DNA of 64,000 bases. Origin: Synergistaceae bacterium (GTDB lineage Bacteria > Synergistota > Synergistia > Synergistales > Aminobacteriaceae). Location of the stretch: the NCBI GenBank assembly GCA_017450125.1, contig JAFSWZ010000010.1:1-64000 (forward strand). Reading direction: 5' to 3'. The notes beneath the pieces are model-generated. The model saw only the letters and a list, made by a program, of their open reading frames with translations. It made no database searches and was not told the origin of the DNA. Shown here piece after piece: positions 1-64,000 of the stretch (its first letter is position 1; each line of letters begins with the position of its first letter). The position numbers were made by a program, and so were the translations under genes.

Positions 1-28
1 CTTGCTTGCTTGCTTGCTTGCTTGCTTG
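1..28. repeat. (CTTG)7 tetranucleotide repeat at window edge
   Basis: Seven perfect tandem copies of CTTG begin at the first base, so the tract may be longer outside the window. On the minus strand the unit reads CAAG and lies 10 codons into a possible reading frame that opens with ATG at 58-56 and would encode a repeating Gln-Ala-Ser-Lys. That frame has no convincing ribosome binding site and leaves the window, so I do not call it a gene. Tetramer tracts of this kind are typical sites of polymerase slippage. Confidence 0.9.
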
Positions 29-184
29 CGCCTTTTTGTGCGTCGACACTCCTATCATCACTTCGCTTCACGACTCACACCCCCCTTGACGATTAACGGT
101 ACAGCGCGCTAGTAGTGTGCCTGTGCGTTTGCGCGGGCTTCGGTGAAACATAACGCAAGATTTTCACTGGAGGTATTGTTAATC

Positions 185-3100
185 ATGAAGAAGATATTGT
201 GCGTAATGATGCTTCTGTGTGCGACGGCATCAGGAGCATTCGGAAGCGTCGCCATAACGGCAGGGAATTTCCCTGACAAGATATTCAGGACATACATCAG
301 CAGCACGTTCGACGTAGATTCGGACGGAGTGCTGAGCAGTACGGAGATAGCATCAGCAGATAGTATGTACATCGGCAGTAAGGGCATAACAGACCTGACG
401 GGGATAAAACACTTTACATCCCTGCGTTACCTTTACTGCTCGAACAACGGCCTAATCAATCTTGATTTGAGCGGGTGTACTAACCTAAGAGCTTTGTTAT
501 GTTCCCTCAACAGCCTCACGAACCTTAATGTTACGGGCTGCACTAGGCTCGAAAGAATCTACGGCTGGGCCAACAGCTTGGAGAGCCTCAATGTCAGCAC
601 ATGCACGGCACTCACAAGACTGTCTTGTTCCATGAACAGACTCCCAGAACTTGACGTGAGCAGCAACAGAGCATTAATGTACTTGGATTGCGCCAGAAAC
701 AACCTCAGCGTCCTCAACCTCAGGAACAATGCCGCAATCAAGGAATTAGACTGTGCTTCCAACGGCATTAGTGCTCTCGATCTTTCCAGCAATCTGGCAC
801 TTAAGGAACTCAAATGCTCTAACAATTTCCTTAGGGCTCTTGATCTGAGCCTACACACTGCATTAACCGACGCGGTAGTATCCGTGCAGAACATCAGCGG
901 CCTTAATTCACACGCAAGAGGGGACGGGACATACTACGTTGACCTCGTTAATGACTGCGGCCTGAGCTCCGCGAACCTCAGCAGAATCATCTCCTCGAGC
1001 GTCAAAGGGTACAACACCAAGTCTGCCAACGTACTGACAGACTATGACACTGCTTCAGGGGTTGCTTCGTTCAGCGAAGAGCCCGTGAGGTTCTGCTACG
1101 ACTACGATACAGGTTCAGAGCACGTAATGAGTGTAGCGTTCAACGCTTTCCCGAAAATCACGATGACTGAACTCGTGAGCGGGTATGCGAACAGAAAGTA
1201 TGACTGCAGCCTCGAGGCTTCAGGTACAGGTTCGCTCAGATGGAGCATTGATGACGAGGCGAAACTTCCTGACGGTCTTAATTTCTACGGTACTCTGGGG
1301 AAAATATCCGGCACTCCGAAGGCTGAGGGAAAGTATACGTTCACGCTGACAGTCAGCAATACGCTGGGGAGCGACTCCAAGACGTTCACGCTGGAGATAC
1401 TGTCGCCGTCGTCATCGCCCGAAAGCCCGATAATCACCACAACCAACGCAGATATTCCTACGGGGTACGTGAATACGTCGTACAGCTTTTATCTGAGCGC
1501 ATCCCTGAAATCAGGCATCACATGGAGCATTGATGAGGGAGAAGTTCCGGGATTGACGCTCTCGTCATCAGGCAGGCTTGCGGGAAGACCGTCTCAGTCG
1601 GGCTCGTTCGACATCACGGTGAGTGTTACGGATCGTTACGGCGGGACGGACTCGCAGAAGTTCACGGTTTCGGTTCTTCCGTCGTCGGAGATTGAGGGCG
1701 GGCCTGTGATTCTGACTACGCAGGCAGAGCTTCCGGCGGCGTACGAGAGGACGAAGTACAGCTTCAAGTTCACAGCATCCGGGCAGTACTCTTCCTCGTG
1801 GTCAATAGTGAGCGGAGATATTCCGGGACTTGGGCTGTCGAGTGCTGGTTCTCTCACGGGAACGCCGGAGCGTACGGGAGAGTTTCCGTTCACGGTTCAG
1901 GCCATGATGAGGCAGACAGGAGGGACTGACACGAAGAGTTTTGTGCTCACGGTGAAGGCTGTGGCTGAGACCCCTGAGACACCTGCGCCGTCAAACCCTG
2001 TAACACCTGAGCAGTCAGGAGGGGACAGCGGAGGCGGAGGATGTGATGCTTCGGCTGAAGGAATGCTAGCGGCGGCGGTGTGCTTGCCGGGCTTGCTGGT
2101 GAAGCGGAGGAAGAGGCTGGCGGTTATGCTGGTGGTGTGTCTTGCCGTGATTGAGAACTCAGCGTGGGCAGATGTGGCGATAAATGCTACTAATTTTCCT
2201 GATGAGATATTCAAGAACTACGTTAGCAGTAATTTTGATACGAATAACGACGGAACTCTGAGCGATGCGGAGATAGCGAATATTACGAGTATTTACATGG
2301 GAAGTCTAGGAATTACCTCGTTGAAAGGGATAGAGTACTTCACCGCATTGAGGACACTGAACTTCGGCGGCAACCAGCTGGCGACGCTGGACGTGAGCCA
2401 CAACACCGCCTTGACGTATCTGGTATGCGACAACAACCAGCTGACGACGCTGGACGTGAGCCGCAACACTGCCTTGAGGAGGCTGAACAGCTCTCCACAA
2501 GGGAAGAAAGGACTCATCATCTCCAACACTGGCGACTCATCATATCCCTATCAGCTCGAGTTCAGTAACTACATGAATAGCAGCCAGTTTTCGAATGTCT
2601 CAGGGGTTCAGGGAAGAGACAGCATTAGTTCTAACATCGCCACAACATACGCGGGCGGTATTGCACGTTTCGCTTCACTTCCTGCCTCTGTTAAGTACTC
2701 CTATAACACAGGATACGCTGGTTCTGGCGGCACAATGGACGTAACTATCTCGGGCAATACATCAGACACACCGACTACTCCGACAACGCCGGACACTCCA
2801 GCCCCTAATACTCCTACCACACCAACCACACCCGAATCTTCCCCGCTCTCCAGCCACAAGTACACCGTCTTCGACCTCCCCATGACGTGGACCGAAGCCA
2901 AAGCCTACTGCGAATCTCTCGGCGGACACCTCGCAACAATAACTTCTCAGGAAGAGTTCGACATTGTAGTGAGTCTGCTGTCTGCGGATGAAGACCGTCC
3001 GTACTGGCTAGGGGCATCTGACGCTGAACAGGAAGGTTCGTGGAAATGGGTAACAAGTGAAGACTTCACGTTCACCAAATGGCACACCGGCGAGCCCAAC

Positions 3101-4825
3101 AATCAGGGCGGCGAAGAACACTACCTCATCCTCGCCAAAGACAGCGACAATTCTTGGGGCTGGAACGACGCAACCAACAGCCATAACGGCATCGACCCAT
3201 CTATGTGGTCATTCATCTGCGAGTGGGAGCCGGTAGAGGCCGACTTTGCACCGATGAACTCCGAGTACCTGCGCTACCTCGAAGACCCGGAAGCGTACTT
3301 CGACGGCTCAGAGTTCTACGGCGATACCCCTGACCCTCTGGATCTCTCCCACCTCGCGGACAATCCTCCGAGAGGCACGGTAACCCCAGCGTCAGCCTTC
3401 AAGGCCTCCTCCAAGCATGACCCGCGAACGTCAGGGACTCTCCCGCAGGTCAGGAATCAGACCCCTTACGGCACATGCTGGAGCTTCGCATCACTGGGAG
3501 CTCTCGAGACTAGCTACATTGCTCAGGGCTTCGGCAGCACCGCGCCGGACACCTCAGAGCTTCATCAGGCGTGGTTCGTCTACAAGGACACCAGAGAAGG
3601 CTACTCGTACCCCCTCGACGATAAGAAGAAACCTACACTCGAGCAGGGAGGCAACAGCTCGCAGTCTATAGCCTTCCTCTCGCGCGCAGGCACTGCCTCA
3701 GAAAACGATATGCCCTACAGCCAAGCCGCAAGCATAGAGAACAATCCTCCTTCAAGGCATCCCGAAGATTACCCTAACGCTATCAGGCTCAAAGAGGCCT
3801 ACAACATAGGAGCAGTGAACGCAAACAACAGGGAGGAAATCAAGAGATTAATCCAGCAGTACGGGGCAGTTACTTTTGCCTACGAGCATAAGAAGGGAGA
3901 ACTTGCCGGTGCTTCGTACTACTACAATACCTCAAAGGGTTACGGGCACATGGTCGATGCTGTGGGCTGGGACGATGATTACTCCCGCACCAACTTCAAG
4001 AACACGCCCTCGTCGAACGGCGCGTGGCTTATCCGCAACAGCTGGGGCACAGGCAGCGGAGACGGCGGGTACTTCTGGATGTCCTACGAGCAGACGATAG
4101 GAGACTGTGCGGTGTTCATTGCCGCAAAAGACTCGGGCCTCACGCACAAGGGCTACGATGTCCTGACACAGGCGGGGCGCAACGATTTCCGCTGGTCAGC
4201 AAATGTCTTCAGGGCGGACGGCAAGGAAACCATCAGGGAAATAGCCTTCACCACGACAGACAACAACGTTCCCTACGAGGTCTACATCAACAAGCTGGGG
4301 AAAAACCGTCCTGTTAATCCCGGCGTGCCTAAAGAGAAAGCAGCCTCCGGGATAATGCCTTACGCCGGATACCACACGATTGAGCTGAGCACTTCAGTTG
4401 ATCTTGAGAGCAACGACTATTTTGCTGTGATCCTGAAGTGCGAGAAGGGGTCTGCGTATGACTACACCAGCGCAGTGGAAGACCCCGAAACAGTGAGGGC
4501 CGCCAGCGTTAATGCCGGAGAAAGCTACTTCGCCAAAGCCTCGAGTATTCCCGGAGATGCGGACTGGAAGGACGGAGCAACGATCACTGATGACGGCAAG
4601 GGCAGGCCGTGCAACGCGTGCATCAAGGCATTCACTGTGCCGGAAGGCTACGTAGAACCTCAGCCGACACCCGACACACCTGCCCCGCAGGGCGACGAAG
4701 GCGGCGGCGGAAGCGGAGGCTGCATGACTACTTCCGGCATCGCAGGAATGGCAGCAATCGCGGTCTTGTTCCTGAAAAGCAGGATGCTTTTCACAGCACC
4801 CGGTGTCTGTTTTGTAAAGCGTTAA
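185..4825 (+). CDS. Giant secreted LRR / C-type lectin / papain-like cysteine peptidase with two Synergist-CTERM-type signals
   Basis: 1546 residues from an ATG 11 bases after GGAGG; an in-frame ATG 42 bases upstream lacks a site. Order seen: signal peptide 1-20; EF-hand-like loop DVDSDG near 44; about eight 21-residue leucine-rich repeats to about 250; three putative-Ig (He_PIG-like) domains to about 590; Gly-rich stretch, Cys, hydrophobic segment and basic KRRKR (616-643), a sorting-signal form. A second signal-peptide-like stretch (ending SAWA) follows at once, then another EF-hand-like loop, more repeats, a Pro/Thr linker, a C-type lectin domain (about 890-1015, with WLG, EPNNQGG and WND) and a C1A papain domain with Cys1098, His1255 and Asn1285. 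A second GGGGSGGC tail ends the protein. It looks like two paralogous surface proteins joined in frame. A role in adhesion or protein breakdown outside the cell is inferred. Confidence 0.85.
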   Translation: MKKILCVMMLLCATASGAFGSVAITAGNFPDKIFRTYISSTFDVDSDGVLSSTEIASADSMYIGSKGITDLTGIKHFTSLRYLYCSNNGLINLDLSGCTNLRALLCSLNSLTNLNVTGCTRLERIYGWANSLESLNVSTCTALTRLSCSMNRLPELDVSSNRALMYLDCARNNLSVLNLRNNAAIKELDCASNGISALDLSSNLALKELKCSNNFLRALDLSLHTALTDAVVSVQNISGLNSHARGDGTYYVDLVNDCGLSSANLSRIISSSVKGYNTKSANVLTDYDTASGVASFSEEPVRFCYDYDTGSEHVMSVAFNAFPKITMTELVSGYANRKYDCSLEASGTGSLRWSIDDEAKLPDGLNFYGTLGKISGTPKAEGKYTFTLTVSNTLGSDSKTFTLEILSPSSSPESPIITTTNADIPTGYVNTSYSFYLSASLKSGITWSIDEGEVPGLTLSSSGRLAGRPSQSGSFDITVSVTDRYGGTDSQKFTVSVLPSSEIEGGPVILTTQAELPAAYERTKYSFKFTASGQYSSSWSIVSGDIPGLGLSSAGSLTGTPERTGEFPFTVQAMMRQTGGTDTKSFVLTVKAVAETPETPAPSNPVTPEQSGGDSGGGGCDASAEGMLAAAVCLPGLLVKRRKRLAVMLVVCLAVIENSAWADVAINATNFPDEIFKNYVSSNFDTNNDGTLSDAEIANITSIYMGSLGITSLKGIEYFTALRTLNFGGNQLATLDVSHNTALTYLVCDNNQLTTLDVSRNTALRRLNSSPQGKKGLIISNTGDSSYPYQLEFSNYMNSSQFSNVSGVQGRDSISSNIATTYAGGIARFASLPASVKYSYNTGYAGSGGTMDVTISGNTSDTPTTPTTPDTPAPNTPTTPTTPESSPLSSHKYTVFDLPMTWTEAKAYCESLGGHLATITSQEEFDIVVSLLSADEDRPYWLGASDAEQEGSWKWVTSEDFTFTKWHTGEPNNQGGEEHYLILAKDSDNSWGWNDATNSHNGIDPSMWSFICEWEPVEADFAPMNSEYLRYLEDPEAYFDGSEFYGDTPDPLDLSHLADNPPRGTVTPASAFKASSKHDPRTSGTLPQVRNQTPYGTCWSFASLGALETSYIAQGFGSTAPDTSELHQAWFVYKDTREGYSYPLDDKKKPTLEQGGNSSQSIAFLSRAGTASENDMPYSQAASIENNPPSRHPEDYPNAIRLKEAYNIGAVNANNREEIKRLIQQYGAVTFAYEHKKGELAGASYYYNTSKGYGHMVDAVGWDDDYSRTNFKNTPSSNGAWLIRNSWGTGSGDGGYFWMSYEQTIGDCAVFIAAKDSGLTHKGYDVLTQAGRNDFRWSANVFRADGKETIREIAFTTTDNNVPYEVYINKLGKNRPVNPGVPKEKAASGIMPYAGYHTIELSTSVDLESNDYFAVILKCEKGSAYDYTSAVEDPETVRAASVNAGESYFAKASSIPGDADWKDGATITDDGKGRPCNACIKAFTVPEGYVEPQPTPDTPAPQGDEGGGGSGGCMTTSGIAGMAAIAVLFLKSRMLFTAPGVCFVKR
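2371..2480 (+). repeat. Near-identical 63-bp leucine-rich-repeat units
   Basis: Two successive LRR units in the second half of the large surface protein are almost identical at DNA level: CAACCAGCTG recurs at 2371 and 2434 and the following 30 or so bases differ at only a few positions. The period is 63 bp, or 21 codons, so loss or gain of a unit keeps the frame. The first-half repeats are far more diverged. Confidence 0.7.
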
Positions 4826-4912
4826 TTTGACAGATTGTGAGTTTGGGTATAAAATTCCGGCTCAATCAATCCAGTAAACAGACTTTTCTCACACAACCCT
4901 TCAAAATACAAC

Positions 4913-4943
4913 AGCCGGCCTCAAAAAGACCGGCTTTCGTCTT
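4913..4943. terminator. Hairpin terminator between convergent genes
   Basis: AGCCGG and CCGGCT form a 6-bp stem around an 11-base loop, followed on the plus strand by a T-rich tail. It lies between the surface-protein gene and the oppositely oriented yqeY and could serve both. Confidence 0.65.
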
Positions 4944-4950
4944 ACCTTGA

Positions 4951-5403
4951 TTACTTGTTCAGGAACGCAGTAACCTTCTCCTTCACTCTTGCACCATCAG
5001 CGAGACCTTTTATCTTAGACATGACAGCCTTCATCAGTTTGCCCATGTCCTTGACGCTCGAGGCTGAAATTTTCTCCGCAGTCTCTCTTATCAGAGAATC
5101 AAGCTCTTCGTCGCCCAGTTGTTTGGGCAGGTATGGTTCAAGCACTTTCGCTTCAGCAAGTTCTGCTTCTGCACGTTCCGTTGCCCCTCCTGCAGAATAC
5201 TGCTCTGCGGCATCCTTCCTCTGCTTGATGAGCCTCTTGATGACCGCCTGAACATCCGCGTCCGTTATCTCGTAGCTCCTGCCCTTGTCGGCCTGCAGCT
5301 TCTGAAGCTCGGACTTCAGCATCCTCAGCGTCGAGAGCGTGGGTTCTTCGCGTGCTTTCATGGCCTGCGTGAGGTCATGGGTAATTGTCTCTGTCAACGA
5401 CAT
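4951..5403 (-). CDS. yqeY: GatB/YqeY domain protein
   Basis: 150 residues, the usual length for the stand-alone YqeY family, which resembles the tail domain of the GatB amidotransferase subunit. The start MSLTETITHDL, the ADKGR and ITDADVQAVIKRLIKQRK helices, and YLPKQLGDEEL are family features. It is all helical, with no signal peptide. A GGAGG lies 9 bases before the ATG. The order HIT gene, rpsU, yqeY is a common housekeeping grouping. A tRNA-linked role is assumed for the family, but the reaction is not settled. Confidence 0.93.
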   Translation of the reverse strand: MSLTETITHDLTQAMKAREEPTLSTLRMLKSELQKLQADKGRSYEITDADVQAVIKRLIKQRKDAAEQYSAGGATERAEAELAEAKVLEPYLPKQLGDEELDSLIRETAEKISASSVKDMGKLMKAVMSKIKGLADGARVKEKVTAFLNK

Positions 5404-5429
5404 TGTTATTTATCCTCCTTGCGGGTAAC

Positions 5430-5460
5430 AAAAAAAGGGGAGCATCTCTCAGCCCCCCTT
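5430..5460 (-). terminator. Terminator or attenuator after rpsU
   Basis: On the minus strand a GGGGGG stem, 12-base loop and CCCC stem are followed by TTTTTT, a classic intrinsic terminator. It sits between rpsU and yqeY, so yqeY is likely expressed by partial readthrough or from its own promoter. Confidence 0.75.
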
Positions 5461-5470
5461 CAGTGAGTGT

Positions 5471-5668
5471 CTAGCCTATACTTCTGCGGCGCATACTCTT
5501 GCGCTTGCGGGCAGCTTCGGCGCGCTTGATCTTCTTCGCGTCGCTGGGCTTCTCGTAGTGTTCGCGCTTGCGAGCTTCTCTGAGTGTGCCTACTCTGGCA
5601 ACTTCACGCCTGAATCTCTTCAGGGTATCTTCGAGCGACTCGCCGTCCTTGCGGGTTACTGTGGTCAT
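5471..5668 (-). CDS. rpsU: 30S ribosomal protein S21
   Basis: 65 residues, normal for bS21. The N-terminal part ([24 protein letters not shown]) and the strongly basic tail with [15 protein letters not shown] are diagnostic. The protein binds the small subunit near the anti-Shine-Dalgarno end of 16S rRNA and helps initiation. A GGGAGG precedes the ATG. The gene lies between a HIT protein and yqeY in the same direction and ends at a strong terminator. Confidence 0.97.
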
Positions 5669-5716
5669 GGTTCGTTTCCCTCCCTTCGGGTATTACCTGT
5701 ACAGCTTGGCGGGAAG

Positions 5717-6055
5717 TTATCCCGGAGGCCATCCGAGATTGCGGCCTGCCAATAAGTGCAAATGGAGGTGGGGTACTGTCTGTCCGCCCTGTTCTCCTGT
5801 ATTGATCACCATTCTCCAGCCCTTGTCTTCAAGGCCGAGAGAGCGGGCAACTTTCACTGCGCTTTCCATGAGGCTGCTCCAAACGGAGGGATCATCAACC
5901 GCCAGCGAGGAGGCGTAGTGTTGCTTGGGTATCACGAGAACGTGAACAGGAGCCTGCGGGTTAGCGTCATTGAAGGCTACAACATTGTCATCACTGTAGA
6001 CGAAATCAACGGGTATTTCGCCGCCAGCTATCTTGCAGAAAATACAATCGCTCAA
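5717..6055 (-). CDS. HIT family purine nucleotide phosphoramidase (HinT-like)
   Basis: 112 residues. The family signature HxHxH is present as His96, His98 and His100 in PHLHLHLLAG, and the N-terminal CIFCKIAGGEIP with its Cys pair is typical of the HINT branch. Members hydrolyse nucleoside phosphoramidates such as AMP-lysine. The start is probably TTG, 12 bases after GGAGG; no ATG is available nearby. It is the first gene of a minus-strand group with rpsU and yqeY, divergent from garR. Confidence 0.93.
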   Translation of the reverse strand: MSDCIFCKIAGGEIPVDFVYSDDNVVAFNDANPQAPVHVLVIPKQHYASSLAVDDPSVWSSLMESAVKVARSLGLEDKGWRMVINTGEQGGQTVPHLHLHLLAGRNLGWPPG

Positions 6056-6205
6056 AATTTTTAGTGCCTCCTCTGGATTATGGAAGAATTGTATACCAGA
6101 TTAAGAAACTGTACAATTCAAAGTATACTGATTCTGCGGAACAGACTAGGTAGCGTGTTACAATTTTACCACAACAAGATTCATGTGAAGGAGGAACTGT
6201 CGTTA

Positions 6206-7102
6206 ATGAAGATAGGATTTATCGGACTTGGGATAATGGGCAAGCCTATGGCCAAGAACCTCATCAAGGCCGGACACGAGCTCACCGTGTTCAACAGGAG
6301 CAGGCCTGCGGTTGACGAGGTAGTTGCGTTCTCGCAAGGGAAGGCTAAAGCCGCAGAGACCGCCGCCGATGTCGCGAAGGGCACGGAACTCGTGCTCACG
6401 ATGCTGCCGAACTCCCCGCACGTCAAAAGCGTAATGCTCACCGACAACAAGGTCGCTGACTTCATGGAGCCGGGCGCGGTGTTCGTGGACATGTCGAGTA
6501 TCAACCCCATCGCCAGCAAGGAGATAGCGGAAGCCTTAGCAGCAAAAGGAATAGAGATGCTCGATGCTCCTGTGAGCGGAGGAGAACCGAAGGCCATTGA
6601 CGGGACATTGAGCTTCATGGTCGGCGGCAAGAAGGAAGTCTTCGAGCGCATAAAGCCGGTGCTTGAGGCTATGGGTTCGAGCGTGGTGCTCTGCGGTGAG
6701 GTCGGGGCAGGGAACGTTACGAAGCTGTGTAATCAGGCAGTCGTTGCGGTGAACATTGCGGCGGTGAGTGAAGCTCTCATGCTCGGCAAGAAAGCGGGTG
6801 TTGACCCTGAGGCGATCTATCAGGCGATACGAGGCGGCCTTGCGGGCTCGACAGTAATGGACGCGAAAGCTCCCATGATAATGGACAGGAACTTTGTGCC
6901 GGGCTTCAGGATTGACCTGCACATCAAGGACTTGAACAACGTTTTTGACGCGGCCAAGTCTGTGGATGCTCCGATGCCTCTGACGGCTCAGGTGTTCGAG
7001 ATGATGAAGATTGTCCACGCTGACGGGCACGGAAAGGACGACCACAGCGCGCTTGCGTTGTTCTACGAGAAGCTGGCGAACACAGAGATACTTCGCGGCT
7101 AG
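6206..7102 (+). CDS. garR: 2-hydroxy-3-oxopropionate (tartronate semialdehyde) reductase
   Basis: 298 residues, standard for the beta-hydroxyacid dehydrogenase family. GFIGLGIMGKPMAKNL is the N-terminal dinucleotide-binding motif, DAPVSGGEPKAIDGTL the substrate-binding signature, and the Lys in GAGNVTKLCNQ the catalytic residue. The ATG follows AAGGAGG by 11 bases; an upstream extension of the frame has no support. Closely related enzymes reduce 3-hydroxyisobutyrate, but the gene directly before galactarate dehydratase fits reduction of tartronate semialdehyde to glycerate with NAD(P)H, the last step of aldarate breakdown. Confidence 0.9.
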   Translation: MKIGFIGLGIMGKPMAKNLIKAGHELTVFNRSRPAVDEVVAFSQGKAKAAETAADVAKGTELVLTMLPNSPHVKSVMLTDNKVADFMEPGAVFVDMSSINPIASKEIAEALAAKGIEMLDAPVSGGEPKAIDGTLSFMVGGKKEVFERIKPVLEAMGSSVVLCGEVGAGNVTKLCNQAVVAVNIAAVSEALMLGKKAGVDPEAIYQAIRGGLAGSTVMDAKAPMIMDRNFVPGFRIDLHIKDLNNVFDAAKSVDAPMPLTAQVFEMMKIVHADGHGKDDHSALALFYEKLANTEILRG

Positions 7103-7128
7103 CAGATTTATTGAGGAGGGGAAAAACT

Positions 7129-8640
7129 TTGCGGGATTACGTGAAACTTACAGACCGCGACAACGTTGCAGTAGTAACGCACGACGTTAAAGCGGGAACG
7201 GAGATAATGCCGGGCCTTCTTCTTCTGGACGACATACCTCAGGCCCACAAATTCGCCCTCACAGACATTCCGAAGGACGGAGAGATTATCAGGTACGGCG
7301 TTGTTCTGGGCTACGCACTTGACCCGATAAAGCGCGGTGCATGGATAAACGAGCACATGTTACGTCTGCCGGTCTCTCCGTCGGTCGAGAATATGGCTTG
7401 GGGAACGAACATCCGCACGGATCTTCCTGAAGCTCCCGTCAAGACCTTCATGGGCTACAGGAATCCCGACGGCTTCTACGCAGGCACGAGGAACATTCTC
7501 GGCATTCAGACGACGGTTCAGTGTGTGCAGGGAGTGCTGAACGTCGCGGTAGAACGCATCAAGCGCGAACTTCTGCCCAAGTATCCGAACGTTGATGATG
7601 TCGTAGCGGTGAATCATGCTTACGGCTGCGGGGTAGCCATCAACGCGCCCAATGCGAAGTTCCCGATTCGTGCACTGCGCAACATAGCCAGACACCCGAA
7701 CTTCGGCGGACAGTTAATGGTCGTGTCGTTAGGGTGCGAGAAGCTGACGGTTGATATGCTAGTCGGAGCTGAGAACAACACGCCGGATAACGTAGTAGTC
7801 CTTCAGGAGTGCAAGGGTTATGACGCGATGCTGAATGCCATCATGAACTTGGCCGAGAAGAAGCTGGCTGTGCTTGACCAGAGGCGGCGCGAGGAACTGC
7901 CTTTGAGCGAACTGCTTGTTGGGATGCAGTGCGGAGGAAGCGACGCGTTTTCTGGCGTGTCGGCGAATCCCAGTGCTGGCTACGCGGCAGATATGCTCGT
8001 TCAGGCGGGAGCTACTGTGATGTTCAGCGAAGTAACGGAAGTCCGGGACGGCGTGAACTTCATCGCAGAACGCTGCGTGAGTGCTGAGGTTCGGGACAGG
8101 CTGGCGGAAGAGATGCGCTGGTATGATGCGTACCTCGACGCTGGAGAAGTCGACAGGAGCGCGAACCCTGCGCCTGGCAACAAGAAGGGCGGACTGAGCA
8201 ACATCGTCGAGAAGGCTATGGGCTCAATCGCGAAGAGCGGGACATCACCAATCGTTGAGGTGCTCTCGCCTGCGGAACGTCCGACGAAGCACGGAATGAT
8301 TTACGCGGCCACGCCTGCCAGCGACATGGTGTGCGGGCCCTCACAGCTTGCGAGCGGCATCGGGCTTCAGGTGTTCATGACGGGCAGAGGAACTCCGTAC
8401 GGGCTTGCTGCTGCGCCGGTGATTAAGGTGTGTTCGCGCAACGAGATGAAGGAGCAGTGGCCGGATGTTATCGACATCAGCGCGGGAGAGGTTGTTACCG
8501 GCACGAAGACCATTCAGGAGGTCGGGACGGAGCTGTTCAGGTTCATTGTGGATGTTGCGAGCGGAGTGAAGAAGCCGTACACGGAACAGTACGGACTGCA
8601 TAACTTCCTGTGCATCTTCAACCCTGCGCCGATAACGTAA
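7129..8640 (+). CDS. garD: Galactarate dehydratase
   Basis: 503 residues, near the usual 520. The sequence follows the known GarD family closely along its length: an N-terminal SAF-like domain (IPKDGEIIRYG), then GYRNPDG, NVDDVVAVNHAYGCGVAI, FGGQLMVVSLGCEKL, VGMQCGGSDAFSG and the tail GLHNFLCIFNPAPIT. The enzyme removes water from galactarate to give 5-keto-4-deoxyglucarate and uses a metal. I choose the TTG nine bases after AGGAGG; a TTG at 7111 would place the binding site inside the gene. It lies 26 bases after garR and surely shares its transcript. Confidence 0.95.
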   Translation: MRDYVKLTDRDNVAVVTHDVKAGTEIMPGLLLLDDIPQAHKFALTDIPKDGEIIRYGVVLGYALDPIKRGAWINEHMLRLPVSPSVENMAWGTNIRTDLPEAPVKTFMGYRNPDGFYAGTRNILGIQTTVQCVQGVLNVAVERIKRELLPKYPNVDDVVAVNHAYGCGVAINAPNAKFPIRALRNIARHPNFGGQLMVVSLGCEKLTVDMLVGAENNTPDNVVVLQECKGYDAMLNAIMNLAEKKLAVLDQRRREELPLSELLVGMQCGGSDAFSGVSANPSAGYAADMLVQAGATVMFSEVTEVRDGVNFIAERCVSAEVRDRLAEEMRWYDAYLDAGEVDRSANPAPGNKKGGLSNIVEKAMGSIAKSGTSPIVEVLSPAERPTKHGMIYAATPASDMVCGPSQLASGIGLQVFMTGRGTPYGLAAAPVIKVCSRNEMKEQWPDVIDISAGEVVTGTKTIQEVGTELFRFIVDVASGVKKPYTEQYGLHNFLCIFNPAPIT

Positions 8641-8656
8641 AGTATAATAATATCAA

Positions 8657-8690
8657 TGCCCTCTTGCTGAAGAAGTAAGGGGGCATTATC
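8657..8690. terminator. Terminator between garD and the GT2 gene
   Basis: TGCCCTCTT pairs with AAGGGGGCA across an 11-base loop, with a TTAT tail on the plus strand. It lies between convergent genes and may act in both directions. Confidence 0.6.
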
Positions 8691-8694
8691 CTGT

Positions 8695-9684
8695 CTACTG
8701 CGTTGTGTCCTTCCTGAAAGCCTTGATGCTCCGCCTTTGCTGATAACGAGCCGCAGAATCCGGGCAGAGTGTCGCAAGAACCATCTTCACCTTCTGCTTG
8801 AGCGGAAGAAACCTGTTCTTCATCGCGAGCGGAAACAGCCTCCTCATCTCAGACTTGGCAGAAAGATACTCCTCCATGTATTCCTTCTTCTGCCCCGCGC
8901 ACACAATGTAGTTCAGCAGGAGAAAATTATTCGCCCATATGTGCCAGTTGAAGGCTTCGGTGATTTCCGGGCTGCTGATCGTCATGCAGTCTCTGATGTA
9001 CAGGATATTCCTAAGAGCGTTCATGCCGTGCCTGACTTCCTTCACTGTACAGCCGCTGTTGGGATTGTTCAGCCTGTAGTTGTAGACGCGCCTGTGTCCC
9101 ACAGCTACGCGTTCGGAATACATCGCAGACATTGTCGAGAAGTACAGCCCCTCACCGAACCACGGCACAGAGAACGACAAATTATGATTGCGTACAATCT
9201 CCATCTTGTAGCACTTGTTCCACGGGCCTACAGGAATAGACTTGTTGATGATTCCCGCTACAGCCTGCTTGTTGTCCCACACTCTGATGAAGTCTTCGTT
9301 GTTCTGGGCTCTGTCCCGAGTCGTGAAGACGCTGTCCGTCATCGACATATCTGCGTTATTATTCTCGAGGATGCCCACGAGGTATTCCACGCAGTCTGGT
9401 TCAAGCCAGTCGTCCCCGTCGGCAAACATAAGGTAATACCCCGACGCGACATCCAGCCCGGCGTTGCGTGCGGAACATGTGCCGCCGTTCTCTTTGTGAA
9501 TCACCCGCACTCTTGCGTCCTTAGCGGAATACTCGTCCGCGATAGCCCCGCTGTTGTCCGGCGAGCCGTCATCGACAAGGATGACCTCTAGGTTGTTGTA
9601 TGTCTGGCTGATGATGGAGTCAATTAACTTTGGCAGGAATGCTTCTGACCTGAACAATGGAACGATGAGAGAGACTTTCTTCAT
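8695..9684 (-). CDS. Family 2 glycosyltransferase
   Basis: 329 residues with a full GT-A domain in the first 220: VSLIVPLFRSEAFL strand, VDDGSPDNSGAIADEY nucleotide-binding loop, GGTCSARNAGLD, and the metal-binding FADGDDW motif. The C-terminal 100 residues are helical and basic. Such enzymes add sugars to surface polysaccharide, lipid-linked glycan or glycoprotein; donor and acceptor cannot be read from sequence. The ATG follows AGGGGGA by about six bases. It is a single-gene unit between two terminators. Its promoter carries an 11-base homopolymer in the spacer, which suggests phase-variable expression. Confidence 0.93.
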   Translation of the reverse strand: MKKVSLIVPLFRSEAFLPKLIDSIISQTYNNLEVILVDDGSPDNSGAIADEYSAKDARVRVIHKENGGTCSARNAGLDVASGYYLMFADGDDWLEPDCVEYLVGILENNNADMSMTDSVFTTRDRAQNNEDFIRVWDNKQAVAGIINKSIPVGPWNKCYKMEIVRNHNLSFSVPWFGEGLYFSTMSAMYSERVAVGHRRVYNYRLNNPNSGCTVKEVRHGMNALRNILYIRDCMTISSPEITEAFNWHIWANNFLLLNYIVCAGQKKEYMEEYLSAKSEMRRLFPLAMKNRFLPLKQKVKMVLATLCPDSAARYQQRRSIKAFRKDTTQ

Positions 9685-9725
9685 TTCGATTCCCCCTGAT
9701 AAACAATGTACTTGACATGTAAGTA

Positions 9726-9756
9726 ATTATACGGTAGGGGGGGGGGGCTTTGTCAA
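9726..9756 (-). promoter_or_regulatory. Sigma-70-type promoter with poly-C spacer driving the GT2 gene
   Basis: On the minus strand a perfect TTGACA (9756-9751) and a perfect TATAAT (9731-9726) are 19 bp apart. The spacer is AAG, eleven C, then TACCG. The optimum spacing is 17 bp, so the present tract would give a weak promoter and nine C a strong one. The predicted start of transcription is near 9719, about 35 bases before the ATG. Spacer-length switching of this type is known at porA and opc of Neisseria. Confidence 0.85.
9737..9747. repeat. G11/C11 homopolymer in promoter spacer
   Basis: Eleven consecutive G on the plus strand, much the longest G/C run I noticed in the window. It lies wholly within the spacer of the promoter of the GT2 gene. 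Confidence 0.95.
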
Positions 9757-9767
9757 GAGAAAAGTAT

Positions 9768-9795
9768 ATCCCCCTTCCGTTCGTTGAAAGGGGAT
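9768..9795 (-). terminator. Terminator after the Sel1-like gene
   Basis: On the minus strand ATCCCCTTT and AAGGGGGAT form a nine-base stem with one mismatch, followed by ATACTTTTCTC. It ends the upstream minus-strand operon immediately before the GT2 promoter, isolating that promoter. Confidence 0.65.
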
Positions 9796-9805
9796 GGTGT
9801 GTGAG

Positions 9806-10561
9806 CTACTGCTGGTCTTCCGTTATACTCCTGATGACTGGGATCTGTACTCCCTCAGGGATTTCTTCTTCGTCGTCAAAACTTATCGTGGGGTCATTCT
9901 TGGCCGCCTCTCTGGCCTTCTTTGCCCATTCGTCGGCTTTGGCTTCATTGTAGACAGGATAGCTGCTGTTTCTGTAGATTCTGCTCAGAACTTCCATCCC
10001 GAAAGCATCTCCCTGCTCCGCCGCCTTCGTCGCAAGCTCGATCGTCTGGTTCAGCGTCTCAGTGTCCTTGATGCTGTGCGTCATCCAGTCTGCCTTCTGA
10101 GCCTGAGCTCTGGCATATCCCGCGTCAGAGGCTTTGTCCAGCCATATGAATGACTCGTCGTGCTCGTTCAGATACCAGAAGTCAAGCTGGCTCAACATGT
10201 ACTGCGCCGGTGCGTAATCTTTGTATGCGGCTCTCCTGAGCCAGTAAGCCGCTTGGTGAAGGTTGACGTTAATGTTGAAGACCCTTGCGTACACATCTGC
10301 ATCATCGTACTCCGAAACCCCTTCGAATCTGACAGCAGAGAACATCGTGAAGAACAGAACTCCGAGCTCGTACTGGGCTTTAGGGTCGCCTTCAAGGTCG
10401 GGGCTGTCCTTGTCCATTGCGCGGGCAAAAAGATTCTCGACTGCCTCGAGGTTTATGCTCGCCGGGACTTCGGCGTACATTTCGCGCGTAAACCCGAATG
10501 ACGCAGAACTCATCAGCACCGCAAGAACTGCCGCCGCGAGAAAAATACTGTGTCTCCTCAT
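9806..10561 (-). CDS. Secreted Sel1-like repeat protein
   Basis: 251 residues with a signal peptide (MRRHSIFLAAAVLAVLMSSA, cleavage near SFG). The mature part has several Sel1/TPR-like helical hairpins: GDPKAQYELGVLFF, LHQAAYWLRRAAYKDYAPAQYMLSQL, SDAGYARAQAQKADWM and AAEQGDAFGMEVLSRIY. The tail is acidic. Sel1 repeats act as protein-binding scaffolds; the partner is unknown. GGAGG lies eight bases before the ATG. It follows another secreted protein gene by 12 bases, in the same direction. Confidence 0.82.
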   Translation of the reverse strand: MRRHSIFLAAAVLAVLMSSASFGFTREMYAEVPASINLEAVENLFARAMDKDSPDLEGDPKAQYELGVLFFTMFSAVRFEGVSEYDDADVYARVFNINVNLHQAAYWLRRAAYKDYAPAQYMLSQLDFWYLNEHDESFIWLDKASDAGYARAQAQKADWMTHSIKDTETLNQTIELATKAAEQGDAFGMEVLSRIYRNSSYPVYNEAKADEWAKKAREAAKNDPTISFDDEEEIPEGVQIPVIRSITEDQQ

Positions 10562-10573
10562 TGCCGCCGCCTC

Positions 10574-11173
10574 CTACTGCAGAAGCCACACTGTCATAGT
10601 GTTGCCGTCTTTCACAAGAACCGTGTTGCGGGGATATGCCGCCTTGCCGTCGCCCTTTTTGGCCTTGCGTAACGCCGTGAGCTTGCCGTCCTTCAGATTG
10701 ATTTTGTAGTTGTAGCCGGGATTACTCCAGAGATGCACAACCTCTACCCAGTCGGGGACTGTGAACTGCAGGGGCATCTGGTCATGCAGAGTCATCGGTC
10801 GCTCATTCGGGAGCTTGCCTTTCGTGCTGATGATAGGGTCTGCTTCCTCGCCGTTTCTGTCCTCAACCGTAAGTGTGAGCGTAGTGCCGTCATCCTCCCA
10901 CTTGGTAACTCTGTACTTCGCGTCAGGATGCCAGTAATCCGAAGCAGCAGGCGTTTCCTTCTTCTGGTTATCGTTGCCTCCCTGCTCTCTGTTTTCGTCC
11001 TTCATCTTCTGGATTATCATCCCGTTGCCGTCAATCGTCTTGCCTTCCGTGCCGTTCCTCAGCGTATCATCAATCGGCGATGGCTTTACTGCTTCCCTCT
11101 CCTCAGCGTACAGCACACCGCAGAACACAGCCGCACACAGCACAGCCGCCAACAACACCGCAAACTTCTTCAT
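10574..11173 (-). CDS. Secreted protein of unknown function
   Basis: 199 residues from the ATG preceded by GGAGG; upstream in-frame codons lack a site. A signal peptide covers about the first 24 residues, ending LYAEE. The middle (about 50-85) is hydrophilic and disordered-looking (DENREQGGNDNQKKE); the C-terminal 110 residues appear beta-rich, with Trp-containing strands (YRVTKWEDDGTTLTLTV, WVEVVHLWSNPGYNYKI) and end in TMTVWLLQ. I do not recognise a family. It is co-transcribed with the Sel1-like gene and has its own promoter. Confidence 0.75.
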   Translation of the reverse strand: MKKFAVLLAAVLCAAVFCGVLYAEEREAVKPSPIDDTLRNGTEGKTIDGNGMIIQKMKDENREQGGNDNQKKETPAASDYWHPDAKYRVTKWEDDGTTLTLTVEDRNGEEADPIISTKGKLPNERPMTLHDQMPLQFTVPDWVEVVHLWSNPGYNYKINLKDGKLTALRKAKKGDGKAAYPRNTVLVKDGNTMTVWLLQ

Positions 11174-11206
11174 GAACACTGCCTCCTTACGGTTAAAATT
11201 CTGGGT

Positions 11207-11235
11207 ATTATACAGCCCCTCCCTGTTCTGAACAA
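11207..11235 (-). promoter_or_regulatory. Promoter of the two secreted-protein genes
   Basis: On the minus strand TTGTTC and a perfect TATAAT are separated by 17 bp, 34 bases before the ATG at 11173. It overlaps a GC-rich inverted repeat (GCCCCT with GGGGC) that probably terminates the upstream ruvX transcript. Confidence 0.6.
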
Positions 11236-11248
11236 GAAGGGGCATAAG

Positions 11249-11659
11249 TTACTTGCGGTTAGCTTCCAGCCAGTCCTCGAGGATGATTACCGCCGCAACC
11301 TTGTCGACTTTCTTTCGCCGGCCTCTGCGCGACACATCAGCTTCAAGCATCGCCCTCTGCGCTATCACCGTCGTGAACCTCTCGTCCCACAACGTGAACT
11401 CACGCTCCGGGTACTTGGCCGACAACTCTGCGACAATCCCGCGCACCCTCTCTGCGGCCTCGCTGGGTTTGCCGTCAGTGCGTGAAGGAAGCCCGACAAC
11501 AATAATCTTCGGGTCATACTTCGTGAGTGCCTCGTCAAAATCCTCAAACCACGTCTCAGCGTTCCACACGCCGAGTCCCTGCGCGATTATCCCCGACGTG
11601 TCAGAGACTGCCGCACCGATTCTCACAGTGCCGATGTCAAGGGCTAATACTCTGCTCAC
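11249..11659 (-). CDS. ruvX: Holliday junction resolvase-like RNase H-fold protein
   Basis: 136 residues, typical of YqgF/RuvX. ALDIGTVRIGAAVSD contains the first catalytic Asp, VVGLP follows strand 3, and LWDERFTT holds later acidic residues. The family is thought to act on recombination intermediates or in rRNA 5' processing. I choose the GTG that overlaps the TGA of sdaAA (GTGA); the longer frame would run far into that gene. A homopolymer-free, ordinary housekeeping gene. Confidence 0.92.
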   Translation of the reverse strand: MSRVLALDIGTVRIGAAVSDTSGIIAQGLGVWNAETWFEDFDEALTKYDPKIIVVGLPSRTDGKPSEAAERVRGIVAELSAKYPEREFTLWDERFTTVIAQRAMLEADVSRRGRRKKVDKVAAVIILEDWLEANRK

Positions 11660-12540
11660 TCGTCTCTGTCCTTGCCGAATACTTGCTCCTTCAGCCTGCG
11701 TCCTGTCGGTGTAGCCGCGAGTCCTCCTCCTGCTGTCTCCTTCAGGGCAGGGCTCAGAGCGTCGCCGACGTTCCGCATCGCAACTATGCACTCATCGACG
11801 GGAATATACGCCTTTATCCCGGCAAGTGCCATGTCAGCCGACGAGAACGCTATCATCACGCCGGAAACATTGCGCTTTATGCACGGAATCTCCACTAACC
11901 CCGCAACAGGGTCGCACACAAGCCCGAGCTGGTTCGCAATCGCAATCGCACAAGCATCCGCACACTGTGCAGGTGTTCCGCCCATCAGCTCAACGAGTGA
12001 GGCCGCCGCCATTCCTGAGGCACTCCCGCACTCAGCCTGGCATCCTCCCTGCGCTCCGGCAATGCTCGCGTTCTTCGCAATCACTATCCCGAACGCTCCG
12101 GCCGTGAACATCGACATGACTATATCGCGCTTCTCTGCTCTGCCCTCGTCGAACAGAGACACAAGACAGCCCGGCATTATCCCGCAGCTTCCTGCAGTCG
12201 GTGTAGCGACAATCTTTCCCATCGAGGCATTGTAGCCAGCGACAGCAAGAGCCATCGACATTGCTTTAGTCATGAACTTTCCTGAGAGGCCGCCCGTCTC
12301 CGCGTAGTTCTTCATCTTGAAGCCCTCGCCGCCGGTTAAGCCTGACATTGAGCGGACGTGCTCGTCCTGCCCTGCCCTGACTGCCTCGCACATAACGTCA
12401 AAGCTCTTCTCCATACGCGCGAATATCTCTTCCGCCGAAACGTCCATAGCCTTCGACTGGTCAGCTAACACAAGCTCGCTGATTTTGCCGCTCCCTGCCG
12501 CATCCACAAGCTCACTGATTGTGTCATACTTAAGCAGCAT
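11656..12540 (-). CDS. sdaAA: L-serine dehydratase, iron-sulfur-dependent, alpha subunit
   Basis: 294 residues. The Cys residues that hold the 4Fe-4S cluster are visible in TAGSCGIMPG, QGGCQAECGSASGMAAA and the later VCDPVAGLVEIPC. With the beta subunit it deaminates serine to pyruvate and ammonia. The ATG is eight bases after AGGGGG; a GTG three codons earlier overlaps that site. The gene follows sdaAB by 12 bases, and a DAACS symporter gene lies before both, so the three form a serine use operon. Confidence 0.95.
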   Translation of the reverse strand: MLLKYDTISELVDAAGSGKISELVLADQSKAMDVSAEEIFARMEKSFDVMCEAVRAGQDEHVRSMSGLTGGEGFKMKNYAETGGLSGKFMTKAMSMALAVAGYNASMGKIVATPTAGSCGIMPGCLVSLFDEGRAEKRDIVMSMFTAGAFGIVIAKNASIAGAQGGCQAECGSASGMAAASLVELMGGTPAQCADACAIAIANQLGLVCDPVAGLVEIPCIKRNVSGVMIAFSSADMALAGIKAYIPVDECIVAMRNVGDALSPALKETAGGGLAATPTGRRLKEQVFGKDRDE

Positions 12541-12552
12541 TCTTCGCACCCC

Positions 12553-13221
12553 CTAGATTGCACGGATAAGCAGCGAGTTGATGACGTTGCTCAAGCCCCG
12601 CAGGTCTTCAGTCATTCCGGGCTCGGGCTGGCCGTCAATCTCTATCGTCATGAGTGCTTCGCCCCCGCGTTCCTTGCGCGACAAGTGGAAGTTGGAGATG
12701 TTCACGTGAGAGTACTTCAGCCTCATCAACGCCGTGACGTCCGCAATTACGCCCGGCCTGTCCCAGTGGAGCACAAGAATCGTGTTGTTCTCGCCGGTGA
12801 AGTCTACGCGCATTCCGTTCACGAGGTCAACGCGGATATTTCCGCCGCCGATGCTCGCACCCTCGACCGTGCCTTCCGTGCCGTCCTCTAACGTGAAGTG
12901 AATCCGTGCAGTGTTGGGGTGTGCTCCGGGAATGTCCTGCTCGATGAAGCGGTAGTCTATGCCTTCGTTCTTCGCGATGTCCAGTGCGTCGCGAATCTCA
13001 TCGCTGTAGCTGTGGTAGCCCATCACTCCGGCCAAGAGCGCGCGGTCTGTCCCGTGCCCCCTGTAAGTTCGCGCGAACGAGCCCGATAATGTTATGTCGA
13101 GCGTCTTGGGCTTCTTGCCGTCCATGACCTTATTTGCGACACGGCCAAGTCGTACCGCACCGGCAGTGTGAGAACTTGAGGGGCCAATCATTACCGGCCC
13201 TATGATGTCAAAAACGTTCAT
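12553..13221 (-). CDS. sdaAB: L-serine dehydratase, iron-sulfur-dependent, beta subunit
   Basis: 222 residues. MNVFDIIGPVMIGPSSSHTAG is the family opening with the SSSHT anion-binding loop, and an ACT domain occupies the last 75 residues (ILVLHWDRPGVIADVTALM). The split alpha/beta form is usual in anaerobic Firmicutes and related groups. Its ATG overlaps the TGA of the symporter gene, which indicates translational coupling and supports serine as the transported substrate. Confidence 0.95.
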   Translation of the reverse strand: MNVFDIIGPVMIGPSSSHTAGAVRLGRVANKVMDGKKPKTLDITLSGSFARTYRGHGTDRALLAGVMGYHSYSDEIRDALDIAKNEGIDYRFIEQDIPGAHPNTARIHFTLEDGTEGTVEGASIGGGNIRVDLVNGMRVDFTGENNTILVLHWDRPGVIADVTALMRLKYSHVNISNFHLSRKERGGEALMTIEIDGQPEPGMTEDLRGLSNVINSLLIRAI

Positions 13222-14408
13222 GCCTTAATCCACTTGTTATAGATTGCGTCAACGACAGTGCCGATTGCGTTGTCGCCTGAAACGTTGCACGCCGTCCCGA
13301 AGGAGTCCTGTGTAATGTACAATGCTACCATGATTGCACATATCGGCCCGTTGGGGTCTCCTGCTTCGGGCCCGAAAATCATATACAGGAAGGGAAGCGC
13401 AGTCATTATCGAGCCGCCGGGAGCTCCGGGAGAAGCTACCATAGCAACGCCGAGCGTCATGATGAACGGTATAACCGTCGCCAGGCTGATGGGAAGCTGG
13501 TTCATCATGCAGACCGCCGTAGCACAAGCCGTAATCGTAATCATCGACCCGCACATGTGAATGTTTGCGCAAAGAGGTACGACGAAGTTGCGGATCTCCG
13601 CGCTGATGCCGTCATGCTCCGCGCACTTGAGGTTGACGGGGATTGTTGCGGCTGAAGACTGCGTACCGAGTGCCGTCGCGTAGCCGGGTATCTGGTTGAT
13701 GATGAGCTTGATGGGGTTCTTGCCGCTGACTGCTCCGGCGATGAAGAACTGTATAACGATGTAGCACAGGTGCATTGCGATAACGACAAGGAACACCTTC
13801 CAGAGGATGCCCAGAATCGTGAAGGTCTTGCCTGAGTACGTCATGTCAACGAACGTCCCGCAGATGTACAGCGGAAGGAACGGGACGATTACGTTATTGA
13901 GCACCTTGTCAATGATGCCGGAAAAGTCCTTCATGCCGTTGTAGAGAGACATGCCGATTTCTTTGCCCTTCATTGCGGAGAGGCACAGGCCGAGCATGAA
14001 TGCCATCACGACCGCCGACAGCGTATCGAGGAGCGGAGGAATAGCGAGCGAGAAGTACGAGGCTACAGACTTGTCCGCTGTCTCCTGAATCTTGGCCAGA
14101 GCGTCGGGGCTCATGAAGCTCGGGAAGAGTGTATCGGAGATAACGAATGACGCGCTGCCTGCGATGAGGGTTGAGCCGTAAGCGAGAATAACTGTGATGA
14201 TGAGGAGTTTGCCTGCGCCCTGCGAGAGGTCAGCAATGCCCATCGTAACGTACGCAAGTATCATCAGCGGGATGACGAACTTCAGGAACGTGCTGAAGAT
14301 TCCTGATGCGGTTACGACCGTACGGCAGACCCACAAGGGCATGTACAGGCCGATGAGGATGCCGACAATAATAGCGATGATGAGTTTCGGGACGAGTCCC
14401 ATTTTCAT
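13218..14408 (-). CDS. Dicarboxylate/amino acid:cation (DAACS) symporter, probably for serine
   Basis: 396 residues with about eight to ten hydrophobic segments. The conserved re-entrant features are present as TQSSAATIPVNLKCA (serine-rich loop), GSMITITACATAV and SPGAPGGSIMTALP, and the sodium-binding region as SGDNAIGTVVDAIYN. DAACS members import glutamate, aspartate, C4-dicarboxylates or serine/threonine; overlap with serine dehydratase favours serine. The start is the ATG preceded by GGGGGT; the frame upstream of it is not protein-like for the family. Confidence 0.88.
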   Translation of the reverse strand: MKMGLVPKLIIAIIVGILIGLYMPLWVCRTVVTASGIFSTFLKFVIPLMILAYVTMGIADLSQGAGKLLIITVILAYGSTLIAGSASFVISDTLFPSFMSPDALAKIQETADKSVASYFSLAIPPLLDTLSAVVMAFMLGLCLSAMKGKEIGMSLYNGMKDFSGIIDKVLNNVIVPFLPLYICGTFVDMTYSGKTFTILGILWKVFLVVIAMHLCYIVIQFFIAGAVSGKNPIKLIINQIPGYATALGTQSSAATIPVNLKCAEHDGISAEIRNFVVPLCANIHMCGSMITITACATAVCMMNQLPISLATVIPFIMTLGVAMVASPGAPGGSIMTALPFLYMIFGPEAGDPNGPICAIMVALYITQDSFGTACNVSGDNAIGTVVDAIYNKWIKA

Positions 14409-14515
14409 GATGAATTTACCCCCTTGATAAATTGTATTGGAATGCAGAAAGTATATCGCAATAAAGTTAGTTGTGAACAGGCCGGAATGAAGTCTAAATT
14501 GTTGCAAGAGTGTAA

Positions 14516-14549
14516 ATATACCGCCGAAGCCTCTTGCTGACTCCGGCGG
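14516..14549 (-). terminator. Terminator after alaS
   Basis: On the minus strand CCGCCGGAG and CTTCGGCGG form a nine-base stem with one wobble, followed by TATATTTAC. It closes the dnaJ-acpS-slipin-alaS group. Confidence 0.65.
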
Positions 14550-14556
14550 GTAGTAG

Positions 14557-17184
14557 TTATTTCACCTGCTGTGAGAGAATCTCCCTCATCTTCGCAAGTG
14601 CTTCCTCAAGTTTCGCGCCGTCCTTGCCGCCTCCCTGCGCAAGGTTCTTCCTGCCGCCGCCCTTGCCTCCGAGAACAGCACACGCTTCCTTCACCAGTGC
14701 TCCGGCATTCACACCGAGACTTACCGCCTTATCATCTGCCATCACAACGAGCTGACATGCTCCGTCATCACTTGGCGACGCAAGAATCACTACGCTGCCT
14801 TCCTGCCTGGCTTTTGCCTTGTCGCCGATGTCCCTCAGCATGTTTGCCGGAATGTTCGGGAATCTTCCCGTATGCACAAGAACCCCGCCCGTCTCCTCGC
14901 GCTCAAAGAAACGTTCTGCGTTCTCGGTGAGTTCCCTCAGCTTCACGGCCTGAATCTCACTCCGTACAGTCTTAAGCTCGTCAACAAGTGCCTTCGCCTT
15001 GTCCACAAGTCCGTCCTCGTCAGTCGCGAGCAGTGCGGTCATCGATGCCCTCAGCGCAAACAGCTTCTGCATAATCGTAAGCACGTTCATTCCCGTAACA
15101 GCAAGAATGCGCCGTGTGCCTGAGCCTATGCTCTCCTCACGCAGAATCTTGAAGCTCCCGATGTCGCCCGTCCTCTTCACGTGAAGTCCTCCGCACAACT
15201 CCATCGAGAAGCCCGGAACATCAACCACTCTCACGACATCACCGTATTTCTCGTCAAAGAGTGCCTTAGCTCCGAGTGCCTGTGCCTCGTCCTTGCTGTG
15301 CTCGGAGATGTTCACCTCAACGTTCGCAAGAATCTCGGTGTTGATGATGCGTTCTGCCTCCGCTATCTCCTCGTCCGTTACAGCAGAATGATGCGTGAAG
15401 TCAAACCGCAGGAACTCGTCAGTTACAAGCGAGCCCGCCTGCCTCACGTGTCGGCCAAGTACGCGCCCTAATGCCTCGTGCAGAAGGTGCGTTGCCGTGT
15501 GGTTGCGGCGGATTGATGCCCTGCGTTCGTCATTGACCGTGCAGACTGCCTCGTCGCCCACGTTTATAGTTCCTTCACCTTTAACCGTGTGGACGATGAC
15601 TTTGCCGTGAGGTACTGTGTTGATGACGCTGAAAGTCTGTCCGTTCACCGTGATAGTTCCTGTGTCGCCGACCTCTCCGCCGCGTTCTGCGTAGAAGGGC
15701 GTAACGTCAAGCACTATCTCGAACTCCGGCGTGTCCTTGACGGTGTCAGTCCTGCCTTCGGGCGTGATGAGCGCAATAACGTTCCCCGTACCTGTGTGCG
15801 TCTCGTAGCCCGTGAAGCGTGTTGCTCCGTACTCGTTCTCGAGCTCCGTGTACACGTCTCCGGCAAGCGCGCTCCTCTTCTGCTTGCTCGAAGCCCGGGC
15901 ACGTTCACGCTGTCCCGTCATCTCGCGGGTGAAACCTTCCTCGTCAAGGGTGAAGCCCTGCTCACCGGCCATTTCGCGCGTAAGTTCCGGCGGGAAACCG
16001 TAAGTGTCATAGAGCGTGAATATAACATCGCCGGGAATCTCCGTTATGCCCTTCGCTTTAAGGGCGGCTGTCTCCTCGTCGAATAGCTCCGTGCCCTGAC
16101 GTAACGTCTTGTTGAACTTCTCCTCCTCGAGGCTGATTATCTGCTCGATTACGGGACGCTGTGTGATTAATTCGCGGTACGGGTCTCCCATTATGCCGAT
16201 GAGGATAGGCAGGTACTCATTCAGGAACATTCCTTCAAAGCCTAATAGTTTCCCGAAACGTACAGCCCTGCGCAATAACCTTCTCAGCACGTAGCCCGGC
16301 CCGTCGTTGCTCGGCAGAACTCCGTCCGCAAGCATGAAGGCAACACTCCTCACGTGGTCGGCAATCACCCTCACAGCCATATCATCGCGCGCGTTCTGTC
16401 CGTAGGTTATTCCGGCCTTCCTGCACGTGTGCTCAATCAGAGGAGTGAACAAATCCGTTTCGTAGTCCGTATCTACTCCCTGAACGACTGACGCAAGACG
16501 CTCTAAGCCCATTCCCGTATCAATATTCTTGTGGGGCAGAAGGGGAAGGCTTCCGTCCTTCTGGCGGTCGAACTGCGTGAAAACGAGATTCCAGATTTCC
16601 ATGTAGCGGTCGCAGTCGCACCCGACTCCGCACGTGGGCTTTCCGCATGAATACTTTTCGCCTCTGTCGTAGTAGATTTCACTGCACGGCCCGCAAGGTC
16701 CTGTGTCTCCCATGAACCAATAGTTGTCGTCCTGCCCGAAGCGGTAAATCTTTTCCGCAGGGAGGAACTTCCTCCAGACCTCGAAGGCTTCGTCGTCGTC
16801 CGTGTAGATTGTCGCGTACAGCCTCTCAGGTTCGAGCCCGACACGTTCGGTGAGGAACTCCCACGCCCACGAGATTGCTTCCTGCTTGAAGTAGCTACCC
16901 CACGTGAAGTTCCCCAGCATCTCAAAGAACGTGTGATGACGGGCTGTGCGTCCTACGTTCTCGATGTCATTGGTGCGCACACATTTCTGCGATGTAACTA
17001 CGCGGGGATATTCGGGGTCTTTTATGCCGAGATAGTAGGGCTTGAGGGGAACCATTCCAGCAATCGTGAACAGAAGCGACGGATCTTCAGGCACGAGCGA
17101 GAAGCTGGGAAGATGCTTTGCGCCTTTCTCCTCCCAGAATGAGACGAACATTTCACGGAGTTCTTTTGCGGTACGGTACTTCAT
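14557..17184 (-). CDS. alaS: Alanyl-tRNA synthetase
   Basis: 875 residues, full length. The class II catalytic core opens the protein ([20 protein letters not shown]; later [12 protein letters not shown] and [11 protein letters not shown]). The editing domain has the zinc-binding HTATHLLH and CGGLHV motifs in the usual region, and the C-terminal DHHA1 domain ends with [14 protein letters not shown]. It joins alanine to its tRNA and clears mischarged serine or glycine. Its ATG overlaps the stop of the slipin gene by four bases. Confidence 0.98.
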
Positions 17185-17990
17185 GCCTTCACCTCTCCTT
17201 TCGTGAGCTTGTCGATGAACGGCTTAACGAGGTCAACAGGAATCGGGAAGAACGTTGTTGTGTTGCGCTCGCCGGAAATTTCCCTGATGGTCTGCAGGTA
17301 ACGCAGCTGAAGGGTTACCGGTGAGGCCTCCATCTTGCGCGCAGCCTCTGAGAGTTTCTCCGCCGCCTGAAGTTCGCCTTCCGCAGCAATAATCTTCGCA
17401 CGGCGTTCACGCTCTGCCTCTGCCTGACGTGCCATCGCGCGCTTCATTCCTTCGGGAAGTTCAAGCTCCTTCACCTCGACTGCACTGACCTTGATTCCCC
17501 ACGGGTCTGTTCTCTCGTCAATAATCTTCTGGAGCTCCTGGTTAATCTTCTCGCGCGAAGACAGAACTTCATCGAGCTCAACGCTTCCGACGACAGAACG
17601 CAATGTAGTCTGTGCGAGCTGGCTTGTTGCTACAACGTAATTTTCTACCTCAACGACTGACTTTGACGGCTCAAGAACGCGGAAGTACACGACAGCATTA
17701 ACCTTGATGGCTACGTTGTCCTTCGTGATGACTTCCTGAACCGGCACGTCGAGCGTCAGAATCCTCAAGTCAACCGTTACCGCGCGGTCAAGGAACGGAA
17801 GGATGAACACGATGCCGGGCCCTCTGCTCCCTACAAGCCGGCCAAGACGGAACAGCACCAGCCTGCGGTACTCAGGGACGACTCTTACTGCCATTGAGAG
17901 CACGATAAGCAGGAAGAACAGCACTACCGCCGAACTTCCCAGCCACGAAATTACTGCGCCGATGTCGAAATCAAGCGTACGAATTACCAT
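17181..17990 (-). CDS. Slipin / SPFH (band 7) membrane protein
   Basis: 269 residues. One hydrophobic segment (about 11-35) anchors the protein; the SPFH domain follows with [27 protein letters not shown] and [21 protein letters not shown] charged helical stretch ([25 protein letters not shown]) is the usual oligomerising coiled coil. Slipins are linked to ordered membrane domains. No NfeD-type protease gene is adjacent. It overlaps acpS by 20 bases and alaS by four, so it is tightly coupled in the operon. Confidence 0.92.
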
Positions 17991-18381
17991 TAACTATCAC
18001 CTCATCATTGATTTTCTCTATTACTACCATTGCACAGGCATAATCCCCCTCGTGGGAGATTGACACAAAAATTTGCGCATTATTCTCAGGGTAACGCGCC
18101 GCCAAATCTCCCGACAGCTTCACCGCCGGAGCACCGTCCAAATCGTGAACAAGCTCGAAGTTACGGCTGAACATCACGGCACTTAACGTGAAGCCTGATG
18201 CCTTGATGAACGCCTCGCGAGCCGCAAAACACGCCGCGTAGCTCCCGAAACGCCCTGCACCCTTAGATTCTGCATAAGCGATTTCTTCTGCACTGAAGAG
18301 CTCATCGCGGAAGTAGTCAGACGCTAATGCTTCTTCAACCCGCGAGATACTGCACAAGTCTACGCCTATACCAGCAATCAT
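17971..18381 (-). CDS. acpS: Holo-[acyl-carrier-protein] synthase
   Basis: 136 residues. [16 protein letters not shown] supplies the magnesium-binding Asp8, and [12 protein letters not shown] the second acidic motif; [15 protein letters not shown] is the third conserved block. The enzyme moves phosphopantetheine from coenzyme A to acyl carrier protein. The ATG overlaps the dnaJ stop (ATGA) and its 3' end runs 20 bases into the slipin gene. Confidence 0.95.
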
Positions 18382-19499
18382 TTGAACAGTCCCTTGAACT
18401 TGCTGAACAGGTTTTCGTTCACCGGCGTGCCCATCTCCTCAGCGAGTGCCTCGATTAGTTCCTTCTGCTTGCCGCTGACTTCCTTCGGGATGTCGATGTT
18501 CACGTGAACGTGCAGGTCTCCTCTGTAGGACGACTTCAGGCGCGGCATACCTCTGCCCTTGAGCTTGATGACCTGCCCGTGCTGTGTTCCTGCAGGAATG
18601 CTGAACTTCTCCGTTGTGCCGTCAACACCGCTTATCTCCGCATCAGTGCCCAAGACTGCCTGCGGGTAGTTGATGGCTATCACGGTGTGAAGGTTGTCGC
18701 CGTCGCGCTCGAACCTCCTGTCGGGCTCGATGTCTATCGTGAGGTACAAGTCTCCGGCCGGGCCGCCGTTGTAGCCTTCGCCGCCTGCCCCCTGAATCAC
18801 GTACTGATGTCCGCTGAACACTCCGGGATGAATCTTCATGCTGTGGGTCTGCTTAGTGCGGATTCGGCCTGTGCCTCCGCATTCGCCGCACTTTTCGCGG
18901 ATGAATTTTCCTGTCCCTTTGCAGTCCGGGCACGGCGAAGCACTCTCGAACTTCATGTAGCCGTTCTGGTGCACAGTTACGACGCGTCCGCTCCCATGAC
19001 AGCGGGGGCACTTCTCGGGCTTAGTGCCGGATTTCGCGCCCGTGCCATGACAGTGCGAACATTCCTCGTCCCTCGTGAACTCAATCTCGCGCGTCGTCCC
19101 GTTGAACGCCTCAAGAAGAGTGATGTGGATGATCTGCTCCTCGTCTCTTCCGCGCCTGCTTCTGCGTGAACTTCCCCCGCCTCCTCCGCCGAACATCTGC
19201 GAGAACATGTCGCCGAACAAGTCTCCCAAGTCCACCGTCGTGAACCCTCCGCCAGCGAACCCTCCGCCGAACGGGTCTGCGCTCGGGCTGGTCGAGCCGG
19301 TGCGGTCGTAATGCGCGCGCTTTTCCGGGTCGCTGAGGACGGTATAGGCCGCGTTGATGCGCTTGAACTTCTCCTCTATGTCCTTGTCGCCCGGGTGTGC
19401 ATCGGGGTGAAACTGTTTCACAAGACTTCGGTACGCCTTCTTGATGTCCGCCTGTGATGCGTCTCTGGGAACTCCTAGTATCTCGTATAAGTCATCCAA
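18378..19499 (-). CDS. dnaJ: Chaperone DnaJ
   Basis: 373 residues, full length. J domain with HPD at 31-33, a Gly/Phe-rich linker (FGGGFAGGGF, GGGGGGSSRRSRRG), four CxxCxGxG zinc motifs (CSHCHGTG, CPRCHGSG, CPDCKGTG, CGECGGTG), and the C-terminal substrate-binding domains. It stimulates DnaK ATP hydrolysis and holds unfolded clients. The start is TTG about nine bases after GGAGGTG. No dnaK or grpE is nearby; instead the gene heads the acpS-slipin-alaS run. Confidence 0.97.
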   Translation of the reverse strand: MDDLYEILGVPRDASQADIKKAYRSLVKQFHPDAHPGDKDIEEKFKRINAAYTVLSDPEKRAHYDRTGSTSPSADPFGGGFAGGGFTTVDLGDLFGDMFSQMFGGGGGGSSRRSRRGRDEEQIIHITLLEAFNGTTREIEFTRDEECSHCHGTGAKSGTKPEKCPRCHGSGRVVTVHQNGYMKFESASPCPDCKGTGKFIREKCGECGGTGRIRTKQTHSMKIHPGVFSGHQYVIQGAGGEGYNGGPAGDLYLTIDIEPDRRFERDGDNLHTVIAINYPQAVLGTDAEISGVDGTTEKFSIPAGTQHGQVIKLKGRGMPRLKSSYRGDLHVHVNIDIPKEVSGKQKELIEALAEEMGTPVNENLFSKFKGLFK

Positions 19500-19515
19500 A
19501 CGTTACAGCACCTCC

Positions 19516-19552
19516 CTAAAAAATTACCCCTCCCGCCGATTCAGAGAGGGGT
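19516..19552 (-). terminator. Terminator between the coiled-coil gene and dnaJ
   Basis: On the minus strand ACCCCTC and GAGGGGT flank a 13-base loop and are followed by AATTTTTT. It should end transcription of the coiled-coil gene. Confidence 0.75.
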
Positions 19553-19579
19553 TTCACTCTACACTTCTTCCGCGATGAA

Positions 19580-20890
19580 CTAGCGGGTTGTACGTCTTCT
19601 CTGCTGTTGCTGTGTCGTCCTTGCGGGTGTCTCCAGCCTCCTCTTGAGGTCCTGTGCGGGCTTGTAGTCCGGGTTGATGGCGAGCGCACGGTCTGCCCAC
19701 GTTACGGCCTCGTCTCTCCTTCCGCGCAGTCTCTCCGCGCTGAGGCCTGCCCAGTATGCCGCGAGGTAGTTCGCTGTGGGTTCGGCTTCGTAGGCGGCGG
19801 TGTAGCTCTCGAGTGCCTGAGTTACCCTGTTGGAGCTGTAGCGCGTGTAGGCCTCTCTCTGCAGCGTAATGAGTTCCCTGCGTTTTGCGGCGGGTATCGG
19901 GTACGTGAGGATCATTGCGGCTTCCGTCGAGTTGTTGGGGTCGAAGGCAGGAAGTTCCTTGATGAGGGTCTCCATCTCCGCGACTTCGGCAGCTTTGCGC
20001 GATGCTTCGGTTTCCTTGTTGACGAGGGCAACTTCACGCGCCGTCAAGGCCGATGTGTTCTCCTCAAGCTCGGCGTTCTTCTTCGTGAGCTCGGCTTCTC
20101 TGGCTGTGAGGGCTGATTCCTTCTCCGCAAGCTGTGCCTCATGGTCAGAAGCCTGTTTCGTCGCCTCCGCAAGCTTCTGCTCCTGCTCGGCGGCTGATGC
20201 TTCACGCCCGGCTACTGCCTCTTCACGCCCGGCTAGCTCTGCCTGCTTGGCGTTGAGTTCTTCCTCGAGGGCGTTGAGCCTGCTGGTGGTGTCCTCGCGT
20301 TCTGTCAGGGATGCTTCGCGCTTAACGAGGTCTGCTTCACGGGCGGTGAGCTGGTCGGCGGCTTCCTTCGCGGAGATTTTGGCGTTGAGGTCGTTCTCGC
20401 GGCCTGCAAGGTCTGCCTCACGCTTGGCCAGCTCCGCTTCTCTTCCGGCTAAGGCTGATGATGCCTCCGTGAATTTCTGGCTTTCCTGCGCAAACACTGC
20501 CTCACGCCACGCGACTGCTCTTTCACGCTCCATGAGGGCAGTCTCACGCTGGGCTAACTGGCTCTCGCGCCCGGTAAGGACGGCACCTGCCGCGTTGTTC
20601 TCGATGGTCTTCTTGGCGAGTACTGCGGCTTTGGGGGCAAAGTCCTGCTCCTGCTGCGCCAGTTCGGCCGCACGTTCCTCGAGCCGGGCAGCTAACGCAT
20701 CGAGCTCGGCGGCTCTTGCTTCGAGGGCAGCTTCACGCTGTGCGAGTTCGTCAGGAGCTTCGGCCTCCGTAGCTTCTGCGACTTCTGCGGCAGCTTCAGG
20801 TTCGGCGGGTACGGCTTCGGGTTCATCTGCCAGCGCGGGCACGCACAATGACATGACCAGCAGCATTAGCAGTGCTGTTCTCCTCATCAT
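19580..20890 (-). CDS. Secreted long coiled-coil protein with C-terminal TPR-like region
   Basis: 436 residues from the ATG nine bases after GGAGG. A signal peptide covers residues 1-21 (ending PALADEP), then an Ala/Glu-rich segment, then about 260 residues of repetitive coiled coil built on AxREAxLxxRE units. The last 110 residues look like two TPR hairpins (AYTRYSSNRVTQALESYTAAYEAEP, WADRALAINPDYKPAQDLKRRLE). Likely a periplasmic structural or scaffold protein; I know no named family. Its composition creates a long antisense Ser/Ala frame that is not a gene. Confidence 0.82.
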   Translation of the reverse strand: MMRRTALLMLLVMSLCVPALADEPEAVPAEPEAAAEVAEATEAEAPDELAQREAALEARAAELDALAARLEERAAELAQQEQDFAPKAAVLAKKTIENNAAGAVLTGRESQLAQRETALMERERAVAWREAVFAQESQKFTEASSALAGREAELAKREADLAGRENDLNAKISAKEAADQLTAREADLVKREASLTEREDTTSRLNALEEELNAKQAELAGREEAVAGREASAAEQEQKLAEATKQASDHEAQLAEKESALTAREAELTKKNAELEENTSALTAREVALVNKETEASRKAAEVAEMETLIKELPAFDPNNSTEAAMILTYPIPAAKRRELITLQREAYTRYSSNRVTQALESYTAAYEAEPTANYLAAYWAGLSAERLRGRRDEAVTWADRALAINPDYKPAQDLKRRLETPARTTQQQQRRRTTR

Positions 20891-21036
20891 AAACAATATC
20901 CTCCCTGTGTGAAAAAATTTGTGTGTGAGTAATTCTATAATAATCACTAGTTTTTCACAAACAAGCCGTGTTGATAGCGTGTATAATACTCTCTACCCCA
21001 AACCCAAATTTTCAGCGAGAGGAGAAATTGTGTACC

Positions 21037-21927
21037 ATGTTCAAGCCTCACGGTATAGTTATCCCTGTCGTAACTCCTTTTGACGAGAGCGGCAAGTTCT
21101 TGGAGGACGAGTACAAGAGACTCCTTCAGTACTTCATCGACAACGGCATTCACGGAGTGTTCCCGTTCGGCACAAGCGGAGAGTTCTACGCGTTCGACAA
21201 CGGCTTCTACCGCCACGTCCTCGAGGTTACGTGCGAATACGCGCGCGGAAAGATGGACATTTACGCTGGAGCGAACCACATCACGCCTAAGGGAGCAATT
21301 GAGCTGGCCAAGATAGCCGAAGAAGTGAAGGTTGATGCTCTGAGCGTCTTAACGCCGATGTTCGTGAGCCAGACACAGGCCGAGCTTGAGATCTACTACC
21401 GCAAGATAGCCGACGCAACGAGCCTTCCCATCGTCATCTACAACAACAAGCCCAAGACGAACGTAACGGTTGCCCCCGAGACGATCCAGAAGCTGGCGAA
21501 GGTGAAGAACATCATTGCGGTGAAGGACTCTACCGGCGACATGACGAACAGCGAGGAGTACATCAGGCTTACGCGGGACAACCCGGAGTTCTGCGTACTG
21601 ATGGGCAGGGACACGCTGATTTACGCGGCCCTGTGGTACGGTGCGGCGGGAGCAATAACTTCGTGCGGTAATGCTGCTCCGAGAATCGCCGTAGACATCT
21701 ACGAGAACTTCATCAACAAGAACTACGAGGCGGCACTTGAGGCACAGTTCAAGCTGAGCGAGTTCAGGATTGCGACGAACATGGGTAGCTTCCCTGTGGC
21801 CATCAAGGAAGCACTGAACATGTTAGGCTTCAACGTCGGGAAGTGTGCGGAGCCTATCCAGCCTCTTACGCCGGAACAGCACGCGAAGCTAGAGGTTGTG
21901 CTGAAGAATATCGGCCTGCTGAAGTAG
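21037..21927 (+). CDS. DapA/NanA-family aldolase, candidate for 5-keto-4-deoxyglucarate cleavage
   Basis: 296 residues, a class I aldolase barrel. FPFGTSGEF is the phosphate/carboxylate-binding loop, Tyr135 (IVIYNNKP) and the Schiff-base Lys163 (IIAVKDSTGD) are in place. The family includes dihydrodipicolinate synthase, N-acetylneuraminate lyase and keto-deoxy-sugar-acid aldolases. No lysine pathway gene is near, whereas galactarate and glucarate dehydratases and tartronate semialdehyde reductase lie within 15 kb. I therefore infer a sugar-acid aldolase; the substrate is not proven. The ATG follows AGGAG by 12-13 bases. Confidence 0.85.
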   Translation: MFKPHGIVIPVVTPFDESGKFLEDEYKRLLQYFIDNGIHGVFPFGTSGEFYAFDNGFYRHVLEVTCEYARGKMDIYAGANHITPKGAIELAKIAEEVKVDALSVLTPMFVSQTQAELEIYYRKIADATSLPIVIYNNKPKTNVTVAPETIQKLAKVKNIIAVKDSTGDMTNSEEYIRLTRDNPEFCVLMGRDTLIYAALWYGAAGAITSCGNAAPRIAVDIYENFINKNYEAALEAQFKLSEFRIATNMGSFPVAIKEALNMLGFNVGKCAEPIQPLTPEQHAKLEVVLKNIGLLK

Positions 21928-21937
21928 GAACGTTAAG

Positions 21938-21957
21938 CCCCCTCGACTGTGAGGGGG
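21938..21957 (+). terminator. Terminator whose 3' arm carries the next gene's ribosome binding site
   Basis: CCCCCTC and GAGGGGG form a perfect seven-base stem with a six-base loop, then TAATCATT. The GAGGGGG arm lies nine bases before the ATG of the DUF488 gene and is its only good Shine-Dalgarno sequence. Confidence 0.7.
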
Positions 21958-21965
21958 TAATCATT

Positions 21966-22409
21966 ATGACCCTCTACACAATAGGCTTCACCAAGAAATC
22001 AGCAGAACAGTTTTTTGAGCTTTTGAGATGCTGCAAAATTCAGGTGGTGGTAGATGTTCGCCTGAAGAACACATCCAGCTTAAACGTTTTCACGATAAAG
22101 AGAGACCTTCCCTATTTTCTGGAGAAGATATGTACATGCACATACGAGCACTGTGCTAACTATGCACCTACGAAGGAACTCCTCACCTCTTGGAGGAAGA
22201 AGCTCATAACATGGGAGGAGTACGAGGAGCAGTACAAAGCCCTGATGCTCGAGCGTGAGGCTGTGAGGGACTTCGTCGTGAGGTTCGACGGCATCTACGA
22301 TTGTATGTGCCTGCTATGCTCCGAATCTACACCTGAACACTGCCACCGAAGACTTTTCGCCGAGATGATTGCCGAGCAGCTGCCCGATACGGAGATAATC
22401 CACCTGTGA
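21966..22409 (+). CDS. DUF488 family protein
   Basis: 147 residues. TLYTIGFTKKSAEQFFELL and VVVDVRLKNTSS are the family opening, and CLLCSESTPEHCHRRLFAEMIAE the C-terminal Cys/His motif typical of DUF488. The function is unknown. Its GTGA end overlaps the start of the following dual-OB-like gene, the partner often found beside DUF488. The start ATG follows GAGGGGG; longer in-frame extension lies inside the aldolase gene. Confidence 0.9.
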   Translation: MTLYTIGFTKKSAEQFFELLRCCKIQVVVDVRLKNTSSLNVFTIKRDLPYFLEKICTCTYEHCANYAPTKELLTSWRKKLITWEEYEEQYKALMLEREAVRDFVVRFDGIYDCMCLLCSESTPEHCHRRLFAEMIAEQLPDTEIIHL

Positions 22410-23039
22410 AGATTGACGCAGTGATTCTGGCCAAGTCCACGATGTGGGGGGAAGTTCTGCGTTGCGGGAATAGACGTTCACTCGGGAATGTGGGTGCGGT
22501 TCGTGGGTTACGGAGACGGCGACCCTCTCGACGACTCGCAGATGATGTTCATCAACGACGGCGGAAGCTGCCAGCCCCTCGACCTCGCGCGGGTACGTGT
22601 CGCAAAACGTTTCCCCCGCAAAAATCACGTTGAGGACTGCATGATAGAGCGCGATGCGTGGCTGAAACTTGGCCGCCTCACCGTCGCGGAAGTCCTGCTC
22701 TGCCACCCCGACGAATCCTACAGGTACATTTTCGGCAATGGAGGGGAGTACGTTACGGATGAAGAGATGAGCGAACTCCGGCACAGGTACTCGCTTATCC
22801 TCATCAGGGCGGACAACCTCACGCTTAACGTTGAGCGCAACCATGAAGGCAAACTTCGGAGCAGGGCATCATTCATCCACAACGGCAGAGAGTACACACA
22901 CATACGCGTAACCGACCCTGAGTACGAAGCCCGCGCGGTGAACATAGGCACGGCGTATCTGGTTATGAGTATGCCCGCAAAACCCTTCAACGGACGCTAC
23001 TACAAGCTCATCGCAAAGATTCTCCATGCGAAGCAATAA
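22406..23039 (+). pseudogene. Frameshifted dual-OB-domain-like protein gene
   Basis: The GTG overlapping the DUF488 stop starts MKIDAVILAKSTMWG in one frame. After a run of six G (22446-22451) the protein continues in another frame as FCVAGIDVHSGMWVRFVGYG through to YYKLIAKILHAKQ. Reading the run as five G gives one continuous protein of about 210 residues whose start resembles the small dual-OB proteins that accompany DUF488. The break is a single extra G: a true inactivating mutation, a slippage state or a sequence error. The downstream part keeps good codon structure, so decay is recent or absent. Confidence 0.75.
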
Positions 23040-23040
23040 A

Positions 23041-23064
23041 CCCTCCGGCCAAGAGACCAGAGGG
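23041..23064 (-). terminator. Terminator after the zinc-ribbon gene
   Basis: On the minus strand CCCTC, with inner GG and CC pairs, and GAGGG form a stem followed by TTTATT. It lies between convergent genes. Confidence 0.5.
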
Positions 23065-23083
23065 CACTAATTACTTCACTCAA

Positions 23084-23344
23084 CTAGCTTGCTGCGTTTG
23101 CTCCGGGAATCTTGTTCAGCTCGCAGTACAGGCACTTTTCGCCGACATGGTGCATGTTACCGCAAACAGGACACTTCACCATGTTATCGCTCTCGCTTTC
23201 GTACATGTATATTCCCCTGCACGAGGGGCACACGTACAGATCTGCGTGCATCCTGCTGTGCGACAATGAGCTTCCCATTGCGTAACCCTTCTTCTTCGCC
23301 TCAAGAGGAACATTGCACACGGGGCACATCTTCACTTCATTCAT
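23084..23344 (-). CDS. Small zinc-ribbon protein
   Basis: 86 residues with four CxxC pairs: CPVC, CPSC, CPVC and CLYC, enough for two zinc ribbons. No other domain or membrane segment is seen, and I cannot assign a function. It begins 14 bases after dctM with SD-like GGAGGTGAGAG and may be the last gene of the TRAP operon. Confidence 0.8.
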   Translation of the reverse strand: MNEVKMCPVCNVPLEAKKKGYAMGSSLSHSRMHADLYVCPSCRGIYMYESESDNMVKCPVCGNMHHVGEKCLYCELNKIPGANAAS

Positions 23345-23358
23345 GCTCTCTCACCTCC

Positions 23359-24642
23359 CTAGCTTATCCACGCCGTCAGAGCCGGGAACATCGTGAACGC
23401 AAAGCACATCAGGATAAACAGTATCAACGGCACCCACAGCTTCCTGCTGATCTCGCCTACCGACAGCTTCGAGATAGGAAGCATCGTGAACAGCGCAAGC
23501 CCTACAGGAGGAGTTACGAGGCCGATGCTCTGTATGCCGACCATTCCGACGAGAAGATGATACGGCTCAACCCCGAGCTTGAACGCCACAGGCAGGACTA
23601 TCGGAACGAGCATATAGCAAGCAGTCCCCGAGTCCATGAACATCCCCAGCACGAACAATGCCATCATTATCATGAACGTTACGAGCTGTGCACCCGCACC
23701 CGATTTCTCGATTAAGCCCGCAATAACTGTAGCGGCATTCAGAGCCTCGAGGCAGGAGCTCAGGATGTTAGCTGCAAACAGCACAACAAGCAGAGGCACA
23801 GCAACTTCTAGGCCCTCTTTTATCGTGTCAATGCACTGCTTCCACGTCAGAGTCTTGTAGATCATAACGCTGACTATTGCTCCGTAAACTACACTGACAA
23901 CCGCCGCCTGAGCTACTGTGAACAGTCCGCTGAAGATTCCTCCGAGAATGATTAACGGCGAGAGCAGAGCCCAGATTCCGTCGGAAAAGACTTTTCCGAA
24001 GCCCATAGCACGGATCTTATTGTGGTGCGACATAATGACTTCGGGATTTCCGTTGCCGTTGATCAGGCAGTACAGGTACGCGTAGACTATCAGCATGAGA
24101 CCGATTGCTACTCCGAGAACCGCTCCGCCATAATATCCAGTAGTGAGATCCAAATCTGCGAGGCCTATAACGACAGTCAGAGGCGTGCTCGGAGGAATCA
24201 GGAAGCCCAAGACTCCCGAACACATCAGGATAGACGTGCAGAAAGCGTTATCGTAGCCCATCTCGATTAGCAGAGGGAGGCACATTCCGCCGACTGCCGC
24301 AGTAACAGCCGTAGCACTGCCCGAAATAGAGCTGTAGAACATTGCGGTTAAGATACACACTATCGGCATGAACCCCGTCTTTGCTCCCAAGAAGTAATTG
24401 AACACGTCGTAGATTTTCTCGGTGAGCTTCCCGCTGGACATTACCTGCCCCGCAATGATGAACAGCACAATAGGGACTCCCGTAGCGTTCATAGTCTTGG
24501 CCACAGACCAGCCCGCGAACTGCACGAAAGAAATCAGGTCAGGGAACAGAGGCAGTGCTGAAGAAAGCACCATGCTGAAGAATATCGGCAGGCCGAGAGC
24601 AAGCATCAGGAAGAACAGGACGATAAATACAGTTACGAGCAT
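23359..24642 (-). CDS. dctM: TRAP transporter large permease subunit
   Basis: 427 residues with about eleven to twelve hydrophobic segments. The DctM signatures are clear: SSISGSATAVTAAVGGMCLPLLIEMGYD, GFLIPPSTPLTVVIGL and the mirrored LVTPPVGLALF. It carries out sodium- or proton-coupled import together with the small subunit. The ATG follows AGGGGGA. It lies three bases after dctQ. The receptor gene of the operon is not a DctP or TAXI type but TctC-like. Confidence 0.95.
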   Translation of the reverse strand: MLVTVFIVLFFLMLALGLPIFFSMVLSSALPLFPDLISFVQFAGWSVAKTMNATGVPIVLFIIAGQVMSSGKLTEKIYDVFNYFLGAKTGFMPIVCILTAMFYSSISGSATAVTAAVGGMCLPLLIEMGYDNAFCTSILMCSGVLGFLIPPSTPLTVVIGLADLDLTTGYYGGAVLGVAIGLMLIVYAYLYCLINGNGNPEVIMSHHNKIRAMGFGKVFSDGIWALLSPLIILGGIFSGLFTVAQAAVVSVVYGAIVSVMIYKTLTWKQCIDTIKEGLEVAVPLLVVLFAANILSSCLEALNAATVIAGLIEKSGAGAQLVTFMIMMALFVLGMFMDSGTACYMLVPIVLPVAFKLGVEPYHLLVGMVGIQSIGLVTPPVGLALFTMLPISKLSVGEISRKLWVPLILFILMCFAFTMFPALTAWIS

Positions 24643-24645
24643 AAA

Positions 24646-25095
24646 CTATTCCCCCTTCCTGGCAGAAAAAATGTCCCGCACAAGATAGAGCAGGGACACA
24701 GGATATACGACGAGCGAGAGGACATAAAGCACGCCGTTCCACTTGTTGTCCATTGAAGCGGACGAGAACGAATCATCAGCAAGATACTTCTTAAAGCCGA
24801 TAATCAGTGCAGCTTCAAGCAGCACATACCCGACGAGCATAAGTATCTGGTTCAGCTTCGTTAATGTCTTCTGGAGGGATTCCGGGTAAAGCAGCACAAA
24901 GGAGTCTATCGCCATGAATAACCCTTTCCGCGCGCAGAATATCACGCCGATCAAGCACACTATTCCGTAGAGCCTCACAGCCCATATGCTGCCGTTCACG
25001 CCCGGAATAATGTCGACAAGCGTCGCAAGGCATATCAGCATGAAGATGAAGAATATTATGTTCAGCTCAAAGCCGCCGCTTTTATTGTCGCTCAT
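24646..25095 (-). CDS. dctQ: TRAP transporter small permease subunit
   Basis: 149 residues with four predicted membrane segments (LNIIFFIFMLICLATLV, AVRLYGIVCLIGVIFCA, ILMLVGYVLLEAALIIGF, VLYVLSLVVYPVSLLYLV), the DctQ pattern. Sequence conservation in this family is low, but its place directly before dctM confirms it. Several in-frame starts exist; the ATG ten bases after AGGAG is preferred, just beyond the stop of the receptor gene. Confidence 0.85.
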   Translation of the reverse strand: MSDNKSGGFELNIIFFIFMLICLATLVDIIPGVNGSIWAVRLYGIVCLIGVIFCARKGLFMAIDSFVLLYPESLQKTLTKLNQILMLVGYVLLEAALIIGFKKYLADDSFSSASMDNKWNGVLYVLSLVVYPVSLLYLVRDIFSARKGE

Positions 25096-25100
25096 AATCA

Positions 25101-26048
25101 TCACTCTCCTACGTTGAACCTGAAATTCATGTTCAGGTTAGCTTTCGAGAGGACTGCGAGAGTCCTTGCCTGCCAGTCGTGAATGAACTTCACGGCCTCT
25201 TCTCCCGACAAACCCAGAGGAGTCATCCTCGTGTCAGCAAGATACTTCTGGAACGCCTCAGAGTTATACGCCTTGAGGAACTCACCGCGCCACTTGGCCA
25301 AGACATCTGGAGCAGTACCCTTCTTCACGAACACGCCATAGAACGGCCCCCAAGGGAGATTTTCCGCAAACGCAGGGTATTCGTCAGTGATTAACGGAAC
25401 GTCCCAGCCGTCAATCTTCTCATTGTGGATGAGTGATATGAACTTCAGCTTTCCGTCCCTGAATAAATCTTTGCCCATCTGGAGCTTGCAGAACGTGAAA
25501 TCAGCTTTTCCGTTAACGACAGCATCACGGGCGGCCATGTCTCCGGCGTACCATTCCTGAATAAATGAAGCACCTGTTACGTTCCCGAGCATTGCCGTTA
25601 GCGTCCAGGGCATACCGCCGACGTTTGTAGTTGCTTCGACGACCTCCTGCCCGGACTTCGCGGCCTCTACTATCTCGGTGAAGGTCTGCCACTTAGAGTC
25701 CGCAGGAACTATAACGCCTACAACTTCCGTAGCCGCGAGAAGCACGCACTCGAAATCGTCATAGTCTATGTCGCTGTAGCCCAGCAGCTTGTAGAGCGTG
25801 GGGTTTTCTGCGTTCATGAGGAGTGTCTGTCCGTCTGCCGGCTGTCCGTAAACGTACATTGTCGCCATTGCTCCGGCGAGTCCTGTTCTGGTTACGGGGT
25901 CAACAGTGCCGTTCATCTGGGACGTGAGAATCCTCATGAGGGTATCAGTTCCGCCGCCTGCCGCCCAGCCTATTACGCCCTGTGCACCGAAGGCACATCC
26001 CGAGCATAACAGCACAGCAAGTAGTGCCGCACAAATTTTCCGTGTCAT
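25101..26048 (-). CDS. TctC (Bug) family substrate-binding protein beside a TRAP permease
   Basis: 315 residues with a signal peptide (cleavage near CAFGAQG). The family motifs are GWAAGGGTDTLMRIL, GLAGAMATMYVYGQPADGQTLL and VKKGTAPDVLAKWRGEFLKAY. Bug receptors bind carboxylates in the periplasm and normally deliver to TctAB. Here the next two genes are dctQ and dctM, and aroD precedes. GGAGG lies six bases before the ATG. The substrate may be a cyclic or aldaric acid given aroD, but this is a guess. Confidence 0.9.
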   Translation of the reverse strand: MTRKICAALLAVLLCSGCAFGAQGVIGWAAGGGTDTLMRILTSQMNGTVDPVTRTGLAGAMATMYVYGQPADGQTLLMNAENPTLYKLLGYSDIDYDDFECVLLAATEVVGVIVPADSKWQTFTEIVEAAKSGQEVVEATTNVGGMPWTLTAMLGNVTGASFIQEWYAGDMAARDAVVNGKADFTFCKLQMGKDLFRDGKLKFISLIHNEKIDGWDVPLITDEYPAFAENLPWGPFYGVFVKKGTAPDVLAKWRGEFLKAYNSEAFQKYLADTRMTPLGLSGEEAVKFIHDWQARTLAVLSKANLNMNFRFNVGE

Positions 26049-26060
26049 TGCCGGCCTCCT

Positions 26061-26852
26061 TTATGCCTCGCTGGACTTGTGGATGAGTTCGAGCATGTCC
26101 TTGAGGTCGCCTACCTGAATCTGTCCAGGTGCGCTGGCCTGTCCTGCTGCTCCGAACGTCATGCACGAACCCGACAGCTCGCACGCGACACGGCTCATCA
26201 TTCCCTTCGGCCCCATCGAGATTGTGAGGAAGGGGCGGTCTGCGTACTTGCTGGCGAACTCATACGAGGCATCAAGTACCGCGAGAACGTCTCCCTTAGT
26301 TACGGGCATAACTGCGGCTTTGGGGAGGTCTGCTCCGGCAGCCTGCTGGTTTCTGAGAGTCGCAACCATCTCTGAGGCTGAAGGCGTGGCAGAGAAGTTG
26401 TGCCTTGAACCTACAACCAGACACTTGGCCGCGTGAAGCTCCTCAACGAGTTTTGCGGAGACTTCGGAGACTTTGCCGTTCCAGTCGGTATTTCCCCAGA
26501 ACATCTCGACATCAATGAGGTCCGCATCTCCTGACTTTGCGGCGGCAAGATTTGCCTTCGCGTAGTCTTCGAACGACGGGGCAACTTCTCCGCCTTCGGG
26601 CTTCGTGCGAATCGTGAAGAGCAGGGGAGTATCTCCCAGTGCCGAACGCAGAGCCTTAAGCGTATCCAGCATTACGGGTGTGCTGAAGAGGTCTTCATAG
26701 AAGTCTGCTCTCCACTCGACAAGGTCAACGGGCAGCGTCTTGATCTCTGCGGCCTTCTCCAGAATTGCTGCCTTAGTCTTCGCGACTATGGGGACGATAG
26801 TTTTCGGGACTCCTGCCCCGAGCTCAACATTACGAATCTTGACAGTCTTCAT
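26061..26852 (-). CDS. aroD: Type I 3-dehydroquinate dehydratase
   Basis: 263 residues. VDLVEWRADFYED, the catalytic His151 in SRHNFSATP and the Schiff-base Lys178 in DLPKAAVMP match the type I family, and SMGPKGMMSRV closes the barrel. It converts 3-dehydroquinate to 3-dehydroshikimate. The ATG lies 11 bases after GGAGG; a GTG three codons earlier is too close. The gene heads a transporter operon and faces a LysR gene, so a catabolic role on quinate or shikimate is as likely as aromatic synthesis. Confidence 0.93.
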   Translation of the reverse strand: MKTVKIRNVELGAGVPKTIVPIVAKTKAAILEKAAEIKTLPVDLVEWRADFYEDLFSTPVMLDTLKALRSALGDTPLLFTIRTKPEGGEVAPSFEDYAKANLAAAKSGDADLIDVEMFWGNTDWNGKVSEVSAKLVEELHAAKCLVVGSRHNFSATPSASEMVATLRNQQAAGADLPKAAVMPVTKGDVLAVLDASYEFASKYADRPFLTISMGPKGMMSRVACELSGSCMTFGAAGQASAPGQIQVGDLKDMLELIHKSSEA

Positions 26853-26903
26853 TATGTACACTGCCTCCTGTTAAAAATTGTGATTGGGATTGTCCGTGTA
26901 TTC

Positions 26904-26931
26904 TATAATTAGTCTTTGCGCATATCTAATT
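26904..26931. promoter_or_regulatory. TATAAT box and inverted repeat between aroD and the LysR gene
   Basis: TATAAT at 26904-26909 overlaps a perfect inverted repeat AATTAG-N13-CTAATT (26907-26931). It lies midway between divergent start codons, where LysR proteins usually bind. No clear -35 box is visible at the proper spacing. A candidate operator only. Confidence 0.4.
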
Positions 26932-26975
26932 CCTAAATTTGCACTTATTGATAGATTTTGAAGGGGGAAAATTTC

Positions 26976-27881
26976 ATGACGCTTCAGCAGCTCCGTTACT
27001 TCTGCACTATAGCAATGGAGCTTAACTTTCACAAGGCGGCGGACATTCACCACATAACACAGCCTTCTTTGAGCAATGCCATCACGAAACTTGAGGAGGA
27101 GCTGGGGTTCTACCTGTTCGAACGCAAGGGAAGGCACGTAGAGCTGACGAAATACGGCAGATATTATTCAGAGCAGATAAGCCCTGTTCTCGAGCATCTG
27201 GAATTTATCACGGACAAGGCAAAGAGGCTCGCGGACAGCAAGACTGGACATATTGACCTCGCGTACAACGTACCTTTTGGGAGAAAGTTAGTGCCGCAGA
27301 TGGCGAGGGGGTTTCTTGATGAGCCGGAGAACAGTGAATGCACGTTCCATTTTCACCAGAACTCTTCACCGCTGATTATGGAAGGCTTGAAGTCCGGGCG
27401 TTATGATGTGGGCATCTGCACGAGCGAGCCGGTGCTCCCTGAGATTAACTATATCCCGCTGAAGAAGCAGGAACTTGTTGCGATAGTCCCGAAGACTCAC
27501 GAGCTGGCAGAACGCGGAAGCGTAACCCTTGCCGAGCTTCTGCAGTATCCGTACGTTGATTACGCTGACTACGTGGGACTGAAGCCGACGATCCACAGGA
27601 TACTTGAGGACGAAGGTCTGACACCGAAGGTTGCAGCCAAAGCTCCAGACGAAGAGAGCATAGCAGGTCTTGTGTCCGAAGGGTTCGGGGTGTCGTTTGT
27701 TGCGTCTGTGTACTCGCTGAGGGATTTTGACGTAGCAATACTGAAGGTTGAACGGGCTGACTGCTTCAGGATAATCTACATGACCCACATGAAGAACATG
27801 TACCTTACTCCGGCAGTTACGAGGTTCATACGCTACGGGGTTGAAGCTGAGCTGAGGAAGATACGTGCCCTCCAGCATTAA
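26976..27881 (+). CDS. LysR family transcriptional regulator
   Basis: 301 residues. The N-terminal winged helix reads MTLQQLRYFCTIAMELNFHKAADIHHITQPSLSNAITKLEEELGF, followed by a linker helix and a periplasmic-binding-like effector domain (residues about 90-295). The ATG is preceded by AAGGGGGA. It diverges from aroD and its transporter genes, which are the expected targets. Effector unknown. Confidence 0.95.
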   Translation: MTLQQLRYFCTIAMELNFHKAADIHHITQPSLSNAITKLEEELGFYLFERKGRHVELTKYGRYYSEQISPVLEHLEFITDKAKRLADSKTGHIDLAYNVPFGRKLVPQMARGFLDEPENSECTFHFHQNSSPLIMEGLKSGRYDVGICTSEPVLPEINYIPLKKQELVAIVPKTHELAERGSVTLAELLQYPYVDYADYVGLKPTIHRILEDEGLTPKVAAKAPDEESIAGLVSEGFGVSFVASVYSLRDFDVAILKVERADCFRIIYMTHMKNMYLTPAVTRFIRYGVEAELRKIRALQH

Positions 27882-27892
27882 CCAGAGGGCAC
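27865..27892. terminator. Hairpin between convergent LysR and gudD genes
   Basis: GTGCCCTC and GAGGGCAC form a perfect eight-base stem with a 12-base loop that begins inside the last codons of the regulator gene. T tracts are poor on both sides, so its strength is uncertain. Confidence 0.5.
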
Positions 27893-27904
27893 AAAGATTA
27901 CTGC

Positions 27905-29257
27905 TTACCTCACGAGGCAGGGCTTCTTGCTGTCAAATTTCCAGTTCGGAATGAGGTACTGCATCGCCTCTGCATCGTTCCTGTCGTGTGATGGCAGCTT
28001 GTTGTACAGAGTGTTTGCTTCCTCAAGCCGTGCCATGTTCAGCGTAACTCCGAGTCCCGGCTTCTCTGGAACTTCAAGATACCCGTCAACGATTCGCGGA
28101 GTGTCCTCGAGCAGGTTCTGCCCGTCCTGCCAGATCCAGTGCGTGTCTAGTGCTGTCGGATGTCCCGGAGCAGCCGCACCGACCTGTGCGAAAGCCGCAA
28201 GCGTGATGTCGAAATGGTTGTTGCTGTGGCTTCCCCACGTCAGCCCCCAGTCGTTGAGGAGCTGTGCGATTCTGATTGAGCCGCCGAAGCCCCAGAAGTG
28301 CGGGTCAGCGAGCACAATGTCCACCGCCTTCAACGCCGCCGAGTGGTAGAATTGCCGCCAGTCCGTCGCAATCATGTTCGTAGCTACGGGAAGGTGAACA
28401 GCGTTCTTGAACTCCGCCATAATCTCACGGCTCGAATACCCTGCTTCCGGCCCGCACGGATCCTCAATGTACGTCAAGACATCCTCGAGCGGCCTGCACA
28501 GCGCGATTGCTTCAGCAAGACTCCACGCACCGTTAGGGTCAATGTTTATGCGTCCGGCGGGAAATGCCTTCTTCAGCGCAACAACTGCCTTCATCTCCTC
28601 AGTTCCGGCCAAGACACCGCCTTTCAGCTTGAAGTTCCTGAAACCGTATTTCTCGTGAAGACACTGAGCCTGCGAGACTATAGCGTCCGGCGTGAGCATC
28701 TCGGTACGGCGCATCCTGAACCACGCATCAGAGCTTGATGATTCGTCGAGGTACGGAAGAGCTTTTGCCTTATCCTTGTCGCTGACGTAGAACAGGTAGC
28801 CCAGCGTCTCGACCTTGTCGCGCTGTTTGCCGTCGCCGAGAAGGTCGCACATCTGCAAGCCCAGAGCCTGACCCAGCAAGTCCAGCAGAGCGCACTCTAT
28901 CGCCCATTCAGCTTTCACGACAAATTTCAGCTTCGAGATGTCCAGCGTCTGGATGCCCTCGCCGTCGTCCTCCTTCGCGCGCTTGGTGTGCTTGTGTATG
29001 CTGTCGAGAATGCTCCTGTACTTCCCGACCGGCTGACCTACAACAAGGCCTTCGCACGCTCTGAGTGCCTCGCAGGTGTAATCCCCGCCGTGAATCTCTC
29101 CGATACCCTGATGGCCTGCGCTGTCCTCGAGAATCACGATGTTGCGCGTGAAGAACGGTGCATGTGCCCCGCTCAGGGTCATTAACATCGAGTCATACCC
29201 CGCTACGGGGACGACCTTCATGCTTGTTACAGTTGGTGTTGTTCCGTATGTGCTCAT
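27905..29257 (-). CDS. gudD: Glucarate dehydratase
   Basis: 450 residues, enolase superfamily. HAPFFTRNIVILEDSAGHQGIGE opens the lid domain; KLKGG (Lys210, Lys212) gives the catalytic base, and metal ligands occur in INIDPNGAW, YIEDPCG and the ATNM region, with GSHSNNHFD carrying the catalytic His. The enzyme turns D-glucarate or L-idarate into 5-keto-4-deoxyglucarate, the same product as GarD. It follows a TTT transporter (tctB, tctA, tctC) in the same direction. A GAGGAG precedes the ATG. Confidence 0.95.
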   Translation of the reverse strand: MSTYGTTPTVTSMKVVPVAGYDSMLMTLSGAHAPFFTRNIVILEDSAGHQGIGEIHGGDYTCEALRACEGLVVGQPVGKYRSILDSIHKHTKRAKEDDGEGIQTLDISKLKFVVKAEWAIECALLDLLGQALGLQMCDLLGDGKQRDKVETLGYLFYVSDKDKAKALPYLDESSSSDAWFRMRRTEMLTPDAIVSQAQCLHEKYGFRNFKLKGGVLAGTEEMKAVVALKKAFPAGRINIDPNGAWSLAEAIALCRPLEDVLTYIEDPCGPEAGYSSREIMAEFKNAVHLPVATNMIATDWRQFYHSAALKAVDIVLADPHFWGFGGSIRIAQLLNDWGLTWGSHSNNHFDITLAAFAQVGAAAPGHPTALDTHWIWQDGQNLLEDTPRIVDGYLEVPEKPGLGVTLNMARLEEANTLYNKLPSHDRNDAEAMQYLIPNWKFDSKKPCLVR

Positions 29258-29280
29258 AATTCAGTCTCCTCTACAATAAA

Positions 29281-29307
29281 TCCCCCCTGCAGTTTTCACA
29301 GGAGGGA
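29281..29307 (-). terminator. Terminator or attenuator between tctC and gudD
   Basis: On the minus strand TCCCTCCTG and CAGGGGGGA pair around a nine-base loop and are followed by TTTATT. It would lower gudD transcripts relative to the receptor gene. Confidence 0.55.
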
Positions 29308-29327
29308 CAACATTATTCCTTGCTCAC

Positions 29328-30269
29328 TTACTCCGCGAACTGGTCAGCTATTGCCTTGAACGTCGCAAAGTACTCCGCGTCGTGCTTCTCGCTGTCCGCC
29401 GCGCTCAGGTAGTAGGGCATCATCTCTACCTTCCTGATTGCCTCGAGGCATTCCGGCTTGCTGTGCATTTCCTTGACGATGTTCTCGTACCACGCGATTA
29501 TCTCTTCGGGCGTGCCCTTCGGGAAGTAGAACGAGAAATCGCAGTCAGGGTAAACGAGGTCGATTCCCTGCTCGCGGAACGTAGGGATGTCCTTGATGAG
29601 CTCGTATCTCTCTGCGCTGGGAACTCCGAGTGCGATGAACTGCCCGCTCTCAAGATAGTCCTTGCAGTTGATGTACGCGCCGGGCATCATGTCTACCTGA
29701 CCTGAGAGCATTCCTACAATCTTGTCAGAGTTCGAGCCGTAGTCCACAAGGTCAAGCTGAATCCCGGCCAAGTCCTGGAACTTCAGAATCTCGTAGTACG
29801 TGTATGCTCCGACTTCAGTGCACGCAACAAGTTCGCCGGGTGCTTTCTTGGCCGCGTCGATGAACTCCTGAAGGTTCTTGTACTTCTTGGGGTTCACGTA
29901 GAACTGCTGGGCGGGGTCTTTCGCGAAAGTCGGCCCGAGCGTGAATGCCGTGTAGTTGTAGTCCGTGATTCCGGCAACGTTGGCGACGTTCACGAGGTTG
30001 TGCCCGTACAGGAACGTATGTCCGTCCGGCGCAGCTGCCCTGACCTGGTCGGCCGCGATTGAACCTGCGGCACCGTTGGCGTTCACGACGATGAAGTCGC
30101 ACCCGGAAAGCTCCTTAGCGTACTGTGCGAACACGCGCGCGCTGAGGTCTGTGTTCCCGCCTGCTCCGGCAGGGACGATGATTGATACTGTGGTTGTGGG
30201 CTTCCACTCCGCGAATGCACACGATACTACCGCGAGCACAACTACTAACGCTAATAATACTTTCTTCAT
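29328..30269 (-). CDS. tctC: TTT transporter substrate-binding protein
   Basis: 313 residues with a signal peptide ending CAFAEW. Typical Bug-family motifs: VSIIVPAGAGGNTDLSARVFAQY, NANGAAGSIAADQVRAAAPDGHTFLYGH and the C-terminal FPKGTPEEIIAWYENIVKEM. It catches carboxylate substrates in the periplasm for TctAB. It lies between tctA and gudD, so an aldarate such as glucarate is the likely ligand. A GGAGC precedes the ATG. Confidence 0.93.
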   Translation of the reverse strand: MKKVLLALVVVLAVVSCAFAEWKPTTTVSIIVPAGAGGNTDLSARVFAQYAKELSGCDFIVVNANGAAGSIAADQVRAAAPDGHTFLYGHNLVNVANVAGITDYNYTAFTLGPTFAKDPAQQFYVNPKKYKNLQEFIDAAKKAPGELVACTEVGAYTYYEILKFQDLAGIQLDLVDYGSNSDKIVGMLSGQVDMMPGAYINCKDYLESGQFIALGVPSAERYELIKDIPTFREQGIDLVYPDCDFSFYFPKGTPEEIIAWYENIVKEMHSKPECLEAIRKVEMMPYYLSAADSEKHDAEYFATFKAIADQFAE

Positions 30270-30295
30270 TGTTACAGCTCCTTACTGTATATTCT

Positions 30296-30309
30296 CCCCG
30301 CGAACGGGG
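30296..30309 (-). other. GC hairpin with UUCG loop between tctA and tctC
   Basis: On the minus strand CCCCG, TTCG and CGGGG form a tight five-pair tetraloop hairpin 27 bases before the tctC start. There is no T run, so it is unlikely to terminate. Such hairpins can protect the 5' end of a receptor mRNA after processing. Confidence 0.5.
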
Positions 30310-30337
30310 GCTTTACTCGTAATTCTACGGCTGTCTG

Positions 30338-31855
30338 TTACTTCCCGTCGATGTGAATTACTGCTTCCTTCTGGCGGGAGGCCTTAATCTCCTTCCAGAC
30401 CGACCACAGGAGAACTGCTATCGCTATACCGAAGAACACGCAGAAGATAGGACGCTGGAAGAATGCTCCGAACGTCTTATACCGCTGAAGCCCTCTGCGC
30501 AGGTACTCTTCCGTCATTCTGCCAATCAGGAAGCACAGAACGAACGGCGTAGTAGGCAGCTTGAATTTGTGGTACAGATACCCTATCACTCCGAACACCA
30601 CGATAGACTGAACGTCAAACACTCTGTTGTTCGTTGCGTAAGCTCCGACGGCGCACAGCACCAGAATCAGCGGCAGAAGAATATGCTTCGGCACCTTGAG
30701 CACCTGAACGAATGCCTTGATGCACGTCCACTCGACGATTAGCATTATGAGCGCGCAGATCATGCAGGCCGCAAAGATTCCGTACACAACGTCAGAGTTC
30801 TTGACGAAGAGCAGCGGTCCGGCACTAAGTCCGTGAATGAGGAAGCCGCCCAGCATCATTGCCGTAACTCCGTCGCCGGGAATGCCCAGAACCAGAAGCG
30901 GGATTAATGCTCCGCCGATTGTGGCATTGTTGGCGCACTCTGTAGCTACGATGCCTTCAGGGTCTCCCTGCCCGAAAGTCTCCGGGTGCTTGCTCATGTT
31001 CTTGGCCGTAACGTACGCGAGCATTCCTGACGTTGAACCGCCGATGCCGGGAAGGATTCCGATGCCTGTCCCGATGAGTGCCGCACGGATTGCGCCGGGC
31101 ATCCACTTGAAGAGTTCACCGAAGCTGAACCCGAAACCGCGCACCTTCCTGACGGGGATAGTCTTCACACCTCCGCCGATAGTTTCAGCACTCACGAGAA
31201 TGTCCGCAACCGCGAAGATTCCGATTAACGTCGTGAGGGTGTTGAATCCTCCGCGCATCTCTGGGATACCGAACGTGAAGCGTGCCGTCCCGTCAATCGG
31301 AGCAAGCCCCACAAGCGCGAACACCAGCCCGAGCATTCCGGCCAAGAGCCCCTTGACCATGTTGCCGGACGAGAGGATAGCGACCATCGTAAGCGCGAAG
31401 AAGCAGATTCCGAAGTTGTCGGGGAAGGAGAACTTCAGCGCAACGTCAGCCAGCCACGGCGCAAAGAACGTGAGAATCACGAACGAGAAGATTGACCCCA
31501 AGAACGAGAACACTATTCCCACGCCCAGCGCGCGCATAGCTTCGCCCTTCTGTGCCATAGGGTAGCCGTCGAATGTCGTTGCGATTGACGAGGCAGTCCC
31601 GGGCATGTTGAGGAGGATTGCGGAGATGAGACCGCCCGAAATTCCGCCGATGTACACCGCGACTAGGACGTTCATTCCGAGCGAAGAACTCATCGAGAAC
31701 GTTAAGGGAAGGAAGAGAGCGACGGCCATTGAGGCAGAGAGGCCGGGAATTGACCCGAAGATTATTCCGACAGCAACGCCGGCAATCATGAGCAGCAATG
31801 ATGTGGGCTCGCAGACCCGTAACGCGGCGGCTCCTAACTGTGATAACGCTTCCAT
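30338..31855 (-). CDS. tctA: TTT transporter large membrane subunit
   Basis: 505 residues with about ten to twelve hydrophobic segments. Diagnostic stretches: GVAVGIIFGSIPGLSASMAVALFLPLTF, GGISGGLISAILLNMPGTASSIATTFDGYPMAQKG, GTGIGILPGIGGSTSGMLAYVTAK and LLVLGIPGDGVTAMMLGGF. These form the two inverted halves of the TctA fold. The ATG eight bases after AGGAGG is chosen over a GTG that overlaps the site. It lies between tctB and tctC. Confidence 0.97.
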   Translation of the reverse strand: MEALSQLGAAALRVCEPTSLLLMIAGVAVGIIFGSIPGLSASMAVALFLPLTFSMSSSLGMNVLVAVYIGGISGGLISAILLNMPGTASSIATTFDGYPMAQKGEAMRALGVGIVFSFLGSIFSFVILTFFAPWLADVALKFSFPDNFGICFFALTMVAILSSGNMVKGLLAGMLGLVFALVGLAPIDGTARFTFGIPEMRGGFNTLTTLIGIFAVADILVSAETIGGGVKTIPVRKVRGFGFSFGELFKWMPGAIRAALIGTGIGILPGIGGSTSGMLAYVTAKNMSKHPETFGQGDPEGIVATECANNATIGGALIPLLVLGIPGDGVTAMMLGGFLIHGLSAGPLLFVKNSDVVYGIFAACMICALIMLIVEWTCIKAFVQVLKVPKHILLPLILVLCAVGAYATNNRVFDVQSIVVFGVIGYLYHKFKLPTTPFVLCFLIGRMTEEYLRRGLQRYKTFGAFFQRPIFCVFFGIAIAVLLWSVWKEIKASRQKEAVIHIDGK

Positions 31856-31867
31856 GACCTGCACCTC

Positions 31868-32359
31868 CTAGAGCGTGAAAATTCCTGCGGGCAGTACGAT
31901 TTTGAAGCCGTACCTGAACAGGTAGAACACCACGAACACAAAGACGATGTCAATGACCGCATACATGATGATGTCCTTACTCTTGCGCTTGTCGTCGGGG
32001 GAGAGGACGAAAATCTGCAGGAACAGATAGCACAGCGTCGAAATGATGAAGCCGACGGGAGCAAGGATGTTGACGTAGATGACCACGAGCACGAGAGAGG
32101 CGAGAACTCTCTTGTAGTCGGAGGTATCTGCGGGCATTGATGCGGCTTTGGCGGCATTGGCCTTGAAGTTCTTTAGCGCGGTGAAGAGGAGCATCAGCGA
32201 GAGAATGACGATGAGTGTACCGATGACCGTAGGCATGAAGTCCGGGCCGATTTTCATGACGCGGGACTTTGGGAGCTGTTTGGCGAGGTATATTACTGCG
32301 GCACCGAGAGCAGTGTAGAAGATGCCGACGATAACATCACCGTATTTCCTGAAGAACAA
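31868..32359 (-). CDS. tctB: TTT transporter small membrane subunit
   Basis: 163 residues with four hydrophobic segments, including IVGIFYTALGAAVIYLA, FMPTVIGTLIVILSLMLLF, VLASLVLVVIYVNIL and VIDIVFVFVVFYLF, the TctB pattern. The start appears to be TTG ten bases after AAGGAAG. It is the first gene of the tctBAC-gudD operon, with an extended -10 promoter about 60 bases upstream. Confidence 0.9.
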   Translation of the reverse strand: MFFRKYGDVIVGIFYTALGAAVIYLAKQLPKSRVMKIGPDFMPTVIGTLIVILSLMLLFTALKNFKANAAKAASMPADTSDYKRVLASLVLVVIYVNILAPVGFIISTLCYLFLQIFVLSPDDKRKSKDIIMYAVIDIVFVFVVFYLFRYGFKIVLPAGIFTL

Positions 32360-32421
32360 GGTTACAGCACTTCCTTCCTGAATAGTATTGATATGTTGTT
32401 GGGAAAAATGGAATTGATAGG

Positions 32422-32430
32422 ATTATAGCA
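32422..32430 (-). promoter_or_regulatory. Extended -10 promoter of the tctBAC-gudD operon
   Basis: TGCTATAAT on the minus strand matches the extended -10 form (TGnTATAAT). No -35 box is evident, as the terminator of the upstream gene occupies that place. Predicted transcript start is about 55 bases before tctB. Confidence 0.5.
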
Positions 32431-32444
32431 AAAGGGTAATAAAA

Positions 32445-32473
32445 TCCCCCCGTGTTTTTTACGCACAGGGGGA
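32445..32473 (-). terminator. Terminator after the flavodoxin-like gene
   Basis: On the minus strand CCCCCTGTG and CACGGGGGG form a nearly perfect nine-base stem followed by ATTTTATT. It precedes the tctB promoter directly. Confidence 0.75.
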
Positions 32474-32481
32474 AATGATGC

Positions 32482-33102
32482 TCACCGTATGAAGTTCGTG
32501 TACACTATCTCCTCGTGCACCGGCTCAGGAACTCCTGCCTTCCGCCCCGCCTCAAAACACTTCAGCATGTACGCCATGTTCTCGCCTAGCGTCCTCATCG
32601 TCTGCATACCCTCAAGGTCCTGCCTCACATCTTCCGGCGTGAAACCGTGAACCTGATTCCAGTACTGCGACGACACTACCGGCATGTTCCTTATCGTGAA
32701 GTACTTGTTGAGCCTGTCGAACGCCGCAGTTGCACCTGCTCTCCGGCATGACACAACACACGCCGCAGGTTTGCCCTCGAGCCTGTCGCCTCCCGAGAAG
32801 AACAGCCTGTCCAGAAACGCGCACAGACTCCCTGCAGGCCCGGCATAGTACACCGGCGAACCCACTACCAGCCCGTCAAACTCATCGAGCCTGTCCGCAA
32901 GTTCCCTCACTCCGTCGCTGAACACGCAATGCCCGAGCTGCTGGCACTTGAAGCACGCAATACACCCCTGCACGGCCTTTTTGCCGATCCAGAAAATCTC
33001 CGTCTCTACTCCGTTCTTGTTGAGAGTCGCCGCAACTTCACTAAGGGCTGTGAACGTACACCCCTTTTCGTTGGGACTGCCATTAATCAGCAAAACCTTC
33101 AT
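32482..33102 (-). CDS. Flavodoxin-fold NAD(P)H-dependent oxidoreductase
   Basis: 206 residues. KVLLINGSPNEKGCTFTAL is the FMN phosphate-binding loop and VVGSPVYYAGPAGSLCAFLDRLF the second FMN motif of the NADPH-dependent FMN reductase family. A CIACFKCQQLGHC stretch, with Cys near 47, 50, 53 and 59, resembles the compact cluster motif of iron-sulfur flavoproteins. It may reduce quinones or other small acceptors; the substrate is unknown. Its start diverges from the threonine dehydratase gene. Confidence 0.88.
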   Translation of the reverse strand: MKVLLINGSPNEKGCTFTALSEVAATLNKNGVETEIFWIGKKAVQGCIACFKCQQLGHCVFSDGVRELADRLDEFDGLVVGSPVYYAGPAGSLCAFLDRLFFSGGDRLEGKPAACVVSCRRAGATAAFDRLNKYFTIRNMPVVSSQYWNQVHGFTPEDVRQDLEGMQTMRTLGENMAYMLKCFEAGRKAGVPEPVHEEIVYTNFIR

Positions 33103-33146
33103 TGATTTTTTCCCCCTCGTTGTGATTCATGATAGGTATATTTTAG

Positions 33147-33152
33147 TATAAT
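33147..33152 (+). promoter_or_regulatory. TATAAT box of the threonine dehydratase gene
   Basis: A perfect TATAAT in an AT-rich stretch 63 bases before the ilvA start. No good -35 element lies 16-18 bases upstream. A transcript from about 33158 would begin with a short open frame that has its own GGAG. Confidence 0.45.
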
Positions 33153-33183
33153 ATGCCCATTATTAGAATTGGAGATGGTTATC

Positions 33184-33216
33184 ATGAACATTTTTGAGAA
33201 GGGGAAAACATGCTGA
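33184..33216 (+). CDS. Ten-residue upstream open reading frame (MNIFEKGKTC)
   Basis: The first ATG after the predicted transcript start is preceded by GGAG at a 9-base distance. The frame ends at TGA seven bases inside the ilvA gene, so the two overlap. Its codons include the ribosome binding site (AAGGGG) of ilvA. It could couple or limit ilvA translation. It has no run of Thr or Ile codons, so classic amino-acid attenuation is not indicated. It may be chance. Confidence 0.35.
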   Translation: MNIFEKGKTC

Positions 33217-34415
33217 CCCTCGATAAAGTTTACACCGCCGCCTACATTCTCAGAGAGTGCGCGAGAAAGACGGATCTCATTGCTGCCCCGAACCTCAGCG
33301 AGAACCACAGCCTTTACCTGAAGACTGAGAACCTGCAGGTTACCGGGAGCTTCAAGCTCAGAGGAGCATACTACAAGATCTCACAGCTCACCGACGAGGA
33401 GAAGGCGCGCGGAATAGTCGCATGTTCGGCGGGCAACCACGCGCAGGGTGTCGCAATGTCAGCATCGCGCAGGGGCATTACCGCCACAATCTGTATGCCG
33501 GACTCCGCGCCAGTAATGAAGGTAGACAGCACACGCAGGCTCGGTGCTAACGTCGAGCTCGTGAAAGGCGTTTACGATGACGCTCATGACCGCGCTCTGG
33601 AGATAGTTTCGGAGACGGGAGCAACGTTCATTCACCCGTATGATGATGATTATGTGATTGCCGGGCAGGCAACGATAGGCCTCGAGATTCTTGACCAGCT
33701 CGAGGACGTTGAAGCGATAATCGTTCCCATCGGCGGAGGCGGGCTGATTTCGGGGATAGCTTTTGCCGTAAAAAGCCTCAAGCCGTCGGTAAAAGTCTAC
33801 GGTGTTCAGGCAGCAGGTGCCGCGTCAATGTACAACTCCTTCAAGGCCGGACAGCGTCAGACCCTCGATAGCGTCTCGACGTTCGCCGACGGAATTGCCG
33901 TGAAGAATCCCGGCGAGACAACGTACGACATCATCAGCAAGTACGTCGACGACATTGTGTGCGTGAGCGAGGACGAGATTGCCGCCGCAATTCTGGCACT
34001 CATCGAGAAGCAGAAGCTCATAGCTGAGGGTGCAGGTGCTGTGCCTGTGGCCGCCGCAATGTTCCACAAGCTCCCCATTGAGGGCAAGAAGACAGTGTGC
34101 GTCGTCTCGGGCGGAAACATCGACGTGAACATCTTGTCGCGCGTCATAACCAGAGGCCTGATGATGACCGGCCGGAACGTCAACCTGACCATAGAGCTCG
34201 TCGACAAGCCGGGACAGCTTCAGCAGGTCAGCGAGATAATCGCTTCGTGCGGGGCAAACGTCGTGTCGGTCTACTACGATCACGGAGATACCAACATGGC
34301 AATCAATTCGTGCTTCCTGAAACTTGCGCTCGAGACACTGAACGCAGGACAAATTGAGCTGATAAGGCAGAAGCTGACCGAAGCAGGCTTCAGAATCGTA
34401 ACGGAAAGGGTGTAG
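33210..34415 (+). CDS. ilvA: Threonine ammonia-lyase (dehydratase)
   Basis: 401 residues, the shorter catabolic/single-ACT form. The PLP lysine is Lys49 in VTGSFKLRGAYY; SAGNHAQGVA and VPIGGGGLISGIA are the phosphate-binding loops. An ACT domain fills the last 75 residues (LTIELVDKPGQLQQVSEIIA). It converts threonine to 2-oxobutyrate and ammonia, and serine to pyruvate. Together with the serine dehydratase elsewhere in the window it fits fermentation of hydroxy amino acids. The ATG is five bases after GAAGGGG. Confidence 0.94.
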   Translation: MLTLDKVYTAAYILRECARKTDLIAAPNLSENHSLYLKTENLQVTGSFKLRGAYYKISQLTDEEKARGIVACSAGNHAQGVAMSASRRGITATICMPDSAPVMKVDSTRRLGANVELVKGVYDDAHDRALEIVSETGATFIHPYDDDYVIAGQATIGLEILDQLEDVEAIIVPIGGGGLISGIAFAVKSLKPSVKVYGVQAAGAASMYNSFKAGQRQTLDSVSTFADGIAVKNPGETTYDIISKYVDDIVCVSEDEIAAAILALIEKQKLIAEGAGAVPVAAAMFHKLPIEGKKTVCVVSGGNIDVNILSRVITRGLMMTGRNVNLTIELVDKPGQLQQVSEIIASCGANVVSVYYDHGDTNMAINSCFLKLALETLNAGQIELIRQKLTEAGFRIVTERV

Positions 34416-34420
34416 AAGTA

Positions 34421-35632
34421 GTGAGGAAGATATTTTCGGCATTGATTATGTTGCTGGTGTTTGCGGTGTCAGCTGGTGCGGCCGCCAAATGGGAGACGCT
34501 GAGCTTTACCGACGACGTAACAGCAGGGCTCGAGACGCTGAAGCAGTACTGCATCACGCACGACGTTGCGCTGAACGACGTTCTGTGGGCAAACCAGACC
34601 GACGAAGCCAGCCTTAAGGCCGGGATGACGATACACCTCCCGAAGAATCAGGCGGACATGCTCGCGATATGGCAGCATTCCGGCGCGTGGAAGCCTACGG
34701 CACTTGTTCCCGTAACCAGCGAAGCCGCCGCCAAACGTGCAATCAGCGACGGCAAGACCACGAAGCCCGCCTCAGCAAGCGCAGTCCCGCAGACAGTTGC
34801 TGCCGCCGCTCCGAAGCCTCAGCCTGCACCAACACCCGCACCTGCACCAGTCGCCGCCGCACCGAAGGCCAAGACCCCCGCGAAGAAGACAGCACAGCCT
34901 TCACCGGCAAAAGTCATCGCGCAGACAGCGAAGCCCGACAAGATTCTCACGGCCAAGAAGAAAACTCCCCAGCAGGAGATTCCCGGCCTGATGGATCCGA
35001 TTATCGTTCTCTCGCCGAACGGAGACCCCTCGCACGGTCCGATGAGGCTCGTAATTTCCGGCGACAAGGTTGAAGTCGTACAGCTCCCGCAGAGTGCCGC
35101 GCCCAAGAAGCCCACTGTAGCGGATGCAAGTGCTCCCTTCACGTCGAGCTACACCTACATCTCCTACTACAACGCCTCGAAGCCGGGCGGCACGGGACTT
35201 CTTCCCGCCATCACCAGCCTCAACGGAAAAATGATGTGGCCTGTCGACGGCAAAATCTCTTCACCGTTCGGGAAGTGGCGCGGAAAGCACAAGCACGAAG
35301 GCATAGACATTCCGATGCCCGGCGGTACTCCCATCAGAGCCGCGAAGAACGGCGTAGTCATCCGCACCGGCAACAACTCGACGATAGGCTTCAGGGGCTA
35401 CGGCAATTTCGTGATGCTGGATCACGGCGGAGATGTCAGGACGTTCTACGCACACTGCTCACGAGTTGCGGTCTTTGAGGGACAGAGAGTCATGCAGGGG
35501 CAGGTCATCGCGTACGTCGGCAACACAGGGCGTTCGACGGCGAATCACCTGCATTTCGAGGTCAGGATCAACAACACGAAGGTGAATCCGATCCCTTACT
35601 TGGCCGGAAACACACATTTTGCATCAAAGTAG
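34421..35632 (+). CDS. Secreted M23 peptidase with LysM-like N-terminus
   Basis: 403 residues from GTG. Signal peptide about 1-20; residues 27-75 resemble a LysM cell-wall-binding module ([30 protein letters not shown]); then a Pro/Ala/Lys-rich linker of about 90 residues. The C-terminal LytM domain has zinc ligands His292 and Asp296 (KHEGIDIP) and His376-Leu-His378 in NHLHFEVR. M23 enzymes cut peptidoglycan cross-bridges or act as amidase activators. It starts five bases after ilvA and precedes glyQ. Confidence 0.92.
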
Positions 35633-35651
35633 GAAGGAGTTACACAACACC

Positions 35652-36563
35652 TTGAACTTTCAGGAAATATACTTCAGGCTTCAGAACTTCTGGGCACGTC
35701 ATGACTGCGTGATACAGCAGCCCTACGACATCGAAGTCGGAGCAGGAACAATGAACCCCGCAACAGCTCTCCGTGTTCTCGGCCCTGAGCCGTGGAGGGT
35801 TGCTTACGTTGAGCCCTCGCGCAGGCCATCGGACGGACGTTACGGCAAGAACCCGAACAGGCTTCAGCATTATTATCAGTATCAGGTAATCATCAAGCCC
35901 GCGCCCGCGAACATTCAGGAGCTGTACATTGAGAGCCTCGCATCTCTGGGGATTGACCCGATGGAGCATGATATTCGCTTTGTCGAGGACGACTGGGAGA
36001 ACCCTTCGACGGGAGCGTGGGGCTTGGGCTGGGAGGTCTGGCTTGACGGGATGGAGATTACGCAGTTCACGTACTTCCAGCAGCTGGGCGGCATAGACAT
36101 GGAGAGCGTACCCGCCGAGATAACCTACGGCCTCGAACGAATCGCAATGTACGTCCAGAAAGTCGACAGCGTCTACAACCTCGAGTGGGCAGGGAACGTT
36201 ACGTACGGAGATGTTCACCTTCAGGGTGAAGTCGAGCACTCGTTCTACAACTTTGAGGACGCGGACACTGATATGCTGTTCCAGCTTTTCGCGATGTACG
36301 AGGCAGAGGCAGGACGAATCCTCGACAAGGGGCGCGTTCTTCCGGCGTACGACTACGTGCTGAAGAGCTCGCACACGTTCAACCTCCTCGATGCCCGCAA
36401 CGCAATAAGCGTAACCGAACGCACAGGCTACATTTCGCGCGTGAGAGCATTGGCGTGCAGATGCGCGGCGGCCTACCGTGCGCAGAGAGAAGCAATGAAG
36501 TTCCCGCTGTCGGCAAAATTCGACACGACGACAGGGAATTATTTTGACGCGGACAGGAGGTAA
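35652..36563 (+). CDS. glyQ: Glycyl-tRNA synthetase alpha subunit
   Basis: 303 residues, full length. [37 protein letters not shown] is the standard opening, [18 protein letters not shown] and [14 protein letters not shown] complete the class II active site. The start is the TTG 12 bases after AAGGAG, which gives the family N-terminus; earlier in-frame codons lie within the M23 gene. Forms an alpha2beta2 enzyme with GlyS. Confidence 0.97.
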
Positions 36564-36569
36564 ATCATC

Positions 36570-38648
36570 ATGCCCATAAAGAACGTACTGTTAGAGATCG
36601 GCACAGAGGAGATACCTTCCCGCTTCATCCCTGATGCCTTGAAGACCCTGAAAGACCGCGCGGAAGCCTCGCTAGTATCCAGCCGCCTGACTTTCCGCGA
36701 CGTAAAGACCTATGCGACACCCCGAAGGCTCGCCGTCCTCATCTCAAACGTCAGCGACGAACAGACCGAGCAGGTAGAGGAGTTCAAGGGGCCTGCGCTG
36801 GCGAATGCCTACGACCAGAACGGAGTCCCGACGAAGGCCGCAATAGGTTTCGCGAAGAGCAAGGGTGTTGATGTTAAGGATTTGACGGAGACGGAGATTA
36901 AGGGAGTGAAGTACCTTCTGGCCGTAATCCGTCAGGAGAGCAAGCCCGCAATGGAAGTTCTGCCCGGCATTCTCGCTGGGCTGGTGAACGGCCTGACTTT
37001 CCCGAAGAGCATGTACTGGGACAATTCCGGCGTGAGGTTCGCGCGGCCGGTGAGGTGGATCGTAGCACTAGCTGACGACAAGGTGATACCCTTCACGTTC
37101 GGGACGGTCGCGAGCGGAAGGACAACGTCAGGACACCGCTTCATGGGCAGAAGGGCGGTAGAGATTTCGAGTGCCTCCGAGTACCTTGATATCCTCTACG
37201 ACAACAACGTGATTCTTGACCAGGAGAAACGCCTCCAGAAGATGAAGACCTCAATCGCTAACCTGCAGAAGGACTTTGACGGCAACTTTGAGGTTGAACT
37301 GGATGAAAGCATCCTCGAGGAGAACCTGTACCTCGTGGAATACCCCGTGCCGTTCATCGGGAGCTTCGACAAGAAATACCTCGAGATTCCTGAAGAAGTC
37401 CTGACAACGTCAATGAAGAAGAACCAGAAGTATCTTGCAGTCAGGAGCAAGGACAAGAACGGCCGTCTTGCACCGTACTTCATCGGCGTGAGCAATAACC
37501 TTGTGGCGAACATGAACGTTATCCGCGAGGGGAATGAACGTGTTCTGCGGGCAAGGCTTGAGGACGCGGCGTTCTTCTGGACGGAGGATAGGAAAGTGCC
37601 TCTCGCGTCATTCGTGGAACGCTTGAAGTCCGTAACGTATCAGGAGAAGCTGGGCAGCATCTATGATAAGGTTATGCTGACGAGGAAGCTCGCGCTGTGG
37701 CTGTGCATGACTTACGGCGAGACGGACATAGCCTCGCTGGTCGACAGGGCGGCGTACCTCTCGAAGGCTGACCTCGTAACGTCAATGGTGTTCGAGTTCC
37801 CGGAGCTTCAGGGAGTTATGGGCAGGGAATACGCAAAGTGTTCGGACGAAGACCCGCGCGTGGCTCTTGCGCTTCACGAGCAGTACCTTCCTGCGTTTGC
37901 TGGGGACAAGACACCTTCTGACGACGTGGGGGCGATTCTGGGCATCGCAGAGCGCATACACATAATCACTGCGTGCCACAAAGTCGGCCTCGAACCTACG
38001 GGCTCACAGGATCCCTACGCACTGAGAAGGGCGGCCCGTTGCATCAACGAGATACTTTTTGCGCGCCGCTACAACTTCGACGTTGAGGACACAGTCAGCG
38101 AGGCCTGCAGGATTAACGAGGTCAGCGACGAGGTGAAGGCCAAGATTCTGGAGTTCATGACCCAAAGGCTTCTGATTCAGCTCAAGGAACGCGGTTACTC
38201 CCACGAACTTGCGACGCTGGGCGTTAATGCCGCAGGAAGAGTTCCGTATCAGGCACTGCGCCTTCTGGAGACGCTGAACGGCGTTAAGGGCGAGGAGTGG
38301 TTCAGCGCGCTGGCGAACTCTGCTGTGAGGGTCAAGAACATCCTCAGCAAGAACGCGAAGGACGTTCCCGCAGGAGAACCTGACGAAGCACTGATGACTG
38401 TTGATGCGGAGAAAGACCTTTACGGCGAAGTTCTGAGGCTTGATGCGGCTGTGCGCGAGGCAGTGAAGGTCTATGACTGGGAAGGCCTCACGAAGATGCT
38501 CGCTGAGCTGTCGCCGGTAATCAGCAGATTCTTTGACGGAGTTATGGTCATGGACAAGGACGAAGCTGTGAGGAACAACAGGCTTGCGCTCTTGGCAAAG
38601 TGCAACGACCTGCTGATGACCGCCGGAGACTTGAGCGTTATGGCGTAA
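36570..38648 (+). CDS. glyS: Glycyl-tRNA synthetase beta subunit
   Basis: 692 residues, the expected size. KNVLLEIGTEEIPSRFIPDAL is the conserved start, followed by KGPALANAYDQNG, LTFPKSMYWDN and FARPVRWIVAL; the C-terminal part is the helical tRNA-binding region. It supplies tRNA binding for the GlyQ active site. AGGAGGT, which includes the glyQ stop, precedes the ATG. Confidence 0.98.
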   Translation: MPIKNVLLEIGTEEIPSRFIPDALKTLKDRAEASLVSSRLTFRDVKTYATPRRLAVLISNVSDEQTEQVEEFKGPALANAYDQNGVPTKAAIGFAKSKGVDVKDLTETEIKGVKYLLAVIRQESKPAMEVLPGILAGLVNGLTFPKSMYWDNSGVRFARPVRWIVALADDKVIPFTFGTVASGRTTSGHRFMGRRAVEISSASEYLDILYDNNVILDQEKRLQKMKTSIANLQKDFDGNFEVELDESILEENLYLVEYPVPFIGSFDKKYLEIPEEVLTTSMKKNQKYLAVRSKDKNGRLAPYFIGVSNNLVANMNVIREGNERVLRARLEDAAFFWTEDRKVPLASFVERLKSVTYQEKLGSIYDKVMLTRKLALWLCMTYGETDIASLVDRAAYLSKADLVTSMVFEFPELQGVMGREYAKCSDEDPRVALALHEQYLPAFAGDKTPSDDVGAILGIAERIHIITACHKVGLEPTGSQDPYALRRAARCINEILFARRYNFDVEDTVSEACRINEVSDEVKAKILEFMTQRLLIQLKERGYSHELATLGVNAAGRVPYQALRLLETLNGVKGEEWFSALANSAVRVKNILSKNAKDVPAGEPDEALMTVDAEKDLYGEVLRLDAAVREAVKVYDWEGLTKMLAELSPVISRFFDGVMVMDKDEAVRNNRLALLAKCNDLLMTAGDLSVMA

Positions 38649-38658
38649 ACTTACAGAT

Positions 38659-38703
38659 CTGCGCGGAAGTCTAACGATGTTTCTGCGCAGGTTTTGCTTT
38701 TGC
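38659..38703 (+). terminator. Terminator after glyS
   Basis: CTGCGC and GCGCAG pair across a 20-base loop, followed by GTTTTGCTTTT. The loop is long but the T-rich tail fits an intrinsic terminator. Confidence 0.5.
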
Positions 38704-38748
38704 CGTGATACAATAACGTGCATTACATGGAAAGGTGGTATTGACATC

Positions 38749-40094
38749 ATGACTGTTTTTGTGCATAATGCTCACAGCTCACAGCTCACAGCTCACAGCT
38801 CACAGACTATTGTTGTCTCTTAAGACCTGATTATCTGCAGGATTTATCCCGCAAAGACGTTGTTAATATTTCCAGCAGAAATTACTTTTCCGACAAGCCG
38901 CTGACTTGCCAGCACGTGCAGAACGGTATCATCCTCCCTCCCAGAAAAACGAGTTATCCTCCCAATGTCGATGTTCTCGGCGGAGTCCTTGACAGCGATG
39001 GGAATTATGTCGACATATCGTGCCAGCCCGCCGTTTTGCTGCCAGGAGATGTGTTTAGGGTCAGAGGCAGCTACGATTTCAGTGAGGATGAAGTAGTTCA
39101 CAGCGATGAGAGAGTCATCTACATGAACTGCGCGCTGAATTTTCACTGGGGACACACGCTCATCGACGTTCTAGGCAGAGTCTGGTACATGTCGGTCGAT
39201 AAAGACACGAAGGTGGCATACACCTACAACACTTATGTGGTTCATGAGGATAAGCTGCGTTCAGGGCTGGGGAACATCCTAGAACTGATGGAACTTGCAG
39301 GAATATCCCGTGATAGATTCGTCAGGGTAGATAAGGTTACTAGGTTCAGGGAGGTCATAGTTCCTGAATTATCGGTATTTCCGGGAAAATATTTCACTAG
39401 GGAATGGCGGGAGCTTTTTGACCGCATAATTGAGAACTCCGGCGCAAGAATCACCAGCGAGAAGAAAATCTACTGTTCCAGAAGCCGCCTGCCGGATCAC
39501 AAAGAAGACGGAGAAAGTTACATCGAGAAAGTATTCACGGACAACGGATATGTTCCGGTCTACATGGAACGCATGACAGTGAGGGAGCAAATACAGGCAC
39601 TCAATTCCGCTTCAGAAATTGCGATGGTGAATGGTACGCTTGCACACAACCTCCTGCTTGTAGCGGGCAGCCCCAAAGTTACTATCATCAACAAGACGTA
39701 CGCTATGAATTTCTTTCAGCCTCTCGTGAATCAAGCGTCTCATGCCAGCGAAATCTATTACGTTGATGCGTATGTCTCACCTCTGCCGGTCAGTTTCGGA
39801 GCAGGACCGTTCATCATGAGGCTGACACCGGAATTTATGAGATACTGTAAGGATAAAGGAATGCGTCTTGAAGACGGGCTGGTAAGGGAAGGCACCCAAA
39901 AGCTGAACGTCAGGACAAGAGTCTTGTACTATCTCCGATGGCTGAGGAAGTACATCGTCAGGCCGAGATATTTTGTTGTCAGCTTCGTAAAAGGTATGTG
40001 GGCAAAAGTAAAGCTCTCCTACAGAGAAGCAGGTATACCCGAATACTATAAGAAGGTACGAGCCTACTACAGATCTCAGCAGAGAGGTGGTTAG
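38749..40094 (+). CDS. Family 61 (DUF563) glycosyltransferase, phase-variable and OFF as given
   Basis: The ATG at 38749 has AAGGTGG ten bases upstream and runs eight codons into five CTCACAG units, then stops at TAA 38821 after 24 residues. The main reading frame is one base away and is open from 38769 to 40094. A repeat count of six (or three) joins them into one protein of about 450 residues. It has GT61 features: FHWGHTLIDVLGRVWYM, KIYCSRSRLPD and EIAMVNGTLAHNLLLVAGSP. The C-terminus is basic and amphipathic. No start after the repeat has a binding site. The DNA is more AT-rich than its neighbours, which suggests acquisition. Acceptor unknown; surface glycan is inferred. Confidence 0.88.
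38771..38805 (+). repeat. (CTCACAG)5 heptanucleotide repeat inside the GT61 gene
   Basis: Five perfect tandem heptamers just after the start codon. Since seven is not a multiple of three, each gain or loss shifts the frame. One state in three (3, 6, 9 copies) is open. Confidence 0.97.
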
Positions 40095-40102
40095 CGTCGT
40101 GC

Positions 40103-41176
40103 TCATGATGCTTTCAGCTTGTACACGAACGCCAGCACCTCCGCAACTCCCTTGTACAGGTCTTCTGGAATCTCCTCGCCAATCTCCACGTGCTCATACA
40201 GAGCCCACGCAAGCGGTTTGTTCTCGACAACAGGAATAAGATTCAGCTCCGCAATCTCCCTGATGCGCCGGGCTGTGTAGTCCCCTCCCTTCGCGATAAC
40301 TACCGGTGCTCCCATCACTTCCCTGTCGTACTGCAGAGCTACAGCAATGTGCGTCGGGTTCGTGATGACAACGTCGGCCTTCGGAACATCCTGCATCATC
40401 CTCTGCTTGGCCATCTCGCGCTGTTTCTGGCGAATCTTCTGCTTGACCTGCGGGTCTCCCTCCATCTGCTTGTACTCGTCCTTGACTTCCTTCTTGCTCA
40501 TCTTGATTGAGTTCTCGAAGTCCCATTTCTGGTACGCGTAATCAGCAAACGCCATAACCAGCAGCATCAGTGCGAGCCTCATTGCCAGCGTCCAGAGCAT
40601 GTCCCAGAACTGCCGTGCTCCGACAGGAAGGGGCATCTGCATAGCCTTCGAGGAGACGGGAAGGTAGCTGCGTATCGCGTTGTAGATCATCACCGCGAAG
40701 ATTGAGGCCTTCAGCAGCCCCTTGATAAGTTCGACGCACGAACGCATAGAGATAATCTTCTTCATGCCGGTGAAGGGGTTAAGGCGGTCGAAGTGAGGGC
40801 CGAAGGGTTCGCCCGTCATCGCGAAGCCTACCTGCGCAATAACCGTAGAAGTCGAGAACAGCACCACGAGCCCGCCTAACGGAAGCCACGCGGCAAAGTA
40901 TCTCTTTATGGCTTCCCACGAGACGAACGCGAACCAGCCGTCTTGCAGTATCGTCCTGTCTCCTACTGCGCGGAACATGAACTGTATCAGCCCCGTCAAT
41001 GTCCGCCACGTCATAGCTCCGAGCATCGCTAAGCCCAACAGTGCAATGATTATCGCTACTGCGGCGTTAAGGTCTTTGCTGACGCACACACGGCCTTCTT
41101 CGCGGACTTTCTCGCGCTTGTGCGGGGTAGCTTCCTCCGTTCGTTCCTCGCCGAAGAACTGCAGGTTGAAGCTCAC
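40103..41176 (-). CDS. flhB: Flagellar export protein FlhB
   Basis: 357 residues with four membrane segments and the cytoplasmic NPTH autocleavage site at residues 273-276, followed by HIAVALQYDREVMGAPVVIAKG. It is the export-gate switch that changes substrate class from rod/hook to filament. I choose the GTG that overlaps the fliR stop, with GGAGG eight bases upstream; an ATG five codons earlier overlaps that site. Last gene of the operon on this side. Confidence 0.97.
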   Translation of the reverse strand: MSFNLQFFGEERTEEATPHKREKVREEGRVCVSKDLNAAVAIIIALLGLAMLGAMTWRTLTGLIQFMFRAVGDRTILQDGWFAFVSWEAIKRYFAAWLPLGGLVVLFSTSTVIAQVGFAMTGEPFGPHFDRLNPFTGMKKIISMRSCVELIKGLLKASIFAVMIYNAIRSYLPVSSKAMQMPLPVGARQFWDMLWTLAMRLALMLLVMAFADYAYQKWDFENSIKMSKKEVKDEYKQMEGDPQVKQKIRQKQREMAKQRMMQDVPKADVVITNPTHIAVALQYDREVMGAPVVIAKGGDYTARRIREIAELNLIPVVENKPLAWALYEHVEIGEEIPEDLYKGVAEVLAFVYKLKAS

Positions 41177-41967
41177 GGTACAGCCCTCCATGCACGAATC
41201 ACGCTGAGCGCAAACTCTATCCAGTGCTCGAACTGGTTATACACCAAGTCCATCGCCAGAGGCAGAACAGCCGCCAAAACCATGAACCCCAGCATTACCT
41301 TTATGGGCAGTCCGACGACAAAGATATTCATCTGCGGGACTGTACGCGCAAGGAAGCCCAGCCCCACGTCCGAGAGCACAACCGCGCAATAGAACGGAAC
41401 GACCATTCTGATGCCGAGCGTGAACATGCTCTGAAGCCACGAACCCAGCTGCATATCACCCGAAGGGAAAAGCGAAATCTGTCCCGGCGGAACGAGCTTC
41501 AGGCTCTCGATTACTGCCTGAATCATCAGGAGATGTCCGTTCCAGCGGAAGTACAGCCACATAGCAACGAAGAAATGAAGCTGTCCGATAAGCGTTGACT
41601 GGCTCTGCGTTGTCGGGTCCATCACCTGAGCCATCGAGAAGCCTATAGTTGTTCCTGTCTGTTCTCCGGCAACATAGAGCGCGTACAGCGGCAGTGCAGA
41701 GATGAAGCCCAGCGCAACACCCACAAGCAGTTCACGGAGGCACACGGCGGCCAAGAAGATTACCTCGTCGAAATATATCATTGGGATTTCTTCCGTCTTG
41801 ATGATACCGACAGAGCACACCGACAGCATCACAACAAACATGTACCTGTACGGTGTCGGCGGCATTGTTGACGTGAAGACAGGAGAGGAGAAAACGAGTC
41901 CGATATACCTCAGGTGAAGCAGAAGGTAGACGGCTAAAAGCTGTGAGGGTAGCTCAATCCCTCTCAC
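41173..41967 (-). CDS. fliR: Flagellar export protein FliR
   Basis: 264 residues, strongly hydrophobic, with the family stretches RELLVGVALGFISALPLYALYVAGEQTGTTIGFS and AVVLSDVGLGFLARTVPQMNIFVVGLPIKV. It forms the export gate with FliP and FliQ in the basal body. The GTG start overlaps the fliQ TGA, and its own TGA overlaps the flhB GTG. Confidence 0.96.
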   Translation of the reverse strand: MRGIELPSQLLAVYLLLHLRYIGLVFSSPVFTSTMPPTPYRYMFVVMLSVCSVGIIKTEEIPMIYFDEVIFLAAVCLRELLVGVALGFISALPLYALYVAGEQTGTTIGFSMAQVMDPTTQSQSTLIGQLHFFVAMWLYFRWNGHLLMIQAVIESLKLVPPGQISLFPSGDMQLGSWLQSMFTLGIRMVVPFYCAVVLSDVGLGFLARTVPQMNIFVVGLPIKVMLGFMVLAAVLPLAMDLVYNQFEHWIEFALSVIRAWRAVP

Positions 41968-42239
41968 TGTATGAATCTCTCGAGCTGCCCGAGAATCTCG
42001 CGGGTCATAACGAGCATTCTCGTCCCTATCCACGGGGACAGCATTACGATGCACCCGAACACCGCAAGAATCTTCGGGATGAAGATTAACGTCTGCTCCT
42101 GAATTGATGTCGCGGTCTGGAGTATTCCGATGAGTAGGCCGACAATCATTGCCGTCAATAATATCGGGAGGGTTACGGAAATCATCGTCCAGATTGCACC
42201 GCTGAGAACGTCGAACAGGCTTAAGTTAGTTACGGGCAT
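41964..42239 (-). CDS. fliQ: Flagellar export protein FliQ
   Basis: 91 residues with two membrane helices (AIWTMISVTLPILLTAMIVGLLIGILQ and ILAVFGCIVMLSPWIGTRML) and the conserved QTATSIQEQTLIFIPKI loop. Part of the FliPQR export gate. It follows fliP by 17 bases. Confidence 0.96.
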   Translation of the reverse strand: MPVTNLSLFDVLSGAIWTMISVTLPILLTAMIVGLLIGILQTATSIQEQTLIFIPKILAVFGCIVMLSPWIGTRMLVMTREILGQLERFIQ

Positions 42240-42256
42240 TTATCGCACACTCCTTG

Positions 42257-43060
42257 TTATGGTACGTTGGTGAAGCTCTTTAGGACGCTCATCACCACGA
42301 GATTCCAGCCGTCTGCCATCACGAACAGCAGAATCTTGAACGGCAGGGAAATCATCATTGGCGGAAGCATCATCATGCCCATAGCCAGCAGTACACTCGA
42401 CACGACCATGTCCACAACCAGAAACGGAATGTAGATCACTACTCCCATCTGAAACGCCGTCTTTAGCTCGCTGAGCATGAATGCAGGGATAAGCACGCGC
42501 GTGCTGACTTCCGACTGATTTGCTGGGCGCGGAGACTCTGACATCGAGATTATGAGGGAGAGTTCTTCCTGCCTCGTGTACCTGAACATGAACTCGCGCA
42601 CGGGCTGAATCGAGTTGTCCCACGCCTGCTGTGCCGTGATGTTGCCGGACAAGTACGGTTCAAGGCCGTCGTTGTAGACCTGCGACCACGTCGGATACAT
42701 CGTGAACATCGTCAGGAACAGCGACAGCCCGGCGATTACCTGCTGCGGCGGGGACTGCTGGAGGCCTATTGCACGCTGAACGAACCCCAGCACGATAATT
42801 ATTCTCGTGAAGCTCGTAACCATGAGCAGGATTGCGGGTACGAGGCTCAGCACGGTCATAAGCGCGAGAATCTGCAGGGTCAGTGCGACATCGCGCGGAG
42901 AGTCCGCCTGAGTTACGCCGAGACGCAGTGCCGGGAGAGTTATTGTGCTGGAGATTTCCGGGCTTCGCGGAGGGTTGACCTGAACAGCACCGTACGACAC
43001 TCCGGCCAAGAGAAAGAGCAGGACGAGGCTAGCTGTTATCTTTCGCATCAAGCCAGTCAT
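42257..43060 (-). CDS. fliP: Flagellar export protein FliP
   Basis: About 267 residues with a cleavable signal peptide, as is normal for FliP, then LQILALMTVLSLVPAILLMVTSFTRIIIVLGFVQRAIGLQQSPPQQVIAGLSLFLTMF and the C-terminal AFQMGVVIYIPFLVVDMVVSSVLLAMGMMMLPPMMISLPFK. Several start codons lie close together; the ATG seven bases after GGTGG is chosen. It overlaps the end of fliO. Confidence 0.95.
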   Translation of the reverse strand: MTGLMRKITASLVLLFLLAGVSYGAVQVNPPRSPEISSTITLPALRLGVTQADSPRDVALTLQILALMTVLSLVPAILLMVTSFTRIIIVLGFVQRAIGLQQSPPQQVIAGLSLFLTMFTMYPTWSQVYNDGLEPYLSGNITAQQAWDNSIQPVREFMFRYTRQEELSLIISMSESPRPANQSEVSTRVLIPAFMLSELKTAFQMGVVIYIPFLVVDMVVSSVLLAMGMMMLPPMMISLPFKILLFVMADGWNLVVMSVLKSFTNVP

Positions 43061-43289
43061 CATAACTCCACCTGCCCACAACGCACGTGCCTGACGCTCC
43101 GACAGTGAAGGCTATCACTTCCGGGCCGCACCTCACCACAAAAAACACATCCCTGCCGGTCAAGCGCAGGGACGATAATATTTCCGTGCCTCTTGTGCCG
43201 TTAAGCTGGGGATTGTGCTTCTTTGCGTACCTCACCAGAACATACGCACAAGCAGACATAACTATCAACGCTGTTACGGCTTTGAGCAC
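43029..43289 (-). CDS. fliO: FliO-like flagellar biosynthesis protein
   Basis: About 86 residues: one N-terminal membrane helix (ALIVMSACAYVLVRYA) and a small basic cytoplasmic domain with ILSSLRLTGRDVFFVVRCGPEVIAFTVG, which fits FliO. Place before fliP supports it. The start is unsure: GTG at 43289 has no binding site, and the frame stays open upstream to the cheY stop without ATG, GTG or TTG in a better place. Confidence 0.8.
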   Translation of the reverse strand: MLKAVTALIVMSACAYVLVRYAKKHNPQLNGTRGTEILSSLRLTGRDVFFVVRCGPEVIAFTVGASGTCVVGRWSYDDWLDAKDNS

Positions 43290-43319
43290 ATAAGCCGCAA
43301 GACTTACGCTCTCTATGAT

Positions 43320-43682
43320 TTATGACAGCACCTTTGTGATGGCTTCAATAACTCTCTCGGGCTGGAAGGGCTTGACGATGAAGTCATTTGCTCCGGCCTG
43401 GATTGCCTCGATGACCATTGGCTGCTGACCCATTGCCGAGACCATGACGACCTTGACACTGGGGTCTATTGCTTTGATGGCTTTGACGGCATCGATTCCG
43501 TTCATCTCCGGCATGGTGATGTCCATTGTGATGATGTCAGGCTTGTACTTCTGGAAGGCGGCTACTCCTGCCTTGCCGTTCTCGGCCTCAGCAACAACCT
43601 CAAAGTCGTTCTTGGTCAGAATATCCTTTAGCATCATGCGCATAAACGCCGCGTCATCGACGATTAAAACCTTTTTGCCCAT
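43320..43682 (-). CDS. cheY: Chemotaxis response regulator CheY
   Basis: 120 residues, a lone receiver domain. Acidic pocket Asp9-Asp10, phosphoacceptor Asp54 (IITMDITMPEM), Ser82 switch position and Lys104 (FIVKPF) are present. Phospho-CheY binds the switch proteins FliM and FliY, whose genes lie just upstream in the operon. GGAGG precedes the ATG by ten bases. Confidence 0.96.
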   Translation of the reverse strand: MGKKVLIVDDAAFMRMMLKDILTKNDFEVVAEAENGKAGVAAFQKYKPDIITMDITMPEMNGIDAVKAIKAIDPSVKVVMVSAMGQQPMVIEAIQAGANDFIVKPFQPERVIEAITKVLS

Positions 43683-43760
43683 TCTGGAAACTCCTCCATA
43701 ATGTGATTGACTTGTTGTCTGGAAATTTTATCTGCATTATAACACGAAACAGCTTGATTT

Positions 43761-44813
43761 TTACGATGCCGCCCGTGCTGCTCCTCCAGGTATAATGTCC
43801 GTTATTCTCACGCCGAAATTCTCGTCTATCACGACAACTTCACCGTGTGCGATTAGCTTTCCGTTGACGAGAATATCAACTGGTTCACCGGCCATTTTGT
43901 CGAGTTCGACGACTGCTCCGGCGGTTAGTGCGAGAATCTCTGATACGCTTTTGCGCGCCTTGCCGAGCTCCACCGTAACCCTCACGGGAATATCCGCGAT
44001 TAGGTCTATCGGGCTCGGGACACCTCCCGTACTTCCGCCGCCTAAGGGCTGGAATGCCGCCGGTCTTACGTCAACTGCCGGGCCTGTGTTCTGCCGTCCT
44101 CCCATGATTCCTCCTCCTCCCATCGGGCTGCTGGCTTGCTGAGGCTCTGGCGGTCTGCCTCCTCCGCGCATAACGTTAGAGATGTCGAGCGCGTCATTGA
44201 GTGCGAGGCACGTCCATATGTTGAACGGAGCAAGGCCGTCAATGCTTACGTTTACGGGGCTGATCCAGAGCTTGGAGTCTGCGGGTTCGACGGCTATGGC
44301 TAGCCAGTCATCTTCTGCGAGTGCGGCAATGCTGTTCTCGGGCATCAGCTTGCGGTTTCCGAGAAGTCCGCTTAAGCTGGTGAAAGCACTTCCGACTACC
44401 TGGCTCAAGCCTTCCTGCGCGGCGTTCCAGTGCAGATCGCTGGGTTCTGGGAGCGGAGAGCCTCCTCCTCCCATCATGAGATCTGCGAGGGTCAGTGCAC
44501 CGTTAGGCTCAACAACGAGCGATAACGGTTTGTCGTCGAAGCCACCGAACGTGCTCGAGAAGATGAAGGGAAGTTCCTTAAACTTGGCCGTGAAGTCCGT
44601 CTGCGTCATGATTTCCGGCGCGCTAATGCTGGTGGTTACGTTTTTTCCGGCAAGCATGTTGATGACGCTGTTCTCGGAGTTGGCGAAAACGTCGGCAACT
44701 TTGGCGAGCTGTTCGGAGTCTGCGTCAGAAATATCGTCCATATCTCCGAGCCCTTCGCCTCCGCCGGACAGCAGGGCGTTGATTTCGTCGGGACTCAATA
44801 AGTCATCAGGCAT
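43761..44813 (-). CDS. fliY: Flagellar switch protein FliY (FliN-type)
   Basis: 350 residues. The C-terminal 80 residues form the SpoA/FliN domain (IADIPVRVTVELGKARKSVSEILALTAGAVVELDKMAGEPVDILVNGKLIAHGEVVV). The N-terminal 220 residues resemble the CheC-like part of FliY, after DDLLSPDEINALL at the start. Gly/Pro-rich linker between. FliY-type proteins build the C-ring and can dephosphorylate CheY; whether the phosphatase residues are intact I cannot tell. It follows fliM by four bases. Confidence 0.93.
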   Translation of the reverse strand: MPDDLLSPDEINALLSGGGEGLGDMDDISDADSEQLAKVADVFANSENSVINMLAGKNVTTSISAPEIMTQTDFTAKFKELPFIFSSTFGGFDDKPLSLVVEPNGALTLADLMMGGGGSPLPEPSDLHWNAAQEGLSQVVGSAFTSLSGLLGNRKLMPENSIAALAEDDWLAIAVEPADSKLWISPVNVSIDGLAPFNIWTCLALNDALDISNVMRGGGRPPEPQQASSPMGGGGIMGGRQNTGPAVDVRPAAFQPLGGGSTGGVPSPIDLIADIPVRVTVELGKARKSVSEILALTAGAVVELDKMAGEPVDILVNGKLIAHGEVVVIDENFGVRITDIIPGGAARAAS

Positions 44814-44817
44814 GTGG

Positions 44818-45831
44818 TTATTGGTCTCCTTTCTCTGGTATTATGACAGGCATCTCTTGCGACAGTACCTGCGTGATCTCTACTGCGTTGTTGCCGTTGA
44901 GCGTTCCGGGACGTGCCTTGAAGCGTATCTGGTTGCCCACACGTACATCTATCTGCGCGTCCTTGCGTTCGTCGAGGCGTATAACATCGCCGGGCTGGAG
45001 AGCATAAACGTCCGCGAGCGACAGCACCGTGTGTCCGAGCTCCATAGCCATCGGCATCTTCACCTGCATAACGGAATTGTTCAGCCAGTTTCTGACCTCA
45101 TCGTCGGCCTTGTGGCTCGTTGACGCAAACCACTGCTGGGACGACAGCCTGTCCATTATCGGCTCCATCAGGAAATACGGGAAGCACAAGCTCACCATTC
45201 CTTCAACGTCAGAAACTCTCAGCTTCATTATGACGACGAGAACCATATCACTCGGCGAACATATCTGCACAAAGAACGGATTGCTCTCCATCGATTCGAA
45301 CCTGAAGCGAACGTCAACAACCGTGCTCCAGCTGTCCTCGAGGAGCTCAAGGATGCGCATTATCACCCTCTCGATGACTGTCTTCTCGATGTCGGTGAGT
45401 TCGCGGACATTGCCGGTGAAAGTTCCTCTGCCGCCCAGCATTCTGTCTATTATCGTGAAGACTAATGCGGGGTTGATCTCGATGAGCATACTTCCTTCAA
45501 ACGGGTGCATCTCAATCATTCCGATGACTGTCGGCTGAACCATGTAGTTCACGAACTCTTCATAGGCGAGCTGTTCGACGGAAGCGACTTCAGCGGACAC
45601 GATGGAGCGTATCAGCGTGGACAGAACGGTGGTCATCTGGCGCGCGAAGGACTCGTGAATCATCTGTATTGCGCGGAGCTGATCCTTGCTGAACTTGTCG
45701 GGACGCTTGAAGTCGTAGACCTTGAGCTTGTCGTACTCGTCGGCCTTAGCGGCAATCTCGTCGATGCTTGTGCCGCTGGAGATCGACTTCATGAGTGCGT
45801 CGATGGCATCTTGTGATAGTACGTCCGGCAT
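44818..45831 (-). CDS. fliM: Flagellar motor switch protein FliM
   Basis: 337 residues. The N-terminal DVLSQDAIDALM segment is the CheY-P-binding peptide region; the middle domain has YDFKRPDKFSKDQLRAIQMIHESFARQ and EINPALVFTIIDRMLGGRG; the C-terminal SpoA domain holds QPGDVIRLDERKDAQIDVRVGN. It forms the C-ring with FliY and the motor proteins. Confidence 0.97.
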   Translation of the reverse strand: MPDVLSQDAIDALMKSISSGTSIDEIAAKADEYDKLKVYDFKRPDKFSKDQLRAIQMIHESFARQMTTVLSTLIRSIVSAEVASVEQLAYEEFVNYMVQPTVIGMIEMHPFEGSMLIEINPALVFTIIDRMLGGRGTFTGNVRELTDIEKTVIERVIMRILELLEDSWSTVVDVRFRFESMESNPFFVQICSPSDMVLVVIMKLRVSDVEGMVSLCFPYFLMEPIMDRLSSQQWFASTSHKADDEVRNWLNNSVMQVKMPMAMELGHTVLSLADVYALQPGDVIRLDERKDAQIDVRVGNQIRFKARPGTLNGNNAVEITQVLSQEMPVIIPEKGDQ

Positions 45832-45838
45832 CTCTCAC

Positions 45839-46297
45839 CTATTGCAGTATCATGCTCTCAAAGAGTACGTTGACTATCGGAGCTTCGCCGCCCACGTCAG
45901 GAAGCATTCTGTTCAGCGAACGCTTGATGTCCCCCGCGAACTGCAATGCTCCTTCTGCGCTGGTCAGGTCGTCGTAAACTCTGTCCTTGATGAGCATGAA
46001 TATTTCGCTGCGGATTCTGTTCATCCAGCCTGGTGTCTGCACGAGCGCGGAAGCTCCTTCCTTCTCGACGAGCTCGAGGGACAGTGTGCAGTCGAGAACG
46101 TGCCGTCCTGCTCCGGCCAAGTTGCTGGTGAACTGTCCGATTGAGACGATAGGGCCGGGATTCTGGATTACGCGCCCCGCACCGATCTCGTTTTCGGTGT
46201 CTTTGGGAGCCATTGTGCGGCCAAGTATCAGGCCTCCTCCGAAACCTGCTCCGAACATTACGAGTCCTACTATTGCGAAAATCAGTATGCGCTTCAT
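45839..46297 (-). CDS. fliL: Flagellar basal-body-associated protein FliL
   Basis: 152 residues: one N-terminal membrane helix with Gly-rich GAGFGGGLILGRTM, then a periplasmic domain with SIGQFTSNLAGAGRHVLDCTLSLELV and IRSEIFMLIKDRVYDDLTSAEGALQFAGDIKRSLN, typical of FliL. It supports the stator units. Located between the HicB-like gene and fliM. Confidence 0.92.
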   Translation of the reverse strand: MKRILIFAIVGLVMFGAGFGGGLILGRTMAPKDTENEIGAGRVIQNPGPIVSIGQFTSNLAGAGRHVLDCTLSLELVEKEGASALVQTPGWMNRIRSEIFMLIKDRVYDDLTSAEGALQFAGDIKRSLNRMLPDVGGEAPIVNVLFESMILQ

Positions 46298-46315
46298 TTA
46301 TGTATGTCTGTCCTC

Positions 46316-46564
46316 CTAAAAGATCTGCGGTATTCCTGCTTCCCTGTCGAGCGGTATATCTATAGGCTTAACAATAAGTTCTTCCTGCGGGATTTCTTCG
46401 CCGTCCTCGTAGTAAGCGAGAGCCATTTCATGAGCAGCATCCTTCAGCATCTCTTCGCAGTCGTCAATATCCTTGCCCGATGTAATAACGTTCGGCCACT
46501 CCAGAAGCTGTCCCATATATCCGAAGCCTTCCTCCAGCTTCGTGTAACATGCTGTGAATTTCAT
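46316..46564 (-). CDS. HicB-like small protein inside the flagellar operon
   Basis: 82 residues matching the partial RNase H fold of HicB-type antitoxins: ACYTKLEEGFGYMGQLLEWPNVITSGKDIDDCEEMLKDAAHEMALAYYEDGEEIP. It lacks a clear DNA-binding domain, and no HicA toxin frame is seen on either side. GGAGGAGAG lies just before the ATG and the gene sits between motB and fliL in the same direction. Its job is unknown; either a stray antitoxin or a protein adopted by the motility system. Confidence 0.7.
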   Translation of the reverse strand: MKFTACYTKLEEGFGYMGQLLEWPNVITSGKDIDDCEEMLKDAAHEMALAYYEDGEEIPQEELIVKPIDIPLDREAGIPQIF

Positions 46565-46578
46565 CCTCTCTCTCCTCC

Positions 46579-47307
46579 TTAACGTTTCGGGTACTGCGAC
46601 AAGAACACTATCTCCACGCGCCGGTTCAGTGCCCTGTGCTGTGTCGTGTCGTTGGGCACAATCGGCTGTGCTGAGCTGAACCCTACAGCCTGCAGCTTCG
46701 TCGGGTCAAACCTCCCCGCACTCTCCATGTACGACGCAACCGCCGCCGCCCGCATCGAGCTCAGCCCCCAGTTGTCGCGGTAAATTCCTCCGTTCAGCAC
46801 TCCCGCATCAGTGTGCCCCTCGACAGACGCAAACGGCACGTAATCCCTCACGAGCTCAGAGATCTTGTAGAGTGCTCGCATCCCCTCAGGCCGGAGGTCA
46901 GCGCGGCCGGGCTGGAACAGGAACTGGTCGCTTATCGACACAGCCACTCCGCGCTGGTTTATCGACACCTGAATATCACGCGTGAGATTCTCCGACCTCA
47001 AGTAACTGTTCAGAGTGTACGCAACATGCCGCGTGTCCAGCTCTACGCGCTCACTCGCACCGGGACTCGTGCCCATCTCTCCGCTCTTGTTCGGGTCAGC
47101 AGATTCTTCTGTGGTTACCCCGCCCTTCAGCACTCCCAGAGATCCCCTCAATGACAACAATGCCTTCTGGAACTTCTGCGCGTCTATCGAGGACATAGCG
47201 AACAGCAGGATGAAGAAGCACAGTATAAGCGTAACCATGTCCCCGTATGTGCCCATGTAGAACGGTGCGGAAAGTCCCGGTTCTTCGGGCTTCTTCTGGC
47301 GCGCCAT
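46579..47307 (-). CDS. motB: Flagellar motor protein MotB
   Basis: 242 residues. APFYMGTYGDMVTLILCFFILLFAMSSIDAQKF is the single helix with the proton-path Asp in GDMVTL. The C-terminal OmpA-like peptidoglycan-binding domain has FASVEGHTDAGVLNGGIYRDNWGLSSMRAAAVASYM. With MotA it forms the stator. It follows motA by three bases. Confidence 0.96.
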   Translation of the reverse strand: MARQKKPEEPGLSAPFYMGTYGDMVTLILCFFILLFAMSSIDAQKFQKALLSLRGSLGVLKGGVTTEESADPNKSGEMGTSPGASERVELDTRHVAYTLNSYLRSENLTRDIQVSINQRGVAVSISDQFLFQPGRADLRPEGMRALYKISELVRDYVPFASVEGHTDAGVLNGGIYRDNWGLSSMRAAAVASYMESAGRFDPTKLQAVGFSSAQPIVPNDTTQHRALNRRVEIVFLSQYPKR

Positions 47308-47310
47308 ACG

Positions 47311-48084
47311 TTAAGCCTCCTCCTGGTTGAAGGCTTCGCGCATTGCAGGAGGCAGATAAACCTTCAGCTTCTCTTCAACGATTCGCGGGTTCTCTCCGGC
47401 CTGAATCGCAAGGATACCCTCTACCATCAGTTCCATCGACTTGACTTCCTGCGCCGAACGTGCCGCCAGCTTCTTGCTGATAGGAGAACCGAACATGTTA
47501 GCCATCATTGAGCCGTACATTGTCGTGATAAGTGCGACCGCCATTCCGGGACCAAGAGCATTAACGTCCTGAAGGTTTCCGAGCATTGCAATTAGTCCGA
47601 TCAGAGTTCCTATCATTCCGAACGACGGCGCAAACTCCGTAAGGTTGTCGAACACGGCTTTGTTCGCACTGTGCCTGTCCTCAAAGACTCCTATCTCCGT
47701 ATCAAGGATTGCCCTCACAAGTTCCGGGTCTGTTCCGTCAACAACGAGCTGTATTGCCTTGCGCATGAAATCGCTGTCGACCTCCGCCACATCAGCTTCA
47801 AGAGAGAGCAGGCCTTCACGCCGTGCCTTCTCCGCAAAGCTGACTATCATCTGAACCATCCCCACAAGGTCAGGCTCTTTGAACGTAAAGACATTCTTCA
47901 TACAGCCGCCTATAGCTTTAAGACGGTCGCCCGGGTTGGAGATGACTGTTGCTCCGATTGCTCCGCCGATTGTTATCATCAATGAGGGAACGTCGAAGTA
48001 TGCCCCGATGTTTCCGCCAGAAGCCATCGACGCTACAACCAGAATCCATGTCGCGAGAAATCCTATCAGACTTGTTAAATCCAA
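47311..48084 (-). CDS. motA: Flagellar motor protein MotA
   Basis: 257 residues with four membrane helices. GGAIGATVISNPGDRLK, FEDRHSANKAVFDNLTEFAPSFGMIGTLIGLIAML and GMAVALITTMYGSMMANMFGSPISKKLAAR match MotA. The start is TTG about seven bases after GAGGTGA. Ion specificity cannot be decided from sequence alone. Confidence 0.96.
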   Translation of the reverse strand: MDLTSLIGFLATWILVVASMASGGNIGAYFDVPSLMITIGGAIGATVISNPGDRLKAIGGCMKNVFTFKEPDLVGMVQMIVSFAEKARREGLLSLEADVAEVDSDFMRKAIQLVVDGTDPELVRAILDTEIGVFEDRHSANKAVFDNLTEFAPSFGMIGTLIGLIAMLGNLQDVNALGPGMAVALITTMYGSMMANMFGSPISKKLAARSAQEVKSMELMVEGILAIQAGENPRIVEEKLKVYLPPAMREAFNQEEA

Positions 48085-48105
48085 AACGTGCTCACCTCTG
48101 ACGTA

Positions 48106-48327
48106 TTATTCCTTTGCTTCGTCGGCAGTGTTGGCGATTATGCACGTGTACCCTGCCGCTTTCCTGAATGCAATAATCTTCCTGTACACGTCCTTCACTT
48201 TCTCTTTGACGACGTAGCGGTGTCCGTTGAGAAGGCGCAGTACAGTATCCGGCGTTACATCAATAGTCTCTATCATGTCGGAGTTGAGCAGAAATGCCTC
48301 ACCGTTCAAGCGATGTACTTCAATCAC
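48106..48327 (-). CDS. flbD: FlbD family flagellar protein
   Basis: 73 residues. IEVHRLNGEAFLLNSDMIETIDVTPDTVLRLLNGHRYVVKE is the FlbD signature, followed by VKDVYRKIIAFRKAAG. The GTG start gives the family N-terminus; the frame extends upstream without support. It is the first gene of the motility operon, as is common for flbD before motA in this type of operon. Confidence 0.92.
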   Translation of the reverse strand: MIEVHRLNGEAFLLNSDMIETIDVTPDTVLRLLNGHRYVVKEKVKDVYRKIIAFRKAAGYTCIIANTADEAKE

Positions 48328-48397
48328 ATATAACGCCAGCCCTTCAGTTGTAAAAATTGTGCATGAAAAATTACGTGTTTGGTAAATTGATGGATAT

Positions 48398-48403
48398 ATT
48401 ATA
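48398..48403 (-). promoter_or_regulatory. Candidate -10 box for the motility operon
   Basis: A perfect TATAAT on the minus strand in a very AT-rich intergenic stretch (48328-48493) about 70 bases before flbD. No TTGACA-like or sigma-28 TAAA-N15-GCCGATAA pattern is obvious. Confidence 0.35.
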
Positions 48404-48493
48404 CGATTTTGAGGGGAAAAAGCGATAAAATAATCAGACCAAAAAATTTTCACACGACCAAAATTTACCGTCGGAGGTGTATTTCCTAGTATC

Positions 48494-49873
48494 ATGTCCG
48501 AAAATATCAGTGAACTTCAGAATAGAATAGACTTCCTTGTGAACGGAGGAGCTCTGCAGCTATTGACTGACCTCCTCAACAGCAAGGGCATCAAGGCTCT
48601 TGTTGTCGAACCCAACGACTCAGCAGGACTGAGCGTCATCGGTGCGGCAGGCCTCGTCCCCGAAAGCCTCAGCCTCAAGGACGACGTTACTGCCCTGTTC
48701 CCTAAAGGTATCGCCCACGAAGCCTATGAACTTGAGTTCTCCGCCGCGTCGAAAACTTGGCCGGGAGTTGTTCACGTCAAGGGCGAGCACTGGAACGTGT
48801 ATATCCTCCTCAAGGATAAGCCCGCCAACCCTGATGCTCTTCTCGCCGAGCTGAAGCCTTATGCTGGGCTTCTGAGGCTGTGGGAGACGTTCAAGAATAT
48901 ATCGTCAACGGAGAAGAAGCTCTCGCGCCTGTCCTATATGATTCTGGCGACAAAGAGTACCCTCGCGTCAATCTTTGAGCCGATGCCGTTACAGTATTTC
49001 GCGTCGTTCCTTAATGACGTGCTTCAGGAAAGCCTTTTCCCGAAATCAATCGTTATCCTCAAGGACGAAGGAAGCTACCTGACCGTCTTCAAGGGTAAAG
49101 CTGACAGCATTCCCGAGCGCAAAGGAGTTTACGCGTCGCAGATTCTTCCGCCCAACCCCGTAATCATGAGCAAGTACGAGCCCGCAGAAGTCCTCCTGCC
49201 TGTCGCGGAAGGTGATTGCCGTCTGTTCTGCCTCATGCAGTGGGACACCCTTCCTGACGACGAGATGATGAACTTCCTCGAGCTTCTCGGCAACCTCGCG
49301 GTACGGGCAATAGCCATCAACAACTTGCGCGCGCAGTCGAAGCAGACTGAAGCTAACATCTCGAGCGGAGAATTTACGGTGCTTTCACTGTCGAACGTCC
49401 TTAAAGTCCTCAAGGGAGCTGAGAGCAAGGAGAAATTCTGCTCGCTTCTTGTTGACATTTTCGCGGAACAGTCCCGCATGAGCACGTGCATTCTCTCGAC
49501 GTGGAACGCCGGGCGCAAGGGCTACACCATCGCCGAGCACAGGACTGGGCACATAAAGGCCAGCGAGGACACGACGCTTCTGCCTTCGTCGACCGGGCCC
49601 GTACCTGCGGTGAAGGTCAGCGACACGGTGTACGACATTTCCGCAAAGTCCGCCGATTCTGTGTTCAAGTCGTGGGGCTTGGCCGGGTGTCCGTGGAAGG
49701 AAGCCATGAAGAATGCCGCGTACGTGTTCCCTGTGTGTGATGACAATTCGCTTATGGGGATTATCGCGCTCGGTGCAGGACAGGGCGCAAGGGCAGTGCT
49801 CGACCGTTCACAGATTGCTTCGCTGCAGCTGATTGCACAGTTTGCGGCGTATGAGTTCCGAAGATTTGAGTGA
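48494..49873 (+). CDS. Unrecognised cytoplasmic protein, possibly with GAF-like domains
   Basis: 459 residues with no signal peptide or membrane helix. The N-terminal part (about 1-130) is alpha/beta; residues 130-290 and 290-459 each have the helix-strand rhythm of GAF-type sensor domains (for example IVILKDEGSYLTVFKGKADSI and NAAYVFPVCDDNSLMGIIALGAGQ with a final LIAQFAAYEFRRFE helix), but no motif settles it. It diverges from the motility operon and precedes dxs by one base. GGAGGT lies 15 bases before the ATG, a long gap. Confidence 0.8.
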   Translation: MSENISELQNRIDFLVNGGALQLLTDLLNSKGIKALVVEPNDSAGLSVIGAAGLVPESLSLKDDVTALFPKGIAHEAYELEFSAASKTWPGVVHVKGEHWNVYILLKDKPANPDALLAELKPYAGLLRLWETFKNISSTEKKLSRLSYMILATKSTLASIFEPMPLQYFASFLNDVLQESLFPKSIVILKDEGSYLTVFKGKADSIPERKGVYASQILPPNPVIMSKYEPAEVLLPVAEGDCRLFCLMQWDTLPDDEMMNFLELLGNLAVRAIAINNLRAQSKQTEANISSGEFTVLSLSNVLKVLKGAESKEKFCSLLVDIFAEQSRMSTCILSTWNAGRKGYTIAEHRTGHIKASEDTTLLPSSTGPVPAVKVSDTVYDISAKSADSVFKSWGLAGCPWKEAMKNAAYVFPVCDDNSLMGIIALGAGQGARAVLDRSQIASLQLIAQFAAYEFRRFE

Positions 49874-49874
49874 T

Positions 49875-51704
49875 ATGCAGATTCTAACGCCAGGCTTCAC
49901 ACGACAGAACCTGCTCACTCTGGATTACAGCGTGCTTCCCGTGCTTGCTAAAGAGGTGCGGGAAGTTATTGTAGAGACCGTGAAGAAGAACGGCGGGCAT
50001 CTCGGCTCGTCGCTGGGAGTCGTCGAGCTGACAATAGCAATGCTCCGTAAGTTCGACCCGTTCAACGACAGGATAATCTTTGACGTTGGGCATCAGTCTT
50101 ACCCGTACAAGATTCTTACTGACAGGTTCGACAGATTCAGCACGTTGAGGCTGAAGGACGGGATTGCGGGTTTCCCGCGCAGGAGCGAGAGTCCCGCCGA
50201 CCACTTCAACACCGGGCACAGCAGCACGTCGATTTCTGCGGCACTGGGTTACGCCAAAGCGCGAGACCTTCTTGGGGAGAAACGGCATGTTGTGGCGTTC
50301 ATCGGGGATGCGTCGTTAATCAACGGGCTTGCGTTCGAGGCACTGAATTACGTTCAGGACACGAACACAAAGCTGATTATCATCCTCAACGACAACAAGC
50401 ACTCAATCAGCGAACCCATAGGGGGCTTCTCGACGATGCTGGCGCGTCTCTCAGCAAATACCTTCTACAGGCGAATCAAGAACGCGCTGCGCAGACGGAC
50501 GAGCAACGACTTCAAGAAGTGGCTTGAAGGAGTCAGGAATCACATTCGAAGTCTGTTCAAGCCGTCAACAGTCTTTGATGAGATGGGTATAAAGTACTGG
50601 GGGCCGTTCGACGGGCACAACATCAGGAACATCGAGGAGATATTAGAGCTGGCCAAGAACTACTACCGGCCTGTGATTCTGCACTTCAACACGACGAAGG
50701 GCAAGGGAGTACCTGAAGCAGAGGCAGACCCTACGAAGTATCACCAGCTTTCTCCCGCCGGAGAGCCGAAGGGCCGGACGTGGAGCGAAGCCGCCAGCGA
50801 TATGGCAGAAGAGATTGCGCGCCGTGATGAACGCATCGTGTGCCTGACCGCCGCAATGATTACGGGAGTGAAGCTCGAACATTTTGCGCGTGATTTCCCC
50901 CGCAGGTTCTTCGACGTGGGCATAGCGGAAAGCCACATGCTGACGATGGCCGCCGGGCTCGCCGCAGGAGGAATGCGCCCTTGGGTGTTCATCTACTCGA
51001 CGTTCTTACAGCGCGCGATGGATCAGCTGATGCATGATATTGCCCTGCAGAATCTGCCTGTCGTCCTGATGGTTGACCGTGCTGGGCTGTCCGGCTCTGA
51101 CGGTGATACTCATCAGGGACTGCTGGACATCTCGTGGGGAAGGGCAGTGCCGAACCTCGAGATTTACGCTCCGTGCGATGAAGCGTCATTGCGTGATGCT
51201 ATGCTGAAGGCCTCAGTTCACAACGGCCCGACGCTGATACGTTACCCGCGCGGGTTAATCCCCTCCGAGAACCTCAGCCCGTCCGTGTGCGACGGAGGAA
51301 TCCTGAAGCTCAGCGAAGGCAGCTTATGGGCGATGCTGGGGAACGGTGCGAGTGTCCCTGCAATGATCGAAGCTAGAGGCTTGGCCGGACGTGAAGGGCT
51401 GTGCGTTCCTGCAGTGTATGACGTTAGACGTGTGAAGCCGCTGGACGTTGAAGCACTCGACGACATTCTTGCGCGCTACAACCTTCTTGCTGTGCTCGAG
51501 GAGAGTTACGAGGCCGGAGGACTGGGCGAGGCTGTCGCGGCAAGGATTGCTGAGACGAACGCTGGAGTACGGCTCGTGAGGTTCGGAGTGCCTGATGTGT
51601 GCGTGAAACACGCCACGCAGTCGGAACAGCGCGAAATGTACGGCCTCACACCCGAGAACGTGATAGCACAGTGCAAAAAGTTCCTGCCTCATCATGAAGG
51701 ATAA
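49875..51704 (+). CDS. dxs: 1-deoxy-D-xylulose-5-phosphate synthase
   Basis: 609 residues. KNGGHLGSSLGVVELTIAML, FDVGHQSYPYKILT, the thiamine-diphosphate motif GDASLINGLAFEALNYVQDTNTKLIIILNDN and DVGIAESHMLTMAAGLA are all present, then a transketolase-like pyrimidine domain and C-terminal domain. It joins pyruvate and glyceraldehyde phosphate in the first step of the MEP isoprenoid route. The ATG right after the preceding stop is chosen; an ATG 24 bases earlier overlaps that gene. Confidence 0.97.
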   Translation: MQILTPGFTRQNLLTLDYSVLPVLAKEVREVIVETVKKNGGHLGSSLGVVELTIAMLRKFDPFNDRIIFDVGHQSYPYKILTDRFDRFSTLRLKDGIAGFPRRSESPADHFNTGHSSTSISAALGYAKARDLLGEKRHVVAFIGDASLINGLAFEALNYVQDTNTKLIIILNDNKHSISEPIGGFSTMLARLSANTFYRRIKNALRRRTSNDFKKWLEGVRNHIRSLFKPSTVFDEMGIKYWGPFDGHNIRNIEEILELAKNYYRPVILHFNTTKGKGVPEAEADPTKYHQLSPAGEPKGRTWSEAASDMAEEIARRDERIVCLTAAMITGVKLEHFARDFPRRFFDVGIAESHMLTMAAGLAAGGMRPWVFIYSTFLQRAMDQLMHDIALQNLPVVLMVDRAGLSGSDGDTHQGLLDISWGRAVPNLEIYAPCDEASLRDAMLKASVHNGPTLIRYPRGLIPSENLSPSVCDGGILKLSEGSLWAMLGNGASVPAMIEARGLAGREGLCVPAVYDVRRVKPLDVEALDDILARYNLLAVLEESYEAGGLGEAVAARIAETNAGVRLVRFGVPDVCVKHATQSEQREMYGLTPENVIAQCKKFLPHHEG

Positions 51705-52485
51705 GGAACGTCTGGATAAGTTACTGCCTGAGCTTGGCCTCACCGATACGAGGAACAGGGCTCAGGCATTAATCATGGCCGGAAATGTCCGCGTCAACGG
51801 GCAGGTTATCACGAAGGCGGGCGCAATGTTCCCGCGCGATGCAGTTATCACCGTAGAAGGAGTGCGCCAGTGGGCAGGAAGAGGAGCGCAGAAGCTCTTG
51901 CGTGCGTTCAAGGTTTTCCCCATCAACGTTGAAGGGAAGGTGTGTGCTGACTTCGGCGCATCAACTGGAGGTTTTACGGATGTACTGCTGGCTAACGGTG
52001 CGCGGAAGGTCTACGCAATTGATGTGGGTTACGGGCAGCTTCTGTGGAGGCTGGCGAGCGATTCACGGGTCGTAGTCATGGACAGGACAAACGCACGCTA
52101 CCTCACACGTTCGGACTTTCCCGAGCGGGTAGAGTTCTCCTCGTGCGATGTGTCGTTCATCTCCTTGAAGCTGATAATCCCTGTGATTGATGACGTAACG
52201 GAGGGTGATGCTGTTGTGCTCATAAAGCCGCAGTTCGAGGCCGGGCGCGAGAGAATCTCTAGGGGGGTTGTGAGGGACAAGGCAGTTCACGCCGACGTTC
52301 TGCGGGAGGTTCTGGCGTTCGTGAAGGAGAGCTCGGGCTTCGGCGTTGCTGGGCTCACTCACTCGCCGATACGCGGGCCTGAAGGTAATATAGAGTTCCT
52401 GTGCTGGCTGTCCCGCTCACATGACAGCAAGAATTGCGATGTTGATGCTATAGTTGACGAAGCGCATGAAAAGTTAGGGAAATAA
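51694..52485 (+). CDS. tlyA: TlyA family rRNA 2'-O-methyltransferase
   Basis: 263 residues. An N-terminal S4 RNA-binding domain (RLDKLLPELGLTDTRNRAQALIMAGNVRVNGQ) is followed by an FtsJ-like methyltransferase fold: CADFGASTGGFTDVLLANGA is the SAM-binding loop, VDVSFISLK the fourth strand and LIKPQFEAGRE the catalytic Lys region. Methylates cytidine 2'-OH in 16S and 23S rRNA in known members. It overlaps dxs by 11 bases, a frequent pairing. Confidence 0.95.
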   Translation: MKDKERLDKLLPELGLTDTRNRAQALIMAGNVRVNGQVITKAGAMFPRDAVITVEGVRQWAGRGAQKLLRAFKVFPINVEGKVCADFGASTGGFTDVLLANGARKVYAIDVGYGQLLWRLASDSRVVVMDRTNARYLTRSDFPERVEFSSCDVSFISLKLIIPVIDDVTEGDAVVLIKPQFEAGRERISRGVVRDKAVHADVLREVLAFVKESSGFGVAGLTHSPIRGPEGNIEFLCWLSRSHDSKNCDVDAIVDEAHEKLGK

Positions 52486-52497
52486 GGAGGCACACTC

Positions 52498-53589
52498 ATG
52501 AAGAAAGCACTAATCACGGGAGTAACCGGCCAAGACGGAGCATTCCTGACAGCGTTTCTGCTGAGAAAGGGTTACGAGGTTCACGGCCTCAAACGCAGAA
52601 GCTCTCTCTTCAACACAGCAAGAATCGACGAGTTCTACAAGGATCTTCACGACGAGGGGCACATGTTCTACCTGCATTACGGGGACATGACGGATTCCAG
52701 CAACCTCGTGCGTATGATGCAGACGATACAGCCCGACGAAGTCTACAACCTCGCGGCACAGAGCCACGTCCGGGTGTCGTTCGAGGAGCCGGAATACACG
52801 GCAGACTCTGACGGTCTGGGAACTCTGCGCCTGCTCGAGGCAATAAAGATTCTGGGTCTGGAGAAGCACACGAAGTTCTACCAGGCATCGACGAGCGAAC
52901 TCTACGGCAAGGTTCAGGAGACACCCCAGAAGGAGACGACTCCCTTTTACCCGAGAAGCCCTTACGGTGTCGCTAAGCTCTATGCATACTGGATAACGGT
53001 GAACTACCGCGAGGCCTACGGGATGTTCGCGTGCAACGGAATACTGTTCAATCACGAGTCGGAGCTGAGGGGAGAAACGTTCGTTACCCGCAAGATAACC
53101 CGCGCCGCCGCACGTATCGCGCTGGGACTTCAGGAGCGCACGTATCTCGGCAACCTCAACGCAAAACGCGACTGGGGGCACGCAGAAGATTACGTCAAAG
53201 CAATGTGGATGATTCTTCAGCAGGACCAACCTGATGACTTCGTGATAGCTACTGGAGAGACGCACTCAGTGAGGGAGTTCGCGACGCTGGCATTCCGCGA
53301 GGCGGGGATAGAGCTCGAGTGGCAGGGCGAAGGTGTCGACGAGAAGGGGATAGACACGCGCACGGGCAAGGCGGTTGTGGTTGTTGACCCGCAGTATTTC
53401 CGCCCGACGGAAGTAGACCTGCTGCTCGGCGATCCGTCGAAGGCCGAAAGAGTCTTAGGCTGGAAGAGGAAAGTAACTTTCCCCGAGCTCGTCAGGCGAA
53501 TGGTGAAGTACGACCTCGAACTGTTCAAGAAGGACATACTCATCCGCGACGCGGGCTACACGGTTACGAGCGCGCTCGAGGAGGCGTGA
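52498..53589 (+). CDS. gmd: GDP-mannose 4,6-dehydratase
   Basis: 363 residues, short-chain dehydrogenase fold. [12 protein letters not shown] binds [40 protein letters not shown] contains the catalytic Thr/Ser, Tyr and Lys (YGVAK); [14 protein letters not shown] and [15 protein letters not shown] follow. One oddity: the usual [15 protein letters not shown] reads [15 protein letters not shown]. Product GDP-4-keto-6-deoxymannose feeds fucose, rhamnose or perosamine in surface glycans. No fcl or rmd gene is adjacent. AAGGAGG precedes the ATG. Confidence 0.95.
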
Positions 53590-53609
53590 GCTGTTACAGC
53601 GGGCAGGAG

Positions 53610-56432
53610 CTAATCACTGTCCGCCATAACTTCACCCTTGAACTCACCTTTTCGGCACAAGCTCTTGACCTTGCACCACTGGCACAGATCACAGCTGTAC
53701 TCAGGCGAGAACTCTCCGCGTTCCAGAACCCTCACCGCACATTTCATTGCGTATTCACCCTCAAGAGTGCGGGCTGTTATGTCGCCGTCGAACGTCTTTG
53801 ACGCGTACTCGCTAAAGGCGGCCTGCGCAGACTTCTCGATTGTCCCGGAGACTTTGCCGTCCTCGAGGCCGAGAATGTACACCCCCGCCAAGCTGCAACT
53901 CTTGAACATCGCCGCGTACACCGAAAGCTGAAGCCCCCGTGCGAACTCCTTGCGTCCGTCTTTATTCCACCAGTACGAAGCTATCGCGGTTTTGTCGTCG
54001 TATTTCTCGCCCTTGCCGGTCTTGTAGTCAGCGATGAAGGCTGAAGTAGTGCCGTCGGGTGCCCTGAGAATCTCTACCCTGTCGCACTGTCCAAAGAACG
54101 CAACGCCATCAGAATCCTCCTTCAGGTGCGCTTCCTTCTCAATCAGAATCTCAGTGTGCGTCCAGCCCGCTTTGTGAAGGCCGTCAAGTATGCCCATTTG
54201 AAGCCTCTTCAGCCTGTCAGCACGCCAATACACGGAAGACAGCCTCCTCTTCAGCCGCAAATCGTGAATGAGCCTGCGGAAATCCTCGTAATCTTCCGCG
54301 ACGCTCTCCAGCCTCTGCCATTCCTTGTCGGCTATATCTTTGAAGACACTGCCCGGAGCGTTCATGTCTTCGCGGTAAGCCTTCCAGACGCACTCCCAGT
54401 ACTTGTGCAGGAGATCTCCCCACTTTGCGGAACTTGCTAGCTCTGAGGACGGCTCGTAGATTCCTGCCTGCCTCCTCTGCCACCACAGGAACGGGCAGAG
54501 CAGAAGTTCGCGGATGTCGCTCGCTCCGACATGCTTTGCCTCCTTCGTGATTACGGGCGGTGTGCGCTGGATTGTGCCTCCTGCGTCAACCTCTGGGAAA
54601 GTGAAGCCGTCCCCGCCGAGCAGAATCGAGATTCCTTCCGCAGGTAAACTCTCCACCTTCCAGCCCGTCATCTCGTCCCTGAACCTCTGCATGAACGGGG
54701 ACTCTGAGACCGGCCGTCCTTCGTCGTCAAGCAGAGGCCGTGAGATTATCGTCAGGTTTTCGCCCGTGTGCACAAGCCTCCTGAACACTGCCTCCTTCTG
54801 CTGTGCCTTGTCGTTCAGCGTGGGAAGGTAAACGTTCATGCCGGTGAGCTTGATGCGCTCCTCCGTGCCCAGAAGAGGCGATGCCTGCATGTTGCCGGAG
54901 TATTCGCGCATCGTTACGCCCGTCATTATCCAGACCGGGAACGAGGCCAAGACCGGCGGCTGTCCGGTGAAGATTCTCACGCTGTTTGCCGTCTGGATAG
55001 GAGCGCGGGTGTTGGTGTTCCTGCACCACGTCTCAAGGAAGCTGTACGCCTCCTCGCCGCTGAGCCTGAGGTCAAGCACCGGCCCGAGATCCGGCGAAAG
55101 TTCGTCGAGCGTCAAGGCTTTGTGCCTGACGGTCTCTATCGCACTCGCTGTCTGCCGGACTGCCTCGTCGAGCTCGGGTAAGTCCGCTGTCCTGTCCTTG
55201 CGTTCAAGCCACGTGTTCAGGAAGTCGCGGAACATTGCCATGATTTTGCTGGGAGTGTGCTTCTTGCTGAAGACCTCGCAGAATTTCCGTATATTCTGCA
55301 TCGCCTTCAGTGCGTCAGCGAACACCTCGCCTGTACCTCCCGCTAAATACTCCTCCCAGTTGTTGAGGCCGGTACGTCCGTCCCTGAACGCTTCTAGTGC
55401 GGGGAAGCCAGAGCCCGCAAAGCACGGCTGAGTGAGCAGCATCGCGGTGTCGTACGTCGGGAAGCTCCTCGTGTGCAGGCCGTAGACTGAGGCCAAGACC
55501 TTGCCCGGCAGCGTCTGGCTTATGGGAATGCCGCTCATGAAGTCATACGGTATCCCGTACCTCGCGAAAGCCTGCGCAAACGAGTCCTCCCTGCCGTCCT
55601 TTAGCATCATGCCTATCGCGTCAAAGCCCGGAAATTCTCCCATCTCCGGCTTCTCGCCCGCAGACCACAAGGCCAGCGTACGCGCAATCATCTCGGCTTC
55701 AAGCCCGGGCTCAGTGATGTTGAGCTCGAGCACTCGTCCTGACGACGGAGCAGCTTTTACCCTCTGCCCGAACTGCGAGGCCGCGTCGCCGAAACCTTCC
55801 AGCCCGGCTTCAGGCTTGATGATGATTACTTCCCTGCACCTGTCCTCAAGAGCACGCACAAGCTCAAGCTGGCTGTGGTTGAAGGACAGGAAGCCCGTGA
55901 ACACCATCACGTAATCTTTTCCCCACGACTGATTAGCCCGCAAGGCCTCAACTGTCGCGGTGCACACCTGCGCGCTGTCGATTAGACGGTGAGCGTCAAG
56001 GTACTCGATATAGTGCGAATAAACTTCCGGCAGGAGAAATTCTTCGGGTTTGTCGCTGTCGGGGTTGTGAGTGAGCTTTTCGGGGGATACCGCCTCGTTG
56101 AGGAGCTCCCTGACATCCCGCGAAAGCACAAGAAGGAAGCCCGGCCTGCGTATTCCGGGCAGTGCGTCGAGCTTGGCTTTGTACTTGGGGATTACGCCTT
56201 CGAGGATTGAGCCGAGAATCAGAAGGTGATCCGGCGGAGAGAACATTCCGCGCCGGGATTCCTTGCTGACGGCTTCGTAGAGGTCATTCCACGTCCACGC
56301 GTCGGGCTCGCTGATGAAGAATTTGTCTTTTCGTGAAGGGATGATTATGTGCGTGTAGCTGTCCCTCTCGAGGCCGGAGAGTATCCCCGACAGGTCTTCA
56401 GCGTTGGAATATGCGAAAATTTTTGCGCTCAT
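53610..56432 (-). CDS. AddB-like PD-(D/E)XK nuclease
   Basis: 940 residues. The N-terminal half has a degenerate helicase-like layout with no clear Walker motif; the C-terminal third is a RecB-type nuclease: EKEAHLKEDSDGVAFFGQCDRVEI and FIADYKTGKG give the D...DYK active site. Cys in LLLCPFLWWQRR and the CDLCQWCKVKSLC cluster match the iron-sulfur staple of AddB nucleases. This suggests recombination-repair end processing. No AddA helicase gene lies beside it. It converges with gmd at 20 bases. Confidence 0.85.
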   Translation of the reverse strand: MSAKIFAYSNAEDLSGILSGLERDSYTHIIIPSRKDKFFISEPDAWTWNDLYEAVSKESRRGMFSPPDHLLILGSILEGVIPKYKAKLDALPGIRRPGFLLVLSRDVRELLNEAVSPEKLTHNPDSDKPEEFLLPEVYSHYIEYLDAHRLIDSAQVCTATVEALRANQSWGKDYVMVFTGFLSFNHSQLELVRALEDRCREVIIIKPEAGLEGFGDAASQFGQRVKAAPSSGRVLELNITEPGLEAEMIARTLALWSAGEKPEMGEFPGFDAIGMMLKDGREDSFAQAFARYGIPYDFMSGIPISQTLPGKVLASVYGLHTRSFPTYDTAMLLTQPCFAGSGFPALEAFRDGRTGLNNWEEYLAGGTGEVFADALKAMQNIRKFCEVFSKKHTPSKIMAMFRDFLNTWLERKDRTADLPELDEAVRQTASAIETVRHKALTLDELSPDLGPVLDLRLSGEEAYSFLETWCRNTNTRAPIQTANSVRIFTGQPPVLASFPVWIMTGVTMREYSGNMQASPLLGTEERIKLTGMNVYLPTLNDKAQQKEAVFRRLVHTGENLTIISRPLLDDEGRPVSESPFMQRFRDEMTGWKVESLPAEGISILLGGDGFTFPEVDAGGTIQRTPPVITKEAKHVGASDIRELLLCPFLWWQRRQAGIYEPSSELASSAKWGDLLHKYWECVWKAYREDMNAPGSVFKDIADKEWQRLESVAEDYEDFRRLIHDLRLKRRLSSVYWRADRLKRLQMGILDGLHKAGWTHTEILIEKEAHLKEDSDGVAFFGQCDRVEILRAPDGTTSAFIADYKTGKGEKYDDKTAIASYWWNKDGRKEFARGLQLSVYAAMFKSCSLAGVYILGLEDGKVSGTIEKSAQAAFSEYASKTFDGDITARTLEGEYAMKCAVRVLERGEFSPEYSCDLCQWCKVKSLCRKGEFKGEVMADSD

Positions 56433-56441
56433 CGCTGGCCT

Positions 56442-56855
56442 CTATTCCGCCGGTGCGAAAGTTACGTCCGTGTCGCCCGTCGAAGCGAACATCTCCGCTC
56501 CTGCGTCAATGTGCCCGAGATGCTGCCGCCTGAAACGTTCGCCGTTCTGCTTGTAGAGAATCACCAGACACCTTCTCGGCGGCCAGTAGATGATGTCCCC
56601 TACGCTGTAGTTCGTCGCGGTCTGCTTTGTCTCGGGGAGCTTGCCGGGCATGAAGAAGCACATCTCGCGCTCGTATAGGTCTTTCATCTTCACGGTAAAC
56701 GGCATCATCTCATAGAGAGACCTCGAGGCCACGTTGTCCTCAAGAGTAGCGTAGAGATTTCTGCCATTCGCCGCAATGATGATCCTCATCTCGCCTGCCC
56801 AAGCACTCCCGGCCAAGACCAGCAGCAGAACAACAACGGCTGTTAGCCTCCGCAT
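56442..56855 (-). CDS. Secreted cyclophilin-like fold protein
   Basis: 137 residues from MRRLTAVVVLLLVLAGSAWAGEM, a clear signal peptide. The mature part (IIIAANGRNLYATLEDNVASRSLYEMMPFTVKMKDLYEREMCFFMPGKLP, then YSVGDIIYWPPRRCLVILYKQ) matches the small bacterial cyclophilin-like beta-barrel family. Its function is not established. The start overlaps the end of the preceding small gene by 13 bases; a longer frame without a signal peptide at its end is less likely. Confidence 0.82.
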   Translation of the reverse strand: MRRLTAVVVLLLVLAGSAWAGEMRIIIAANGRNLYATLEDNVASRSLYEMMPFTVKMKDLYEREMCFFMPGKLPETKQTATNYSVGDIIYWPPRRCLVILYKQNGERFRRQHLGHIDAGAEMFASTGDTDVTFAPAE

Positions 56856-57124
56856 GAGCCGGAGCACCCTGCACAGCCCATCCCGCAAGAACCTGACTTC
56901 CACGCGTTGATGACGGGCACGAAGATGTCCATTATCGCGGGGATTTCCTCATAGCCTTCGTCCTCGTCGGTGAGGCCGAGAACCTGCATTACTTCGCTGG
57001 GAGTCTCGTAGCCGTCAAGAATGCTCTGTACGATGTCCCGAAGGTAAACTCCCCTATCCTTGCACACAGGAGTGTCCGCCGGAGCACGGCTCCAGTCGAT
57101 GCGTGATGTTACGCGTTCTTCCAT
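56843..57124 (-). CDS. Small protein with Cys/Gly-rich tail
   Basis: 93 residues. A helical body (VYLRDIVQSILDGYETPSEVMQVLGLTDEDEG) and a C-terminal SGSCGMGCAGCSGSCGG with four Cys, plus one Cys near residue 21. The tail could bind a metal or an iron-sulfur cluster. The middle recalls BFD-type helix-turn-helix segments, but I cannot assign it. GGAGGTG precedes the ATG; it overlaps the cyclophilin-like gene. Confidence 0.75.
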   Translation of the reverse strand: MEERVTSRIDWSRAPADTPVCKDRGVYLRDIVQSILDGYETPSEVMQVLGLTDEDEGYEEIPAIMDIFVPVINAWKSGSCGMGCAGCSGSCGG

Positions 57125-57136
57125 GATTACACCTCC

Positions 57137-57175
57137 AAAAAATTAACCCGCAAGACCCTCGATGAGTCCTGCGGG
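57137..57175 (-). terminator. Terminator after icd
   Basis: On the minus strand CCCGCAGGAC and GGTCTTGCGGG form a long GC stem followed by TTAATTTTTT. Confidence 0.75.
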
Positions 57176-57192
57176 CTGAATTATACCAGTTT

Positions 57193-58392
57193 CTACAGCT
57201 TCGCCGCGATTGCCTGGATAAACTGCTTGCTGTCCACAACCTGAGGAACTACGCCCTCGCACAGGCCGGACAAGTCCTTAGTCATTACGCCGCCCTCAAT
57301 GGTGCTGATGGTGGCCTTCTCGAGCCTGTCCGCGAAGTCTACAAGCTCTGCGTTGCCGTCAAGCTCGCCGCGCTTCCTGAGTGCTCCGCTCCACGCGAAG
57401 ATCGTTGCGACAGGGTTCGTTGAAGTCATCTTGCCCTCGTCGCGGTAACGGTAATAGTGCTTCGTTACTGTTCCGTGTGCCGCCTCGTACTCGAAGTTCC
57501 CGTCGGGCGAGACAAGTACGGAGGTCATCATTGCCAGCGAGCCGAAAGCCGTGCTGACCATGTCGCTCATAACGTCGCCGTCGTAGTTCTTGCACGCCCA
57601 GATGAAGCCGCCCTCTGAACGCATGACCCTTGCTACTGCGTCGTCAATCAGCGTGTAGAAGTAGGTGATTCCTGCCGCCTTGAACCTCTCGGCATACTCT
57701 GCGTCAAAGATTGCTTGGAAACGCAGCTTGAAGGTCTGGTCGTACTGCTTGGAGATTGTGTCCTTCGTCGCAAACCAGATGTCCTGCTTCGTCGAGAGCG
57801 CGTACTCAAAGCACGAACGTGCGAATGACTCTATCGAGGTGTCCTTGTTGTACATTGCCTGAAGAACGCCGGGGCACTCGTACTCGTAGACTGTCTCGCG
57901 GAAAGTCGTCCCGTTCTTGCCCGTGAAGAGAAGCTCAGCCTTGCCGGGTTCGGGTACGCGGAACTCTGTTCCCCTGTACACGTCGCCGTATGCATGACGC
58001 GCAATCGTGATGGGCTTCTTCCAGTTCTTGACGACCGGCTTGATTACGCTCGTGAGGATCGGTGCGCGGAAGACTGTCCCGTCAAGCACTGCACGGATCG
58101 TGCCGTTGGGGGACTTCCACATCTCGTGGAGGTTATACTCCTCGACTCTCTGCTTGTTGGGGGTGATGGTTGCGCACTTTACGCCGACGTGATGCTTCTT
58201 GATGGCCTCTGCGGCTTCCCAAGTGATTTTGTCGCGCGTCTCGTCTCTCTTCGGCAGGCCGAGATCGTAGTACTCCATGTTAAGCTCAACGAACGGCAGA
58301 AGGAGGTCGTCCTTGATGATCTGCCACAGTACGCGGGTCATTTCGTCGCCGTCCATCTCAACGATGGGGTTGGCCATTTTTATCTTGCCCAT
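57193..58392 (-). CDS. icd: NADP-dependent isocitrate dehydrogenase, eukaryote-type dimeric subfamily
   Basis: 399 residues. NPIVEMDGDEMTRVLWQIIKDDLL, ATITPNKQRVEEYNLHEMWKSPNGTIRA, ARHAYGDVYRGTEF and ACKNYDGDVMSD are signatures of the dimeric subfamily known from eukaryotes and some bacteria, not of the E. coli type. AAHGTVTKHYYRY is the NADP-specific loop. It makes 2-oxoglutarate from isocitrate. It follows an aconitase gene after a hairpin. Confidence 0.96.
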   Translation of the reverse strand: MGKIKMANPIVEMDGDEMTRVLWQIIKDDLLLPFVELNMEYYDLGLPKRDETRDKITWEAAEAIKKHHVGVKCATITPNKQRVEEYNLHEMWKSPNGTIRAVLDGTVFRAPILTSVIKPVVKNWKKPITIARHAYGDVYRGTEFRVPEPGKAELLFTGKNGTTFRETVYEYECPGVLQAMYNKDTSIESFARSCFEYALSTKQDIWFATKDTISKQYDQTFKLRFQAIFDAEYAERFKAAGITYFYTLIDDAVARVMRSEGGFIWACKNYDGDVMSDMVSTAFGSLAMMTSVLVSPDGNFEYEAAHGTVTKHYYRYRDEGKMTSTNPVATIFAWSGALRKRGELDGNAELVDFADRLEKATISTIEGGVMTKDLSGLCEGVVPQVVDSKQFIQAIAAKL

Positions 58393-58434
58393 GATGAATC
58401 GTGTCTCCCTTCAGAATTTATGTGTTGGTGAAAC

Positions 58435-58457
58435 GCCCCCCGAACGGATCAGGGGGC
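58435..58457 (-). other. GC hairpin between aconitase and icd
   Basis: On the minus strand GCCCCC and GGGGGC pair around an 11-base loop, with only GTTTC after it. A weak terminator or processing site within the acn-icd transcript. Confidence 0.45.
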
Positions 58458-58474
58458 AGGTGCTGCCGCTAAAG

Positions 58475-60748
58475 TTACTTCTTGCCGTTGCGGTTGAAGT
58501 TGATCAGGCAGCCGGCCTTGACGATGGTTCTCTCATTCTCGGTCATAGGCTGGATGTACAGCTCTGCCTCGAACACCTTGCCGCCCTTGATGACGTACGC
58601 CTTGATGCTCTCGAGCGCGTTGTTGTCGAGTGCCGTCCTGATGCCGGGAACGTACACGTAATCTCCGACCTCGAAGTCAGGCTGTCCCTTGAGGTGGAAC
58701 GGTATCATTCCCCAGTTCATGCAGTTCGAGCGGTAACGCTTCGTGGCGTACTCCTGCGTGATGTTGGCGAGTGCTCCAAGAACGCGCTGGCAGCTTGCCG
58801 CCTGCTCACGTGCCGAGCCGTCGCCGGGCTTGTTGGCGTAAATCGTCGAGCCGAACTCGATCGTCATCGGGTCAACGCCTTCCTGTCCGGGTATCGTCTT
58901 TATGGCCGCGTAGACTTCCGCAAGTTCGCCATGAGCCGGGCTGATACCCTTCAGCCTCTCGTACTCAATCTTCTGGACTTCCTTTGCCCTGCCGACGTAC
59001 TCGGGGTCTCTGCGCGAGAGCGTGAACTCTGCAAGTCCGAGCGGGTTCGAACGGTAGGAGCTGGTTTCGCCGGACGGAATAAGCTCGTCGGTCGTCGTAA
59101 CTTCGTCGAGAATCTTGGACACTACGCGCAGAAGGATATTCTCCGCGAGAGGCTCCTGCTCCGGCCAGTCCTTGATGTTCGGGCCGAAACGCATCGGCGA
59201 CTCAGGGTTAGCCTTGCCGAAGCCCCAGTACACTCTGGACTTGTAGGCCTTGTCGTCGTAGTGGTAGGCAGGAATGTCGCCCCAGCAGTCGAGGTCTTCA
59301 GCTGATGTGAGCTTTCCGCCGTTTGCCGCTGTTGCCGCGATTGAGCGTGCGTCCATGAGTGCCACTGCTGACATCTGGCCGTTGCCGGGCTTTGAGCCTT
59401 CGCGGTTCGGGAAGTTGCGGGTTGTGTGGCGGATGGAGAATGCGTTGTTGGCTGGTGTGTCGCCTGCGCCGAAGCACGGTCCGCAGAACGCCGTCCTGAT
59501 GATTGCGCCGGCATCCATGAGGTCAGCGAGGAAGCCCTTGCGGTCAAGGTCAACGAACACGGGCTGGCTGGACGGGTAAACGCTCAGGTAGAACTCGTCG
59601 AAGCCGCAGGACTTGCCCTTCAGTGCGTGTGCCGCCTCAACAACGTTGGTGTAGTTTCCGCCTGCGCACCCGCCGATGACTCCCTGCTGAACCTGAAGCC
59701 TTCCGTCGGGCGTAATCTTGTCCATCATCGTGAACGTTGCGCGTCCGCCTGCTACCTTCGCCGCTCTCTTCTCTGTGTCCGCGAGAATGTCCTTCATGTT
59801 CTCGTAGAACTCAGCGATCGTGTAAGCGTTTGACGGGTGGAAAGGAAGCGCGATCATCGGGCGTATCTTGGAGAGGTCGATCTCCACGCATCCGTCATAG
59901 TACGCGACATCCGCAGGGTTGAGCTCCTTGTAGTCTCCGGCTCTGCCGTGCTCTGCAAGGAACGCCTTTGTGTCGTCGTCCGTCCTCCACACTGATGATA
60001 AGCAGGTGGTCTCGGTGGTCATTACGTCAACGCCGTTGCGGTAGTCCGTCGTCATTGAGGACACGCCAGGGCCTACGAACTCCATGACCTTATTCTTGAC
60101 GTAGCCGCTCTCGAAGACTGCCTTGACGATTGCGAGGGCGATGTCATGCGGGCCGACGAACGGTGCGGGCTTGCCGGTCATGTAGATTGCTACAACGCCG
60201 GGATACGCGACATCGTATGTGTCCTCGAGGAGCTGCTTCACGAGCTCGCCGCCGCCTTCACCGATTGCCATCGTGCCGAGCGCGCCGTAGCGGGTGTGGC
60301 TGTCCGAACCCAGAATCATCTTGCCGCAGCCTGCAAACATCTCGCGCATGAACTGGTGAATTACTGCGATGTGCGGAGGAACGTAAATTCCGCCGTACTT
60401 CTTGGCCGCACTCAGACCGAAATAGTGGTCGTCGTCGTTGATTGTTCCGCCGACTGCGCAAAGCGAGTTATGACAGTTGGTCATTGCGTAGGGAAGCGGG
60501 AACTTCTTCATTCCTGACGCTCTGGCAGTCTGGATGATGCCGACAAACGTGATGTCGTGGCTGGCCATTGCGTCGAACTTGATGCGCAGGTGATCCATGT
60601 CGTCAGACGTATTGTGCGACTTCATGATGCCGTAAGCGATCGTGCCCTTCTTTGCGTCGGCCTTGACGTACTTGCCGCCAGCCTGGCTCTCGGGGACTAT
60701 CGTTGTGCCGTTGACGAGATAGACACCTTCATCGTAGAGTTTGATCAT
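58475..60748 (-). CDS. Aconitate hydratase family protein
   Basis: 757 residues, aconitase superfamily. The 4Fe-4S cysteines occur in CGPCFGAGD and in the [10 protein letters not shown] loop; [22 protein letters not shown] is the family signature, and the swivel domain follows ([13 protein letters not shown]). It most likely interconverts citrate and isocitrate, as icd follows in the same direction; other hydroxy-acid hydratases share this fold. No citrate synthase is nearby. GAGGGGG precedes the ATG. Confidence 0.93.
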
Positions 60749-60839
60749 TAAGGTTATACCCCCTCAGAAATATATATGATGTACAGAAAAAATATTGTCG
60801 TGAAAAAATGTGAGTGTGTACTAAAATTTTGTTTCCTGA

Positions 60840-60845
60840 ATTATA
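60840..60845 (-). promoter_or_regulatory. Candidate -10 box upstream of aconitase
   Basis: TATAAT on the minus strand within the AT-rich gap 60749-60896, about 90 bases before the start codon. The -35 region is poor (TTTGAA at a 15-base spacing). Nothing else is recognisable in this gap. Confidence 0.35.
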
Positions 60846-60896
60846 ACACGTTGGGATAAATTCAAATGTACGTGTAATTCAGTAGATAATCATCTC

Positions 60897-61817
60897 TTAG
60901 TCCTTGCCGCACGATGCCATGTTCATTATCGCCTTCACGAAATCCGGCATACTCACTCCGACTGCTCCTGCTGCTTTCGGGACGAGGCTTGTTGCGGTCA
61001 TTCCCGGAGCTGTGTTGACCTCAAGGATGTAGGCTTCACCTTCCGGCGTGAGGCGGAAATCCGCCCTGCTGTAGCCCGAGCATCCCAGCACCTCGTGAGC
61101 CTTCACCGCGAGTTCGCTGACGTGTGCCGCTTCTTCTGTGGTGATTGGTGCGGGGACAAGGTATTCTGTCGCGCCTTTGGTGTACTTGTTCTTGTAGTCG
61201 TAGAAGCCCGTGTGCGGGTCAATCTCGATTACGGGGAGGGCTTCTGTTCTGCCGTCGTGCTCCCAGACTGCGCAGGTGAGTTCCCGTCCCTCTATGTAAC
61301 GCTCTATGAACACGTCGCCTTCGTAGCTCGCGCGTGCTGTCTCTGCCGCCTGACGAAGGAGCTCGTCAGTTGCGCCGTGAATTATCGTTATCCCGACGGT
61401 ACTGCCTCCGCTAGAGGGCTTGACGACGACATCACTGCCGAGTTTCGTGATGACTTCCTCAAGGCTCACCGGCCAAGTCAGGCTCTCGGGGACAGGGATT
61501 CCGTTCTGCGCAAAGAGTGCCTGAGCACGTTCCTTGTTCATCGCGAGCGCGCTTGCTCTTGGCCCTGAACCCGTGTAGGGTATCCCCATCTCCTCAAGCC
61601 GTGCCTGAAGGTCTCCGTCTTCGCCCCAGTCTCCGTGCATCGCGATGAATGCTCCGTCGAAGCCCCTGATGTCCTCCGCCTCGTCAAGACTCCTGATGTC
61701 GAAAAGCTCAGCGGTGAAGCCCGCCTCATTCAGCGCGTCGCAGACTGCCTTGCCGCTCCGAAGGGAAACCTCGCGTTCTCTGCTGTCTCCTCCGCATAAC
61801 ACTGCAACATGTTTCAA
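60897..61817 (-). CDS. ddl: D-alanine--D-alanine ligase
   Basis: 306 residues. HVAVLCGGDSREREVSLRSG is the standard start; ATP-grasp motifs VVVKPSSGGSTVGI, EYLVPAP, GYSRADFRLT and ILEVNTAPGMTATSL are intact. It makes the D-Ala-D-Ala dipeptide of peptidoglycan. The active-site tyrosine region reads DYKNKYTKGATEY, consistent with D-Ala specificity. TTG just after GAGGTGA is the best start, giving MKHVAV; a GTG three codons earlier is also possible. Confidence 0.96.
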   Translation of the reverse strand: MKHVAVLCGGDSREREVSLRSGKAVCDALNEAGFTAELFDIRSLDEAEDIRGFDGAFIAMHGDWGEDGDLQARLEEMGIPYTGSGPRASALAMNKERAQALFAQNGIPVPESLTWPVSLEEVITKLGSDVVVKPSSGGSTVGITIIHGATDELLRQAAETARASYEGDVFIERYIEGRELTCAVWEHDGRTEALPVIEIDPHTGFYDYKNKYTKGATEYLVPAPITTEEAAHVSELAVKAHEVLGCSGYSRADFRLTPEGEAYILEVNTAPGMTATSLVPKAAGAVGVSMPDFVKAIMNMASCGKD

Positions 61818-61868
61818 TAAAATCACCTCGACAATATTATAATTAATGCCGAAAGGAGGCGGTATCTC

Positions 61869-62291
61869 ATGAAGAACAAGCCGCTGTTGATTCTCTATGT
61901 TATTGTCGTTGTGATGGCAGGTGCGCTGGTTTTCGGCGAAATGGATCGCGCAGACATTTTCGGCTCTGAGAGGCAGACGAAGTATACGATGTATGTCGGC
62001 CTCAACGACAAGGACTCGAACATGGAAGTATTCGGTTACGAGGAAGCAAAGGAAGCCATGTTCTTAATCGCGAAAAAGTACACGGGAGGGGCAACCTTCC
62101 AGCACGCGCAGGGTTTCTGGTACGACAAAGAGAGCGATACCACTTACACCGAGAACACATTAGTGTGTGTCTTTCTGGACATTGAGCCGGAAGCCGTGAA
62201 GAGCATCATGGACGAGGCATTGAAGGTCTTTAACCAGAGCAACATACTTCTCGAGACGGAAGAAGTCAGAGAAGTCTTCTGCAGCAACTAG
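61869..62291 (+). CDS. DUF3574-like membrane-anchored or secreted protein
   Basis: 140 residues. The N-terminal hydrophobic stretch LLILYVIVVVMAGALVFG is a signal anchor or signal peptide. The rest (YTMYVGLNDKDSN, FQHAQGFWYDKESDTTYTENTLVCVFLDI) resembles DUF3574 in its GLN and QGFW blocks, with final EVREVF. Function unknown. AAAGGAGG precedes the ATG; it diverges from ddl and converges with secF. Confidence 0.75.
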   Translation: MKNKPLLILYVIVVVMAGALVFGEMDRADIFGSERQTKYTMYVGLNDKDSNMEVFGYEEAKEAMFLIAKKYTGGATFQHAQGFWYDKESDTTYTENTLVCVFLDIEPEAVKSIMDEALKVFNQSNILLETEEVREVFCSN

Positions 62292-62303
62292 CGGAAAAAA
62301 ATA

Positions 62304-62330
62304 ATCCCCCCTGCGTAAGGGGGGTAATAA
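62304..62330. terminator. Bidirectional terminator between DUF3574-like gene and secF
   Basis: CCCCCC and GGGGGG pair across a seven-base loop, with TAATAATCGTT on the plus strand and ATTATTTTTTT on the minus strand. It should stop both converging transcripts. Confidence 0.8.
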
Positions 62331-62333
62331 TCG

Positions 62334-63197
62334 TTATCTCTTGTCGTACCACTCGCAGAGAAGCCCCGTAGCCACAAACATAGAGCTCCACGTTCCCGCG
62401 ATGATACCCACAAGCATTGCGTAGCTGAACGCCTGAAGCACAGGCCCTCCCCACACGCACAGCGCAATAACAGGGAACAACGTAGTCAGCGTGGTGTTGA
62501 TGGTTCTGCCCAGCGTCTGGTTCAGGGACTTGTTGACGAGGTTGACGATGCCCTCACGCGACAACGTGCCCCAGTTCTCGCGCACACGGTCGAGAATGAT
62601 TATCGTGTTGTTCAGCGAGTAACCCACAATCGTGAGGATTGCCGCAATGAACGACGAACCTATCTCCATCTGCGTGAGGCTGAAGAAACCCAGCGCGATG
62701 ATGACATCATGCACCAGCGGTATGACGCTCACAACCGCAAACCTGAACTGGAAGCGCAGTGTTATGTATATCAGTATCGCCACGAGAGCGATTGACACGC
62801 CGATTATTGCTTGGCGGCGAAGCTCCCCTCCGACTACCGGCCCGACTTTCTCGAAGCCCGTAACCTTCATGTCAGGGTAGTTTGTACTGAGAGCCTTCAC
62901 GACGTTTTCGCGGCTCTCCTCTGTGTCCTCGTTGGTACGGATTATGATTCCCTTCTCGCCGAAATTCTGAATCATCGCTTCACGCGCTACTACTCCCGAA
63001 ATTACCTGCCTGACGTTCGTGATGTCCGGCCTGTTCTCGAACTCTGCCTGTATGACGTTTCCGCCGGTGAAGTCTATTCCGAGATTGAGCCCCTTCGTGA
63101 GCAGAAGGATAATGCTTGCAATGACGAACACAAGGCTGATTGTCAGGGCAAGTTTGCGGCGGCTCATGAAGTCGAAATGCAGATTAAGTGCGCTCAT
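62334..63197 (-). CDS. secF: Protein translocase subunit SecF
   Basis: 287 residues with six membrane helices. LNLGIDFTGGNVIQAEF is the conserved periplasmic-side motif, and GFFSLTQMEIGSSFIAAILTIVGYSLNNTIIILDRVREN the helix 4 signature. SecDF uses the proton gradient to help proteins leave the SecYEG channel. The ATG overlaps the secD stop. Confidence 0.97.
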   Translation of the reverse strand: MSALNLHFDFMSRRKLALTISLVFVIASIILLLTKGLNLGIDFTGGNVIQAEFENRPDITNVRQVISGVVAREAMIQNFGEKGIIIRTNEDTEESRENVVKALSTNYPDMKVTGFEKVGPVVGGELRRQAIIGVSIALVAILIYITLRFQFRFAVVSVIPLVHDVIIALGFFSLTQMEIGSSFIAAILTIVGYSLNNTIIILDRVRENWGTLSREGIVNLVNKSLNQTLGRTINTTLTTLFPVIALCVWGGPVLQAFSYAMLVGIIAGTWSSMFVATGLLCEWYDKR

Positions 63198-64000
63198 CTT
63201 CTGGCATCTCCTCTCTTCACGAAAAGCTGAAGTATCGCTCTGGTTACAACTATGTTAGCGAAAACGCTCGCAACAAGTCCGACCGACAAAGTTACTCCGA
63301 ACCCTCTCACCGAGCCCGAGCCGAAGTAGAACAGCACCAGTGCTGCAATCAGCGTCGTGATGTTGGAGTCCAGAATCGTAACGAGTGCTTTGCGGAAGCC
63401 CGAGTCCAGTGCGGCCATCGGTGTCTTGCCGGTGTTGCGCTCCTCACGAATGCGCTCGTAGATGAGAACGTTTCCGTCAACTGCCATTCCGAGCGTGAGG
63501 ATGATACCTGCGATGCCCGGAAGCGTCAGGGTTGCGTTGAAGGCAATCAGCCCCGCGAAGATCAAAAGTACCGTAACAGCAAGTGCGATGTCCGCCGCAA
63601 GTCCTCTGAACTGGTAATAGATGAGCATGAACACGAGCACCATTGCCGCGCCGAAAAGTCCTGCCTCGAGTCCCTGCTTGATGCTGTCAGCACCCAAGCT
63701 CGGCCCTACTGACCTGTTCTCGGCAATTTCTACCGCAACAGGAAGTGCACCGGCCTTCAGCATTATTGCGAGACGTGCGGCTTCCTCGTTGGTGAAACGC
63801 CCGGTAATCTGCGCCCTGCCTCCCGAGATTCTGTCCTGAACTACGGGAGCTGAAATCACTACGTTATCGAGCACAATCGCCAGCTGTTTGCCGACCATTC
63901 TTGCCGTAGCTTCCTCGAAGAGCCTTGCGCCCTCAGAGTTGAACTCGAGGGATACGCCCATTCTGCCGAGATTGTCGGGGGCAACTTCTGCATTAACGAG
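63194..64000 (-). CDS. secD: Protein translocase subunit SecD (5' end outside window)
   Basis: The C-terminal 268 residues are present; the frame is open to the window edge, so the start and N-terminal part are missing. Visible are the periplasmic GVSLEFNSEGARLFEEATARMVGKQLAIVLDNVVISAPVV and the membrane part with LPGIAGIILTLGMAVDGNVLIYERIREE, the SecD D5/D6 signature. Ends with RRGDARR-type basic tail. Coupled to secF by a four-base overlap. Confidence 0.96.
   Translation of the reverse strand, partial: LVNAEVAPDNLGRMGVSLEFNSEGARLFEEATARMVGKQLAIVLDNVVISAPVVQDRISGGRAQITGRFTNEEAARLAIMLKAGALPVAVEIAENRSVGPSLGADSIKQGLEAGLFGAAMVLVFMLIYYQFRGLAADIALAVTVLLIFAGLIAFNATLTLPGIAGIILTLGMAVDGNVLIYERIREERNTGKTPMAALDSGFRKALVTILDSNITTLIAALVLFYFGSGSVRGFGVTLSVGLVASVFANIVVTRAILQLFVKRGDARR

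Follow-up and report, generated by a model that had tools for sequence, protein, structure and literature searches.

The window analyzed here is a stretch of 64,000 nucleotides from the 2.16-Mb genome (43 contigs) of a member of the Synergistota related to Fretibacterium. On its minus strand, positions 9756 to 9726 read TTGACA-AAG-C11-TACCG-TATAAT without mismatches, as found by both direct reading and pattern matching; the C-run between AAG and TACCG has the letters CCCCCCCCCCC and lies within a spacer of 19 nt (Table 1). The two perfect hexamers, the 19-bp spacer and the eleven C that an earlier note on this DNA had pointed out are all confirmed. The tract is the only run of at least 8 C in the window, and its site is the sole perfect match among the 19-nt-spacer promoter sites found there. 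Transcription is predicted from the sequence to start at approximately position 9719, 35 nt upstream of the ATG at 9684. The tract itself is located about 52 nt upstream of this ATG and no long ORF runs across it, so it does not have the arrangement of a coding contingency locus.

The downstream gene codes for a GT2 family glycosyltransferase. This assignment and the good ribosome binding site, both proposed in the earlier note, are upheld by the PF00535 match and by AGGGGG 7 nt ahead of the start codon. The closest solved structure is that of putative GalT1 (5hea, E 1.5e-28 over residues 4-124). Terminators had been suggested on both sides of the unit. On the upstream side, the 10-bp stem of the hairpin that ends the Sel1-repeat gene is followed by the tail ATACTTTTCT (fold -15.6 kcal/mol, z -3.7), in agreement with the suggestion. 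On the downstream side a hairpin is also present; it is strong on the plus strand, in the direction of the convergent altronate-hydrolase-like gene (fold -23.3, z -4.3), but modest on the minus strand in the GT2 direction (fold -14.2, z -1.8). Elsewhere in the window, positions 143-4825 encode a 1560-aa protein, probably a surface or secreted protease, in which LRR, Ig-like and C-type lectin domains accompany a papain-like cysteine protease domain.

Table 1. Features of the poly-C promoter and the GT2 unit (positions in the window)
Feature	Position	Strand	Basis
-35 element TTGACA	9751..9756	-	sequence, 0 mismatches
C11 tract in promoter spacer (AAG-C11-TACCG, 19 nt)	9737..9747	-	sequence
-10 element TATAAT	9726..9731	-	sequence
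TACCGTATAATTACTTAC, flank resembling the genus-wide tract motif, contains the -10 element	9719..9736	-	motif comparison
GTCAAG, inverse copy of CTTGAC of the -35 region, 9 nt 3' of the -10 element; possible operator half-site	9711..9716	-	inferred
Ribosome binding site AGGGGG, 7 nt before ATG	9692..9697	-	sequence
GT2 family glycosyltransferase, 329 aa, GT-A domain at residues ~4-128	8695..9684	-	PF00535, E 1.9e-35
Intrinsic terminator of the upstream Sel1-repeat gene, adjoins the promoter	9768..9795	-	10-bp stem, then T-rich tail
Terminator-like hairpin, bidirectional, separating the GT2 gene from the convergent altronate-hydrolase-like gene	~8655..8687	both	fold

C/G tracts and their flanking motif

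A pattern search of the source genome retrieved 36 tracts of at least 8 C or G (37 when one at a contig start is counted). In most cases the tract is within an ORF whose coding strand carries the G, mainly in surface-glycan genes. According to Pfam, the tract-bearing glycan genes comprise GT2, GT4, Caps_synth, EpsG, epimerase, pyruvyl transferases, UDP-glucose dehydrogenase and FkbM methyltransferase; FG-GAP adhesin-like proteins and one HsdS subunit are further members of the set. By our count, approximately 32-33 tracts are coding; of these, about 20 break the reading frame of their gene in the assembly at precisely that point and about 12 keep it. Judged from sequence, this set looks like an active phasome. 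The UDP-glucose dehydrogenase gene, for instance, has an out-of-frame G10 tract in the source genome, G12, G9 and G12 in orthologues, and no tract in one species. In one region (G000:C23:62-65 kb), four tracts approximately 1 kb apart form a cluster of parallel switches, and at least two of them occupy the same C-terminal place in tandem GT2 paralogues. The type I restriction specificity subunit HsdS (L079:2002-3057, PF01420) contains a C13 tract in the 3'-terminal part of its frame, which may point to a phase-variable methylome. With up to 55 per genome, tracts of at least 10 C are far commoner in the genus than in the majority of Synergistota outside it, and some genomes outside the genus are also rich in C tracts.

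Tracts in the genus share a flank on the C strand, with a consensus of approximately C-run-GTnCGTAnAATTACGTA. Of 35 sites in the source genome, 23 have ACGYA in the 25 nt 3' of the C-run, against 1.7 expected, and one has it on the 5' side. Apart from this, TACGTA is scarcer in the window than expected (2 occurrences vs 5.5). The pattern C8-N2-12-TACGYA was found in 30 of the 43 genus genomes vs about 2 of 145 other genomes of the phylum, and the reversed control was near-empty. The AATTACGTA-like motif is genus-specific; at loci of the source genome it adjoins long C/G tracts in unrelated genes, and it stands beside promoter and coding tracts alike. Its reading frame differs among coding genes, which suggests that it either acts at the DNA level or was inherited from the origin of the tracts. 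In the window, TACCGTATAATTACTTAC resembles this flank and may be a variant that doubles as the -10 element.

Three other properties of the tract regions were considered and dropped. Hairpin formation by the flank was discarded because inverted repeats are just marginally above shuffles. Antisense promoters at coding tracts were rejected as well, since outside the true promoters the -35/-10 scores are no better than those of reversed hexamers. Finally, a single mobile cassette of motif and tract is not obvious: orthologues of UDP-glucose dehydrogenase differ in their flanks within the same loop, and one species has neither.

Poly-C promoters in the genus

Comparison of the genus, with one genome per species, yielded 16 TTGACA-C7+-TATAAT sites in 11 of 43 genomes and 37 TTGACA-C6+-TANNAT sites in 20 of 43, whereas the reversed-pattern control gave 0 in both cases. 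The presence of the C11 tract within a perfect promoter is therefore beyond chance. For most of the 37 promoters, an ORF with a ribosome binding site begins 31-49 nt 3' of the -10 element. A second poly-C promoter of the source genome (G000:C34:139859-139891) precedes the gene of a 203-aa secreted-type protein. In sister species, orthologous poly-C promoters keep their hexamers and differ in tract length. One such pair (G010/G053) reads TTGACAAAG-C11/C10-nTTGAAG-TATAATTACCG, in which both TTGACAAAG and TATAATTACCG are unchanged from one genome to the other. The gene of a 148-aa protein has the orthologous order terminator-CTTGACA-C10/C13/C11/C13-TAAAAT-RBS-ATG in four species; its product is Gly-rich and probably membrane-inserting.

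We consider it about 80% probable that the locus in the window is a transcriptional contingency locus, in which slippage of the C-tract sets the spacer and so GT2 transcription. Slipped-strand mispairing would change the number of C between the -35 and -10 elements within a population (C11 in the assembly), the changed count would alter the fit of sigma-70 RNA polymerase to the two hexamers and hence the level of GT2 transcription, and the level of the enzyme would modify a surface glycan. Across the genus, dozens of poly-G tracts in glycan genes would switch translation and fewer poly-C promoters would switch transcription. This reading rests on the architecture of the promoter, its recurrence, the retention of promoters in species that differ in tract length, the constrained total length of the spacer and the frameshifts at coding tracts. 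GT2, identified by Pfam and with a putative role in surface structure, stands among putatively phase-variable glycan genes. Slippage-driven phase variation of GT2, which the earlier note had proposed, is as an inference well supported by this context: the perfect-hexamer promoter, the tracts in glycan genes and the length change in sister species all speak for a tract-tuned glycosyltransferase, but not for the optimum of 9 C at 17 bp that came with the proposal.

Two observations weigh against it. Ordinary sigma-70 should work only weakly with a 19-nt spacer, and no GT2 orthologue with the same promoter was found in the genus, where the best matches are 31-53% identical along part of their length. 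Contig ends fall no more than 50 bp from 8 of the 185 tracts of five genomes, vs 0.5 expected. These breaks are consistent with mixed tract lengths in the reads, and homopolymer sequencing or assembly artefacts would explain them too. If the locus is such a switch, it most likely adds a transcriptional dial to a surface-glycan phasome that works mainly through translation, and an uncultured lineage with dozens of surface-glycan switches in each genome would then combine promoter-type with coding-type slippage.

Spacer length and competing readings

The C-runs of the 37 poly-C promoters range from 6 to 15, and their spacers are 19 bp (6 promoters), 20 bp (17), 21 bp (7), 22 bp (2) and 23 bp (2), with one each at 11, 17 and 25 bp and none at 18 bp, forming one symmetric peak at 20 bp. 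The length of the tract and that of the remaining spacer compensate each other (r = -0.84 for the 37 promoters, r = -0.92 for those with exact TATAAT), and the observed variance of the total spacer was reached in 0 of 20,000 shuffles (p<5e-5). With one representative per family, r was -0.80 and the shuffle result was the same. In these genomes, perfect promoters of the ordinary kind have spacers peaking at 16 and 18 bp, and 20-bp spacers are rare among them. It follows that 17 bp, which the earlier note took as ideal, is not what the genus keeps: its C-run promoters stand at 20±1 bp and a single one of 37 at 17 bp.

The spacer optimum of sigma-70 promoters is 17 bp. On this basis, the promoter may instead be ON at 17±1 bp (9-10 C in the window), the assemblies displaying a majority that is OFF or low at 19-21 bp while a minority with 2-3 fewer C expresses GT2; we regard this alternative as a serious one whose probability nevertheless falls short of even. 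Transcription of tp0126 is highest when its poly-G gives a 17-nt spacer (PMC7864442), and a spacer longer by 2-3 bp, i.e. of 19-20 bp, misplaces the -10 element (PMC9909328). A promoter scan across taxa with a floor of C9 found, among the matches listed, perfect promoters in Clostridia, Mucispirillum, Helicobacter, Treponema and others, with genome-specific spacers of 15-16 or 19-20 bp and rarely 17-18 bp. Among the matches listed, 63 of 123 are at 15-16 bp, 34 of 123 at 19-20 bp and 17 of 123 at 17-18 bp, a distribution whose shape is indicative only; also among these matches, the spacers are bimodal genome by genome (p 3.5e-4), and the ordinary promoters in these loci peak at 16-18 bp. The trough at 17-18 bp could mean that assemblies mostly display non-expressing states. 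However, drift around an OFF state would not give the single symmetric peak at 20 bp or the compensation between tract and flank seen in the genus. Interrupted and hardly slippable C-rich spacers (e.g. CCCCCCTCCC and CCCACCCCCC) are also 19-20 bp long and precede intact signal-peptide genes, which favours 20 bp as the working length. On balance, we lean slightly towards a working range near 20 bp (C12 in the window) rather than 17 bp (C9).

A working length near 20 bp could be accounted for if C-run promoters form a distinct class, in which the C-run lets a spacer of about 20 bp work as one of 17 bp through A-like G/C geometry or a factor, slippage tunes expression around 20 bp, and the neighbouring AATTACGTA-type motif keeps the tracts unstable. 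We offer this account tentatively and, taken as a whole, think it rather unlikely. Under it, the A-like geometry of the C-run would be an unaided analogue of the MerR-type shortening of long spacers.

The tract might also act by altering the distance between CTTGAC at the -35 element and GTCAAG, such that a dimeric regulator binds or does not bind. GTCAA is found at exactly +9 after the -10 element in 6 of 36 poly-C promoters, the window included, compared with about 1.1 anywhere within 32 nt in shuffles and with 0 of 14 ordinary promoters, and repeats at nadA/NadR can act via the spacing of regulator sites (PMC2791445). Yet approximately 30 of the 36 poly-C promoters have no GTCAA, three of those that do are paralogues from a single genome, the left arm is nothing other than the -35 element and the control set is small, and we hold such operator phasing to be improbable. 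Still less probable is a MerR-type promoter, whose long spacer would need a distorting activator and in which the C-run would be incidental. Good hexamers 19-20 bp apart define MerR promoters (PMC9909328), and the window promoter, with its 19 nt, shares this distance; unlike them, however, it has no long palindromic operator within its spacer, which is nearly all C, and ordinary promoters with 20-bp spacers are rare in the genus. An artefactual or neutral tract of unreliable length and without regulatory role is the least credible reading, because, error-prone as assemblies are at homopolymers, promoters with tracts are kept in several species, the reversed control is 0 and spacer length is constrained.

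Comparison with known systems

A literature search found no description of phase variation in Fretibacterium. Precedents for switching by a homopolymer in the promoter spacer are porA and fetA of Neisseria (PMC2791445) and tp0126 of Treponema pallidum, whose homopolymer lies between the -35 and -10 elements (PMC7864442). Taken as a homopolymer of at least 8 between recognisable -35 and -10 elements, this arrangement includes the C11 promoter, which shares with these systems a G/C homopolymer in a sigma-70 spacer, a single, putatively surface-related gene and expected slippage. It differs from them in that both hexamers are perfect, the target is a glycosyltransferase rather than an outer-membrane protein, and the phylum is Synergistota. 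Furthermore, porA and tp0126 are described as best expressed at 17 nt, whereas the genus class centres on 20 bp; its tight spacer, with compensating tract and flank, conflicts with the 17-bp rule used for known spacer switches. Of the two Neisseria genes to which the earlier note had likened the locus, porA is the closer parallel and opc a loose one. Both opc, for which graded expression is reported, and the window promoter have promoter poly-C, but that of opc encompasses the -35 region (PMC7864442), whereas TTGACA is intact here, 3 nt outside the C11 tract.

The approximately 33 coding tracts of the source genome, in glycosyltransferases and R-M genes, are similar to the poly-G phasomes of Campylobacter and Helicobacter; unlike in those phasomes, the window tract is promoter-borne and a AATTACGTA-like flank motif is common in the genus. 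The fim promoters of Bordetella likewise have a C-stretch in the promoter region and require the activator BvgA. In summary, spacer homopolymer switches are known, and this case differs from them in its perfect hexamers, a 20-bp set point with compensation, a genus-wide flank motif and a new phylum.
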